This document shows positions 1 through 64,000 of a stretch of 64,000 nucleotides of DNA, piece by piece; positions within the stretch are counted from its first letter, which is position 1, and the number at the start of each line of letters is the position of its first letter. Both the position numbers and the translations under genes were made by a program. The DNA lies in contig NW_011887293.1 of NCBI RefSeq assembly GCF_000151315.2, positions 969,585-1,033,584 of the forward strand, read 5' to 3'. The stretch is from Capsaspora owczarzaki ATCC 30864 (lineage: Eukaryota > Opisthokonta > Filasterea). Under the pieces are notes generated by a model. That model was not told where the DNA came from, ran no database searches, and saw nothing but the letters and a program-made list of their open reading frames with translations.

Positions 1-3000
1 TTTTCGTGATTACCCTGAGTTCCCCTCCCAAGGACAGCGATCTTGTCTGTCAAAACTGCTCAGTGATCTGTATGTCGTTTGCTTGCTTGCATGCGGCCAA
101 AAAAAAAAAAAAAAAAATCTGGCCTTGGTCTGGTTGATTTTTTTTTTCCCCCGTCTCGGACTCACCTCGTACTGTTCGTTTGCTTTTTTTGTATTTTTTT
201 GTTTGGTCGGACTGAAACAGCCAGCCGGACGGAGGTTGGAGCAGGTGCCATTGCTGTTACGGGCGCCTCAACTGTCACGCTTCTTGGAGGTCGTTTCATT
301 GACAGCGTCACGACCTACCAGTTCTCGGCCGGAGGCGCCATTGTCCTTGCCGGCAACGCTCGGCTCTTCGCGACCGGGACGTACTTTGCCAACAGTTTTG
401 CCTACTCTGGCGCTGTCGTCTCGATGCAGGAAAGTGCGCAGGCGTTCGTGACGGATTGCGTCTTTGCCGACAACAAGGCCCGATTCTCAGGCGGTGTCTT
501 TGATCTTCTGGACTCGACCGAACTGACCTGGGTCGGTGGCTCGGTCACGAACAGCTCTGCAGAAAGCGGCGGTGCTCTGCTCACGAGCGGGACGGTTCGT
601 GTCGTTGTCGACAATGTCACCTTCCGCCGTGGCTACGCGGCCGTCTGGGGCGGTTTTGCGCTGACCGCGTCCACGCTGCCCACTGAGGCCTCGCTGCAAG
701 TCTACAACTCGCGTTTCTTGGAGAGCTCAACCGACTGGGGAGCAGCCGTGCTCAGCGCCATTGCGTCCGAAGGTGGCTCGTTCGACGTTCCCAGCGCGTT
801 GTTTGTCAACTGCACGTTTGCCGACAACACTGGCGTCATTGGTAGCACCTTCAACATTGACGAGGGTGCAGTCATCACGGTCATCAACTCGACCTTTACG
901 AGCAACCGAGCGGAATTTGGCGCTGTGGCCTACGTGTATGCCACAGGCCAGATGCGCTTTGAGGGGTCGACCTTCCACAACAACTCGGCTAGCTCTGGCG
1001 GATGCTTCTACGTGACCAATACGGGCCATCTTGAGATCGAGGACGCCACTTTTGAAGACAATTTTGCCACCGAAAACAGCGCCGGCGTTTTGGCGCTGCT
1101 TCGCTCGACTGTGCACATGACCAACGTCGTTGCCGTGGGCAACGAAGCAACCGAATTTGCGGGCTTTATGACTGCCACCCAGGACTCGACCGTCGTGCTC
1201 GAGAATGTCGTTTTGGCGAACAACTCTGCTTCGGACTATGGCGGTGCCATCGCCGCCAAGGGCACTTCGAGCTTGACGTGCCAGGGGTGCACCATTTCAG
1301 GTAACTGCGCGCGCTCCAACGGCGGTGGTCTGCACATCTCTGGCAAGGCGATCGTTCATCTGGAGGACGCCGTGGTTTCGGGCAACTCTGCTGGTCTCAA
1401 CGGAGGCGGCGTTTTCGTCCAAGGCTCTGGCACGTTGACGTGGGTGGCCAACGCCACCGACGACGGCAGCTCTGTTGTCCATTCCTCAAACCTCCCGGCC
1501 ACTTCCAGCTCTGCTCTGCAAGACCTGCTTGCTGCTGAAGCGGCCTTCCCCGGCTCGAGCAATGTCGATGCTTGGGCAGCATCCCAACTCGCTGTTTCGG
1601 CCTGCGCTGACAACCTTGCCACGATTGATGGCGGTTGCGTTGCCATGTTTGATTCTGCAGAGTTCTCTGCGCTGAATGTTGTCTTCAAGGGCAACCGAGC
1701 GTTGGCATCCGGTGGCCACATTAGCGCCGACCACGGCTCCAAGCTGGTGCTGAGCGGCTCGGTTTTGGTCGACGGACAGTCCACTGGTGCCGGCGGTGCC
1801 ATCTCGGTCGAGTCCAGTGGTGTCCGAACCTCGGCCTGCGTCTCGCCTTCGTCAAACAACGTGGGCGAAGCGTCCACCATCATTGTGAACTCGTACATTC
1901 TCAACAATACTGCACAAACCTCTGGTGCCGGTCTGGCGGTCGTTGGTGGCCACCACGCGCTGTACAATGTCCGCGTTTCGGGCAACGTGGCGGCCGAAAG
2001 TGGCGGCGGCTTGCACCTGTCGCCCATGTTGTCTCGCCCCCAAAGCGAGCTGCAGGTGAATGCCACTCTCGTCGATGTGGAGTCCAACACTGCGTCTCAG
2101 GCAGGAGGTGGCGTTTCCGCGACCTTTTCGTCGCTGCCAACCTCGTGGGTCCAGTTTGTCGATTCCTCCATTTCGTCCAATACGGCGCTGATGGGTGGCG
2201 GCTTGTACTTGCCCAATTTCAACGTTTTGCCCATCTTGCTGAACACTGTCGTGCAGAACAACCAAGCAGCCCAGTACGGCGCGCAGACGGCCTCTCCGGG
2301 TGTCCAGCTTGCGTTTGATGCATCGCAACCCGCGCCCGGCACCAACGGCTACACTGGTGGCGAAATTTCCGTGACCATCCACCTGTTGGATGGCTCTGGC
2401 GCTATTGCCGCCGTGCACAGCGTCCAAATCGAGGTCTTGGTGTTGAACGCCACTGATGACGTGGTCTTTGCTGGCTCTCAAATCGATCAACGACGCCTTG
2501 ACGGCACCTTCACGTCCTACCCAACCCGAATCCTCGGGGAGGGCTACAAGCTTCTGCACTCTGGCGTTGCGCAACTGACTTTTACTCTGTACGCCACCAC
2601 GCCTGGCACCTACAAGATCCGCTATGCCGCGACTGGCGGTGATGCCTCGATTTCGCCTGCCGAGTTTGCCTACGTTGTGCAGCCTTGCACATCGAGCAAT
2701 CAGGCGGTCGTCTTGCAAGACGGCAATCCTGTCTGCGCTTCCGGTAAGAATGTTGATGTTTTTTGGTTTTTTGCTTTGATTGCACGACGGTTTGTGAGAT
2801 GTGGACGACGATAGCCTCATCATACCACACTTCTCTGCTCCCTTGGCTGCTTTGACAGTGTTTGATCAAAACAAGAGTCTTCGATTCGGCTTTATGAGCG
2901 TCGCCATTATTGGCGAAGCTTGCGCAATTCTCCTCGTCATCTTTGTCATCCGAAAGCGCGAGGAGCCCATCGTCAAGGCCGCCAGCCCCAAGTTCTGCTT

Positions 3001-4144
3001 GATTGTCATTTTCGGTTGCATGCTCGAGTTTGCTCTCATTCCCACGCTGGTTCCCGACCTCACGCCTGCTCTGTGTGTCACGCACATTTGGATTGGCCAT
3101 CTCGGTTTTGCCGTTGCGTTCGGCGCGCTCTTTGCCAAAACCCATCGCATTGCCGCCATCTTCAACAACAAGAACCTTGCTCGCAAGCTCCGCGGCACCT
3201 CCGATTCGTTCCTCATGTCTCGAATTGCCATTGTCGTGTCTGCCGTTAGTCTCTACCTGTTGGTGTGGTCCGTGGTGGACAAGTAAGTGCCGCAAACCTC
3301 AATCTGTTGTGTGATTTTTTTTTTTTTTTTTTTTGGTTGTTGAAGCTCACATTCTGTTTGTGCAACCTCTCTTGTTGTGCTCGCGACAACAACAGGCCAG
3401 ACGTCGTCGGTACGACAGAAGTCGGGGAGACAATCAGTGTCTACTACATGTGCAAGTCCTCCAACGACAGCTGGTCGGTGGGCTTGTACGCGCTCGAGGC
3501 CGTTGGTCTGCTCTACGGTTGCTGGCTCGCCTGGCAAGTGCGCAACGCACCCTCGCGTTTCCGCGAGTCCAAGTTCATTGTCATGGCCGTCTGGAACATT
3601 TTGGTGGTCTCCATCATCATTCTCCCGCTCAACTATGCGCTCAACACTGACAATCCAGACACGCAGTTCATGTTCACTGCTCTGGGTATCTTGCTGGCAA
3701 CCTTCGGAACCTTGGGCTTGATCTTCATTCCCAAGATGTACGGCTTGGTCACACACATGGAGCCTGGCGTGTCGCTTACCACCGACAAGCCCACCAAGTC
3801 AACCTCAAACAAGGTTGTCGGCTACCAAGGCTCGTTTGTCAATGCCGACCCTCACGACTCCACTCATGAAGTTCAGCACATGGCCATGTCGTCCATCGAG
3901 GATACGACTCCGATCGAAGTGAGTGGGAGTGTCGAGTTGTGTTTGTGTCGGAGAGTTTTTTTGAAACAGGGGTTGGTGCTCACCAATTTTTTTTCGTTGT
4001 TTTGTTTCTGCTCAGTCCATGACCACGGAACAGCTCGAGCAGTATCATCTGACCAATACCCAACATATTACCTTCCTCAAAGAGCAGCTTGCGCGCGCCG
4101 AGGAGCTGCTGGCTGAGCGTGCACCCAAAAATCCTGAAGACGCA

Positions 4145-4150
<6 letters not shown>
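1..4150 (+). CDS. Class C (GABA-B-like) GPCR with beta-helix ectodomain, 5'-partial
   Basis: The exons are <1-69, 221-2743, 2859-3282, 3396-3918 and 4016-4150. All are joined at GT/AG sites in frame, giving 1223 visible residues; the N terminus lies outside the window. Residues ~25-760 are repeats with GGA/GGG turns and F-x-x-N-like ends, the pattern of right-handed beta-helix (pectin-lyase / chlamydial Pmp-like) ectodomains. A non-repetitive stalk follows. Seven hydrophobic segments lie at ~870-1165, with short loops and an F-I-P-K-M-Y end of TM7 typical of class C receptors. Residues ~1182-1215 form a coiled coil, as in GABA-B tails. It probably sits at the plasma membrane and couples to G proteins; the ligand is unknown and no Venus-flytrap domain is visible. 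The TAA stop runs into a 30-A tract. Confidence 0.85.

Positions 4151-4178
<28 letters not shown>
4149..4178 (+). repeat. A30 homopolymer starting inside a stop codon
   Basis: Thirty A residues begin with the last two bases of the receptor TAA stop. Intronic and leader homopolymers in this window are mostly T on the sense strand, so a sense poly-A directly at a stop stands out. It could be slippage of a short A run or a trace of reverse-transcribed mRNA end; no target duplication was seen to support the latter. Confidence 0.9.
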
Positions 4179-4181
<3 letters not shown>

Positions 4182-4637
4182 GGTATTGCTTGCTGGTTGG
4201 TCCCGCCAGCCGTAAAAATGCTCTACCCTCTCGTTTCTGTCTGTGTGTATATACTTGTTGGTTTTGTGTGACCACACGTTGTTTTTCCGCTTTGTGTTTC
4301 GCTTGTCGATCAGTTACAGTTTTGTAAAATGCAGCAAATTTTTTTTTTAAGCAAATTGAGTGCGTTGTTGGTTTTTTCCTCCCCCCACACCTTAATGGAC
4401 TTTGCTCCTTTCCATCGTTTTAAAACCGAATTACAATGGTCAAGATGATCTGGCCTGTTTCTGAGAATCGGGTTTCTGAGAATTGTGAGCATTTATCTCT
4501 TTTTTCTCGATTTTGCCGCCGTTCAAATGATTCGGCGTTCAAGCTCCGGTTGTCTTCCTTTCCATCCATCCTGCTTAATACTTCGTTTTGAGTCAGTCCA
4601 TCTTTTCATTTTTCTGTGTTGTGTGCTTTGGTCGAGG
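4151..4637. other. Intergenic spacer, no gene seen
   Basis: The spacer between the receptor stop and the WASH1 first exon is AT-rich. It holds the A30 tail and several T runs. No open frame with coding character or RNA gene was recognised. The WASH1 promoter should lie here. Confidence 0.6.
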
Positions 4638-6822
4638 ATGGTTGCAAACTCGTCCTACACAGTTTCAGGTACTAAACTAACAATTGAAAATTTATTGAAA
4701 ATCAATTCAAAAGTCATATGCTTTTTTTTTTCTTTTTTTTTTTTTTTTTGCTGCTGTTTGATCTTTGTCTGCTCTTTCTCTCCCCCCCTCGCGCCCCGCG
4801 CGCCTCCCTCGACCTTCAACGCCTGCCTTTCCTCTTTGCCGCTTTGCCTCGTGTCGCATACTTGCATCACCCTCGCTGGCTTTCCCTCCCGCACTCGTTC
4901 CCCTCTTTCCCTTTTATTTCGTGTTGTTTTCTGCCTTCGCCTTCGCCCCGCTCGCTGTTGTTGCTCCCGCTCGTTGGCTCACCCGCACGTGCATTCTTAT
5001 GCTTGAAACAGTCACCCAGCCGTTCCTGCGCCAGGAGGAGTCGGTCAAGCAGCTGGTCAACTCGCTGCAGTACGTCGAGCAGGTCGCGCATGATGTCTTC
5101 AATCGGATTACCACCCGCGTCGCACAAAACCGCGAGCAGCTCGTCACGCTGAACAACCGCGTCAACGTCGCTCTGGTGAGTGTTGTTGAGGGCTGACTTT
5201 GTGCGGAGGTCGGGTGCTGAAGGATTTTTGGTTGGGCTGATGTCAAGCTCGCTCAACTCTTTCGCTCATGTCGTTCCATCCCCTTTCCTTCCCCTTGCAA
5301 ATAGGCCAAGATTTCAAAGATTCGCGGCAGCACCAAGGCCACCACTGTGTTTTCTTCGTAAGCCAAGGCTGCGGCCGCTGCTGCTGCGCGGATTCGCTTT
5401 GCTCCACCAACAATCTCGTTTACTTGCTTGCTGACTTGTTTTGCCTGTAGAGCCAAGTACCCCGCCCCGGAGACGTTGGATGATTATCGTCCACTCTTTG
5501 GTGACGGCCAGACAGCGCCTGTGCCCAACCCACCAAAGCTGCGTCCCCACGAGATCCGCACCAAACATGTAAATTTGCTTGCTGTCGGATTCTCGGCGCA
5601 GTTTCGAAGTCTGTGTGTCATCTCTATCGACTCACCTTCAATGATACTCTGTTTGCGTTGGGGGAAATAGTCGCACATGGCCGATGCAGAATGGAAGGAC
5701 CGTGTCAACTACTTTGCGATCGACATCAATGTTGCTCGCGAACCTGAAATCATCACCGATGAAGACGAAGGCGAGGTAGGCCATTTGTTATTCAGTTGTG
5801 TGAGCTGCATTCGCGTTTCACCGCGGTTTCTGACCATGATGATGCATTTCTCGCTGTAGGGCCTCGGTCGCCTCCCCAAGCATCTCCCATCCGTATCCTC
5901 GCTCTTGCTGTTCAACACGGCGGAAAACCCCTACAAAAAGTACGTGACGCTCGATCCGCTCAGTGGCGTGCAGCACAAGACGCGCACGCTGGACGAGGAC
6001 GGCGGAATCAAGATCGACGCTGCGCCGCAGTCCATCCTGTCTGGCGACCAGATGCTTCGTGGCACGGCCGAAAACTACTTTTACTCGCCCGGCATGGGCG
6101 CCGTGCCCGAGATTCAGGTACCCGGCAACCTGCCCGATCTGCCTGGCGTCGCAGACGACATTGCTTGGGAGGCCGACCTCGGTCCATCCATCGCCCCGTC
6201 CATGCCCGGCTCCAACATGCCCGAGCTGCCAACCGTGGCTGGCGTTGCTGCCCCGCGCGCACAGCAGCCCGGCACTGTTTCGACCTCGGTGTCGTCGACC
6301 CCCTCGTCCGTTTCAGCCCCGCCACCGCCCTCGGCCGCGCCCCCGCCGCCTCCGCCACCGTCCGCTGCTCCTCCGCCGCCCCCACCGCCGCCGGCCGACA
6401 TGGGCCCCCCTCCGCCGGCCCCAGCAAACGTTCCGCTGGAGGTGGCCGAGCCCGACTCTGGTCGCGGCGGCCTGCTCGACGCCATTCGCGCTGCGGGTGG
6501 TGCTGGCAAGGCCAAGCTGAAGAGCGTCAAGGACCGCAAGCTCGAAGCCAAGAAGGCCAAGAAGGAAGCTGCTGCCGCCGGCGACGGCGAGGAAGAGGAC
6601 GGCGGCAACAGCGGTGGCGGCGGCGGCGGCGGCGACATGATGGGTGACCTCATTGCCACGCTCAACCGCCGTCGCAAGGGCATCTCTGGCAGCAGCAAGC
6701 CCAGCAACAACGAGCGTAGCGAAGAGTCTTCTGGCAACCCCATGGACAAGATTTCCGCCATGATTCCCGCGCCCAAGGCACGCGCCGAGTCGCAGGCCTC
6801 GGACCACGATGCCTGGGAATAA
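4638..6822 (+). CDS. WASHC1: WASH complex subunit 1 (Arp2/3 activator)
   Basis: The exons are 4638-4668, 5012-5175, 5305-5357, 5451-5568, 5671-5775 and 5860-6822, giving 477 residues (human ~465). WASH1 activates Arp2/3 on endosomes as part of the pentameric WASH complex. The N-terminal WASH homology domain is clear (P-F-L-R-Q-E-E, L-Q-Y-V-E-Q-V, A-K-Y-P-A-P, L-F-N-T-A-E-N-P-Y-K-K-Y). A V-P-E-I-Q-V-P and L-P-D-L-P-G segment follows, then polyproline at ~305-345, a WH2-like L-L-D-A-I-R-A-A-G at ~361, and an acidic end with the penultimate W needed for Arp2/3 binding. The 31-nt first exon was chosen because Y-T-V-S then V-T-Q-P-F matches the human N terminus and its phase fits. A start at 4999 is the alternative. 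Confidence 0.93.
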
Positions 6823-6823
6823 A
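6818..6823 (+). terminator. AATAAA polyadenylation signal overlapping the WASH1 stop
   Basis: AATAAA contains the TAA stop of WASH1. A second AATAAA-like site lies near 6976. The distal site is more plausible for cleavage; the overlapping one may be chance. Confidence 0.4.
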
Positions 6824-9066
6824 TACAAGAAAAGGAGGGGAAGGCATGTTGATGCTGTCAAACAGGTCAACACTGCTTGGCATTGTCTAGATTTTTTGAA
6901 CCGTTGTTTTTGTTGTTTGGTTGTTGAAGGCTGGAAATTCTTGTCTACCAACTTTTTTTACGTTTATTCACGCACAAATAAAAAAATTCCAACACACACA
7001 CATTACCTTGCCGTCAAACCCGCGAAGAAACCCGCTCGAGAAGAAACAGAAAAAAGAGAAAAGAAAAAAAGGAAGAGAAAATGTGTCAAGCACCAGCGTA
7101 CCCTCACTGCCGTAGGATCGGAGCAGGCGGGTGATATAAGTGCGACCGCACAGAAAAGATTCTGCGCTGTTCCTATAAGGGGCGTAGTATCGGATAATCA
7201 AGCGATAGATATTTAGGGCGAATGTCCGGCAACGTTGGCTCAAGCTGACAAAGGCGGGCATTGACAATTGCGCTTGCCTTGACGGCAAGGGAGCACTCGT
7301 CGCCCTCCAGCGTCATCACCACTTAGGCATTCACGCACAGCAAAGTGCGGCGTCCTCCTGCCAACGCACAATAATACCCTCAAGCACAAACTCCATCAGC
7401 CAGCCCATGAATCAAGCTTCCCTTGACCTCTCATCACACCAGAAAATGCCAAACACAAGCGAGCACCCCTCCACCACCTCACACCCGAGAACGAACGACA
7501 ACCAGGAAAAAAGGACATGCCTTCCTTCACTCGACCATGGAGACGATGACAGCAAATCCAAAGTCACGAAACAACGCACAAGGAAAACCGGCAGAGACAA
7601 ACAAAAGCACAATACAAGAAAGGCGAGAAGCAAACAACAAGGCAGAAAACCAAAACAAGAAGAAATAAATAAAACGACAACTGCTTTTCTCAGACTGGTG
7701 GTTTTTGTGATTTCTCACCCTCACTTCCGTACTTCCCAATCCCTTGATATTTCCATTTTGCTGTGGCAAGTCAAGCAGGGCAACACGATGCGATCAACTT
7801 TTCTTCCTTTTTTTTTTTCTGATTCTTCTTTGTTTCGGTGCATTGATTCCCTGAACCGCGAGGTGTTGTCTTTGTTGTTGAGCGGCATTTCCATCACATC
7901 CAAATGAAAAAAGTCTCAGAGTGCAAAGACCGAGACTTTGACGACCGCGTGGTCGCAGATGGATTGGCAACGAGAACGATCGCTCACAGTTCGCTGAGCC
8001 ACTCTCGGGGCTCCCAACTCCCCGAATCCATCATGGAACGAGGATCAAGAGCGCCGCGCATGTGGCAAGAACAGCAACTGAACTGCAACAGAGCCCCAAG
8101 CGGAAGAGAAACCGAAACCAGAAAAAGAAAAAAGAAAAAAGAAAAAAAAGGCCACGCGGTCGACCGCGTTGCATTGTGCAGTCGCGTCGTCGGGTGGATG
8201 GACGAATCGTGATTGCTGTTCCTTTGCTTTTCGTTGCTGTTTGGCAGTGCCAAGTCGCATGGAATGGGTTGACGATGTTCAGTTCAAGGGGGGAAGCAGG
8301 CGAGACAAAAACCAAAATCTTTCAAAAAAACAAAAGCGCGCTTTTTTTTTTTCTCTCAAGTTTCCGTTTTTCAGCCCTTTGAGCGTTGCATTGCTCCTTG
8401 CTTTCTGTTTCGCATCTCGTTCGCATCTCTGCCGTTTGAGTGTTCTCGCTTGGAGGCGCAGTTTTGCAAGCTGAAGAGCGCCGAGTCGCGTCGATGGCCG
8501 AGCGTTTTGGATGAAAGAAATGCAGCGGTCGCTTTAGAACCTTAAGAAAACGTCGCATCGTTGCTCGAGGGCTTCAAACGGCGGGAAAAGGGGGCGATCG
8601 CTTGCGCGTGATGGCAATGGCGCAATGAAAGACAGAAATCCGGGAAAACCAAATCCGAGAACGGCAGATGAGAATCCGATGCGTTGGTCGGGCGTTGTTG
8701 CACAGCGGGCAGAAACGAACGAAGCTCGTCCAGCATCCTGCGCTCGGTTCCTTCTCAGCCCCGTAAAAATAATGACCCGCCAGCAACCCCGAAAGGTTAC
8801 TGACGAGTGAGCTGTGTGCCAAATGCGTCTCCATCGCCATGTAATTGTGGCTGAATGTAATTGTGATTTAGTGTTGATGTGTCTCGCCGTTTCATTTGAC
8901 ATTCAGAGATTGTGCGCAGCTTTTTGTCAAGACAAATGCTTTTTTTTTTTTTTCTTCTTCAGATCTCTCCTCGCTTACCATTGATGAGTTACCAACAGAA
9001 CAAGAGAGCAAGGAAATAAGCAGAAAATCACAAAAGCCCAAATTCTAGCACAACATGAAGTGATGC
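6824..9066. other. Long gene-free region 3' of WASH1
   Basis: About 2.2 kb has only short open frames, low-complexity A and T runs and no recognisable protein. Open frames of up to 166 codons (for example 7407-7907) have basic, low-complexity translations and no family resemblance. No tRNA, rRNA or snRNA signature was found. It may hold the long 3' UTR of WASH1 and the leader or promoter of the downstream phosphatase. Confidence 0.55.
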
Positions 9067-9210
9067 TGTTACGAACTAGGCTCAGCCTAGATCTAGTTAG
9101 GCTTCCCCTCATTCTTCACTATATTCTTAGTACACGATACTTCCGCATTCTATTCTAGCATACTTTAGTAGTGATACGGGTTATGTTCCGGGTAAGGTCG
9201 TAACAGATGC
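9062..9210. repeat. 5-bp target site duplication GATGC around the LTR
   Basis: GATGC occurs directly before and directly after the 139-bp element, a typical integrase footprint. Confidence 0.75.
9067..9205. mobile_element. Solo LTR of an LTR retrotransposon (family unresolved)
   Basis: The 139-bp element starts TGTTACGA and ends TCGTAACA, the TG...CA ends with an 8-bp inverted repeat expected of LTRs. It is flanked on both sides by GATGC (9062-9066 and 9206-9210), a perfect 5-bp target duplication. The interior is AT-rich with a TATA-like ACTATATTC. No internal retrotransposon region lies beside it, so it looks like a solo LTR left by recombination, or a very small non-autonomous element. 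The intact duplication suggests a fairly recent insertion. Ty3/Gypsy and Ty1/Copia both make 5-bp duplications, so the family stays open; orientation is unknown. Confidence 0.75.
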
Positions 9211-9447
9211 CCTCAAAAGTCACGAAAAACCATTGTGATTGTGCGCCCCTATGTCTTCCACTCAATTCTCGTTCATTTTCAAAGCCTGAAGAGAGACGAA
9301 AACAACTTTATTGAAAGATCACTCAATCACAGTGTGTCGCGCTAGACTAATAAAGAACAAGAAGAAAAAACAAAACCTCACTCCCTTCGCCTGTCAAAAG
9401 CCAAAAAAGGAGTCCACTTTTTTGACAACTTTTTTTTTTTTTTTTCA
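9211..9447. other. Leader/promoter stretch of the phosphatase gene
   Basis: The region between the LTR and the phosphatase ATG has no coding signal. It ends in a T tract followed directly by CA-ATG. Confidence 0.4.
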
Positions 9448-11879
9448 ATGAACGTCCATCAGTTCCAGCAACACTTTAAGCAGCTCAAGGCCAAGGACGA
9501 GACGAGCGGGCTCGACGGCTTCGACCTCGAGTTCATTGTGAGGCCATCCACATGCGCAGCCAAGCGCACTGCACCCCGCTGACTGCCGCTGTTCGAGCGA
9601 AGCAAAGAATCGAGCCCAAAAAAAAAAAAAAAAAAGTTTGAAGGGTGCTGGTAGATCGTGACTTGTTGGCGAGCCTCTAGCGGCACAAGGCTGGTGCACA
9701 TCCACAAGCGAGAGAGCAAGGGGAGGGGAAACCAGCATTCAGGCGAAAGAGGCTGCATCCATCGGCGAGAGTTGAGAGTTGGGCGAAGGGCAGCTCGACA
9801 GAAGTGCCTCTCGAGCCCGTCTCGCCCTCTCTCGCTCTCCGCCGCTCTCGCAGGAGAGACAGTCACCAGCGCAGCTTATGCAACTGGCTGATGCTGGATG
9901 CAGCGGATGGCTGGCTGGCTGGCTGGCTGGCTGGGGTCGCTCATTGCCGTTTTGGACAATCTGCTCGTCATCGTCGGCGCTCTGCGTGCCCCCTGCACAC
10001 CCTTTCCTTTTGCATGCTGGGCGACCTGATGTTGGTCGCTTGCTCGTTATCAGGGAGAGACGAGGCGAGGGTGCAGGAGAAGCTCTTGGCTGCGATTGCT
10101 GTGATTTTGGTTCTTTCTTCATCACCATCGCGCACAGCGACACGCCCCGTCGCCGATGACACTGGCTTTGGCCATTTGTGCAGGGAACACCGCGCGCCCA
10201 AGCAGCCCGCCCCAAGCGAGTCTCGACTGTGGTGCTTTCTGAGCGGCCTCGTTTTTTTGCATGGCAGATTCTATTTTTTTCCTTTGACTCGATGTCTGAG
10301 GCTGCTGCTGACGACGCTGCGACCCTGCATACGCAGTCGATGATGGGGCCGGGGGGGGGAGGTCGACCTCAACCAGAAGGGCGGTTGTCTTTGGATGATT
10401 ATTGGCTTTGATTGATTTGGAACTTTGACTTTTGGTAGCAACTCCGAGATCAAGCCAAAGCGCACAAGGACAACAACACATTCCCAGCGCAGGTCGGCCA
10501 ACTGCCTCAACATCGCGCCAAGAATCGATACCGTGATATTCTGCCATGTAACAGCCGATGCCTAGTCTGCATTTTTTTTTTGTTTGTTTGTTTGTTTGAT
10601 TGGTTTCTCAAATCCTGCCTTGTCTTTGCCATGTACAGACGATGCTACGCGTGTGCGACTGCCTCCAATCCCGGGCGTGGAAGACTCGGATTATATCAAC
10701 GGCAACTACATTACCGGCTATGATGGCTCACTCGCGTACATTGCCACGCAAGGCCCGGTAGACGCGACCGTCGCCGACTTTTGGCGAATGATTGTTACGC
10801 ACAAAGTCCGCGTCATCATCATGCTTGCCAAGATCTTTGAAGATGGCAAGGTAAAAAAAAATTTGATTATTGTCGGCGTTTTTTTGCTCGTTTGCTGTTT
10901 TTGTTGGTGACGATCATTTGCGCCAACTTGTGCCCCTCCCGGTATGGTCAACAGAAAAAATGCGCAGAGTACTGGCCAGAAACAACCAAGACGGAGCAGT
11001 ACGGAGACGTGCTGGTGTATAACGAGGCCGACGACGATGTCAGCGCCGATTACACATGTCGCAAGTTCCGCGTGACGACACCCGACCATCCGGAGCCTCG
11101 CAGCGTGTACCAGTATCACTACACTGCGTGGCCGGATCATGGCATCCCCTCCAGTGCAACCTCGTTGCTTCACATGATTGCGGGTGCCCGCAAGGTTAAG
11201 GGATCGCACTCTGGTCCGATTGCAGTGCATTGCAGGTACGCGTTCGGCGCTCCTTCTCTCCTGACGTCTTGCTTGATGGTGTCAGTCTTGTGGCACTTTG
11301 ACTCACCTTGTGACGTGATGTGGGGCTTGCTCTTGTGCTAGCGCTGGATGCGGTCGAACAGGCACAGTTATTACAATCGACACCATTTGGGAGATCTTGC
11401 AGCACTACGGACTGGATAGCGCGACGTTTGATGTTTTGGGGATTGTTGCTCACTTGCGTACGCAGCGTTTGGCCATGGTGCAAACGAATGTGAGTGGGGA
11501 AACTCCGTTTTGTGTTTTTGGTTTTTTTTTTTTTTTGGTTTTTTTGGCGCGTGTACTCTCGATGTGGGGTTGGACCATTGTTGCTCACCTTCCTTTCGCT
11601 TCTTGTTGGATGGATTTGCTGCTTCAGGACCAGCTCATGTTCTGCTACCAATCTGCCGCCACGTTGATCAAGTCCATCCAAAGCGGCGAAATCCTGGTCG
11701 CGGCTGTTCCGCGCACCCTATCGCTCCGCTCGATTGACGGCCGCTCTGCGCACCTTGCTGCTGAGGCAGCACAGCCTGCAGCCCCGCCGCCGCAGGCCAT
11801 CTATGCAGTCGTAGACAAGTCCAAGACATCTGCTGCCGTTGCTGCCGCTGCCGCTCCAACTGGCTTTGAAGCGTCTGCT

Positions 11880-11910
<31 letters not shown>

Positions 11911-12392
11911 CGAAACTGCCTCCTCGCAACGCGCTTTCGACCTCTCCGCCTGCCCAACAGCCAGTTGCGCCACCCACTCATGTCGCACCGGCGCAACAAT
12001 ACACTGCACCGCCGCAGCAATACACTCCTGCCGCCGCTGCTGCTGCTGCTCCTGCCCCAAGCACCAATAGCACCGCAACAAGCTTTGCTGGCTTTGCTGG
12101 CAAGGTGTCTGGAGGGTTGAGCAAGCTGGGCAATTTTGGCAAGAGCATCCGTGCCGCCGCCACCTCTGTCTCCTCCTCGAGCTCGGTCGGAGGACCGTCC
12201 GGCACACCATCGCCGCCTGCCCGACCCGGCGCTGATCAATTTGCTGGCGAGGACGAGATGTCGGACGATGTGCTTGCGCAGAATGCGTCGACCGTTGCCG
12301 ACGGTGCCATCTGCCCTCGCGAGGCCCTGCAATTCCCCAACCGCGTTCGTACGCCCGTCGGTCCGCGAGATCTTCCCGAGACGCGAGTCTAG
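9448..12392 (+). CDS. Non-receptor protein tyrosine phosphatase, PTP-PEST-like
   Basis: The exons are 9448-9537, 10439-10547, 10639-10850, 10955-11235, 11342-11489 and 11628-12392, giving 534 residues. It dephosphorylates phosphotyrosine in cytosolic proteins. A full PTP domain (~35-300) is present: the K-N-R-Y pTyr loop, D-Y-I-N-G-N-Y-I, the W-P-D-H-G-I-P loop with the general acid, the H-C-S-A-G-C-G-R-T-G P-loop with the catalytic Cys (split by an intron), and a Q-T-N-D-Q Q-loop. Cys after A-G in the P-loop is what PTPN12/18/22 carry, and the long tail also fits that subfamily. The tail has a Q10-like run, proline-rich stretches and Ala/Ser low complexity. The first intron is ~900 nt and holds a (GGCT)n run; the 30-codon first exon is less certain. 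Confidence 0.88.
9906..9935 (+). repeat. (GGCT)n microsatellite in the first phosphatase intron
   Basis: Six to seven tandem GGCT units are seen in the intron between the first two phosphatase exons; no function is inferred. Confidence 0.8.
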
Positions 12393-12682
12393 CCGCTTTT
12401 TTGTGTGCACCACGGCGGGGGGGGGGGGACAGGTTTCCTGTTGTTGGAGTGTTGAGTTTGTCGTTTGTCATTTGTTGATGTTGTTTGTCCCCACCTCTCC
12501 CATTCTTTTTTTTCATTCTACTTGCTTTCTCTTGAAATTCTCTGTGTGATGCCTTTTGAGATTCTACCATCATGGAATACAGCTGTATTCTCCACCGCCC
12601 TCTTCCTTGTCCTATTCTGCTCGCGTCAGTTCATCCTTTTCTTACCCTTTTTTTCTTCGTCTTTTTTTTTTTTTTTTTCCAT

Positions 12683-14216
12683 ATGGTTGCTCCAAACGCT
12701 CCCGCTCCTAGCGCTGAGCCTTCGCCCTCGGCGAGCCCGGCCCCCGTCCCCGTCTATGAGACTGTCCGCAGCGCCGTTCTCTCGCAGGCCGGCGGTCTCC
12801 TCGGCCTCCTCTTCTGCTTCTTTGGCTACCGTCTCGCCAAGATTGGTGAGTGACTTAAAAAAAAAAAAGCGAATAATCGAAAAAAAAAAAAAGCCGACCC
12901 GCCCTATGTCCCTGTGCCTCTCTCTTTGGTCCCTGCCTGAGGGAGGCCGGCGTGTCTGGGCCGCACTTTACGCCTTTCAAGAGGGTGCAGGAGGGAGAGT
13001 GCTCGTCTGCTTCGAGCCGAGCGTAGACACGCTGCTTGTAGCGTTCAATTGAAATCTTTGTGATCCTACTCAACCGCCTCAATCGCCTCAATAGCCGCAA
13101 TAGCAGGAGCAAACCTCGACCAGTACTTCGTGTCGCGCTTGGTGTGGAATGTTTTAACAAAAAAAAAGGCTTCTTTGAGCTAGCAGGCCGAAAGCCAGGC
13201 GGTCTGGGAACAGGCAGGGTTTAGTGTGGAAGATATCGTACATGGCAACGAAGGATTAGCTTGAGCACTACCATACTACAAACTCGGATATTACTGGAGC
13301 ACATTGCTCCAACTGTGACAGCAAAATTATGTGGCCTTGTTTCTCACTCGCTTGAGCACTTTGCAAATGCGAAAATGATCAGTCGTCTTCACTGGCGGCT
13401 TCTTTGTCCTCGGCGCCATCTTCTACCTGTTCAGCCCTGGCTTTATCAAGTCGGACCTGTGCTGCGGACCCCAAGGCGAAACCTGGGGTAAGGCCAAATG
13501 TTGCATCTGCTGATCTCAATGAGTGTGTTTGCGTTCTGTCTTTGATCATCCTTCATTCATTCGCTCACTCACTCGCTCCCGCTTGCATCTGCCCAACAAA
13601 CTTTTTCACAGCCCACCTGCTCTTCTCTGCGCTTGTCGGACTCGTTGGCGGCTTGATCGCCCTCAAGCTGATGCGCTTTGGTCTGTTCTGCGTTGGTCTG
13701 CTGTTTGGCCTGATTGCCGCCGTCCTGGTTCTGCAAACCCCGCTGGCCACCAGCAGCTTCATGGAGAACGACTTTGCCTTTGGCTTCTTCTATGGCGGCT
13801 GTGCCCTGCTGTTCGGTCTGCTTGCCGTGGTGTTTGAGAAGGCCGCCCTCGTGTTCAGCACTGCTGTTGGCGGCGCGTTCGCCTTCTACTTTGCCATTGA
13901 CTACTGGGTTGGCAGCTCGTTCTCGGACGTCATTGTCTACTTTATCACCCGCGTCCAGACAAGCATCCAGGACTCTGTGCAAAACAACGAGGCGCCCACC
14001 ATGATCGAGTTTGACCGCTCCTTCTCCGACGACGCGTACATTCTCATCTCCTGCTGGCTCGTCACTGCCCTCTTTGGCGTCATCGTCCAGTACAAGAAGA
14101 CCAGCAAGGGCTACAACCACCGCGCTCAGCCCCGCCAGCCCAAGTCCGTCGATCAGACGCCTCCGTCCGTCCTTGTCATGCGCAGCCCCGTCGCCAACAC
14201 GACGAGCGAAATCTAA
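12683..14216 (+). CDS. TMEM198: TMEM198-like multi-pass membrane protein
   Basis: The exons are 12683-12845, 13383-13487 and 13612-14216, giving 290 residues. A Pro/Ala/Ser-rich N terminus is followed by about seven hydrophobic helices. The first ends F-C-F-F-G-Y-R, as in the TMEM198/TM7SF3 C-terminal fold (DUF4203), and Gly-rich helices of L-L-F-G-L-I-A-A type follow. In vertebrates TMEM198 supports LRP6 phosphorylation in Wnt signalling; whether that role exists here is unknown. A possible upstream in-frame ATG at 12572 would add a T-tract-encoded Phe run, so 12683, just after the T tract, is preferred. The C-terminal tail is hydrophilic and likely cytosolic. Confidence 0.75.
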
Positions 14217-14738
14217 TGACGCCTGTCAAGTACATTGGCAGCGAGACCTGTTCAATGAGGTCCTTCCACCTTGTCGTGTCTTCCTCGTTTTTTGTTTTTT
14301 TCCCGTTTTTCCCTCTTCCAACGTGTGCTGTCGACAGCTTTCGTCCGCAGCTCGGCGTGCGCGCACCAGCTTGTGCGCATGGAAATAAGTTTGCCGTTGC
14401 TTGCTTATTCTTGTTATGAAGTTCTCCCCATTGCTATGTTGTTGTTATTGTTGGTGTTGTTGTTGATGTTTTCGTTTCAGAATGAAAAAGTGCATTTTTA
14501 GACAAACCAAAACCATGCACCACCCTGGTGCTCGTGTTCACTTTGTTGCGAGATATTGAATTACTCAGACTTGACATCGGCTTGTGACCCTTGTGTTGCG
14601 CTGGCCTCAGCTGCGCGAGCCTCTGCGTGGTGAAATCCAACAACGAGAAGAACAGTGAGACGACCCATTTCACACCCCACCCCGGACTTTCGATAGTGGC
14701 AAAGTATCTCTCTCTACCAAGATGCACATGCTCCCAAG
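14217..14738. other. Convergent intergenic spacer, no gene seen
   Basis: The spacer separates the stop of the TMEM198-like gene (+) from the stop of the small acidic gene (-). It is T-rich in the first half, with no coding signal; 3' UTRs of both genes are expected here. Confidence 0.5.
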
Positions 14739-15116
14739 TCACGTACTAGCGAATTGCTTGGCCAGCTGCTCCATGTAGGCGTCTGCTAGTGCTTGCTCGG
14801 CCTCGAACTTGGCCTCGTCGAACGCGTCGTCGTCCTCCTCTGCTGGCGGGACTGGAATGTTCATTGTGGGCAGTGCACTCATGAATGACTGCAAGAGCTT
14901 CTGCTCAGTGTGATTGATGGAGGGGAGACCAAAGACGAGGTGAGTTTTGCTTTGCCTTGTTGTTGTACATGCAACACACACGCGCGCACGCACGCGGCGC
15001 CAAGTTTGGTGATCGCATCATACCTTGTTGAGGTGGTCTGTTTGTGAGATTTCGCGCACAACCTCACCAGAGGTGGCAGGAACAGCGGCTGCGGCTGCGG
15101 AATTGTTGTCGCTCAT
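14739..15116 (-). CDS. Small acidic hypothetical protein (84 aa)
   Basis: The two exons are 15116-15024 and 14900-14739, joined in phase 0 with GTATG donor and CAG acceptor. The N terminus is Ser/Ala-rich (M-S-D-N-N-S then Ala). A predicted amphipathic helix with Q-T-D-H-L-N-K and L-L-Q-S-F follows, then a Pro-Val-Pro-Pro turn, an acidic E-E-D-D-D run, and a helix ending Y-M-E-Q-L-A-K-Q-F. It has no membrane segment or signal peptide. The family is not recognised; the helix-acidic-helix layout suggests a small subunit of a larger complex, but that is only inference. It lies 178 bp downstream of the START-RGS-START stop, in the same direction. Confidence 0.6.
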
Positions 15117-15293
15117 TTTCGCAGTGAAAACTCAGAGTTAGCAAGTCAAAGAAAAGAGTAAACTGAGAATATATTTGGAGACAAGGACGCTTCCTCGACG
15201 CACAACGTACACACACACAAAAAAAATGCGAAAAGAAACAAACAAAACCGAGAAAACAAGAAAAGAAAAACATTTTGATGCTTCAACAAAGCT

Positions 15294-18283
15294 CTAAGAC
15301 TCGTTCAGCACGCGCTGGAGATTGAACAGAGTCAGCTTGTCGTCATTGGAGCGCACTAGCCGTTCAAGATTGGTGATTCGCCAATCGACCTGCACAACAA
15401 CAACAACCAAGCCAGTGAGCGACAAAGCGACGAGTGCAAAAACATACACACCCCCCCCCAAAAAAAAAAAAAAATCAACCACACCAAAGTCCAAATGAAG
15501 CACTCTGCAATCTCACCTGCTGCATAAAAACCACAGTAAACGCATCCTTCTTGTTGGGAATGGGCGACACCATAAACCCGGAGGTCCACATTTTGCACCG
15601 CACGCCGTCTTTGGTTTCGGGGCACGCGCGGTGGGTGATGGAGCGGAACAAAATGTACTTGTCGCCAGTCACGCGGTCGTTCTGCAGCACCACGCGCAGG
15701 ACGCAAAAGTCGCGCGCACGACGCGCGTGGAAAGGTGGGCCTTGGTTGAGATGGAAGACGGTCACGCAATCGTTGAGACTCTCGACCACCTGCGCGCTAA
15801 CAAACTTTGGCATCCACTTTGCACGTGCTTCGCTCATGTCCATCAGCGCATTCCACAGCTTGGCCTCGGGGGCGTTGATGACGCGGCGGTAGCGGCGACA
15901 GCGGACAGGCTTGGTCTCAAACTTTTTGAAAACGTCCGTGCCATCATGATGCTCGGTCAAGACCCACCGTATGCCAGAGACAACAGGGATGCCGGAAGCC
16001 GTAGCGCCACCGGGAATGTGCGGCGGGTTGGGATTCATCGAGCTCGAGGCGGCGCCAGTCGGTGCCCACACCAAATCGTTCACGTCCATCGACGCGGGTC
16101 GCTTGTTGAGAGTAATGTGAGGCGTGTTGGCTGCATTCATGGATGATTGCGCGCGAAGAGGTTGCTTGGCTGACGATTGCTGCTGCGCGCCTACCGACAA
16201 TGCGTTGGCAAAGTTTGCAGCACTCCCGGAAGGGCTGGTGTTTGCTACCAATGACAGCTGGCCATGATCTGAGGTTGAAGGGGAAATGCTCCCTTTCAAC
16301 GTCGCCGTGGAGCCGCCGACTTCGGCCACAAAGTCGCGCAGCATTTCAATATGCACATTCGCCCCGCCGCCACTTTCCGACAGGTACTCGAGCATGTCGC
16401 CGTACAACTCCGAGTCCAAGAAGCGACGATACGTGTCGTTGCGCATCAGGTTGAAGATCTGTCTTTGGGCATCGTCAAACAAGGAAATCGGTGGCCGCTC
16501 GGTGCTGGCACACAGCTCGTCGTACGACTCTTTGAGGGCAGACCGCACTTGGGTGGACAGATTGACAACGAACGGCGCCTGCTGCAGGACGTACGAGCTG
16601 AACACTTCAATGGCGTGGGACAGGCAGTCTTCGTCCGTCTCGTCGGCGTATGCGGCCTTGAATGCCTCCACGGCGAGCCAAAAGTCGAGGTTTTCGACGC
16701 TAAACTCGCTCTCCAGGAAGCGCGCATAGTAGATGCGCGAAAACACACCATGCAGCACGTCCTGGAGCGACAGGAAGACTTCGGAATTGTCGCCATCCAC
16801 GCTATCGGCGCGCCCCGACCGCAGGCCGCCTTGTCTGGACGCTTCTTCGACCGATAGTTGTGGCCCGAGTGCGCCAAGTCCTGGACGCGAGGAGCCGTTC
16901 GGCTTTTCCTTGCTGGGTACGCGGCCAAGCGGCGCGTGTTGAGGAGGCACCAAGGATTGGCTGGGTTCGATGGAACTGCTCGGAGTCGGCGAGCCAGGCG
17001 TCGGGGTCACTTGCGGCGAGGGCGATGGCGAGCGCTCTGTTGCCAGTCGCTCGTTCAAATAGTCTTGCATTTGCACAATCTTCTTGGCGAGCCTCATGCT
17101 GGCTCGTCGGCGCTCGTCGCTCATGGGCGTCACAACAGTGCGAGGCATCACGATGCGTTCGAGGCCAAGCGTCTTGGCGACGTTGATGGCCATGGCCTCC
17201 TCATTGTTGTATGTGATGAGGTGTTTTGGGTCCATCTGGGATGTTGTCATCAGAGAAAGAAGCAGAGTAGGAACCAAAATGCGTCAGAGACAGAGAAGAA
17301 TGTGAGGTTTGAATCGAAAAGAGCACGCCTGAACAAACAAACGAACAAACAAACAAACGAAAACAACAACCACCACCACCCCCTGGCCAAAGCTTCGCAC
17401 CTGTTGTAGAAACGCAACGTCGCACGAGTCGCCGCTCGCGGCGTCTGCGTACGAGCGCACCATGTAGCCGGAAATGCCCAGCTCGGCACGCACAATTCGG
17501 CTGACTCGAGGTGTCGCTGGATGGTTGACCGATCGAAACAGCACAAACGTGGCATTGTCCCGGACGATTTGGCGTTCCAGAATGACAAGTTCTCGAGCTC
17601 TATACAGGAGGTGCAAACAAGAACAAAGACGGCGAATGAATGAATGAAAATGAGACAATCGACTCTGGTTTTCTCCCTCGCTAGTCTCTTTGGGACGACG
17701 GGAGCTGTTACCTATGAACGGTCGTTGCTGCATATTGCAGACGCACGACCTTGGCTTGCTCGGCAGGGAATTGCTGAATGACCTCTGAATCGATGAGCTT
17801 CGAGTCCCACTTGCGACGCTTGACCGAAAAGTCCTCGAGCAGCCGGACGACGGTCGCGCCGGCAGCATGAATCCGCTTGAGCTCGCGCGTGCAAATGTAC
17901 GGCTTGCTGAACTTTTTCTGGTACAGCTTGAGCTCATTCCGGTTGTAGCAGAGCGTCCACAGATCCGAGACCAGGTCGCCATTCAGACCCGTCTCGCGCA
18001 CAAAGTCCTCCACCCGCAACGCAGCAATCTCGGCCTCAATGTTAAACTCTGACGGTGACGATGCTGCTGATGGTGATGCTGCTGCTGCTGCTGCTGCTGA
18101 TGTGGATGATGATGATGCTGTTGCTCCTGCAGCCGGCGCAGGGGACCCCGACGAGAGCGGGCTCTTGGTGAGCGAGCCAGGCGAAGTGGGCGCTTGGACT
18201 GGCCGACTGCTGCTGGCACCAGCAGCACCAGGAGCAGCGCCGCGCGTCAGTGCTGCAACAAAGTCGTCGTGCTCGGCTGACAT
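15294..18283 (-). CDS. START-RGS-START domain protein
   Basis: The exons are 18283-17712, 17599-17401, 17235-15517 and 15389-15294, giving 861 residues. A Ser/Ala-rich N terminus leads into a START lipid-binding domain (~80-280), with K-R-R-K-W-D and the C-terminal helix after Q-Q-M-D-P-K that closes START domains. A Ser/Pro linker follows, then an RGS domain (~413-541; F-L-E-S-E-F-S-V-E-N-L-D-F-W, ending R-R-F-L-D-S-E-L-Y). Another linker leads to a second START domain (~683-861; R-R-Y-R-R-V-I-N-A, A-K-W-M-P-K, H-A-R-R-A-R-D-F). RGS domains speed GTP hydrolysis by G-alpha; START domains bind lipids. A role as a lipid-tuned G-protein regulator at membranes is inferred. An upstream in-frame ATG at 18331 is possible. 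Confidence 0.85.
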
Positions 18284-18576
18284 TGCAAGCGAGATAAAAG
18301 AGAAAGAGAGATGTGAAGTGGGTTTGAACACTGAGGAGAGAGAGAGAGAGAAGCGGTCGAAGGAATGGAACGAGATTGAGCGAGCTCAGACGTATGTGGA
18401 GTGAGTGTGAGTGAGAGAGGCACAGACCAACGGAGTCGAAGAGGAGCAAACGTCGGTGCTGTGCTTTTGAGGGGGGGGGGAGAAAAAAAGTCGCGTCCCC
18501 CTTCCTCACCCAGTTTCACAAGCGTGTGCTGTGCGCTGAACAGCAAGTGAAGTGAACGAGTTTTGAAGTTTTGGAG

Positions 18577-18608
<32 letters not shown>

Positions 18609-19471
18609 TGGATGCACTTTTTTAGTCTTTCGCTTTTTGGGGGTTTTTGTATTGCTCTTCGTCTTCTGCTTTGCTTTTGACCGTCGCTCACGTTTGGTTT
18701 TGTGGTGTAACGGAACTTGAAACGTCGGGTGAGAAGCACAAACGCACGAAGAACACGAGACGAAGAACAGCAAAACCAAACAGAAAAACAAGCACGAAAA
18801 AAAAAGGAGCAGCGAAAAGCGAAAAAAAAAAAAAAAAAAAAAAAAAACCGACAATGACCGAGAATTAAAAAAAAAAAAAAGAGTAAAATAAAAAATCAAA
18901 AAGAAGAAGAAAAAAGGGCAAGGCAACGAAATAGATCGTTCAGACCCTCGGAGATCAATGCAGCATGTGTTGACAGAGAAGAGTCGCTGTCTGAGGTTCA
19001 ATCGCAGCTCACCAAGTGCAAGGCGATGGTGAAGACGAGGGGAAAGGGGGGAGGGGCGGCGTTGAATTGAAATCAAACAAGAGAACAAGTATGAAGCCAG
19101 ATGAAAAATTCGCGTCAGACCTCACAAATGCTAAACCAAGTGCTCACATTCAACACAACGAGGTGCAAGGTGCAAGGGCGGATGGGGAAATGTCGAGAGC
19201 GAGAGTACTCAAAAAATGTCAAGGAGCAACGTCGTGCAAAGAGCAGCAAAAAACCACTTGAACGGCATCCACAATTCGCACAATTTCGGGCAAAATTCAC
19301 CAAAAAATTCACAAGATCAACTAACCGCGGCCTGCACGAGGGAAAGTCGAGATCGCGCGGCCTGGCTGGATGAATAGTCGATGAAAGTCTTCTTGTTCCA
19401 TGCGGACGGGATTTTGCTGGGGGCTCGCGCTGCTCAGCGAATGTTTTGTGATTGACATTTTCATCTCTTTT
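18284..19471. other. Divergent intergenic region with homopolymers
   Basis: The region upstream of the START-RGS-START gene holds a (GA)n run near 18333-18349, an A30 tract at 18577-18606 and further A tracts near 18823-18890. No protein or RNA gene was recognised. Promoter elements of the minus gene should lie near 18284-18500. Confidence 0.5.
18577..18606. repeat. A30 homopolymer
   Basis: Thirty uninterrupted A residues (T on the minus strand) lie about 300 bp upstream of the START-RGS-START ATG. Confidence 0.9.
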
Positions 19472-19873
19472 TTAGGACGCGTGGGAACAGCTCTCAAGTT
19501 GCAGATCATTTTGAAAGGACGCCTGATTTGGGGGAGGGGGTATGAGGCCTTACATGATGTGAATTGACAGAACCACGAGACTACTTGACCAATCTTCTTT
19601 AGGAGCTCGGCGGTTCAACGGTCAAGAACAGCAGCATGGAGGCTGAAATCTCGAACTTCCCGATTGCCTCGTCTCCCTCTCCCTTCTACGGGCACGTTTT
19701 CTTACCTGCAATGAATCAGGAAGAGCACAAAACACAGCTAATGTGTCTACACAGAGCGATCGCAGCGTTCTAATCGCACACTGTCTGATTTCGATTTCGC
19801 GCGCGAAACAGATCAACAACGCATCAATGCGGTGTTGCTCCGGGGCTTCTGGACTTGCTCGATTTGCAAGCAT
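19472..19873 (-). CDS. Possible small two-exon gene (72 aa)
   Basis: An ATG at 19873 opens exactly 56 codons to a consensus GTAAGA donor after 19706. A CAG acceptor before 19522 then gives 16 more codons in phase to a stop at 19472. The product would contain Ala-Arg-Glu-Ile-Glu-Ile and Cys-Val-Asp-Thr-Leu segments. It matches no family I know. The fit of start, donor, acceptor and stop is the only support, and such fits can occur by chance. Confidence 0.25.
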
Positions 19874-20064
19874 GACTCTAGTGTTATTCGTTCATCCCAA
19901 ACTTTGTTTTGTTGCATCCAGCGTATTGCCTCTGTCTGAGATGGTCAGTCTCCCTTTCCCACCGCTTTTCGCTCCTCTTCTTCTTCGTTCGATCGTCGTC
20001 GTCGTCGTCCCCCTCTCTACGCATTATACAGGACAAACTCCTTCCTTTCTTTTTGTTGTCCAAC

Positions 20065-21043
20065 ATGTCGTCTGCTTCCATGGTGGAAGACGCGGCTGGC
20101 GTTGCTGCTCCACAGCTCGCTCTTTCAGGAACAGGCGTCAATGCTGCACCAACCACGGATGCGCCGTTCTACCTGCTCGGGCGCCGAAAAGGTAAAGGGG
20201 GACTTTTCAAAGCAAACTGCAGTCCCATTGACATTGAGGCTGCTTGCCCCTTCTGCTTGCCCCTTCAAACGCGATCGGCGGTCTCACACGTAACCGCCCT
20301 TGTTTTGCGCGCTTTGGTACAGTGGAAGAGACGCTCACCGCTGCGACCAACCTGCTCGAGCACCACGGATTACAAGACTTGCTTGATCAAGCTCAGGCCA
20401 TGTCCAAGGAAACGGTCGCATTGCAGCTCTCCGCTGCCATCCCTCATCTTCCAGGTAAGCACTTTTTGTCACTCGTGGTCACTCTCGAGCAAGTTGCTTC
20501 TCGTGTCTCAATTCATGGCATTGCGCTCGCTCGTGTATGCGATACAGGAAACGAGATCGGTCGGGCCGCACCCGAAGAGCGCCTGCAATCCATCATCGAT
20601 CGACCGCCAATCATGGGCAAAGCGTTAGTCCCCATCTCTGAAGGAACGCTTCGACGTGCATTCACTCTTCAGCCCGGCACGGTGAGTCAACTCCTGGGTT
20701 TCATGAATGCCGCCAGCCAGTCCGGCCTGCATGCGCGATTTATTCACTTTGTGACTTGTTAATGTTTGCACAGATTGATAACGTGCCCTTTCTTCGAGAA
20801 ACAGAACGCGTCAGGCAACAACCCCCACCCATCGTTCAAAAGCACAAGCTCGATGATGCACAGGAGGAAACGGAAGAAGAGCGCGCGCGCCGCAAGCGTG
20901 AAAAGAAGGACAAGAAAGACAAGAAGGACAAATCTGATAAGAAGGACAAGAAGGAAAAGAAGGACAAGTCCGAGAAGAAGGAAAAGAAGGAAAAGAAAGA
21001 GAAAAAGGAAAAGAAGGAAAAGTCTGACAAGCGAGATAGCTAG
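20065..21043 (+). CDS. MED19: Mediator complex subunit 19
   Basis: The exons are 20065-20191, 20323-20454, 20548-20681 and 20774-21043, giving 220 residues (human ~244). It is a head/hook-associated subunit of Mediator, which links transcription factors to RNA polymerase II in the nucleus. The MED19 core is present in order: P-F-Y-L, T-A-A-T-N-L-L-E-H-H, a short helix, P-H-L-P-G, the S-I-I-D-R-P-P-I motif that matches human L-I-E-K-P-P-I, F-T-L-Q-P-G and a P-F-L-R-E turn. The C-terminal ~60 residues are an extreme Lys/Asp/Glu repeat (K-K-D-K-type units), like the basic tail of animal MED19. Confidence 0.88.
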
Positions 21044-21159
21044 CTTGAAGGGAGCTGGAACGACACTGAGCATCCGCTTTTTGGTTGCCCTTACGAGGAT
21101 CACCTCCCTCAACCGAACACTGAACGTCAGCCACAATTCAATCACAGTAATGACGAAAT

Positions 21160-21165
21160 AATAAA
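21160..21165 (+). terminator. AATAAA polyadenylation signal for MED19
   Basis: A canonical hexamer lies 117 bp after the MED19 stop, in the short 302-bp convergent spacer (21044-21345) shared with the APPL-like gene. Confidence 0.55.
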
Positions 21166-21345
21166 CCTGCCAGGCATTTCCTTCATCAGATCCATAGCAA
21201 TCAATCAATCAACAACTGAAATGAAGGGATTCGACATGAAAATGTATCGACATTGCTCGAGCGCACACACTCAACCATCATCAAACAAACGAGTGCACAC
21301 ACTCAAAGGGGGAAAGGAAAAAGGTATCCATCATCAAACAAAATA

Positions 21346-24300
21346 TCAAGGAGCTGGAGCCGAAGCCAAACCATCGCCCGCAACGGCAGGGGTTGGCAGC
21401 TCGGAGCTAGATGCGCTGGCAGCCGGCCGGACGGGAGTGAACGCACCAGATGTGCCACTCCTCTGGCCGATGGCAGGCTGTGGAGCCCCGGCTCGCAAAG
21501 TCGAAGGCGGCTGCTGCGAACTCGATGCCGGTCGTCCGGATGACATGTCAGGAACAAGACCCGATTGGGATGCACGACCGCGCCCGCCCGTGGAATGCCC
21601 GCCGGGCTGCGTGCGGAGGCGATACGCAATGGCAAAGTAGGACGTGAAGATTTGCATCATGGTGTTGAGAATCGTGAGGTTGTCGGGCTCAAAGACCAGG
21701 GTCATGTAGTGGAGCGGGGCGCTTTGGAGCACATTCACAAAGAACTGCTTCTTGTACCCAGGGTCGACGCCGACCAGTGAGACCTTGTGCAAATCGGCAG
21801 AGAGAATCAGGGTTCCCTGCTCAAACACTTCAAATTGGCGTGCGCCAATCACGACTGTTGCGCGTCTGCTCTTGATCTTGGAGAAGAGCGAAGTGATAGC
21901 TCGAGGCACCAACAGCTTGACGGCGTCGAGGTGCGATCTTGGGCCCTCGACAGTGGCTGGGGCCTCGGGTGGAACAATGTCCGCACAACCCCAGTAAATG
22001 ACGTCAAAGGTGCGCTTCTCAATCACGAATTGCATTTCGCCGCTTTCGTCCAGCACGGGGATATGGGCAGGAGCCGGGCTGGGCAGCGCCTCGAGGACGG
22101 CGAGCGCGGTGGCCAACGGCGATGCGGGAGGCTGTGGAGGCTGCGGCTCTTGTGGTGGTGGGGCTTGCTTGGCAGGCGAAATCTCGGCTGCCGTAAGGTC
22201 TGGCGCAGAGTCGGACGCGAAAAACATGGGGGTCGAAGGTGCAGATGGGGAGGAGGTAGCGGTCGAGGGTGCAGTCGCCGAGGCCGGTTTGCTCGTAAAA
22301 ATGGAAGGGCTGCTCTCCAATCGCGACAGCAGCCAGTTGGTGCGCGGTTTCGAGGGTGCAGGTGACGGTGTAGCTGCCGAGCTGCCTGTAGTGGCTTCGG
22401 TGTCGTTCACGCCTTCGAGCAAGTCGACCGAAGATGGTTGCCTGGAAACGGATGGAGAGTCTTCCACCTGGAAGGATGGGAGGCAGAGGCGGAAGGGGGT
22501 GATTGGCGAAGACAACAAGAAAACAAACAACTCATGAGTCACACGTTGGTGGTGCAACATGACGCCATCAAAAAACGGCCCTTATCACAACGCGTCGACT
22601 TACTTCATCGCCATCCACCGCTATCAAGTCGCCTGTGGGGACCTTCTCGGCCAGCGTGTCAAACTCGGCAGCTTCGGCGACATTCTTGATGACGGCCATC
22701 CACTCGTCACGATCGCGCTCGTTCTCGGCCTGCAGCACCAAGGGATGCTTGGCGATCGCCGGGGACGTGACTGAGAATGCAAATCGTCGATCATCCAAAT
22801 CGTGGACGGTCGCTGTTGCGTTGTGGAGATGCGTGGCAACATGGACAACCTGGGATGTGGAAGTGGGATTGAATTGGGTGGTGAAAACAAAATCAGAATG
22901 AGTCCGAGACGATGAGCAGGCTTTTGGTTACATCTTTTGGGGGTGGGGAGGGGGGAAAAACTCACGTTGTTGTCATCGCTAAAGACCAACTGGTGGTCCA
23001 CAACATCAAACCAGACGCGGTCCCAACGGCGCCCGTTTTTGCCAATCTTGTTTCTGTTGAGAAAGGGCCCCCAAACAATCAGTGAGCAATGGCTGCTAGA
23101 GCAAACAAAAACAACAGTTGTGCAATCCATCGCAAAGCCCATCAGCTCTTACGTGCGGAGCATCAGATAGCCCGTCTTGGTGATAAGCGACAGGTTGGCG
23201 GGAAGATAATCAGCAAAGGGATCATCGGGGTCAGCGTCGGGATTGTACTTGGCCGCGTACTCTTGCTCAATGTGCTCCACAAGTCCTGGAAGACGTTGCA
23301 AATCTTTGGTCGCAAACTCGCGCGACTCGGCCAGCTCGGTGTTGAGTGTTTGCAAGAATGGTCGAACTTGATTCTGAAAGTAGTTGGCTCCCATCTGAAA
23401 GTAGGAGGCTTGGGCGTGCATGAACGCGAGCATGGGCTCGAGCAGCGCAGCCTTGCGCTCGTGTTGGAAGCGCCGCATGGCCACGTAGTACTCGAGCGAC
23501 GCAACGTGAAACTTTTTCCGCGCGGCATACAACTCGGCGTTGGCCTCAAACCTGGCCTTCTCGGTCTCCTTGCGCTTGGACATGCGCGCATACCGCTGGC
23601 AGGCAGACTCGTGCTCGGCTGCCGCTTCCTCGAGCTTGGCGCTGGCCACCTTGACGCTTTTGAGCTGGTCCTGCATGAGACGCTGCAGCGGCTGCATGAG
23701 GACAGACGACAGCTGCCCTTGGTGCAGCTCCTGCCACGAGTGGATTTCGTGCATAATGTTGCTGAATTTGGCCATGGCCGACTCAAACGAGAGGTCCCGC
23801 TCCGTCGCCACACCCGACCCAGCAATCTGCACGTCATAGGGTGCTTGGGGCGAGGGGATGGCGGTCTGCCGCGCCGGCGGGGCAGGCGAGTGGATCAAGG
23901 ATTCCGCGCTCAGCTTGGGAAAAGCTCCGAGCTGCTGGGCGACGTTGTGCATGGCTTTGGACGAGAGCTCGACAGCCTTGTGCAGACGGTTGCCCTCGCC
24001 AATGAGCATGGACGCGTAGTGGCCCGTGGCAGCAGCCTCCTTGCTGTACGAGTGGAAGGTTTGCAGCAGCTTGGGCGAGGTGTGGACGCAATCGAGCAGT
24101 GTTGGGCTTCGCGCCAGAGCAGGAGCAGATCCATCAGCAAGCGGTGTCGGCTCTTGGCTCGCAGCAGTGCGCACGTCGTGAGACGATGGACGAGCAGTCG
24201 AGTTTGGCGGGTTTCGAATGCCATCTGCCAGAGCCTCGTCGGCATCTGTCTGTTCAAGACTGTCGGCCCCACTTGGAGTCAGCTCTGATGCGATTGAAAC

Positions 24301-24903
24301 AAAGGTGGTCGTCGAAGCAGCTGGAGCGGGCTCTGGCACGAGCACATTGGCTTGAGGAGCGCCGCTATTGTTGAGCGACGTGGCGTCCGACGACTTGGAC
24401 GAGCTCGTGGTCGCACTCGCGGGCACGGCGATGGACGCTGATACGTCCTTGTTCTCCCACGCAGCGGTCGGCTGGGTCTCTCGGGCGGCACTGGCACTGG
24501 CACTGGCACTGGCACTTGCAGCATCAGCATCAGCATCAGCTTCGGAAGGAGCATCAACAGCCGTGCCGCTGTGGCCCTGCAGCAGACCGTTGCTCGTGAC
24601 AAAGTTGCTGCTGTTGAGACTGTCCGAGCTGCCGCCCAGCGTGGTGGCCGCGGGCCCGCTCATGTGAGGGACGACGGCGCCAATCATCAGCTGCACGGCG
24701 GCAGGCTCGTCGTTGTCGTCGCCGTCAAAGCTCAGCGCGTCGAGCTCGACTGGGGGCACGTCCAGCAGCAGCAGCTGGTCCTGGTGGTGGTGGTGGTCAT
24801 CGTGGTGGTCGCTGTGGTGCATGAACGCCGCATCGGGGTCTGCGTCGTCGGCAGAGTGGCTGGCTGCGGTGGTTTCAGGGTCGTCTGCTGCAGCAGAATC
24901 CAT
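21346..24903 (-). CDS. APPL: APPL-like BAR-PH-PTB endosomal adaptor
   Basis: The exons are 24903-23153, 23053-22966, 22849-22604 and 22467-21346, giving 1068 residues (human APPL1 ~709). APPL proteins bind Rab5 on early signalling endosomes and curve membranes. After a ~265-residue low-complexity N terminus (His/Asp-rich run, Ala-Ser and Ala-Asp repeats), a BAR domain spans ~268-565. Its R-Y-A-R-M-S-K-R-K and A-L-L-E-P-M-L-A-F-M-H-A-Q segments match APPL closely. A PH domain (~575-695) follows, with W-D-R-V-W-F and D-D-R-R-F-A-F. A Ser/Pro/Ala linker leads to a PTB/PID-like fold (~840-980), then a low-complexity tail. BAR-PH alone could be ACAP, but there is no ArfGAP and the PTB-like end supports APPL. 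The long N-terminal extension is unusual for the family. Confidence 0.85.
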
Positions 24904-25154
24904 TCGGGGAAGAAAGAAAAAAAACAAAGTGAGTTTTTTGCTTTTGATCTTTTGGCTTTGATTTTACGATAAACTTCAACTTGATCATCGTGTAGCAGAT
25001 TCGCTTTGGTGAACAGCAGTCTCGTCATCATTGAACAAAAAAAAACGTCAAGATCAACCATGCAAAACCGAAACGACCAGCGGCATGCGACGAAAAAAAG
25101 CACACAATACAACAAACAAGCACAAGAAACAGGTGACAGAAAAAAATGGGTCTT

Positions 25155-28100
25155 CTACCAGTGAGCGTTGTGAAGCTTGGCAGCCGCTTGGACAAAGTCC
25201 ACATGCGAGGCATACAGCGCGAGACTCTGGTCAATGGCAACCCACTTGACGGCGCCGGCATCGTCGCCAGCCTGGAGCTTGAAGGCCTCAAACACGGTGG
25301 TGTCGTCGTGGAAGTTGACGGCGACCGTCTCCATCCAGGCGTTGTCAGTGTTGCGTGGATCGTCGACATAGCCCTTGAACACGGTCACGCCGTTGCCAAA
25401 CAGCTGGTCGATTTGAGTTTCGAGCTCCTTCTTGCGCTCCTCGGACGCTTCGACCGAGTTCATGGCCTCCTCGCCAAACTCCTTCTTGAGGGTGGCCGAG
25501 ACCGTGTCGCCGGGCTCCACCATGCCGCCAGGAATGGCCCATTGGCCGTTGTCCTTGCGCTTGATGGCGACAAACTCCAAGACGGGCTTGCCGTCGACAA
25601 GAATTTGCTTGCCGCTCTCGTCCCGCTGCCACCGCGTCACCACCGGGTCTGCGGCATGGTTGGGGCCCCATCGTCCAAGCAGTCCGCGCCCTGCAAGACC
25701 AGTGCGGCCCTTGGGGTTGCTGCAGAAAGGACATGCAAAGACAGAGAGAAGAGACCAAGAATGAGTGTGATTGCTCTCATCGTGATTCATCACAACCAAC
25801 ACGAAACAAGCAGCAAAAGTAGAGAGCGGAAACAACTGTTACCGAGGGAGACCATCAACGATCTGGTAGGTGCCTTCAAAGCTGGTGCGGTCCACAGCGC
25901 CATCCACGGCGTTGAACTTGAGGTCGGCCTTTTCCTACACGAGAGGCAAAATGCAGCAAGTCAAGCAACAATTCAAAATGCCGGCAAAACGTTAGTGAGT
26001 CTCCAACAACAACAAAAAAAACCCCCTGACAGATAAACCAAACAAAAACAAAAAACATAAAATTTGAACAAAACTCACGGTACGAACGTCGACATCCGCC
26101 CAAGCCGGCTTGCTCAGCACAACAGGAGCAGTGTAGTCCGTCGGTGAGTAGTTGGGGAAATCGGCACTCCAGGACACGACGGAATCCGACACGGCAGCGC
26201 GCTTGACGCCGCCTTGGTACGTCTCCTCTCGCGCTTTGGTGTGCGGCTTGCTGGCGGACGCTGCCCCGCTGGTTGAAGCCTTGGGAGCGTGCATGGAGCG
26301 AAGCGACTCCTGTCGGTCGAGCGCTGCTCCGGGCTTGTCGTTGGCGGGGTCGTGGAAGTAGCTGCCCTTCAGATCAAAGCTCAGGCAGCGCTGCACAGTG
26401 CGTTCCCAGAAGCGGAAGGTGTCGCGGACAGCCTGCGACAGGGGTTGCGGCTGGAAGACACGCTGGGACTTGCGCAGAGCAGACAGCTCGTCTCGGGAGG
26501 TCCAGATGCCCGCCGCGAGGCCCGCAAGGAAGGCAGACCCCAATGCAGTCATGTCAAGCGTCTCTGCAATGTCGAGCGGTGTTTGGGTCAGCGTACTGCA
26601 CAGCTGAAGGAGGAAGGCGTTGCGGCATACACCGCCGTCCATGCGGACAGAGTTGAGGCGGATGGGAACATCCGTCTTGAGAATATCAAACAATTGCTTG
26701 AACTGGTACGCGATCGCCTCGAGCAGCGCGCGAACGCAGTGCTCTTTGGTGGAGCCAAAGGTCAGGCCCATGAATGCAGCGCGCGCGTTGGGGTCATTGT
26801 ACGGCGCCTGCAGGCCGTTGAAACCGGGCACGAGGTAGACACCGTCCGAATCAGGAACGGACTCTGCCATTGCCTGCGTCTGTCCAGGCTCCTGGTACAA
26901 GCCTACACAGTATTTTGGTTGTCGTGGTTGGAAGGAACCAAAACAACAAAAAGGAGGGGGACGGGGAGGGGTGGCATGACAAAAAAAAAAGTGAGCAACT
27001 CTCTAGCTGAGCGGCATGACAGAAGAATTAGTGAATAGGAAGCACCAAATGCTTACCAAAGCGTTGGCCCCATTCAATCATGGAGCCAGCAGAAGATGCG
27101 ACCGCCTCGGCGAGAAAGACAACCTCGTCGCCAATCTTCCATGCGACAAGCGGGTAGAGGCCCTTGTCGGAAGCGTGGGGCTTGGAGCCAGTGTTAATGT
27201 CCATCATCATGCCAGTGCCAATCGTGACCTTGACATCGCCACGCTTGAAGCAGCACTCGCCGAACAGGGCGCTTTGCTGATCCGCAACCACCGCAGTGAT
27301 TGGGATGGGCGCGCCGAACAGGGAGGCTTCCGTCGAGCCGAAAGTGCCGCTGGTGTCGCGAATCTCTGGAAAGATGCTGCGCGGGATGGACAGCATGTTG
27401 ATCACAAAGTCGTTCCAGCCCATTTGGAAGGGGTCGAACAGGCCGGTCGAGCTCATGTTGGAGTAATCGGTCGCGTGAAGGGCGCCGGCGGAGAACTTGT
27501 ACAGCAGCCACGTGTCGACGGTGCCGAACATGAGCTTGCCTGCCTTGGCCATCGGCAGCGCTTCGGGAATGTTTTGGAAGATCCACGCAAGGCGAATGGA
27601 AACCTGCACCGTCGTGAAGGTGAACGAGCTGGCGGCCTTCATGCGCGAGGCGCGTGTGAACGTGTGGGCCAGCTTGGCACCCGTCGTGACGGACTAGACG
27701 AAGTACGCGGCGGAAAAAAACAAACAACAAAGTGAGGAACAAAACGAAACGGAACGATACAAGAGACAAAAAAGCAGCGGTCAAAAAATGAAGAGACAGC
27801 TGAACCAACCTTCATCGAAAAGGACGAATTCCACTCGCGGCAAAGCTTGGCCGCACGCAAGTCTTGCCAAGTGATAAAGTTATGCAGGGGCTTGCCAGTG
27901 TCGCTGCAGGCGTGAAGCCAAGGGGGGTAACGTTAGTGTTTTGAAGGTTCAATTGAAACGACATCGACAAACAAACGCAACACAAGGTCCTTTTACCGAT
28001 TCCAGTTGGTGAACGAGTTTCGCTGCGTGGTGATGCCCAAGCACGAGATCTGAGCTGCTGGGACCTTGGACGCTGTGGGTTTGGCACACAAAAACGGTCA

Positions 28101-28897
28101 GAAATGGATGTTTCCATTGAGGACAGCAATGCTGCACCCATTACCTTTGATAGCATCGGTGATGACCTGCTTGCACTGCGACCACAGAATCTCGGGATCC
28201 ATTTCAATCCAGCCAGGGTGCGGGTAGATCGGGATGGTCTGGTTCAGTGCACACAAGAACGGGGGATTAGTGGTAAGGTCGAGATTAGCATTGAGGTTGG
28301 AACTCGTGATTGCCGTTGCTATTGCTGTTTTGGGATGTGAGTGTGTGTGCTATCTATTATTGCACTGGTGGATGTCGCCACACTCACACACAGCATTGAC
28401 AAAGAGAGCGAAGAAGAAAAAAAAAAAAAAAAAAAAGAGGACAATAATAATAATCATCGCTGCGAAGAATCACAGTGCTTCAGCTGCAGCGTGAGTGACG
28501 ACCGCCCAGAGCAGGACAGCGCGACCAACAACAAGCGAGGAAGGTGGCTGGGTGTCGAGTGACGAGACTCGTGTGGGTTGGCTGTGCAGGGAAGAAGGAG
28601 CACACAAGTCTCAATTTGCATTGAGCTCGAGGCGGGGCTCATTATTTCCCCCTCGCCCTTCCTCTGTCAGTCTTCACTCCAATGCACTCCGGCCACACAC
28701 TCGAGCAGACAAGGGAGCCCTTTCTGTGTAATCCATCGATGGCGTGGGGAGGGAGGGGGGGTGGCTGAGGAGGAGAAACTGTTGTTGGTCACCTTGACAT
28801 AGGACGAGCCATGCACTTTGGTGTGCTGATCCAGAACGACGGCCCGGATGCCAGTTGTGCCCACATCCAGCGAGAGGACGTACTTGAGATCAGACAT
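25155..28897 (-). CDS. GK5-NUDT9: GK5-type glycerol kinase fused to NUDT9 ADP-ribose pyrophosphatase
   Basis: The eight exons are 28897-28793, 28238-28145, 28072-27997, 27903-27810, 27693-27057, 26902-26079, 25934-25843 and 25719-25155. All junctions keep frame, giving 828 residues. Residues 1-~515 are an FGGY kinase of the GK5 branch: [52 protein letters not shown] ~37-residue linker follows. Residues ~553-828 are a full NUDT9: [26 protein letters not shown], the Nudix box, [15 protein letters not shown] and L-Y-A-S-H. The join lies inside one 824-nt exon with no stop, so read-through is real at DNA level. The product may pair glycerol phosphorylation with ADP-ribose hydrolysis to AMP and ribose-5-phosphate. 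Met-539 could serve as an alternative NUDT9-only start. Confidence 0.88.
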
Positions 28898-29141
28898 CCT
28901 GAGACGTTGAGAATAATAATAATAATAAGAAAAAAAAAGAGTGCAGAGTGGTAAATTCGTACACTTTTGAATCATCGACAAGAAACGCTTTGATTGTTTG
29001 GATTTGAATGCAAAACGCTGGTGTTCTCAGATAGCGAAGGGACATCTCAAAAAAAGAAATTGTTCATTGGGCATGGACATTCACACACCATGCATCAAAA
29101 TAACAAGACAACAGAGAAGAAAAAGACAAGACAAAACAAGT

Positions 29142-32100
29142 TTACTCGTCCTTCTTGCCACCACGCTCCTTCTCGTAAGCACGAACAAGCTCAAGCTGAG
29201 TGCTCATGGGCACTGGTGCGTGACGGACATACTCCATCGAAAACTCGCCCTTGCCCTACAAGTGACAAGCAGAAACAAACATCATCCGTGAGCTTGTGTT
29301 GATTTGGCCCCCAACTTAAGACTAACAAAAGAAAAGAAAAAAAAAAAAAACACCACATACCTGAGTCGCAGAACGCAATTCGGTGGAATAGCCAAACATG
29401 TTGTTCAGCGGAACCTCAGTCTGGAGAACGCAGTAGCCGTCCGAAACCTCGCTGTCCAGAATCATGCCCTTGCGGCGGTTGACTTGGCCAGACACGGCAC
29501 CCTGGTGCTCCTCGGGGATGGTGATTTCAACCTTCATGATGGGCTCGAGCAGGATCGGGCTGCCGTTGGCGTACGCTTGACGGACTGCGCCACGAGCAGC
29601 GAGGCGGAAGGCCAATTCGTTCGAATCGACAGGGTGCGATTGGCCGTCCTTGAGATCGAAGCGGATGCCAACGATGCGGTTGCCGGTGAGCGAGCCGCGG
29701 TCGCACGCCTCCTGGAAGCCGCGCTCAATCGCCGGGACGAACGCGGGCGCAATGTTCATGCCAATCATGGTGTTGGTAAACTCGTTGGCGTCGCCGGCTT
29801 CCTCGCCGATGGGCTCGATCGTGCCAATGACACGGCCGTACTGACCCGAGCCACCAGACTGCTTCTTGTGCAGGTAGTCAAAGTTGACGGGAGCAGTGAT
29901 GGTCTCGCGGAAGGCAACCTTTGGCTTGCCGGAAATGGTGGGGCAGTTGTACTCGCGCTTCATGCGCTCCAAGTACACTTCCAAGTGGAGTTCACCCATG
30001 CCGGAAATGATGGTCTGTGTAGAGTGGAGGAGTTTTGGTCGAAGTCAGCACCCGAAAAAAAACACCAAGCAAAGGGATGAACAGCGAAAAAGCCGGAAAA
30101 AAAAAAAAAAAAAAAAAAACTCCACAAACCTCCTTGCTGTCCGCGTCAAAGGACAAGCGGAACGTGGGATCTTCTTTGGTGAATCGGCCAAGAGCCTTGC
30201 TGAAACGTTCGAGATCATCCTTGCGCTCGGGCCGGATGGCGAGTGAGATGACCGGCTCGGGAACAAACATGGAGGTCTGCGCATCAACAAGCGAGCGAGC
30301 ACGTTCAAAAATCCAATCCAAATGTAGTCGTCTCATGTGAGTACCATCCAGAGGCGGGGGGGGGGAGAAGGAAAGGAACACGAGAGGGAGGGGGAAGGCA
30401 CTCACCATAGCCAAAGAGGTCGTGCCGTCAGTGAAGGTGTCGCCGGAGGCGCAGTCAACGCCAAACATGGCGCAAATCTGACCAGCGTGGGCTTCTTGGA
30501 TTTCCTCCATCTCGTTTGCGTGCATCTGCACCAGGCGAGGGACCTTGATCTTCTTGCGATCACGAGCGTTCATGATAAACTCGCCGCGACGAATGCGGCC
30601 TTGGTAGACACGCAAGTACGTAAGCTGGCCAAAGCGTCCTGCGTTCCAAAGGCACAGGGTCACAGAGTCAAAGTGTCAGCGATACGATACAAAAAGGGGG
30701 AGGTCGAGTGAGAGGATCGGACAAGGAGGGGGGGGGGAAAAAAAAGAAAGGAAAAAAAAAAAGAGTTTAGCGCAGGCGAGTAACAAGTTTGGAACACGAG
30801 TCTATTAGAAGATAGAAACTGCTTTAGGCTCAGATGCTAGATTATCTCGTGAACCAGTGGCTCCCCTGCGAAAATGATGAGTTGGGCAATTTTGTTTTAT
30901 GCCGATTCCCGAACGGCATCTCCTCGGTCTCTCTCTCTCACGAACCCCCCTCCAAAAAAACAGCCTCCGCTCACGAAAAAGACCCCAACCACTGTATCAA
31001 TGAGGATTGAAAAGAAAAAAGGCGAAAGTCTGCCGCTTGAAAGGATCGGAGGGGGAAAAACGAGGTCATGACATAATCGGCAGGAGCTGACGTGTTGGCT
31101 CACCTTCTTCCAGCTTGAACGCCAGGCCAAGGAACGGCTCCTTTTCGAGGTTCTCGGGATGGACAAGCACCTTTTCGTTGTTGTTGTTGAGGTCAAGGGC
31201 GTAGTTTTTGATTTCGGTCGGGTTGGGCATGTAGGTCACAATGCTGTTGAGGAGCATCTGGACGCCCTTGTTCTTGAGCGCGGTACCGCACAGCACGGGA
31301 GTAAACTTGCGAGAGATGGTAGCACGACGAACGGCGGCCTGCGTGATGGAGGAGGAAGGGTGGGGAGAATGCGAGGAAGGGAACAAAGGGAAATTGTGAA
31401 TTTGGCGCAGAATTCTTCACCCCCCCCCTGTACCACCGAGTATACTCACGCGAAGTTGGTCCGCAGTCGGCTCGACCTCGTTCAAAAAGAGCTCGCCCAG
31501 TTCGTCGTCGACGTCGGCCACGGCTTCAATCAAAAGTGCACGACGCTCGGCAATCACGGTGGCCAGCGCGGCCGGGGGCGCCTCACGACGGATGGTCTCG
31601 CTATTTTCATTGGAAAATACAATAAACGTGAGCTGGAATTTGCCCCAGGTCAAGCTGCAATGTATGTGAGCATGAGAAGAACCTGACGCTTACCCGAAAG
31701 TGCCCTCGTTGTAAAGCGCAACGTTGTCAATCAGATCGACAACACCAGTAAAGTTCTCTTCCGCTCCGATCGGGACTTGGAGCATGGCGGCATTGTGACG
31801 GAGCTTGTTACGGAGCTGCTCGCAGATCTTGAAGGCATTTGCACCAGGACGATCGAGTTTGTTGACAAAGGCGATGGCGGGGACGTTGTAGCGTTTCATT
31901 TGGCGGTCGACAGTCAGGGTTTGGCTCTGCAACAGACGGCAAAAAAAACGGTCGGGATGGGAGAAGGGCTGAGCATCAAGCGGCCGGACAAAGGCGTTTT
32001 TTGTTTTTTCGACAAACTCGACACCGATCAACTCACCTGAACACCACCCACGCCGCAAAGCACAAGGACGGCGCCATCAAGCACGCGCAGAGATCGTTCG

Positions 32101-33016
32101 ACTTCAATGGTAAAGTCGACGTGGCCGGGGGTATCGATAATGTTAATGTTGTGATCCAACCAGCGAGTGTACGTGGCTGCCGATTGAATGGTAATGCCCT
32201 TCTCGCGCTCGAGATCCATGTGATCCATCGTGGCACCGACGCCATCGCGACCCTTGACCTGGACAGCGGGTGCATTTTGCAGCACCACCGAGAATGGAGC
32301 GGCAAAGTGAGTACGAAGTTCAACTGAGGGTTTTTTTCGTCCTAAATGACACCTTTGACATTGACAATCCAAATGCAACATGTCTTTGCTATTACTTCGT
32401 GAATCTCCTTGATGCGACCAGTGTAGAACAGAATGCGCTCGGTCAAAGTGGTCTTGCCCGAGTCAATGTGCGCCGAGATGCCAATGTTGCGCACACGCGC
32501 CAGATCGAACGACGCCGCGCCATCGGCCGAGCTGGCAACCGCACTCGTGGACAGTGCTCGGATCTGCGGGAGGGTACGGCAAAGCGAGTGAGAGTGAGAT
32601 GTGAGATGAGAACAAGAGCCAAGACAGAGAGTGTGTGTGTGTGAACATTGCTGGGTCGATCTTCCCCCCCCCCATCATCCATGCACGGATCGCAGATCAG
32701 CCACTTGATTGCAGCACAGACATCACACGATTATGATGCAGCGCTGAGGGAGACGGAAGCTGGCCGACCGACGAAGGTGATGGCAAACATGTGCTGCGAG
32801 GCGCACATGGCAGCGAACCCCAAATCCTCAGTCCTCAGTCCAGCCGATCCGCTCCCTGGCTTTGTTGAAACTTACGCTGGAGAAGCAGACGGGTGCCGCG
32901 CGCAGAGCAGCAGCAGCGACAGCAGAAGTGGAAGGCGACGACGACGACGACAGCGGGGCAGCAGCAGCATTGCGGGCTGTGCACAGTCGCACCAAGCTCG
33001 CCAATGCAAGTCGCAT
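29142..33016 (-). CDS. GFM1: Mitochondrial elongation factor G1
   Basis: The ten exons are 33016-32876, 32563-32396, 32258-32037, 31926-31694, 31600-31450, 31338-31104, 30638-30406, 30276-30130, 30014-29361 and 29255-29142, giving 765 residues (human 751). It is the translocase GTPase of mitochondrial translation. The first ~50 residues are rich in Arg, Ala and Ser with no acids, a mitochondrial presequence in its own exon. GTPase motifs are intact: A-H-I-D-S-G-K-T-T (G1), R-E-K-G-I-T-I (G2), D-T-P-G-H-V-D-F (G3), N-K-L-D-R (G4). Domains II-V follow, with [33 protein letters not shown] and F-G-Y-S-T-E-L-R-S. It is far closer to EF-G1 than to EF-G2. It shares a ~230-bp divergent promoter with the TMX1-like gene. 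Confidence 0.96.
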
Positions 33017-33246
33017 CTTGAAGAAAAAGAGAGAACGAGAGAGGAAAACAGACTAAGTTCAATGAATCGGAAACATGAGACGACAACCAGCGACTTTCGC
33101 AATGAAATTCAGCCAAATGCTCGTGAATGTCAGATCTCCGAGATGGCCCACCATTGCCTACAGTCATTCAATTTTCATCCACATCCACATCCATATCCTT
33201 GTCTGAGCAACGAAGCCAGTCTTTTTTATTTTTCAACAAGTCGACA
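33017..33246. promoter_or_regulatory. Short divergent promoter between EF-G1 and TMX1-like genes
   Basis: Only 230 bp separate the two start codons, which point away from each other, so both promoters and 5' UTRs must fit or overlap here. No TATA box was identified. A CATCCACATCCACATCC run at about 33177-33195 is the only repeat seen. Confidence 0.55.
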
Positions 33247-34731
33247 ATGCGTTTTTCATTGTGTGCGCTCTTCCTCGTCGTCGCCGCTGCTGCCTTCGTC
33301 GCTGCTCCTGCTGCTTCCGCTGCAGCCAGCCACGATCGTCCTGCGCCGTTCATCATTGCGTTGGACACGAGCAACTTTGACGAGAAGGTCGCACATGGCG
33401 AGTGGCTGGTCGCCTTGTAAGCAGCTCGTCTCTCACGTCTCTCTCTATCTCTCTCTATCTCTCTCTCACTCGCCCCTCTGTCCCTACTCCTGGTGCCATC
33501 ATGCTGCATACGCTTCTTGGCGTTGAATGCGCCTCTTCGTACTGCTGCTCGGGTCTCGTGTTTTGGTTGACTGACCTTCTGTTTTCGTTTCCATTGCGCT
33601 CTGATTTTTTCTGACGTGGACCAACCCTCGACTACGACCCTCGACTATCATGATGCTACTACGACTTCCTTCTACTGCTGGACAATACTCGTGCAACAAA
33701 ATTATTTCCAACCGCCTTGGTTTGTAATTAAAAAAAAAAAAAAACAGCAAGGCCGACTGGTGTGGATACTGCAAGCGCCTGCATCCCGACTTTGAGTCGC
33801 TCGCCCGTGAAAGCATTATCAATGTTGGCGAGGTTGACATCTCCAAGAACTCTGGTAATTCATTCGCTTGGCTGGTGATGGTGGAATGGGGATTTGGCAT
33901 TTTTTTGTTGTTTCAGTTTTGGTGATGCACCAACTTGCTTTGGTTTGCATCCCCATTTTTTGTTCAAACACACACAGCTCTCGCTGCCCGTTTCATGATC
34001 TCTGCGCTGCCTACCGTCTACCAGTATGTCGCGCGTGTTGTTATGTAGGTTTCAGTTTTTGTTCAACCCGACTCACCCGTCTCCCTTCTGTGCAGCATTG
34101 TGAACGGCGAAATTCGCACCTACACCAAGACCCGTTCGCTCAACGATATCCGCGACTATATCACTCGCGAGGAGTGGCGCAATGATGAACCCACCCCCTT
34201 CTGGAAGAGCCCCCTGGCCCCTCAGTGAGTCGCATATTTGCATTGTGTTCCCGTCTCCACACACGGTGAACTGATCATGTTTTCATTTCCACCTCTTCCG
34301 AGCAGCTTCCGTGTCCTCGGTCTGACTCTGAGCCTCGGTGCCATGGCACAGGTATGTGCATATGTTTTCTGAGGTTGTTTTGAGGTTGTTTTGCGCGCAA
34401 AAACTGACTCTTTTGATGTGTTGGACGACTTTCTCGTTTTCAGGACTACTACAAGGTTTTGACGGAGGACTACCAGTTCTCCCAGGCTGCTGTGATTGCC
34501 ATCTTTGTTGGCGCAATCATTGCTGCTGGTATTGCCTTCTCGTTTGTGCTGCTCTTTATTATGGCGTTCGTTGACCTCATCCGAGGAACAAAGCCCGCAC
34601 CTGCTCCCCAGCCGCGCGGCGCTACTGCTCAGACCACTGGCGCTCCTGCTCAGGCCGCTGCCACTTCGGCAGAGCCAGGTCAGCCTGCGCCAACGATTGG
34701 CAAGTCCCCTCGCACCAAAAAGATTGATTAA
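33247..34731 (+). CDS. TMX1: TMX1-like thioredoxin-related ER transmembrane protein
   Basis: The exons are 33247-33416, 33748-33854, 33978-34023, 34096-34224, 34306-34351 and 34444-34731, giving 261 residues. A cleavable signal peptide (~1-26) precedes a thioredoxin domain (~30-150) with a W-C-G-Y-C active site and the cis-Pro segment A-L-P-T-V-Y-H, as in TMX1/TMX4. A membrane helix lies at ~185-210 and a Pro/Ala-rich tail follows. TMX1 has C-P-A-C; here both Cys are kept with a Gly-Tyr pair, closer to thioredoxin/PDI (C-G-P-C, C-G-H-C). The protein ends K-K-I-D, a classical K-K-x-x ER-retrieval signal, which supports a type I ER membrane protein with a luminal redox domain. Confidence 0.85.
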
Positions 34732-34915
34732 ATTCAGGATGTGCCAAAGGTCCAATCTGAATAGTACAGTGCATTTTCTCGTCAAAATAGCGGAATGATA
34801 CTGTAGTATGCCATCCACATCTTTTCAATACTCGTTTGTTTAAATTAGAACCACAGACACAAAGACACTTGAAACATCACAAAACGACAAACAAATAAGC
34901 AAACCATCAAGCAAA

Positions 34916-37900
34916 CTACAAATCGACAAACGTCTTCATGGCGGCAGAAACCTGCGTCGCTTCATAGCCGGACTGGTCTGTCGGAACGTGGACAAAACCA
35001 TGGCGATTTCCTGAATACATGACAATGCGCTGGTTGCGGGCTTGCAACAGCAATCGATCCAGCGGTCGCGACGAGGTGATTGAGAAGGACAACTGGCTTT
35101 GGAACAGCTCGCGCTGCACAATTGCAGTTGCACTCGCAGTAATCACATCGACAAACTCGTTCTCTGCCTCGGGTTGGCGGTGAAACAGCCCTGCACTCAA
35201 TGGACTGTCGGGGCTGGCTTTCGCGCTCAGGTCTTCAGCGACATCGGAAGGAAGAGGAACATGGAAGCTGCTCTTGCCCACAATCTTGGCGTCGGTGAAG
35301 CCAAAGATGGGGACGAGATCGGTCAAAAAGTTCCTGCCATAGTAATGCCCGGACTCGAGGAAGAGCATCAGGGGCATCGGCGACGGCTGCTTCCCCGAAA
35401 CGACGACTGCTTGGTTCATGCACAGCCCAGAACCCCAATCGCGAGTCTCAAACACCACGCGAGCCAGGGACGGGTAGCGGTGCTCGAGAATGCGTTCGAC
35501 AGCTCCAGCGCGGTACAATCGTCGTGGCGAGCATACAGGGACGCGCTCGATCGTGCCACCGCCCATTTCTGCCAGGTCTCTCAGCCCAAGCGAGAGGCCT
35601 GCAGCGACACTGGCATCTCCATTCAATGTGGCTTCGACGCGAGCTTGAGCATGCTCTGAGAGTGGGAAGATCTGTCGGCCATACACTCCAATGACCAGTT
35701 CCTTCTGCGCATGCTCCATGCGCAAATAGCTCTCGACGTGCGCTTCGAGCTCGGGGAATGGACACTCCAGAATGTCGTCCAACAAGTCATCCTCGACCAA
35801 CGGGACCAATGGGAGCGAGGAAGAATCTTGCTCGGCAGTCGCACCATTGTGCTCCATGCAGGCGACAACGGAAACACCAGAAGTAGCGGATGCGGTTGCA
35901 AACTGTGCCTCAGTGTAAACTGAAGCTGCCTGCAAGATCTCGCCCAGGAAATGCTGGTATGTGCGTGAGGCGAGGATGTGCCGCTGGGCGTTCAAAGTCA
36001 GCGCCTCGCGCTGCACCGAGCTGGACAGGCGCTTCAACGCATCCGAAACGGAATCAGCCGAGTCAGCCTCAACAAAGCCGTTCGAACCAAGGACTTGTCG
36101 CAGCTCGTCCACTGAAGCAGAGTCAGCAATGATGGCGGTGCCTGCCATGACCGCGTGAACGGCTTGGCTCAGGTGCTGGTGTGACTGCTGGCCGACGACC
36201 AGCCCTGTTTGGAACTGCCGCAACGTAGAATTCGTCTCTTGTTGCAACGGCAGAGGGTGCAGCGCCGTCACCAACTCTTTCGGCACGACCGCAGTTGCAT
36301 CGCCAAAAATCACCAGACCATGCTCCACGGCTGGAGCCAGCAAGGCGGTCGTGCTTGAGGGATACTCTTGCAAGGAAGCTTCAGGCCCAAAGAAGACGCT
36401 CTTGCCAAGCTTTGGACGCCGAGAGCCGGTCGGGTTGTGCACAAGGTGCTGAATCGGGTGCCACGCTCGGTGCACCGGGACCTCAGATGCTTTCAGCAGC
36501 GTGGCGTACTCGGCTTCAAGGACCTTGGTCGTGACAAAAACTGCACTCGCCATTTCCAGAGTCTTTTGGTGGGGTTGAAGGGTCGGCAGCAGCGATTCGG
36601 CCGATGCACGAGCGTCCCAAAACACGAACGGCACGTGCATGTCGTGTGCCATCAAAACAAGTTCGCTGATGTCGGCACCAAACGCCTCGAGCGGGTCCTC
36701 CAAGTCATCTGCAGCAACCAGCAGCAAGTCGAACTGGACATTTTTGAACAGCTTGCGCCAACTTGCTTTGGTCAGCGGGACAACCTGGCTGTACAGTGCG
36801 ATCGCCGACTTGAGCTCCGAGCTCATCCACACTGCAATGTTCACCTTGAGCGGGTTTAGCGGAGCGATGGGCTGCCGCAGCGTCGGAGTAGCCTTGATCA
36901 TCTCCAAACCAAAGTTGGCCTGCCATTCCGTCTCTGACGCGACCACGGTTGGGACGCCGGGTGGCAGCATCATGCCAAAAGCCGCATGCACGCATCGCTG
37001 CAGCGCAAATCGATTGTTCGCTTCTTGAAGATAGGGTGTGACAGTGGACGCAATCAGTCGAGCTCGTTTCGCGCCCTCGACTGCCATGAAGCTGGCATCC
37101 ATTTGGAGAATCTGCTGAGCAGCTTCTTTCGGTGTATTAAAGTGCAAAGCGGTCGGGTAGATGTGCTCCGAGCCGTTCCAATTGCGGACAACAGGAATAC
37201 TTCCAGCCGCCATGCCCTCTGCAACTGCTTGATGGCTACCCTCATAGTCGGACGTGGACAAGATGTAGCCAACATTCTCAAACCACTCTGGGGCAAATAC
37301 CTGAGAGGTCGAATACTGCACAGCAGACTCCAATCCGAGCTGCGTGATGTTCTTGGCCAAGTTGGTGTAGAAGGCGAGTTCCTCTGGTCGCCTCATGAGC
37401 CAGTCGAACGAGTAGGGGCTCGAGCCGGCAACCATCAAAGTCCAGGTCGGATCAGTCTGGCGCAACTCGACGAGGATTTCGACCGCCAAGTCAGCTCGCT
37501 TCATAAGAGGCACATAGCCAAGCAGACCGAGAGTCCGCAAAGCGCGGCTGGTTTTGGGACGAAGAAAGCCTTCGGTGTCGACGGAGTTGTACACCAATTC
37601 GACCTGGACAGTGGCGTTGGCAGGCAGCCACTGCTTTGCAGAGGCGTAAATCCAGGGAGTAATCACAATCAAGCGGTCGACGCGGGACCAGTTGACAATG
37701 GGGATGAACTTGGTGACCAATTCCTGACGGTGAAGACGAACAACCAAAGTCTTGTGCAGGGCCAAATTGTCGGCATACCAGACGGCATTGCCAAGTGCCC
37801 ATTCGCACCAGACGACATCCGCCCACTCGGCGAGCTCCTTGCTCCGAGTTTCGTTGTGCCCGGTGTGTGATTTCCACATGTCCAGTTCCACCTCGACGTC

Positions 37901-40040
37901 GCTGCGCTCGCGAAATTGCTCAATGATTTGGGTTGCAAACTTCAAGTCGTGCCCTGCAAAAAGAACGCGAATGCGCCGGTGGAGCAGTGTTGGTGCTTCT
38001 GGGGCCGAGAGAGCAGCAGGATTCTGCGAACGGTAAGGATTGACCATGCCGAAAACGGTAGTCGCGACGGACGAGAAAAAGAACGGCTCGGCGCGCTTTC
38101 GCACGTGTGCAGACATTTCGGCAAGAAGGTGGCGATTCGCAACCATTTGTCCCATTGCGACAGACAAGGTTTGAACATCAATCTCGCTAAACTCGACTTG
38201 TCCCTCGGGAAGCGGGTCAGTCAAAACCGGGCCGCCATCGACGGTCAGGAAGAATGGGTAGTCGACTCCCAAGAAGCTCTCGGTCGCCGGCGAGCGATTC
38301 ACAAGCACAGGGAGACCGTTGGCTGCGTACTCGATCAGCTTGGTGGACAGCTCGTGGCCAGAGTCGTGCCGCATCCAACGAAGGCCGACATCGCACTCTG
38401 TTCGCAAAATGCGCGCAACTTCGGTTCGGACAAGTCCCGACCTGACCTCAATGTGTGGAGCGGCAGCGTCCATGCGGTCGGAGAGCTGCTGTTGGAATGC
38501 GGCGTCGCCCTTCACCTTGCTCACCATCAGGAGCATTGAGACCTTGGTGGTCGGATTTTGACGCAAAAACTCTTGAAAGCCTGCGACCAGCTCGAGCGAC
38601 ATGTACAGCGAGTCTGCCTTGCCAGAATAGCAAAACTTCAACGGCCTGTCGGTTGACTGCAGGTCGGCGCGCGAGGTCATGGCGACGCTAGGATCGGGGA
38701 CCATCGGTGGGATGACGACAGAGCCATGAGGAACACCATAGTTCTCCTCTGAGAATTCGCGCATGTGCGGAGTCGAGAAAACCAAACGGGCAGGCGACTG
38801 GACAATTTCGCGGAGTTGCGCAACCTGCTCTTCTTTGATGTCGCTCACAAAGACGACAGATGTGCGGCGCGCCATGTTGGGCTCTCGTGCCAGCAGCTGC
38901 CCAACGTCCAGGCCGCGGACGAGGATGAGATTGTACTCTTCGCGAGCGTCAAGAGCGCGGATGACCTGCATCGCTCGCGCAGGTGTCAGCCGTGGTACTT
39001 TTGCAGCCATTGTTTGACCACCCATGTGCGCAAGGTTCCAGGCGTCCATCAGGCGAATGCGCCCCTGTTTGAGGAGAGGCTGCAGCGTGGTAGCGACAGG
39101 AGAATTGTCAATGAGCGAGTTCAAGTGCGTGTATGGCTGAAGGGGTGTCGTGTCGACGTACGAGCCTTCGCCCACGGTCTGGTTGACTGCTTGGGCTTCT
39201 CGCATCGCCTTGGTCGTGACCAGCGGGTTGGTCAGGAGAATGTCGACATGGACGTCGCAGTTCGGTGGCATCAGGAGCACGGTAGCGAGAGAGACCAGCC
39301 ACGCGCTCGAGCCGTCAATCAAGTTGACACTCATTGGTCCGAACAGTAAGACATGGGTGCGTTGTTGCTTGGAATGGAACGACTCCCACGGCGAGCAGGT
39401 CGTTGGCAAGGATGTGGCATCGCGAGGTCCGGGTGGTGAGGCGACTGGCTCCTTCCAGAAGAGCGGCGTCATCGATTCGACAACTTTATTGTCGTCTGGT
39501 GAGGGCCCATGCAAGCGGCCGGCCTGGAGCCACTCGGGGAGCGTCTGATTCGCATCTTGAAGCCAGGGCGTGGACTCTTGCCACTTTTCAACCGCATCAA
39601 GCAGTGCAGCAATCACAGGCGAAGATGCTTCGGGCTCGACACCCGGACGATCTGAGTCTTGGGTAGATTCTTGTTCTGTGAGCGAATGGAGACAGTGTGA
39701 GTCGAGGGAGGCGGACCGACAATTGCGAAAAACAAAACGAACTGTCAAACTAATCAGATCTGATGAAGCTCAAGCAGGCGCAGGCGCAGGCTTCGGTCTA
39801 AGGGGCCAACAAGGAGTGCATGTCATGTTGACATGTCGACGTACCTTCGTTTGGAACATACGTCTCTGACGTGCTGGGCAGAAGCAGGTAGAGCGACAAC
39901 AAGAAGACGAGAGGCACCACAACCCATGCTCGCCGCATGGACAGAGTCTGTCGCAGCCACTCGCCCCGAAGGAATTGAGCCTGTTGTGGTGTGCGATTGC
40001 TTGCATTGAGCGGGAGTAGTGGTCGCGCCGAAGTGTCCAT
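34916..40040 (-). CDS. Giant type II membrane protein with tandem GT-B glycosyltransferase modules
   Basis: The two exons are 40040-39845 and 39675-34916, giving 1651 residues, nearly all from one 4.76-kb exon. Residues ~38-55 form a signal anchor after a basic R-R, typical of Golgi type II transferases. Module A (~177-600) has a GT4-like C-terminal half with Y-S-G-K and E-L-S-T-K-L-I-E-Y-A-A-N-G-L-P-V. Module B (~630-920) is a clearer GT4 domain with L-V-Y-N-S-V-D and the E-x7-E motif (E-G-S-H-Q-A-V-A-E). Module C (~1005-1320) looks like a third GT-B domain but lacks E-x7-E (S-Q-A-V-H-A-V-M-A-G-T-A). The last ~320 residues are another globular region I cannot assign. It probably builds a complex glycan in the Golgi; acceptor and donor are unknown. 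Confidence 0.8.
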
Positions 40041-40287
40041 TGTATGGCGTTCGACAATGTTGTGGTGTGTTTTACAAGACACGAGTCTCTCAGAAACGCA
40101 TTGAACGACTGGTGACCACCCACAGTCGGACCGATTTGTTTTGTAGTATGTACATCTCGAATACTCAATCTGGTTTGATTTTGAAGGGAAAGCAACGAAA
40201 TGCCAGATGTCTGTCTGGCTGTTGGTTGTTGAAAACGATCGCCTCGCTCTGACCGCCTCGCTTGACCATGAATCAGCATTGAACGGT

Positions 40288-40293
40288 TTTATT
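40288..40293 (-). terminator. Possible AATAAA signal for HMG-CoA synthase
   Basis: TTTATT on the plus strand is AATAAA on the minus strand, ~340 bp past the HMG-CoA synthase stop. It is the only canonical hexamer noticed in the spacer. Confidence 0.3.
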
Positions 40294-40452
40294 TATGCAT
40301 ATAGGGGTAGGGGAGCAAAGCCACAAAAGGGGCTCATGTTCCAAGCAAACCGGAAAAAAGAAAAAAAAAGGGAAAACGACAAGATACAGAATGTTTTGAA
40401 AAAAAAAAAGCAACAGACAAACGAAAAACCCAGAATCAAACCGTTGTTCGAG

Positions 40453-40458
<6 letters not shown>

Positions 40459-40507
<49 letters not shown>
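40459..40507. repeat. (CT)n microsatellite
   Basis: About 24 uninterrupted CT units lie ~420 bp upstream of the glycosyltransferase ATG, in the 589-bp spacer (40041-40629) behind the HMG-CoA synthase stop. On the glycosyltransferase sense strand it reads as GA repeats. Confidence 0.9.
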
Positions 40508-40508
<1 letters not shown>

Positions 40509-40629
40509 AATAAGAGTAGAACAGCAACAGCAACAGGATTAACAGCAGCTCGGAACCTCGAGCACCTTTGTTTCCGGTTTTGTGTTATGATGATGATGAT
40601 ACGAAAAATCCAAAAGCCTACGGGCCGAG

Positions 40630-42306
40630 TCACACCTGGCCGCTAACAGCAAGTGCAACGGCAGGCTTTTGCTTGTACGTTCGTCGGAACTTTTCGTCGA
40701 CAAAGTCCAAGTACCAAGTGCCCGGGAAGAGGTGGTCGACGTTGCCGACGGGGGCGTACTTGGTCAGGTTGTGAGTCTCCTCGCGCAAGTGCATGAGGCG
40801 GTCGAAATCTGCGGGGTCCACAACAATGCGCGAGTCGAGACGCGGCTTGACGTCGCTGAGGCCAGTGGCAATGGTCTCAGGGGCCGAGACAAAGCGGAGC
40901 GAGAACATGGATGCGGCCAAGCCAGAGCCGTACGAGAACATGATGACGCGCTTGCCAACAAGCTCTGCGGGGCTTCGTTCGACGAGGAGAGAAACAAGGC
41001 CGCCATAGAGCGAGCCAGTGTACATGTTGCCGAGCTGCTTGGCAAGGAGAACGGTGGGCTGGGTCTTTTCGGCGTACGTCTTCTTGCTTCGCTCAAGGAA
41101 GGCAGACTCGAGCTCACGGTCAAAGTACGAGTCCTCCGGCTTGGTGGCAGCAAACTTTTCCAGACCGGCAAACTTGGGGTTTTCGGGAGTGCGACGGAAA
41201 TCGTTGAACATGATGCGGCCAAGCGACTTTTGCACGAGCTTGTTGAAGGGCGAGTGGAAGGCCACGAAATCGGTGCTGTCGAGCGAAAAGTTCTTTTCGC
41301 CTTGTGCCTCCGCGCGAGCGGCGTAGCGGTTGTAGCAGACATCGACCGCCTTGAGGTAGAGCTGGACGGAGAGCTTGCCGTCGACCTCGGGGTACTCGGA
41401 CTCGAGCCGCGGCTTGTAGAAATCGTAGGCGTGCTCCATGTGCGTCGAGCGAAGACCCGACTCGAAGACGATCGGGGCGTTGGGACCGACAAGCATGGCG
41501 ACGACGCCAGCGCCACCGGTTGGGCGAGCGCTGCCGGACGCGTAGACGGCAATGTCGCCGGCAACAACCAGCGCAAAGCGGCCGTCCCACGAGCGGCTCT
41601 CGACCCAGTTCACGGCGTTGAACAGGGCGTTGGTGCCGCCATAGCAAGCGTTGGTGGTGTCAACGCCCTCGACCTCCGAGTTGCCGCTCTCCTCAAACAG
41701 GCGCATCAAGACGGACTTGACGGACTTGCTCTTGTCGACAATGGTCTCCGTGCCGACCTCGAGGCGGCCAATGGCAGTGTACGGGACGTTGTACTTGGTC
41801 ATGAGCGACTGGACAACGGTGAGGCAGATGGAGTGAATGTCCTCGCGGTCTGAGCAGAACGCCATGTTGGTCTGTCCGAGGCCGACCGTGTACTTGCCAG
41901 CGCCGGCGTTATCGAATGTCTCTGTGGGAGAGTCGAGAGACGTTAATGGGGGAAGGGGGGGTGAGAGAAGGGTTAGGACGGCCTCACTTGCTTCCATCGA
42001 ATGACATGGACTAGAATTTTGCTTACCAAGAGCAGTCTGGTTGACGCAGGTGCCTGGGAAGTAAACGTCGAGGGCGAGGATGCCAACGTTCTCTGGGGTT
42101 GCTGGACGCGAGCCTGGGACCACGACGGTGGGCGGCTGGATGGTGGACGACGACGACGACGTTGACATGCTGGCAAGAACAGGCGCAAGGTGAGCTGCGA
42201 GTGCGTCAGGCGCAACAACGGACGTGCGGACGTCGATCAGCGAGCGGTGATTGTATGTGTGTGCCAGAGCGAACGGCGTTGGTGGTGGTGGTGGAGCGCT
42301 GGTCAT
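40630..42306 (-). CDS. HMGCS1: Hydroxymethylglutaryl-CoA synthase
   Basis: The exons are 42306-42027 and 41921-40630, giving 523 residues (human HMGCS1 520). It condenses acetyl-CoA with acetoacetyl-CoA to HMG-CoA, the step before HMG-CoA reductase in the mevalonate route. Catalytic residues are in place: Glu in L-E-V-G-T-E-T, the acyl-Cys in T-T-N-A-C-Y-G-G, and His in [28 protein letters not shown] and F-S-Y-G-S-G-L-A-A are also family signatures. A ~70-residue Pro/Ala/Ser-rich N terminus precedes the core; it is longer than in cytosolic enzymes and might act in targeting, but it lacks a clear presequence. A second Met near residue 48 is an alternative start. Confidence 0.96.
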
Positions 42307-42340
42307 CACTTTGGTGAGAAGAGTGGTGTAGTGTATGTGC

Positions 42341-42381
42341 GCTCAGAACCAGCTCAGAACCAGCTCAGAACCAGCTCAGAA
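42341..42381. repeat. 11-bp tandem repeat upstream of HMG-CoA synthase
   Basis: Nearly four copies of AGCTCAGAACC lie 35-75 bp upstream of the HMG-CoA synthase ATG, so they are in its 5' UTR or proximal promoter. Copies are almost identical. They could be a regulatory array or simple replication slippage. Confidence 0.85.
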
Positions 42382-43515
42382 ACACAATCAAGCAAGTTAG
42401 AAGGGGTTGCTTCTAGCTATGTTGTGATGATGAGGTTGGCTGATGGCGGGGTGATGGATGAATGAAGAGGGACAGTTCCGATGCTAAAAACAGCTCGCTG
42501 ATGCAAGTGCAGCAAAAAGCAAAAAAGCAGGAATGGATTGGAAATCACATTCAATGCTGAACAACAAATGTCGTTTGTTTTTTTGCGTTTTACCACACAA
42601 ACGCATAAAAAAAATAAAAGACTCACGCCATGTTGATGCCATTCAGAACGAAAAAAAAACGCGACAGTCGACCAAATATTGCTGTTTACTTTCCCAAACT
42701 CATTCTGTCTCTCTTGTCTCTCTCTCTCACACTCACTCACTCTTGGTCTGATTGCGCTTGTACAATGCTACTTTGTTGCAGCAGACCACTCTTGATATCG
42801 AGTTGGGATTGCTCCGAACCACCCAACCAACAGTCAGAGAAATGGGAAAACAAAGAAGAGACGCGCGTGTGTGGTGTGATTTTCGACCACTCGAAACTCG
42901 ATGCCTTTGACCTCAAAGCGTTCTCTTCTCTTCTCTCTCTTTCAGCTGGAGCTGTCGATTCGGGTGCTGAGTTCCACCGAGGCGCGACATGTTGCACACA
43001 CACACACCAACAAATCAAGACGAAAGACATGTCGTCTTTCTGATGTTCGTGTTGCGTCCATTCAAAAAGAGGCGAAGATTTTCGGTGGTGGTGTGATTGA
43101 AACACAAAAAAAAAAAATCCATAAAGTCGCCCCACTTCGCCCGAAAAAAAAAAAAAACATCGAACGAGGTGCGATCGCATCATGAGAAACAGTGGAGAAC
43201 AAAAGGGGGAAAGGCACGCAATGCAACGACCACCGAGAGAGAGAGAGCGAGAGCGAGAGCGAGACAGAGAGCGAGACAGAGAGCGAAGTGCTGCGTTTGT
43301 TGCCATTGTCGGCGTTTGAGCGGCAAAAATCCAAAAACCTCGAACCACTTTTTTTTTTTTTTTTTTTTTGGGTGAGTTTTTTGCATTGCTGTGTTACCGT
43401 TCAAGGATTGTGTATTTGACACGAAAATAAAAGACTGGAAAAGAATCAAAATGGAAACTGAAGAAACTGAAACGTCAAAACGCCACTCTTTTTGTTTTTT
43501 CCTATCATTTCGAGA
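42382..43515. other. Divergent intergenic region
   Basis: The region separates HMG-CoA synthase (-) from the complexin-like gene (+). It contains A and T tracts (for example near 43347-43369) and (GA)n-like runs near 43229-43285. No gene was recognised, and the open frames are low complexity. Confidence 0.5.
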
Positions 43516-44251
43516 ATGAACGTAATCACAAAGTCGTTGTTCTCGTCCAAGATGGACTCGATCGGCAAAGAGCTCGGATTCGGTGGCGATGATGATGAGG
43601 TAAGCGTCTATGTGAGCGTTTTGGCTCAAGAGTGACGTTGAGCAAGGTTGGGTGCAGGGACGTATGGAAATGAAAGGTCTGCGCCACTTCTACACTTCAA
43701 TCATGCATGCAGCCACATTTGCATCTAAAGGAATTCAATGGACGAACAAAACAGCACGACATATTGCGGTGGGAGATGGCGGGGGGGTGGGGAATACTCG
43801 GGGTGTAAAGCGTGGTACCCGACGACCTCGAGTGCAGAACAGAGTGCAGCGCCGCCGTGCAACCTACACACACACACAATCTCCAACTGCTGCACATGTT
43901 GACCTTTTCGAGTCTACCTACTTGCCATTTGCACAGGACAAGTCCAGCGACCGGCCCGAAACCGAGGCCGAGCGCCAAAAGCGCATCGACGAGGAGAAGG
44001 AAGACATGGCCGCTGCCAAGGCCAAGCGCCAGCAAAAGTCAGACGCCATCAAGAAGGAGCGTGAGCAAGAGCGTGATCGCATTCGCGCCAAGTACAAGCT
44101 GAAGGGCCCCGAGCCAAAGGAGGCCCAGCCCGCAGCCCAGACCAATCCCGGTGCTGCGTCTGCTTCCTCCAGTTCCCAAAGCACCGGCACTGGCGCTGGC
44201 GCTGGCGCTGGGAATCCTAATAATGCCAACAAGGATTGCATTCTCATGTAG
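43516..44251 (+). CDS. CPLX: Complexin-like SNARE regulator with CaaX box
   Basis: The exons are 43516-43599 and 43937-44251, giving 132 residues. The N terminus has K-S-L-F-S-S-K-M and G-K-E-L-G-F-G-G-D-D-D-E, echoing animal complexin M-K-Q-A-L-G-G then G-K-M-L-G-G-D-E-E. A long charged helix (~35-90) ends R-D-R-I-R-A-K-Y-K-L-K, which lines up with the complexin central helix R-Q-G-I-R-D-K-Y-G-I-K that packs on the SNARE bundle. The tail is low complexity (Ser, then Gly-Ala repeats) and ends C-I-L-M, a CaaX prenylation box as in complexins 3 and 4. There is no signal peptide or membrane helix. It likely binds assembled SNAREs at a membrane held by the lipid. A plain charged coiled coil is the alternative. 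Confidence 0.7.
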
Positions 44252-44516
44252 TCCTCCATCTGTATAATATATAATGCTTCCGTTTTCAATGTTCGTCGCA
44301 CCCCCCCCCCACCAATGCCCTTTTGCATGTGGCGGGTTTTTTGAAAAACGGAATTGGCAATGGAACAAAAAAACCAAAAACAAAGACAACAATTGCACAA
44401 CAAGGACCGACCGCGCGGGACACGACACACGGCAAAACAAGGGAATTGAAAAATGAACACAACAGAGGAAGAAAAAAACAGATCGCTGCGTCTCTGCAAC
44501 ACACCCTCCCCCTCGT

Positions 44517-47500
44517 TTAAGGCTCGACAGTCTTGTACTTCTCCTCGAGCTGTGCCTTGTACTTTTGGGTGGCGTTGGGACGACGGAGCTTGAAGGTAGG
44601 GGTGAGCAGGTCGTTCTCGACAGCGAAAGGCTCGCTCTCGACAATGATACCCTTGACAAACTCAAAGCCCTTAAGACCCTCGGCCTTGCCGACGGCAGTC
44701 ATGTCGTCGAGGACCATCTTCTGGACGTCGGCGTTGGCAGCGAGGGCGTTGAGGTCCTCGGACAGGCCCTGCGACTTGGCCCACGGCTTGATGGTGTCGG
44801 GGTCGAGCACAACAACAGCAAGAAGGGTGGTCTTGAGCGAGTTGCCGTAGACAAAGACTTGCAGAATCCACTTGGACTTTTGGAAGACGCCCTCGAGGAA
44901 CTCGGCAGCAACGTACTCGCCTTGGGCCAGCTTGAAAATGTTCTTCTTGCGGTCAATGATGGAGAGCGAGCCATCCTCGTTCCACATGCCGACATCGCCA
45001 GTGTGGAACCAGCCGTCAGCATCGAGGTCCTCGGCGGTCTTCTTGGGATCCTTAAAGTAGCCCTTGAAAACGTTGTTACCGCGAATCCAGAGCTCACCGC
45101 GGGGGTTGGGCTTGTCGGTCACAAAGTAGTTCATGTCCGGAACGTCAGTCAGCTTGTACTCGTTCACGGCGAGCGGGGGGCCGACGCGGCCGAGGAGGGT
45201 GTCGTTGTAGTTGGTGATGGCGGAGGCGGCGCAAGTCTCAGTCAGACCGTAGCCCTGGAAGACGACGGGGCAGAAGCACACGCGCAGGAACTCGAGCACC
45301 TTCGAGTCAATCGGGGCAGAGCCGGTGATCATGTAGCGAACACGGCCGCCGAGAATGAGCTTCATCTTGTCAAAGACGAGCTTGTTCCAGAAGGGAGTGT
45401 CCTGGCCGTGCTTGAGGGCGTGACGGCGGGCTGCGAAGGCCTTGGTGAAGAGAGTGAGCTTGACACCACCGGCAGCAGTGACAGTGTTGACCACGCGGTC
45501 ATAGAAGCGGTTGAAGACACGGGGCACGCCGCAGAAGAGGGTGGGCTTGAGCTCCTGGATGTCCTCGGCAAGCTTGGGAATGGCGCCCTGGAAGAAGCCG
45601 ATCGACGCGCCGACGCGGAGGATGGTGCCTTGGACGGCACGCTCGAACGAGTGGGCAAGCGGCAGGAAGGAGAAGTGGACGTCGTCAGTGTTGAGGGCGA
45701 CGCCGTGGAACAAGACCGCGTTGATGGTCGAGATAAAGTTCTTGTGGGTCAGCATGACACCCTTCGGGTCGCCAGTGGTGCCAGACGTGTACATAATGAC
45801 AGCCAGGTCGTCCTGCTGGGGCGGGCGGTGCGGGGCGGGGTTGGCCTTGCCGAGCTCGAGAATCTCCTTGAAGGTGTGGACAGTCACGTTGTGCTCCTTG
45901 GCGCGGTTGACGGTCGCCTCGTCGGCACCCTCGAATGTGACAATGTACTTGAGCGACGGGACGCCGCCGTCAATCTTGAGCGCGTCGAGCACGGCACCAG
46001 CCTTGTCGGCCGAGCAGAAGACGATCGGGAGCTCGGCGTGGTTCATGATGAAGCGGACGGCGCCAGCACCAAGAGTGTCGTACAGAGCAACGGTGGGCAG
46101 CGAGTAGGCGTTGCAGGCCTGCTCGACAAGGACCCACTCGGTGCGGTTGATCGAGTAGATGCCGACAGGGGTTTGCGCGGCCAGGCCGAGGTGGACGAGG
46201 GCCGAGCCGACCTCGGTAGCGCGAGCGGACGCGGTGGCTAACAAAGGAGAAATGGAAATACGAACAAAACGTGAGCAAACCCTCACTTACGACAAAACAA
46301 CCCAAGTCAGCAAACATTTGAGATGGAAATGGTTACCGTAAGAGATGAACGAGTAAGCACCGCGGGAGCCATCTTCCTTGGTAATGCGGGTGCCGAGGCA
46401 GTCGGCAGTGCCGTACTTTTCAACAGAGTTGCGGAAGTTGTCGTACAGGGTGGTCAAGTGAGCGTCCTGAATGCCGAGGAGGTTGTCTGTTAAAGCAAGC
46501 ACGAGTGATTTTTGGTGAGCGATTGAGCTTTGAGCGCTTTTGTTGTTTTTCCTCACACCACGGTGCATGATGAATACATGCAACAGCTCATCCATTCCAC
46601 ACAGAAAATGGAGCAGGAGCAATTTGCGAAAAATTGGATGACAGCCATTCCGAGCGCAACGTGAGCAAACAAAAACGGCTCAGTAAAAAAAAAAATTAAT
46701 AAAAAAAAAATAGAACGAAAGAATGGCAATGCATTGGGATGGTGAAAAAACAGCGCAAGCCACTTGACACTGAGGCTGAACTCGAGACGGCATCAAAATG
46801 ACGCCAAAGGAAAACAAAAAGAACAAAGACGGAGACGGAGAAGACAAAGGGGGGGGAAGATCAGAGATGGAATAGCAATGGAATGGCAGTCACAGTGGGG
46901 CGGGAGACTCGCCCGGAGAAAAAAAAAAGCCGTTCCAAACCGAACTCCCCCGACGCGCCTCAGTGTTCTCGCGGGGCTTCTGTCTCCTCTCGGAGCGGGG
47001 AGGTGGGAGGGCAAGTCGCTGCACGTTACTTGCTTTTGCTTTGCTTCACTTCCACAAGCACTGCTCATCCCGAGACTCAACGCACGATTTCAACACGTGC
47101 AGCAGCCGCATCGTTCCGTGCTTTCGGCTTTTTTTTTCTTTTTTTCTTTTTTTTTTTACGGTTTGAATCAGCACGGTTTGACCGCTCCGTTGACTGCTGC
47201 TCTTCCCGCCGCCGCCGCCGCTGCACCCTAACAGACAAGGACGCATGCCTTGTTCATCCTGCATATGCAATAGCCAGCGAGACACAGAATGATCGGCGCA
47301 CAGCGAAACGGCAATCACAAAAAATCCAGATCTCGATGCTTTTTCCTCCTTCCTCTTTTTTTTTTTTTTTTTTTTTGGTTTTTTGGTTGGTTTTTTCGTT
47401 GCTTCAAGCCCAGCCCTCCTGTCAGGATGCAGTCAGCGAGACAGACGCTCCTCATTCCAAAACAGCGTCGCTCTGGCACACACTTCCACCCGCTCGAAGC

Positions 47501-47699
47501 GGCTTGGGGTGCAGACGTGCTGATGAAAAAACGTGGCCAAAAAGTGTGCAGCAGCGTTCTTGTGATTTTTTTGGCCGTTACCTTTGGCAGAGGGAACGCG
47601 GTGAGCATCCGCGCCCCAGTTGCCGCCATCGACAGCAATAGTCTGCTTGGCGACAGAAGGGTCGGAGGGGTTGGGGAGGTGAGACTGGCCGGCGCCCAT
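44517..47699 (-). CDS. ACSL: Long-chain-fatty-acid--CoA ligase (ACSL family)
   Basis: The exons are 47699-47582, 46486-46337 and 46237-44517, giving 662 residues (animal ACSLs ~660-720). It activates fatty acids to acyl-CoA through an acyl-AMP. The AMP-binding P-loop Y-T-S-G-T-T-G-D-P-K-G-V-M, the L-motif G-Y-G-L-T-E-T, W-F-H-T-G-D-V-G and the I-D-R-K-K-N-I-F-K hinge are intact. P-L-A-H-S-F-E-R and R-G-E-L-W-I-R-G are typical of ACSLs. Instead of the N-terminal membrane anchor of several animal ACSLs, the protein begins M-G-A-G-Q-S, a good N-myristoylation consensus. The first intron is 1.1 kb and rich in T tracts on the plus strand. Confidence 0.92.
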
Positions 47700-48366
47700 T
47701 GTTTTAGTGTTACTGAAATTCACAAATAAAAAAAAAAAAGGAATGGCTTTTTCTTTTTCTTTTTTCTTTTTTTTTTTTTCTTTTTAACTTTTGCTCCACT
47801 TTCTTCCTTTTTATTGCGCATCAGTCCTGGTCCAATCTCCTTTAAGGAGTGCTTCGATGACCGTGAGAGGACGAGAGTGCAGTTGCCGGCCAGCCGAGGG
47901 TCTGAGGAGCACGGGCGGGGCGGAGACCAGCAGCTCGATTTGTTTTGTTTTACTTTCCAAATTCAAAAAAAAAAATTCAATTCGAATTGTGCCACCCAAA
48001 ATCAACAAACAAAAAGTAAAGCAAAAAAAAACACACGCACACACAAAACCGTTGGGCAGGAACAGGCCAGCGTGATGCTCGCATCAGGAAGGACGCGGAA
48101 GAGGAGAAAACTGAAGGGAGCGAGTGCAGGGGAGGGGGGGGTTGCTGCGTCGGTTCTGCAGCGACGTGAGGGCGCGGCAGTTTGTGCCATGAAAATGCAA
48201 AAACAACAAAAAGGGGCTGGTGCCTGTTCCACCCTTCGGGGCGCCCTGCCAACCACCGCCATTTCTAGCACGAAAAGAGGCACGTGTGTATCGACAGGAG
48301 GCTGGGCAAGTTTGTTGCTCGGAAAGGGAAAGAAGGGTTGCGCGTCGACAAGGGTTTGCCAAACAC
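47700..48366. other. Spacer upstream of ACSL
   Basis: The spacer has T and A runs and no convincing gene. The ACSL promoter should lie in the first few hundred bases. Confidence 0.4.
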
Positions 48367-49500
48367 TCACAGCCCAGTTCTGGCTTGCAGCGTACGACAC
48401 CAATGCGCGATCTGCATACACAGCGATTGTGCTTTTGTGAGTGCTGGGGAATCTGATCGCGCGGCGTGTATCACCCGATGCGCAATTCTTGTATCTACTG
48501 GCGGCAAAACATCAGAAAAGTTTGCATGTTCGACTTCGACTTGCTTTTTCACGATTTGCAACTTCAATCGGTCTCGCTCTATTATTGCATCACTCAGCGT
48601 GTTGTCGTCAACAACATTGATCAATTCAAGACGCACAGCTCCCCTACAACCTTGCGTTCAAAGGCGTTCTGCTCCAAATTCAACAGTTTCGGCAATAAAT
48701 GGACAATCGTGCTTGTCCACGAACCTCGTGTGATTCTGAAGAAACTCTGGCAGGTCCGACGCAGCATTTGACTTGGCGCATCTATCCGCCAGATGAATGC
48801 TTTGATTGAAATCTGTGGTGGCTTTGCGGCCTTCTGTTCCTCCTGCCTAGAACCGTGGTGGTGCGTGCATGTGCCAAACAATGTGTACGAGGGAGCAGCT
48901 AGTCCAAACGGATCGGAGCCTTGGGGCAGCGAAGCGTCAAAAGCATGTTTTAACCGCTCCGAACGCAATTCGCCCGAAATTTCGGGAGCATGTTGTTTGG
49001 CATCCGTGGGAGAATTGTGGAGAATTTTGGAGAATTCTCGCACTTCCCGTCCCAAGACTCACCTCAAGCGCGCAATTAGAATCACATTTTTGGGGCGCAA
49101 CACGCCTCACCCGAGCGCAGATCTACTCACGGATGGCGAGCGGTTGCCCGTCCTCGCTGTCGCCAAGCATCATCGTCGCTTGTCGTTCCAACAGCGGCTC
49201 CAATCCGACTTGACGATAGACCGCCTCAACACAAGCAAAGGTCTCCTGATCAAGATCAAGGAATGGCACTCGTGTGTTGTGGTCAAACTGCGGATAAATA
49301 CAAGGCAAATAAATGCAAAAAGTACAACAATAAAAAAAGTTGCCAAAACAAACAATTTGTTGTTTGTGATTCGCAAAGCGGCCCGCGAATCCGGTGCCAC
49401 CAGCATCAACCCTTTCCAGTGCCCGTCCTGTTGACGCAAGTACAACAAGGCAACGGTGGCAGCAAGTGGTGAGTTTGGCAATGGTTGCGACGCTGGCAAC
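48367..49500 (-). CDS. Possible unresolved multi-exon gene
   Basis: Several minus-strand blocks look coding but could not be joined with confidence. One (~49500-49340) has A-T-V-A-L-L-Y-L-R-Q-Q-D-G-H-W-K-G-L. A second starts after a strong acceptor near 49290 (T-R-V-P-F-L-D-L-D-Q-E-T, then V-Y-R-Q-V-G-L-E-P) and ends at a GTGAGT donor or at an immediate stop near 49123. Lower blocks (~48830-48740 and ~48650-48367) hold A-F-I-W-R-I-D-A-P and I-I-E-R-D-R-L-K-L-Q-I-V. No family is recognised with certainty; a degenerate Nudix-like core is a weak thought. Boundaries, start and even existence are uncertain. Confidence 0.3.
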
Positions 49501-49590
49501 TAGGTGGTGGTGGCAAGCTCGTCTCGGCGTAGATTTATTTGGCGATTCTTTTCGTCGGCAGATCAGTCTTTTATTCCCCCGCATTCAAAC

Positions 49591-52500
49591 ATGAATCAAC
49601 CGACCGTTTTCTCGTTGCTGGTAGCAATCACGATCGCGGCCACTGCCTCCGCTGCCTGTTTCCCGCCGAATGAACGCCGTGAGTGCACCATGACGCGATT
49701 TGTGTTTGTGCGTGCGTGTGCATGTGCACATGACCTGGAGGGGTGCTGAGGGTGAGGCGAAGAACGCTTGAATCATTGGCAAAATATACCGTGGTACGTC
49801 GATTGAAGAAAACATTGCCTGTTCGGTCGAGCGAAAAACCATTTAAAAAAAATTGGTGTGTCATGTTTACTCGTCAAATTCCAGCCAGCTACTTCGCCTG
49901 CTTGACCAAATTTGTGTGTGCGTGTGTACGTGTGTCGAGGAGAGTGCTGAGGGTGCGGCTCCTCGTCGAGTCAGTGCCCAAGTTTACAGGGTGACATCGA
50001 GCGATCAAATTAAAAAGTCGGGCCGAAAAGTGTCACCGTCTGATCATCAACAATCCCCCCCCCTTTCCAAAACCGCAGCATTTAGCCGCGAGATTAGGCA
50101 GCGGATATTCTTTGACTTTTGGTTTTTATTTTAATGTTTGATTCTTTTTCCCATCTTGACTTGTTGTTAGTTGTCTGAAAATGAGTCATTGGAAATTCAC
50201 CCGTTTCGCTTTTTGCTTCAGGCGCGCTCCGCACGGACTTGGCACCCCTTCGGATCGTCTCCAACGCCTGGAATTCCTCGATGATCAGTGCGACAATTGC
50301 TCGCATCATCCTTGAGGTGAGTGACCGAGTCGAGTCGTCGCGTGAGGTGGAACAATTGCTCACCTGCTCCCTGACACCCGACCAAACACCCCTCACCACG
50401 CCCTTGCAACACCCTTGCCACCCTTGCAAACACAGGAGAAGCTTGGTCTGCCGGCGCAATTGTATGGGATGTACGGCACTTACGATGAGTCATTCGCCGC
50501 TTTATCCAGCGGCGCCGGAGACTTTCTTATGGAGGCGTATCCCAAGTACACCCAGTACCTGATTGACGAATTTGTGACCGACCGTCGCACCGTCGTGTAT
50601 GGTACGGATTCATCTACAGCGCGAAATGCGCGCACTTTGAAGTCATCTCACTCTTTCTGTTTGTTTTTTTGTTCCATCTTCCAGTCGGCCCGTCAGGCAT
50701 CATTGGCGAGACAGGCTGGTACATCCCCGAGTATGTCTGGGAAGTTAGCACAATCACGGACAGCTACATTGCATACTAGTGAGTGTCTCTTGCTTGTGCC
50801 GAGTCGGTCGGAGCAGTCATTCTCATTCTGTGCTCTCTTTTTTTTTCGCAAACAACAGCGATGAGCGCATCCAAGCAATGTTCCGACTGAATACGATTCC
50901 AGTGGGCTTTCAGCTTGACAACACTACTCTTCGCAGTGCTGTGGACGACATCGATCTCATTCTTGAGAGCCCTGCATGCAATGCTGCACTCAATGCGTCG
51001 CTCGTGGCGGCGGACTGCACCGCCACCGTCGAGGCGTTCTTGGAATTGCTTCGTGTGCGTGCCAACTTGGAGGATCACGGCACCCCAATCCCTCTTTGGA
51101 CCATGCCTGACGCGTGGGGCACGCTTGACCGCGTCATTGTGCAAAACCTGAGCTTGAACTTTAACGTCACCTGCCCCGTCTCCCAAACGCTCGGCGTTGA
51201 TGAAACAATGGATGCAATGGTTGCCGTGACCAGGGTTGCCTACATTGCCCGCAAGCCGTTCATCCAGTACTGGACCAAGCCGCACTACGTCTTTGCGGAC
51301 AGCTCTCCTGCTCGTCTTCATCGCGTGCAGCTGCCCGAGTTCGACTTGAGCTGCAACGTCTGTAAGTTCACAACGCCCTTGCAGTGAGGGAGCCGGTTGA
51401 AGTTGTAGATGCTTTGCTCACCCGCCCGCCCCGATCTGAATTGACAGCAAGCTCAGCCTACCGTTGCGGATACGAGAACGAGCGTGTGCTGAAACTGATG
51501 TCCTCCAAGCTGGTTGCCAAAAACTCGGTCGCCGCCTCTTTTGTCGATCATTTTACTTACACCTCCCAGGATCAGTCGAACATTCTTGGCCAGATGGTCT
51601 TCAATGGCAAGAGCCTCGAAGAAGCAACCTGCGAATGGGTCATTGCCAACTACGCGGCCATGGAAGCCAACATGCCCGATCCTTCGCTGCTTGTCACACC
51701 CACCGAGGTTTCCCCGGCTCTGCGCATTGCGTTTATCGTTGTTGCCGCGGCTGAATTGGCAATCTTCGTCCTCTTTGCGTTTGGTGTCGTTCACTACCGC
51801 CGAGTTCGTGCCGTGCTCTCCGGCAGCCCCAAGTTCCTCGTCCTCATGCTTCTTGGCGCCTCTTGGTCAATGTTTTGGGTCATCTTGAGCTATCAGGAGG
51901 AAGTCACCCCGAATCTGTGCATTGCTCGCGTGTGGGCTCGCCACCTTGGATTTGCCATCATCTTTGCCGCCATCTTCCTGAAGACTTGGCGCATTGCCAG
52001 CGTGTTCAACATCAAGTCCAGCAAGGGTGGCCAGTTGACCGATCGCGTCTTGCTGTACCGCTTTTTGCTCATCGTGGGTTACGCCACCGTCAACCTGGTC
52101 GCGTGGTCTGTCTCCACCCCTCCCACAACTGGCACCGTCGTATCCAACAATGAGAGTTACCTTGTCTGCAAGGTCACTTGGTGGGACAACGCCATCTACA
52201 TTGAAGAGCTTGTCGCCATGGTTGCTCTTGGCTTGCTCTGCTACCGCGTTCGAAAGGCGCCGTCCGCCTTCAACGAGTCCAAGCACATTGGCCTTGCAGT
52301 GTGCAACTGGATTATTATGGGCATCATTTTGCAAATCATCCTCAACTCTACGACTGGCACTGCCGACTTTTTCTTTGCCATTCAATCGCTCGAGGTTCTC
52401 GTGCCCGTTCCGATTGCTGTGATGATTTTGATGGCGCCAAAATTCTACCTAATCTTGCGCGGCAAGGGCAACGACGTTGCTACCAGCAGCTACCGCGGCT

Positions 52501-52757
52501 CCAATCCCAACGGCAGCCACCCCAAGACCCCGTCCGCCAATGCCGGCGGAAGTGGCAGCAACCAGAAGTCTGGTGACATGGAAATGTCGTCCGGCAACGA
52601 GAGCGAGAATGGACGTACCGCGCAACTTAGTGGCAAGGCTGCTGTCCAAGAAATCCGCTCCCTTCGCAACGAGAACACTCGCTTGCTCAAGGAAGTCGAG
52701 GCCATGCGCACACAGCTGCTGCGCATGCACAACCCTCACAGTGGAAATGCCGTTTAG
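49591..52757 (+). CDS. Class C GPCR with OpuAC-like substrate-binding ectodomain
   Basis: The exons are 49591-49678, 50222-50316, 50436-50601, 50685-50778, 50859-51361 and 51448-52757, giving 751 residues. A signal peptide occupies ~1-21. The ectodomain (~30-320) resembles bacterial OpuAC glycine-betaine-type binding proteins: W-N-S-S-M-I-S-A-T-I-A-R-I-I-L-E-E-K-L-G, then D-F-L-M-E-A-Y-P and E-T-G-W-Y-I-P-E-Y-V. Several N-x-S/T sites are present. A Cys-containing linker leads to seven membrane helices at ~405-660, with short loops and A-P-K-F-Y ending TM7, as in GABA-B-like receptors. The tail is Ser/Gly/Asn-rich and ends in a coiled coil (~705-745). It probably senses a small osmolyte- or amine-like ligand at the surface; that is inference from the domain family. 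Confidence 0.85.
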
Positions 52758-53338
52758 TTTTTGAGTTGGAGATGTGCTTTGCTTTTTTTGTTTTCGTGTC
52801 GCAATTTTTGAGTGTCGTTGTTTTGTTCATACCCTTTCGTTTTTCGATCTTTATTGTTGTTCGTTTCCGATTAAACTCGCATCTTTCGCGCCGAATCCAT
52901 TTGCAGAGTTTGCTCAGTCTTATTTTTGTTTCAAGTGATCTGCAATTCGGTGAGAATTCATCACAGTAATCCTCTCTCCTTCGCCCGCCCCCCACCCCGC
53001 CCGCCAACGCTCCACCGTCTCCACTCCCACTCCCTCTCCTATTCCTTCATCTCTTCTTCCTTCTGCGTTGGGATGAGTTGTTTGCCACGAGGGGGCCGCC
53101 AAAGCGGGTTCAAATCGACCTCGCTCCACTCCCTCCTTTTGCCACCGCTCGCTTCGCTTGCACTTTTTGCGGTGGGCGCCATTCCTCCAGCCGCGCGGGA
53201 CTGCGTGTCGATGGTCTTTCTGCTGCTTTATCGTACTATCACCACCTTGGTTCTTGTCGCTGCTTGGGTTCCAACAGCAATATGACTCGCTTGCTTTTTT
53301 GAATTCGCTTTCTTTTTTTTTTTTTTTCTTTTTTTTTT

Positions 53339-53370
<32 letters not shown>

Positions 53371-54275
53371 TTTTTTAATGCGAAAACACAAATCCGCCTC
53401 CTTTACTTTTGCTCGTTCGACATTGGCTGTGCCTCTTTTTTTTTGCGGACACCATCGCGCACTGCCTGTGCCCCATTGTCGCACCATACAATGACGCGCA
53501 CACACGGCAGGGGGAGGTTGTCCTGACGTTGACTCATTGTTGACAACGAGACAATCGCCGAATCGAATGTGCCTTTCGTTTCTTGGATCGATTGAGGTTT
53601 TTTTTTTTTTTTTTTTTTGTTTGAATTTTCAGCTCCCAACGCGGTCCACTCGGCAAAAGCTCCGTGTTTCATGAACGTCACTGCTTGCCGTCGTCCTATC
53701 GCAAGGGTTTGCAACCACTCACATTGTATCTGACCACAAACCCGACGCCAAAAGCCGAACTCAAATCGAACCGTGCCGATTCGACGTTGGCCGGGCGCTC
53801 CCCTTTCTTCTTTATGATATACTCCTATTGTTTTGTTTATGTGAGGGACGTGCGGTGGTGACACATGCTCAGCCTCGGGAAGTGTGGGACTTTGCATCCT
53901 GCTTTTACTCTCAACGCAAAGAGACTTGTGGCGGAAACTGCGACCGAAAAGCGCTGCAGCTCTGGTTTTGCCCGCATTCGCTCAGATTCAAAGCAGTGGC
54001 TTTTTGATTATATTTTCTAATTATCATGTTCAGTATTACAGCACAACCAAAAGGTAGCCGTCGAACAGTGATAGAGTATTGCCAGTCACCACCCTCCTGC
54101 ATCTCCCGCACGGCTTGTTCCCGTTGCGATTTCCCCATTACCGCTCGTTCGTCAATTCGCTCACAGACTGTTCTGATTGGTTTGTTGTTCGCGATGCATC
54201 ATCCTATTTGCAAAACGTCAGAATTCCGCAATCTACTCAAGCCGTTCTCACCTCCCTTGCTTGCTTGCTGGAAGG
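52758..54275. other. Intergenic region with long T tracts
   Basis: The region between the second receptor and the RasGEF gene holds a broken poly-T tract (about 53309-53376) and another near 53599-53618. No gene was recognised. The RasGEF promoter and 5' UTR lie at the distal end. Confidence 0.5.
53309..53376. repeat. Poly-T rich tract
   Basis: About 68 bases are almost all T, with a few C interruptions spaced roughly every ten bases, probably from slippage. Confidence 0.9.
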
Positions 54276-57200
54276 ATGACTTCGCCCAACCCTTCGCGAA
54301 AGCCAAAGATGAGCATCGAAGTGCCAAGTCTCGTTGTCACGCAGATGACTCCCGTTACAATGAAAGTGCCGACCTATGACGAGCTCGACGACGAGCCTGG
54401 GATGGCGCGTAATTGGGCGGTTGATCAATCGGACAAGCATGCACTCTCCGTCGATGAGCAATCGGCCAGTGATTTCTTCTTCAATCCCAACGTCTCGTCG
54501 ACCGGGGCACTGGGTGTCTTGGAACTGTCTCCTGCGGCAACTCCACGCCGAAGGTCGAGCGACGCAATCAGCGACGACGTCCCAGCATCCGCGTCTGTGA
54601 TGGGTGTGCCGCCGCCGTTCGCCTTGACCACCTTACACGAAGCATCCGGTGGTCTACCGCCGCACGAGCTGATCTCTGATGCGGCTGAGGCCCCGAAAGA
54701 CCACCTCGCCTCTCCCATCGTGATTCGGCCGCGCGCTGCTTCCGCCTCAGGCATCCACTCCTGGGAAGCCCAGCCTGCGGCCCACTCGAGCAGTGATTTG
54801 GCCGCATCCGCTGCAGGCGGTCCCGCGAGCGTCTCCAACCATGGCGCGTCCTCATCATCCTCATCATCTCACCCACCAAAGCGTCGTCCCAAAGCGGTTA
54901 CAACTCATACCTCTATCGACAGGCTGGACGTGGATCAGCCCGCGTTCACCGGGAAACGGACACTTTCGCTTGCCGAGATGCTGAGTGACGACAACGACTA
55001 CGACTCTGACGAGGACGAGGAAGTCCTTGGCCCAGCGCACGATGAGCCATTCACCCCGGGTTTCAAACGACCACAAAGTCTTCCGTGTTTGCGTTTGACG
55101 NNNNNNNNNNNNNNNNNNNNNNNNNNNNNNNNNNNNNNNNNNNNNNNNNNNNNNNNNNNNNNNNNNNNNNNNNNNNNNNNNNNNNNNNNNNNNNNNNNNN
55201 NNNNNNNNNNNNNNNNNNNNNNNNNNNNNNNNNNNNNNNNNNNNNNNNNNNNNNNNNNNNNNNNNNNNNNNNNNNNNNNNNNNNNNNCTTCCGGTACTTT
55301 ACCACCGCATCAGAACTGTTGGATTTGCTGCTGGAGCGATTTGAGGCAGAGTCCAAGACATCGGCAACGCCCGCCGACAAAAACCAAGTCGATGTCATTC
55401 GCCTCCGCGTCGTTAACGTGCTCAAAAAGTGGATTACCAATCACTGGCATGATTTCTCCTCAAACCCAGAGATGCTCGCTCGTCTGCTTCAATTCCTCAC
55501 GGGTCCCTTGAGCAGCTCCTCTCACGCCGGCTATGCTTCACAACTTACCTCCGCCATCGGGCAGAACAAGCAGAACGACTCTGTCCAGAAGGACACGTCT
55601 GCTGCAGGCTCGTTTGTGCCTTCTCTGGGCGCCCCGAGCGCAACCCTGCCTACGAGCGTCTCGCCGCGCAGCTCTTTCAGCTTTTTGCGAACTGTCCGCA
55701 ACTCGACCACCATGTCGCCGTCTCCCTCCCTGTCGGTGCTCACTGGCCCTCCGCCCTCGTTCTCCTTCCTTGATTTGAACGTGAAGGACATTGTCGAGCA
55801 GCTGACGCTGGTCGAGCTGGGACGAATCAAGCGCATCACCGCGCACTCGCTGACTGGTCAAGCCTGGAACAAGTCCAGCCGCCCAGCTCACGCCGTTCCC
55901 GTCCTCGACGTTATCGAGCGCTTTAATCGCGTCTCCTTCTGGGTGGCGTCCGAAATCTGCGCGTGCGTCAACATTAAGGCGCGTGTCGAGATTCTCAAGC
56001 GCTGCATCAAGATTGCCGCCATGTGCCGCGACATTAAGAACTTTAACACGTGCTTGCAGTTTGTGGCAGCGCTCAACATTAGTGCTGTGCAGCGCCTCAA
56101 GCAGACGTGGAAGCAGCTGTCGACCAAGTACGCCTCGCTGTGGGTCGAGCTCAACCGACTCATGGACACGGCCAAGGGCTACACAAACTATCGCTCCCAC
56201 TTGGCAAGCCTGACACTTCCCATTGTTCCGTACATTGGCATTCACCTGAACGATCTTACCCTGATCGAAGAGGGCAACCCGACCTTCCTCGAGGCCAATG
56301 GCATGCCCACCACGTCGACTACGTCTTCTCCTGGCAGCTCGGCTGCGACCACGCCGTCGCCCCAGGGTCCACCGTCCGCGACCTTGCCGGCATCTACAGC
56401 GTCATCTTCGTCGGCAGCGCCCAGCTTGCGCAAGTCTAGCAGTCGCGATCGCGTGGAGGCCACATCGCCGCGCACACCCGCTGAAGCCCACCTCACCCCT
56501 CTTGCTGCACAAGCGGCTGTGGGACTGGCGAGTAGCCGCGGCTCGCTCGCCTTCTACAAGGAGCCCGCTGGCGTCACGCCCATCGTCAACTTTAAAAAGA
56601 TGGCCATGATTGCTCAAGTTATCCGTGTTGTTGAGTGGTATCAAACGTCCGAGTACGAGTTTGTGGCCTACCCCGAGCTGCAGTACTGGCTGGTGCACGG
56701 CATCAACGTGTGGGACGTCAATCGTCTGTACAAGGAGTCGTTAATTTGCGAACCCCGCGTGTCCGATCTGCCCTCGACGGCTGCCGGCGACTTGGCATCT
56801 GGAGATGGCAAACCCAAACGCCGCAACAAGTTCATGTCGACGCGCGGAACGTCACCTCGCGACAGCACGGGCTCTCTCACAGTGTCCCCTTCTCTCAGTG
56901 CCAGTAACAGCGCATCGATGGTCGGCGCGGCAAACAACAGCGCGCCAGTGCCGTCGTCGTCGCCCTCGTTGGCGTCGTTGTTGTCGTCGTCGTCGTCGGA
57001 CAACAAACCCAAGAAGCGGAGCATTTTTGGATCGCGGCGGGCGTCTTCGTCGGACGAGTCTAGCAGCATTTCTGCCGCACAAGTCGCGTTGCAGTTAGAA
57101 GGGTTGGGAGACTCATCCTCTGTTTCGTCGATGACTGGCTCCGTCGACCAGTCTGCCGCCCTCGAAGTCCGCATGGCGCAGCTTCGTCTCGTTCAAGAGA

Positions 57201-57379
57201 CGACTGAAGCGCAGCTCCACGACCTTCAGCACGCCAACGAGATTCTGCTGCGACGTGTCGAGGAACTCGAGCGGACCCATGTTGCAGCCCACACTCGCGA
57301 GGTTGGGCTCCTCGCGCGAATTGAAGCCCTTGAGGCCGACGCCGCTCAAAAGACTGTCAAGAAACCTGTGCAGGCTTAA
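54276..57379 (+). CDS. Ras-type guanine nucleotide exchange factor (RasGEF_N + CDC25)
   Basis: The coding region runs from the ATG at 54276 to 55100, then across a 187-N gap, then 55288-57379; 275 residues precede the gap and 696 follow. It promotes GDP release from a Ras/Rap-type GTPase. The Ser/Pro/Asp-rich N terminus has no domain. After the gap, F-T-T-A-S-E-L-L-D-L-L-L-E-R-F and W-I-T-N-H-W-H-D-F mark RasGEF_N (its start is in the gap). The CDC25 domain follows: V-E-Q-L-T-L-V-E, V-S-F-W-V-A-S-E-I, K-N-F-N-T-C-L-Q-F, P-Y-I-G-I-H-L-N-D-L. A ~85-residue low-complexity insert splits it before I-V-N-F-K-K-M-A-M-I-A. A coiled coil ends the protein. Frames on the two sides do not match for a 187-base gap, so the gap is mis-sized or holds an intron. 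Confidence 0.88.
55101..55287. other. Assembly gap (187 N)
   Basis: A run of N lies inside the RasGEF coding region. Reading frames on both sides would need a length of 2 modulo 3 if uninterrupted; 187 is 1 modulo 3. Confidence 1.
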
Positions 57380-57677
57380 TCGCGTTGTCTCCTTTGTCTC
57401 ATTCTTTTGGTTTTTTTCTGTGCCGCTGTAGTATTTCGAGGCCGTGATGATAGGGATAAAGCGCCATGCTTTGATTTGATTTGCAAGCACCGTGTGTCTG
57501 TGCGTAGTTTGAGCCGACTTCCTGGGCTTGTTCTTGTGCTTTTAGAATAGTTTGTTTCTTACCGTTTCCAACCCAGCACTTCAAACCAGCAAACGCAACA
57601 ACGATCGCAAAACGGGAGGGGAGGGTTTTGTTTCAGGGTGTATTCAAATCAAACATTGCAACTGTGTTGGTGCGTCA

Positions 57678-58771
57678 TTACTCGAGTTGGTCGGCAGGGG
57701 CGGATTGTTGGCCGTAGCTCTGCAGCCGCAAAAACCGGAAACGAGTAGTCAGTGGCTGCTCTCAAACCCTTGCACTGACGCTCAATCGACAAACACTGTT
57801 CTCGTGGCGCGCCAACACTACTCACAGGATCAAGCTCCAAAATCAAGTTGCGGAAGACGGCCGGAGGCAGCGACTGCTGGAAGACTTGAAGCATCTGAGT
57901 GGGTTGCTGGCAGACGCGGATGGCGTTTGCAAAGTGCTTGACGCACTGGCCAAAGTTACCTAGCGACAATCCAAGTACACATCCAATCCATGGAGAATTG
58001 TCGGTGACACAAAAAGTGAGCTTGTCTGAGATGCAAAGTCCGTAGTGAACCGGGATTGCAGCAAAAAAACAGTCAGTTTACCGGCAGTGAGGGTGTCCTC
58101 GCCGAGACGCATCTGCTCGACGAAATAAGCTTGAAGGGCCTCGCGATCGTTCATATCGGGCACTGGTGCATGAGCAGCACGACGGGCGGCCTTGCGCTCT
58201 TCGCGGCGACCTAAACGACAAAAAGTCAAAGGTCAGGAACACAACCGCCTCGCTCATTGGTCCGAGCACACACACACACACACACACAAGCACTGAACAT
58301 TTGTCATTGTGATTGCCAATTGAGGCAGGAATGGCCGTATTGCAAGGATGACGGTTTTGTGATTGCGTCGGAACTCGAGCAATGCTTCCCCCACATGTGT
58401 GTGCCAAGACACAAGCCAAATGGTCTCCCACTCATTCTCCCCTCGACCGTCCTGAACACCCGACGCTAGCCCCCAAAAAACAAACCACAACAAGCGTGGC
58501 AATGGGTTTTATCATGACGCTTGACGCGCCGCGGCGGACCACGGCTGGAGTCGGAGATGGCGATCGAGATCTCGCCTTCTCCTTGTACTCTGTCTCTGTC
58601 TCCCTGTCTCCCTCTCCTTCTGTCTATCTCCCTGTGATCAACGGATATCGACATACGCGCAATGAGCTTCTCGCGGTAGTCGGGAGCGTTTCGTCGCTGG
58701 TGGTCAAAGTAGACGAGGTAAGCCACGAGCGCGCTCGCGGTGGTCGCTGCAACAATAGTGCTCAGACTCAT
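57678..58771 (-). CDS. TOMM20: Mitochondrial import receptor TOM20
   Basis: The exons are 58771-58657, 58210-58082, 57959-57826 and 57719-57678, giving 139 residues (human 145). TOM20 is the outer-membrane receptor for presequences. An N-terminal membrane anchor (~5-20) ends Y-L-V-Y-F-D-H-Q-R-R, matching animal Y-C-I-Y-F-D-R-K-R-R. A basic linker follows, then the receptor core: Y-F-V-E-Q-M-R-L-G-E-D, A-I-R-V-C-Q-Q-P-T-Q-M-L-Q-V and S-L-P-P-A-V-F. The N-terminally anchored layout is the animal/fungal type, not the plant type. Its start codon lies only 82 bp from the OTUB1 stop in the same direction, so its promoter probably overlaps the OTUB1 3' end. Confidence 0.93.
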
Positions 58772-58853
58772 GACGTGAAATAGAGGAGTGGAGCGGAATT
58801 CTTGCATTTGCATGAACAGCGAATTTTTTTCGTCAAGCAAGAATGGAGGATGT

Positions 58854-60048
58854 TCAACGAGCATACAAAATGTCATAGTGACCGGGTCGGTACAACAGAC
58901 TCACGGTCGGTGCAGCGGTACCTTCCTCTTGAAAGTTAATCTCGGTGGCCTGCGACGTCGAATCCGAACTGTCCGTGTATACAACGCGCACGGGGACGTC
59001 CAGCGCGGCAGACAGCGCGACAATATGCACCTGCTCACACTCGCGCGCCATCACCTCGACTTCGCGCGCACAAAACTCGGAGACGGTCAGGCCGTCCTCG
59101 ATAAAGCCTTGGAAAAACTCGGCGTTGGTCTTGAAGTGCCCGGCAGTCAGCAAGCGCAGGTAGTACACAACGGCAGAAGCGACGGGGTCGTCTCGGAAGA
59201 TGGCGAGCAAGTTGGACTCGCGCAGGGCGCGCTCTTGCGCAGTCAGCGGCCACGGAAGCTGCTTGGGCGGCTCGCTGTTGGCATCCTGCTGGACTGGCAC
59301 GGGAATTCCAGTCGAATAGTCATATGCCGCTGGGGGTTTTGGGAAGCCGGTTGCCAGCGCAATCACCTCGACGTACGAGTCGTAAAAGTCCTCGATTGTG
59401 TACTCTGTGTAGCCCTGCGCGACCAGGAGTGCCTTCGATGCAACTGCCTGCTGGTACAACTTGCGCGCCTGCTCCTCCGTGCCACGGTGCAGGATTTGCT
59501 GCAACAAGGCGAAGCCGAACGCTCGGTAAAAGCAATTGCCATCGCCGCGCACTCGTCGGAACGAGTCGTACTTGCTTGTGACGTCCTAGCGATTTAACAG
59601 AGACGTACAAAACAAAACAAGACAACGCAAGATACACAAGGCAATTGTGGATCAAATGTCATGAATGAACGGCAGCAACAAGGTGCAAGCAAATCTCGCT
59701 GATCTTGTCAAATGGCAAAGACACGACGACCACACATGCAACGCCTCAGCAAAGTACCTTGAGCTTGTCGCGGAAGGCGTCCTTGTTCTCCTTGTACTCG
59801 TCGAGCAGGACGGATGTCGGCAGTGGGTCGCTGACGAGCTCGGACGACGCAGCAATCTCGTCTCGAACGCGCTCCTCCTGTTGTCCCAACCAAAGGGGGG
59901 GGGGTCACAAAGGGCAAACAAAGAGAACAAGACATCAAACGGAATGAGTGCAGAGTTCACTCTGATGCAGGTCGAACAAGATGGTCAATGGTCAATGTTA
60001 CTCAACCTGAGCGATGACATCAAAGTCAGAGTAAGCTGAAGACGCCAT
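58854..60048 (-). CDS. OTUB1: Otubain-type deubiquitinase
   Basis: The exons are 60048-60007, 59877-59758 and 59585-58854, giving 297 residues (human OTUB1 271). OTUB1 cleaves Lys48-linked ubiquitin chains and can block E2 enzymes. The OTU triad is present: Asp and Cys in R-G-D-G-N-C-F-Y-R-A-F-G and His in Y-R-P-G-H-Y-D-I-L-Y. Y-L-R-L-L-T-A-G, F-I-E-D-G-L-T-V-S-E-F-C and V-H-I-V-A-L-S-A-A-L are further otubain signatures. A ~35-residue Pro/Gln-rich insert lies between T-I-E-D-F-Y and the Y-Y-L-R-L-L helix, making this one longer than human. The first exon has only 14 codons and a GTTGAG donor. Confidence 0.93.
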
Positions 60049-60471
60049 TGTCAATCTTCAAAATGGACACGATTGAAATAACGAAGAGTGAGACACCTTG
60101 TATTGAAGCTCCATAGGAATTTATAAAATGGATGAATGTGAGGCCATGACTGGCGATCGACAAAGACAAAATGGAGCCGTGTTCTTGAATCAAACGAAAG
60201 CCTGCCTGGTTCAAACACTCTCAATGTGCAATTGCTTGTACCCCCATTTCACTATCTTGTGAGTGTCACGTCGTCGTCGACCATACTGTAATGAGACTCG
60301 CAGGTCTGTTTTTGCTGAGAAGAGATTCAGATCTGCCCGCCACAACGGTTCACTTCGATCCATTGCACTTGTTCTGCCAATCTACTGGACATACAAACTG
60401 AGCAGCAGCCATTCCTTCTTTTTCTTTTATTCTTTCATTCTTTCATTTTTTTCTTTGTTTTCAGACAAACG
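60049..60471. promoter_or_regulatory. Divergent promoter region between OTUB1 and EFA6
   Basis: 423 bp separate the two divergent start codons. A pyrimidine tract ending in TTTTCAG (near 60464) directly before the EFA6 ATG looks like a splice acceptor, so EFA6 may have an upstream non-coding exon here. Confidence 0.4.
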
Positions 60472-63400
60472 ATGCCAGCAGCAGACACGCATGGATTGAC
60501 TGCGATTGAGCTGGCAGACAAGCTCTTCCGGCTTGACGGGTTCAAGCACGGCGATGTTGCCGAGCACATTAACAAGCCGTAAGGGAGGAAGCATTTTGAC
60601 GTTGTCGCTCTTGTCCTTTCCTCTGGTGGGGATGGGGAGGGGGGAAGGGTCAAGTGAAGCGCTCGCAGGGGAAAGGAAGAGAAGGAGGATCACGCTTTCA
60701 GCCGTCTCCCCCCCCCCGTCTCACGCTGGGACCGAGCGCGGAGTGGGGATGGGGATGCGGGTGTGATTGAACTTAGCTCTGCTGGCAGTGGATTGCTGTT
60801 TGCCCATCGGCGCATCAGTGGAAGTGGGAGCACTGGATGAAAAAAGTCCAGCTATTTGAAACTCGAAGGGCAACGAACCACTCCCCAACGACACCAGCAA
60901 CCGCGGCCAACCACCATTTGCTTTGAGGGAAGAGAGGGGATCAGCATGGCCGTAATGCGCCAGTGCCGGCGTTGGGAACAGAAACGAGGTCGAGGTGCGA
61001 ATATTCCCGCATTCTCGTTGTTGTGGATTCGGAGCATTGGATGCGGGGTTGTGATGGGGTTTGGTGCTCAGCGTCCGTTAGTGTCATAGAGCGGATGGAG
61101 AGGACGTGGGATGATTTAATCTGTGGCCGGAAAGCGCGTTGGCTGTGAGCGCAAGAGAAGCTGAAATCCGACGTACTATGTATTCATTCGCATTGCCAGT
61201 TTCGTTCTTGATCGTGATTACCACGCTAACACTTGAGATTGGATGGATGCCCGGTTGACGAAACCCTGCCTGACATGACTTTTTCACCTCTCACCATCAA
61301 TTCTGATTTAAACTGGACACGCTGGTTTCTTTGTTTGGCAGAACTCGCTTTTCCAAGGATGTGGCAAAAGAGTACCTCCGCCACTTTGCGTTCGCAGGCC
61401 AGCCCCTTGATATCAGCATGCGGTAGGAGAAGTCTCCCTTTTAGAGAGTAAAAATGGCATCTCGTGGTCGGTTGCAGGTTTTCTAATCTGAGCTATTTTT
61501 TTGATTCATCTGGGGACAGTCAATTCTTCAAGGCATTCAGCTTGAAAGGCGAGACCCAGGAGCGCGAGCGAATTCTGACTGCATTTGCAGAGCGCTACCA
61601 TGAAGAAAACCCCGCCAATTTCAGCTCGGCAGGTGAGAACGGGTTTTTTTGCTGGAACTGCTGTTTGTCGAGACGATTATTCTGACCTTGTCCCGTTTGG
61701 ATGTGCAGCGTCGGTCGATGCACTTGTCTGCGCCCTCGTGCTGTTGAACACAGACTTGCATAACGCACATGTGGAGAAGAAGATGACACTTCCCGCCTTC
61801 CTCAAGTACACTGTGGGCATGAATGGCGGGAGCGAGTTTCCCCAAGATGTTCTGAAGGTCAGTGACAAACCGCCGTGGATGCGAATAGGCGGGATTGTTT
61901 CGATGTATTTCATTGCCTACAGCCAAGCTCACGCTCCCTCACTCTGTCCAATCAGGCACTATACAAAAGCATCAAGGCGGATGAAATTGAAATGCCCGAT
62001 CACGAGCGCGAGGAGGCCAAGCTCCTGATCCAGCAGCAGTTGCAGCAAGCACAACAGCTTTCTCAATCAGACAAGAAGGCGCGGTTTTGGAGTCGTCGAA
62101 CGGGAGATGCGGTGCGTGGAGTTTTCGAATTGGGAAATCTGATTCTTTTGGGAAAGTGTTTGTTCGCTACTCACTCTTCGAGTTTGTTGCAGAACTTGAA
62201 CGCAAGTCTGCCGAACGATCTTGATAGCACCGGCAAAGATTCGGGCATGCTGCGATCATCGTCCATGCCGGTAATGCGTCTGAGCGGGGTTTTTGCCAGT
62301 TGGTGTGGCTCCACTGCTTCTCATTGCTGAGTGCCTTGTGCCAATCGCTGTTGTATTCAGAACGATGAACTTGCACTGGTGAAGGAATCCATTGTGGAAC
62401 GAAAGGTCGAGACGGAGTCGTACGGCAAGAAAGCCTCGGATCGATCCTGGAAGACTTATCATATTGCGCTGCGAGGTCACACGTTGTTCTTTTACAAGTC
62501 TGGCGCCAATTTCTCCCGGGTAGGATTTTTCTGCGATGGTGGGAGTCGGGAGTAGTGTCTGCGAGCTGGCTCTGACTTGAAACGATTTTCGACAGAACTT
62601 GGCCTTGCCCGCCGAGGATTCCTTCTCATTGGTGCACTCGTACGCTGCACCAGCGACCGAATACACAAAGCGCGAGCACGTTATGCAACTGACCACACAC
62701 ATTTACGGCACTCAGCTTATTCAGTGCAAAGACAGTGCTGACATGCTCGACTGGGTTGGCATCATCAACCGAACTGCCGCACTCCTCTCCACGGCTCCCC
62801 TAGCTGCTCCTGTCGGGTCTCAGCTTATCTACCATCGCCCTCTCCAGCCCACCAAGCCTAGCACTGCGTCCATTGTAAGTTCTTTGCCCGTTTTCTGCCG
62901 TTTCTCTGATTTTTTTGTTGTTGTTGTTGTTGTTCGTTCGTTCGTTCGTACTTGTATTCTGACTGCAATCCCTTTTCTTTTTGTTTCCCGTTTGTTTCTA
63001 CCATGGTCTTAGCCCGAGCAATACGAGTTCTTGCGATCACACATTGAGTCACAGGTCAAGGAACTGGCAGAACACAATGCAGAGAAGGATGAGATTTGGG
63101 CATTGGAGGACAACAAGCAACGCCATCGCCAGAATTGGACAAAGAAGCTCGAATTCCTGACCTATGAGCTTGAGCGCTACCGTCTGTATGCCAAAGTCCT
63201 CCAAAGCCAGCTTGGAGTGTCGCCGAGCGCGTCCAAGCGATCTTCGCTCATCAGCCCCGTCACCAAGCGAGCCGCAGACGCATCGCCATTGCGCGAACGT
63301 GCCATGCAGAACGCGGCGGCGGCGGCGGCTGCACGAGCATCGCCGAATGGCTCCCCACACACGTCGCCCCTGCTACCGCGCGCACTCACGATCGTCGGCG

Positions 63401-63621
63401 CCGCTGCTCCGAAGGCAGCCACCAACGGACAACCTGCCACTGACGACGACGATGATGCTGATGTCGTTGCTCGCCCAGAGAAGGGCAAAGGCAGGGCCAA
63501 GGTGCAAGACTTTGACGAGCCAGCTGCCCCACGTCATCCCGGCGATTTCCAGGCCAGTGCGTTGCGATTTTCGGGCCGCAGCGACAGCTATCGTGAAGCT
63601 CTCAACGAGCTATCTGTTTAA
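60472..63621 (+). CDS. PSD: EFA6/PSD-type Arf6 guanine nucleotide exchange factor
   Basis: The nine exons are 60472-60578, 61342-61422, 61520-61632, 61709-61857, 61956-62111, 62193-62270, 62361-62519, 62596-62874 and 63013-63621, giving 576 residues. The protein starts almost directly with the Sec7 domain (~8-205): L-F-R-L-D-G-F-K-H-G-D-V-A, K-G-E-T-Q-E-R-E-R with the catalytic Glu finger, and L-L-N-T-D-L-H-N. A PH domain (~260-380) follows, with W-K-T-Y-H-I-A-L-R and Y-T-K-R-E-H-V, then R-P-L-Q-P-T and a coiled coil (~390-450) ending Y-E-L-E-R-Y-R-L-Y, the Sec7-PH-CC order of EFA6. It activates Arf6 at the plasma membrane and affects cortical actin. The long N-terminal region of animal EFA6 is absent. 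The tail is Ala/Pro/Ser-rich. Confidence 0.92.
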
Positions 63622-64000
63622 GCGCGCGATGATACGGTATCGTACTCTCCGTCGTTCGTGGAGAGAGATGAATTTCAGAAAGTTTTGGTTTATGGTTTGT
63701 TTTCGTCCTTTTTTTTTTTTTTTTTTTTTATTGATTTTTTTTTCTCTTCGTCCGCCATTGTAGCATTGTCATGTTGGGTTTTTCTTTGAAGCGTTTACCA
63801 TGTCATGGTTTTGCATTTGTGCTGTAGTACCAGTGCGAAGACAGGATTTTCAGGATTTTAAGACAACTTGTTGCAACGCCATTGATATGATAATGTACTT
63901 TCCCCAGCTCGCTCCCTTCCTCCCGTTCATGTCCGTCATTCTATTTCTTCATACGCTCTACTCCATTGATTGATTGCGAACATTGACCAGTCCTAATCTG
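63622..64000. other. 3' flank of EFA6
   Basis: A T tract lies near 63709-63729; the rest is non-coding and reaches the window end. No further gene start was seen. Confidence 0.5.

Follow-up and report, generated by a model that had tools for sequence, protein, structure and literature searches.

We consider it likely that a single nuclear gene of Capsaspora owczarzaki ATCC 30864 encodes one protein with two enzymes, in which a glycerol-kinase-like kinase of the FGGY family is joined through a linker to a NUDT9-type Nudix hydrolase. The gene lies in a 64,000-nucleotide stretch of contig NW_011887293.1 (the window, to which all coordinates of the gene and its neighbours refer), and one full-length mRNA and one protein would be made from it. 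This is a new combination of known domain families, and the pairing is unusual. A first-pass annotation of the window had proposed a two-enzyme protein that couples glycerol or polyol phosphorylation with ADP-ribose clearance, perhaps in mitochondria; of this reading, the gene model with its FGGY kinase and NUDT9-type parts held, but glycerol phosphorylation and, for the full-length form, the mitochondrial location were not supported. The annotation had also called the pairing undescribed, in agreement with our literature search of limited coverage (most subscription papers and gene catalogues were outside its scope), in which no paper brought NUDT9 together with either Capsaspora or glycerol kinase.

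Our own splicing placed the gene on the minus strand, with the ATG at 28897-28895 and the stop codon at 25157-25155, and reproduced the eight in-frame exons and 828 residues annotated before (Table 1). Likewise, splicing together with Pfam recovered the single exon of 824 nt that bears both the kinase end and the NUDT9 start. All seven introns are of the GT-AG type; intron 1 is 554 nt long and the others measure 72-154 nt. At five of the seven exon junctions, the alignment is free of gaps for five columns around the junction: after residues 35, 66 and 92 in the comparison with E. coli GlpK, and after residues 610 and 641 in that with human NUDT9. Gaps do occur close to the other two, which follow residues 123 and 335. 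The upstream neighbour, from 29142 on the same strand, is an elongation factor G gene, whose stop codon (29142-29144) is 244 nt before the fusion ATG. The fused gene also neighbours a minus-strand open frame at 23149-24963, which contains a BAR domain of the APPL type together with a Ser/Ala repeat.

Table 1 Features of the fused gene and its upstream flank (positions in the window)
Feature	Position	Strand	Description
Whole fused gene	25155..28897	minus	ATG to stop codon, 8 exons, 828 aa
Exon 1	28793..28897	minus	aa 1-35, kinase start with DVGTTG loop; FGGY_N from residue 6
Exon 2	28145..28238	minus	from our own splicing
Exon 3	27997..28072	minus	contains R84-N85 (GlpK R83-E84)
Exon 4	27810..27903	minus	contains W104 (GlpK W103)
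Exon 5	27057..27693	minus	F147 (GlpK Y135), D261-Q262 (GlpK D245-Q246), M286 (GlpK F270)
Exon 6	26079..26902	minus	824 nt; completes FGGY_C, then encodes the linker and the beginning of the NUDT9 part
Linker	26247..26372	minus	aa 513-554, rich in Ala/Ser and coding-like in composition; contains Met539 (26292-26294)
Exon 7	25843..25934	minus	from our own splicing
Exon 8	25155..25719	minus	Nudix core through stop codon; Nudix helix with E721, E725
Upstream intergenic stretch	28898..29141	minus	244 nt, GC 0.35, reaches the stop codon of the elongation factor G gene

A profile search with the 828-residue model recovered FGGY_N (residues 6-268, E = 1.2e-46), FGGY_C (278-466, 1.7e-32) and NUDIX (691-806, 1.1e-7), each above its own Pfam gathering cut-off. 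When the protein was compared with PDB sequences by phmmer, glycerol kinases matched residues 3-516 (best E = 5.7e-107) and human NUDT9 matched residues 555-828 (E = 2.3e-100; a further comparison gave 1.3e-101 for 1Q33 over 274 query residues). Residues 1-512 would form the glycerol-kinase-like FGGY kinase, probably of the GK5 type, and a short Ala/Ser-rich linker of 42 residues (aa 513-554) would connect it to the NUDT9-type Nudix hydrolase (aa 555-828).

As the annotation had stated, the frame of the spliced model is open from the kinase into the NUDT9 part. At the local noncoding stop frequency (50 in 1733 trinucleotides), however, 43 codons would stay open by chance with a probability of about 0.28; the open frame was therefore dropped as sole proof of fusion, and composition was used in its place. 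The composition test is a local one, because the codon table was built from the fused gene with aa 506-574 left out, and the noncoding background from the introns of this gene and the two stretches flanking it. In this test, the segment aa 513-555 scored 0.69 bits per codon as codon log-ratio in frame, compared with -0.14 and 0.23 in the two other frames of the linker; its GC content was 0.67 and its GC3 0.81. Windows over the whole coding sequence, linker included, averaged 0.82 bits per codon (sd 0.22, minimum 0.32); the maximum among 702 overlapping noncoding windows was 0.11, a value that one wrong linker frame (0.23) likewise exceeds. The GC content of the intergenic stretches flanking the gene is 0.35 and 0.38.

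The splice signals bear on the possibility that two adjacent genes were wrongly joined here, with the kinase ending on another exon and NUDT9 having its own start. In animals, where no fusion of GK5 to NUDT9 is known, the two proteins come from separate genes, which would fit such a view, as would the fact that another donor in exon 6 is conceivable: the stretch from aa 467 to aa 554 contains nine GT dinucleotides, of which two begin GTG. Against it, the frame has no stop after the kinase, and the only two GT dinucleotides of the linker both read GTC, as does none of the seven donors of the gene. A scan of exon 6 for GTRNG donors gave none after aa 438, but it is a weak scan that counts little, since only two of the seven real donors fit this pattern, and it was dropped as proof against two genes. 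Overall, we regard two wrongly joined genes as very improbable. An alternative splice form within exon 6 is unlikely, albeit conceivable, because both linker GTs read GTC but the other seven of the nine lie between aa 467 and 512. At the level of the DNA, the analysis confirmed that the joint of FGGY kinase and NUDT9-type hydrolase looks real.

The hydrolase half (aa 555-828) is identical to human NUDT9 (1Q33) in 154 of 274 aligned residues and to the TRPM2 of S. rosetta in 126 of 279. In PMC11479946, nine residues are named for binding and hydrolysis of ADP-ribose (ADPR) in the choanoflagellate TRPM2 enzyme. Eight of these are kept in the fusion (W603, D665, R695, E721, E725, D761, R763 and D794), and in place of the ninth, the adenine-stacking Phe, the fusion and human NUDT9 alike have Met. 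The Mg-binding Nudix glutamates, the catalytic Asp and the ribose-binding Asp/Arg are thus present (E721, E725, D794, D665, D761, R763). According to that paper, human TRPM2 is without equivalents of E721 and D794, both of which are retained in the fusion. Two positions of the Nudix helix differ from human NUDT9, with D for the GX5E glutamate and K for the REF arginine; the TRPM2 of Nematostella, which likewise deviates at these positions (Q and A), is described there as an active hydrolase (PMC11479946). From the sequence, we expect the hydrolase half to be active on ADPR, which it would split to AMP and ribose 5-phosphate. The NUDT9 and ADP-ribose part of the earlier reading is thereby borne out as far as a NUDT9-type hydrolase with the key site residues is concerned.

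The fusion shares its Mg-binding and ribose-binding residues with human NUDT9 (1Q33), but here the domain forms the C-terminal part of a protein that starts with a kinase and apparently lacks an N-terminal presequence. A C-terminal NUDT9-type domain on another protein is also found in the TRPM2 channel-enzymes of choanoflagellates (8SR7, E = 1.3e-66 with the fusion) and the sea anemone (6CO7, E = 4.8e-100), whereas the partner in the fusion is an FGGY kinase; at E values up to 0.01, Pfam gave FGGY_N, FGGY_C and NUDIX only, and no TRPM channel module.

With FGGY_N and FGGY_C above their gathering scores and the catalytic Asp (D261) kept, the first half of the protein has the hallmarks of an FGGY carbohydrate kinase. 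It resembles E. coli GlpK (1BO5) as a full-length FGGY kinase match, with 150 of 398 aligned residues identical when compared over fusion aa 3-417. It differs from GlpK in scoring below both NCBIfam GlpK cut-offs (439.7 bits against 590.35 for TIGR01311 and 453 against 498 for NF000756, equivalog/subfamily models made for prokaryote proteins) and in its glycerol contacts. Seven such contacts are given for Plasmodium glycerol kinase in PMC2680290, and we transferred them to E. coli GlpK numbering; four are kept (R84, W104, D261, Q262) and three are altered, namely E84 to N (N85), Y135 to F (F147, beside alignment gaps) and F270 to M (M286).

FGGY_N matched four loci in the genome: the fused gene, C4, C16 and C11. 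One C4 piece had its best NCBIfam score for glycerol kinase, and C4 pieces retain NQRES and GTGCFM, the equivalents of E84 and F270. The C11 piece and one C16 piece scored best, but weakly, as xylulokinase; for the second C16 piece, NCBIfam gave no match, but FGGY_C is present. Because of the changed contacts, the scores below the GlpK cut-offs and the GlpK-type nature of C4, the kinase half reads as a second, divergent glycerol-kinase-like gene beside a separate GlpK-type gene. On the same three grounds, glycerol is not supported as the kinase substrate, and the glycerol phosphorylation proposed by the annotation was not upheld; other polyols or sugars are possible. Animals, similarly, have a glycerol-kinase-like paralogue, GK5, in addition to GK, just as the fused gene here exists alongside a GlpK-type gene. 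A 2026 preprint describes Gk5 as minimally characterised in systemic metabolism (PMC13320870).

Since three glycerol contacts differ, the kinase may act on a different substrate, or it may have no activity. A further view, which overlaps with the two-enzyme reading as regards the fusion itself, takes the kinase half to be a pseudo-kinase, either regulatory or inactive, that would hold or sense a ligand for the NUDT9 half. The N, F and M at the equivalents of E84, Y135 and F270 are compatible with this, as is the score below both GlpK cut-offs, but the catalytic Asp D261 is retained together with R84, W104 and Q262, and the matches to FGGY_N and FGGY_C cover almost the full length of each domain. 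We therefore consider a pseudo-kinase rather unlikely and prefer a two-enzyme protein whose kinase half, with the catalytic Asp and Arg kept, would still carry out ATP-dependent transfer to a polyol or sugar, not necessarily glycerol.

Residue 3 of the fusion aligns with GlpK residue 2, and because the kinase similarity begins there, the full-length form would have no presequence. Translation from an in-frame upstream ATG at 28975 (stretch 28898-28975, which includes a (TAT)n run) would extend the protein by 26 residues, none of them acidic; these 26 codons have a GC content of 0.29 and score -1.13 bits per codon, compared with 0.76 for the first 26 kinase codons. Given the GlpK-like start at residue 3 and the noncoding-like upstream stretch, we rejected a mitochondrial presequence on the full-length fusion as improbable, and "perhaps in mitochondria" is not supported for this form. 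The full-length fusion is probably cytosolic, and the gene product is probably a cytosolic bifunctional enzyme.

Alternatively, the locus could give two products, the full-length fusion and a NUDT9-only form starting at Met539 with a leader that is possibly mitochondrial, as in animals. This leader (aa 539-560) is acid-free, basic and Ser/Ala-rich (22 residues with 4 K/R, 2 H, 12 S/T/A and no D/E), NUDT9 is called mitochondrial in PMC11479946, and the genome gave no further NUDT9-type match with the Nudix exon as query. On the other hand, the linker is coding-like, unlike the flanking intergenic DNA, and the NUDT9-only form would require an internal promoter, because seventeen in-frame Met codons come before Met539. 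We judge a second product of this kind to be unlikely and retain the single full-length protein as our preferred reading.

In the 27,456,641 bases of the genome, the NUDT9-type (Nudix) exon as query had one match, the fused gene itself, and neither a stand-alone NUDT9 nor TRPM2 was found with it. The fusion exon as query matched itself and, weakly, a C4 piece (E = 0.007). NUDIX matches of all kinds numbered eleven, fused gene included; since these are unclassified, an ADPR hydrolase of another kind elsewhere in the genome is possible. As for the assembly itself, both Capsaspora GAPDH primers printed in PMC9170242 match it exactly at one locus, and a 22-mer of the Capsaspora actin terminator has exact matches at two places (none in the reversed control). 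The assembly gave no match to two coYki sequences published for Capsaspora, a 90-nt arm and a 20-nt primer.

Peptide-pattern scans, which miss distant relatives because they first require six short peptides, revealed NUDT9-type relatives at 23 bacterial loci in a prokaryote genome collection and at 5 viral loci in IMG/VR. No match to the kinase half was present near any of the 23 bacterial or 5 viral loci, within flanks of up to 8 kb and 5 kb, respectively, that were often ended by contig ends. In L013 and L021, a nucleoside-hydrolase-like domain that is below the Pfam and NCBIfam cut-offs is combined with a NUDT9-type domain, and in L015 and L027 the nucleoside-hydrolase-like part was assigned by similarity to L021. 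These Schlesneria and Myxococcales MAG fusions (L013:6654-8699, L015:6615-8699, L027:6699-8699, L021:6276-8702) have a XopQ-like partner, which in L013 and L021 is below the XopQ family cut-off; over their N-terminal parts, the three Schlesneria frames share ~56% identity with L021. In Omnitrophus magneticus, one open frame of 2201 codons (L025:4533-11135) has the NUDT9-type NUDIX among NAD-salvage domains, comprising NAPRTase, an isochorismatase-type domain, a second NAPRTase N-terminal domain, NUDIX, CN_hydrolase and NAD synthase, as though a complete NAD salvage route had been placed on a single polypeptide. A NUDT9-type domain also lies within an open frame of 741 codons, with a proline run and repeats, on a contig assigned to Endozoicomonas by binning (L011:2335-4557). 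The bacterial fusions L013, L015, L021, L027 and L025 resemble the Capsaspora gene in that a NUDT9-type domain is joined to other enzymes, but their partners are nucleoside-hydrolase-like or belong to NAD salvage, and an FGGY kinase occurred in none of the 23 loci. By analogy, these fusions fit a role of the hydrolase half in ADPR/NAD metabolism and are uninformative on the kinase half.

The benefit of the fusion may lie mainly in co-expression and co-localisation rather than in channelling, and functional coupling of the two halves is put forward here as a hypothesis. In its most specific form, the fusion would reflect a functional partnership in which the substrate of the GK5-type kinase is a sugar or polyol derived from ribose or NAD, within the pathway to which NUDT9 supplies ribose 5-phosphate, a role that animal GK5 would keep as a separate protein; we regard this as quite doubtful. 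Should the two halves be made as a single chain, the protein would represent a second route, besides TRPM2, by which a NUDT9-type domain was fused in a lineage near animals, and NUDT9-type ADP-ribose breakdown would be placed in the cytosol of an organism in whose genome we found no other NUDT9-type match. By the logic of inferring function from gene fusion, it would also provide a testable hint on GK5-type kinases.
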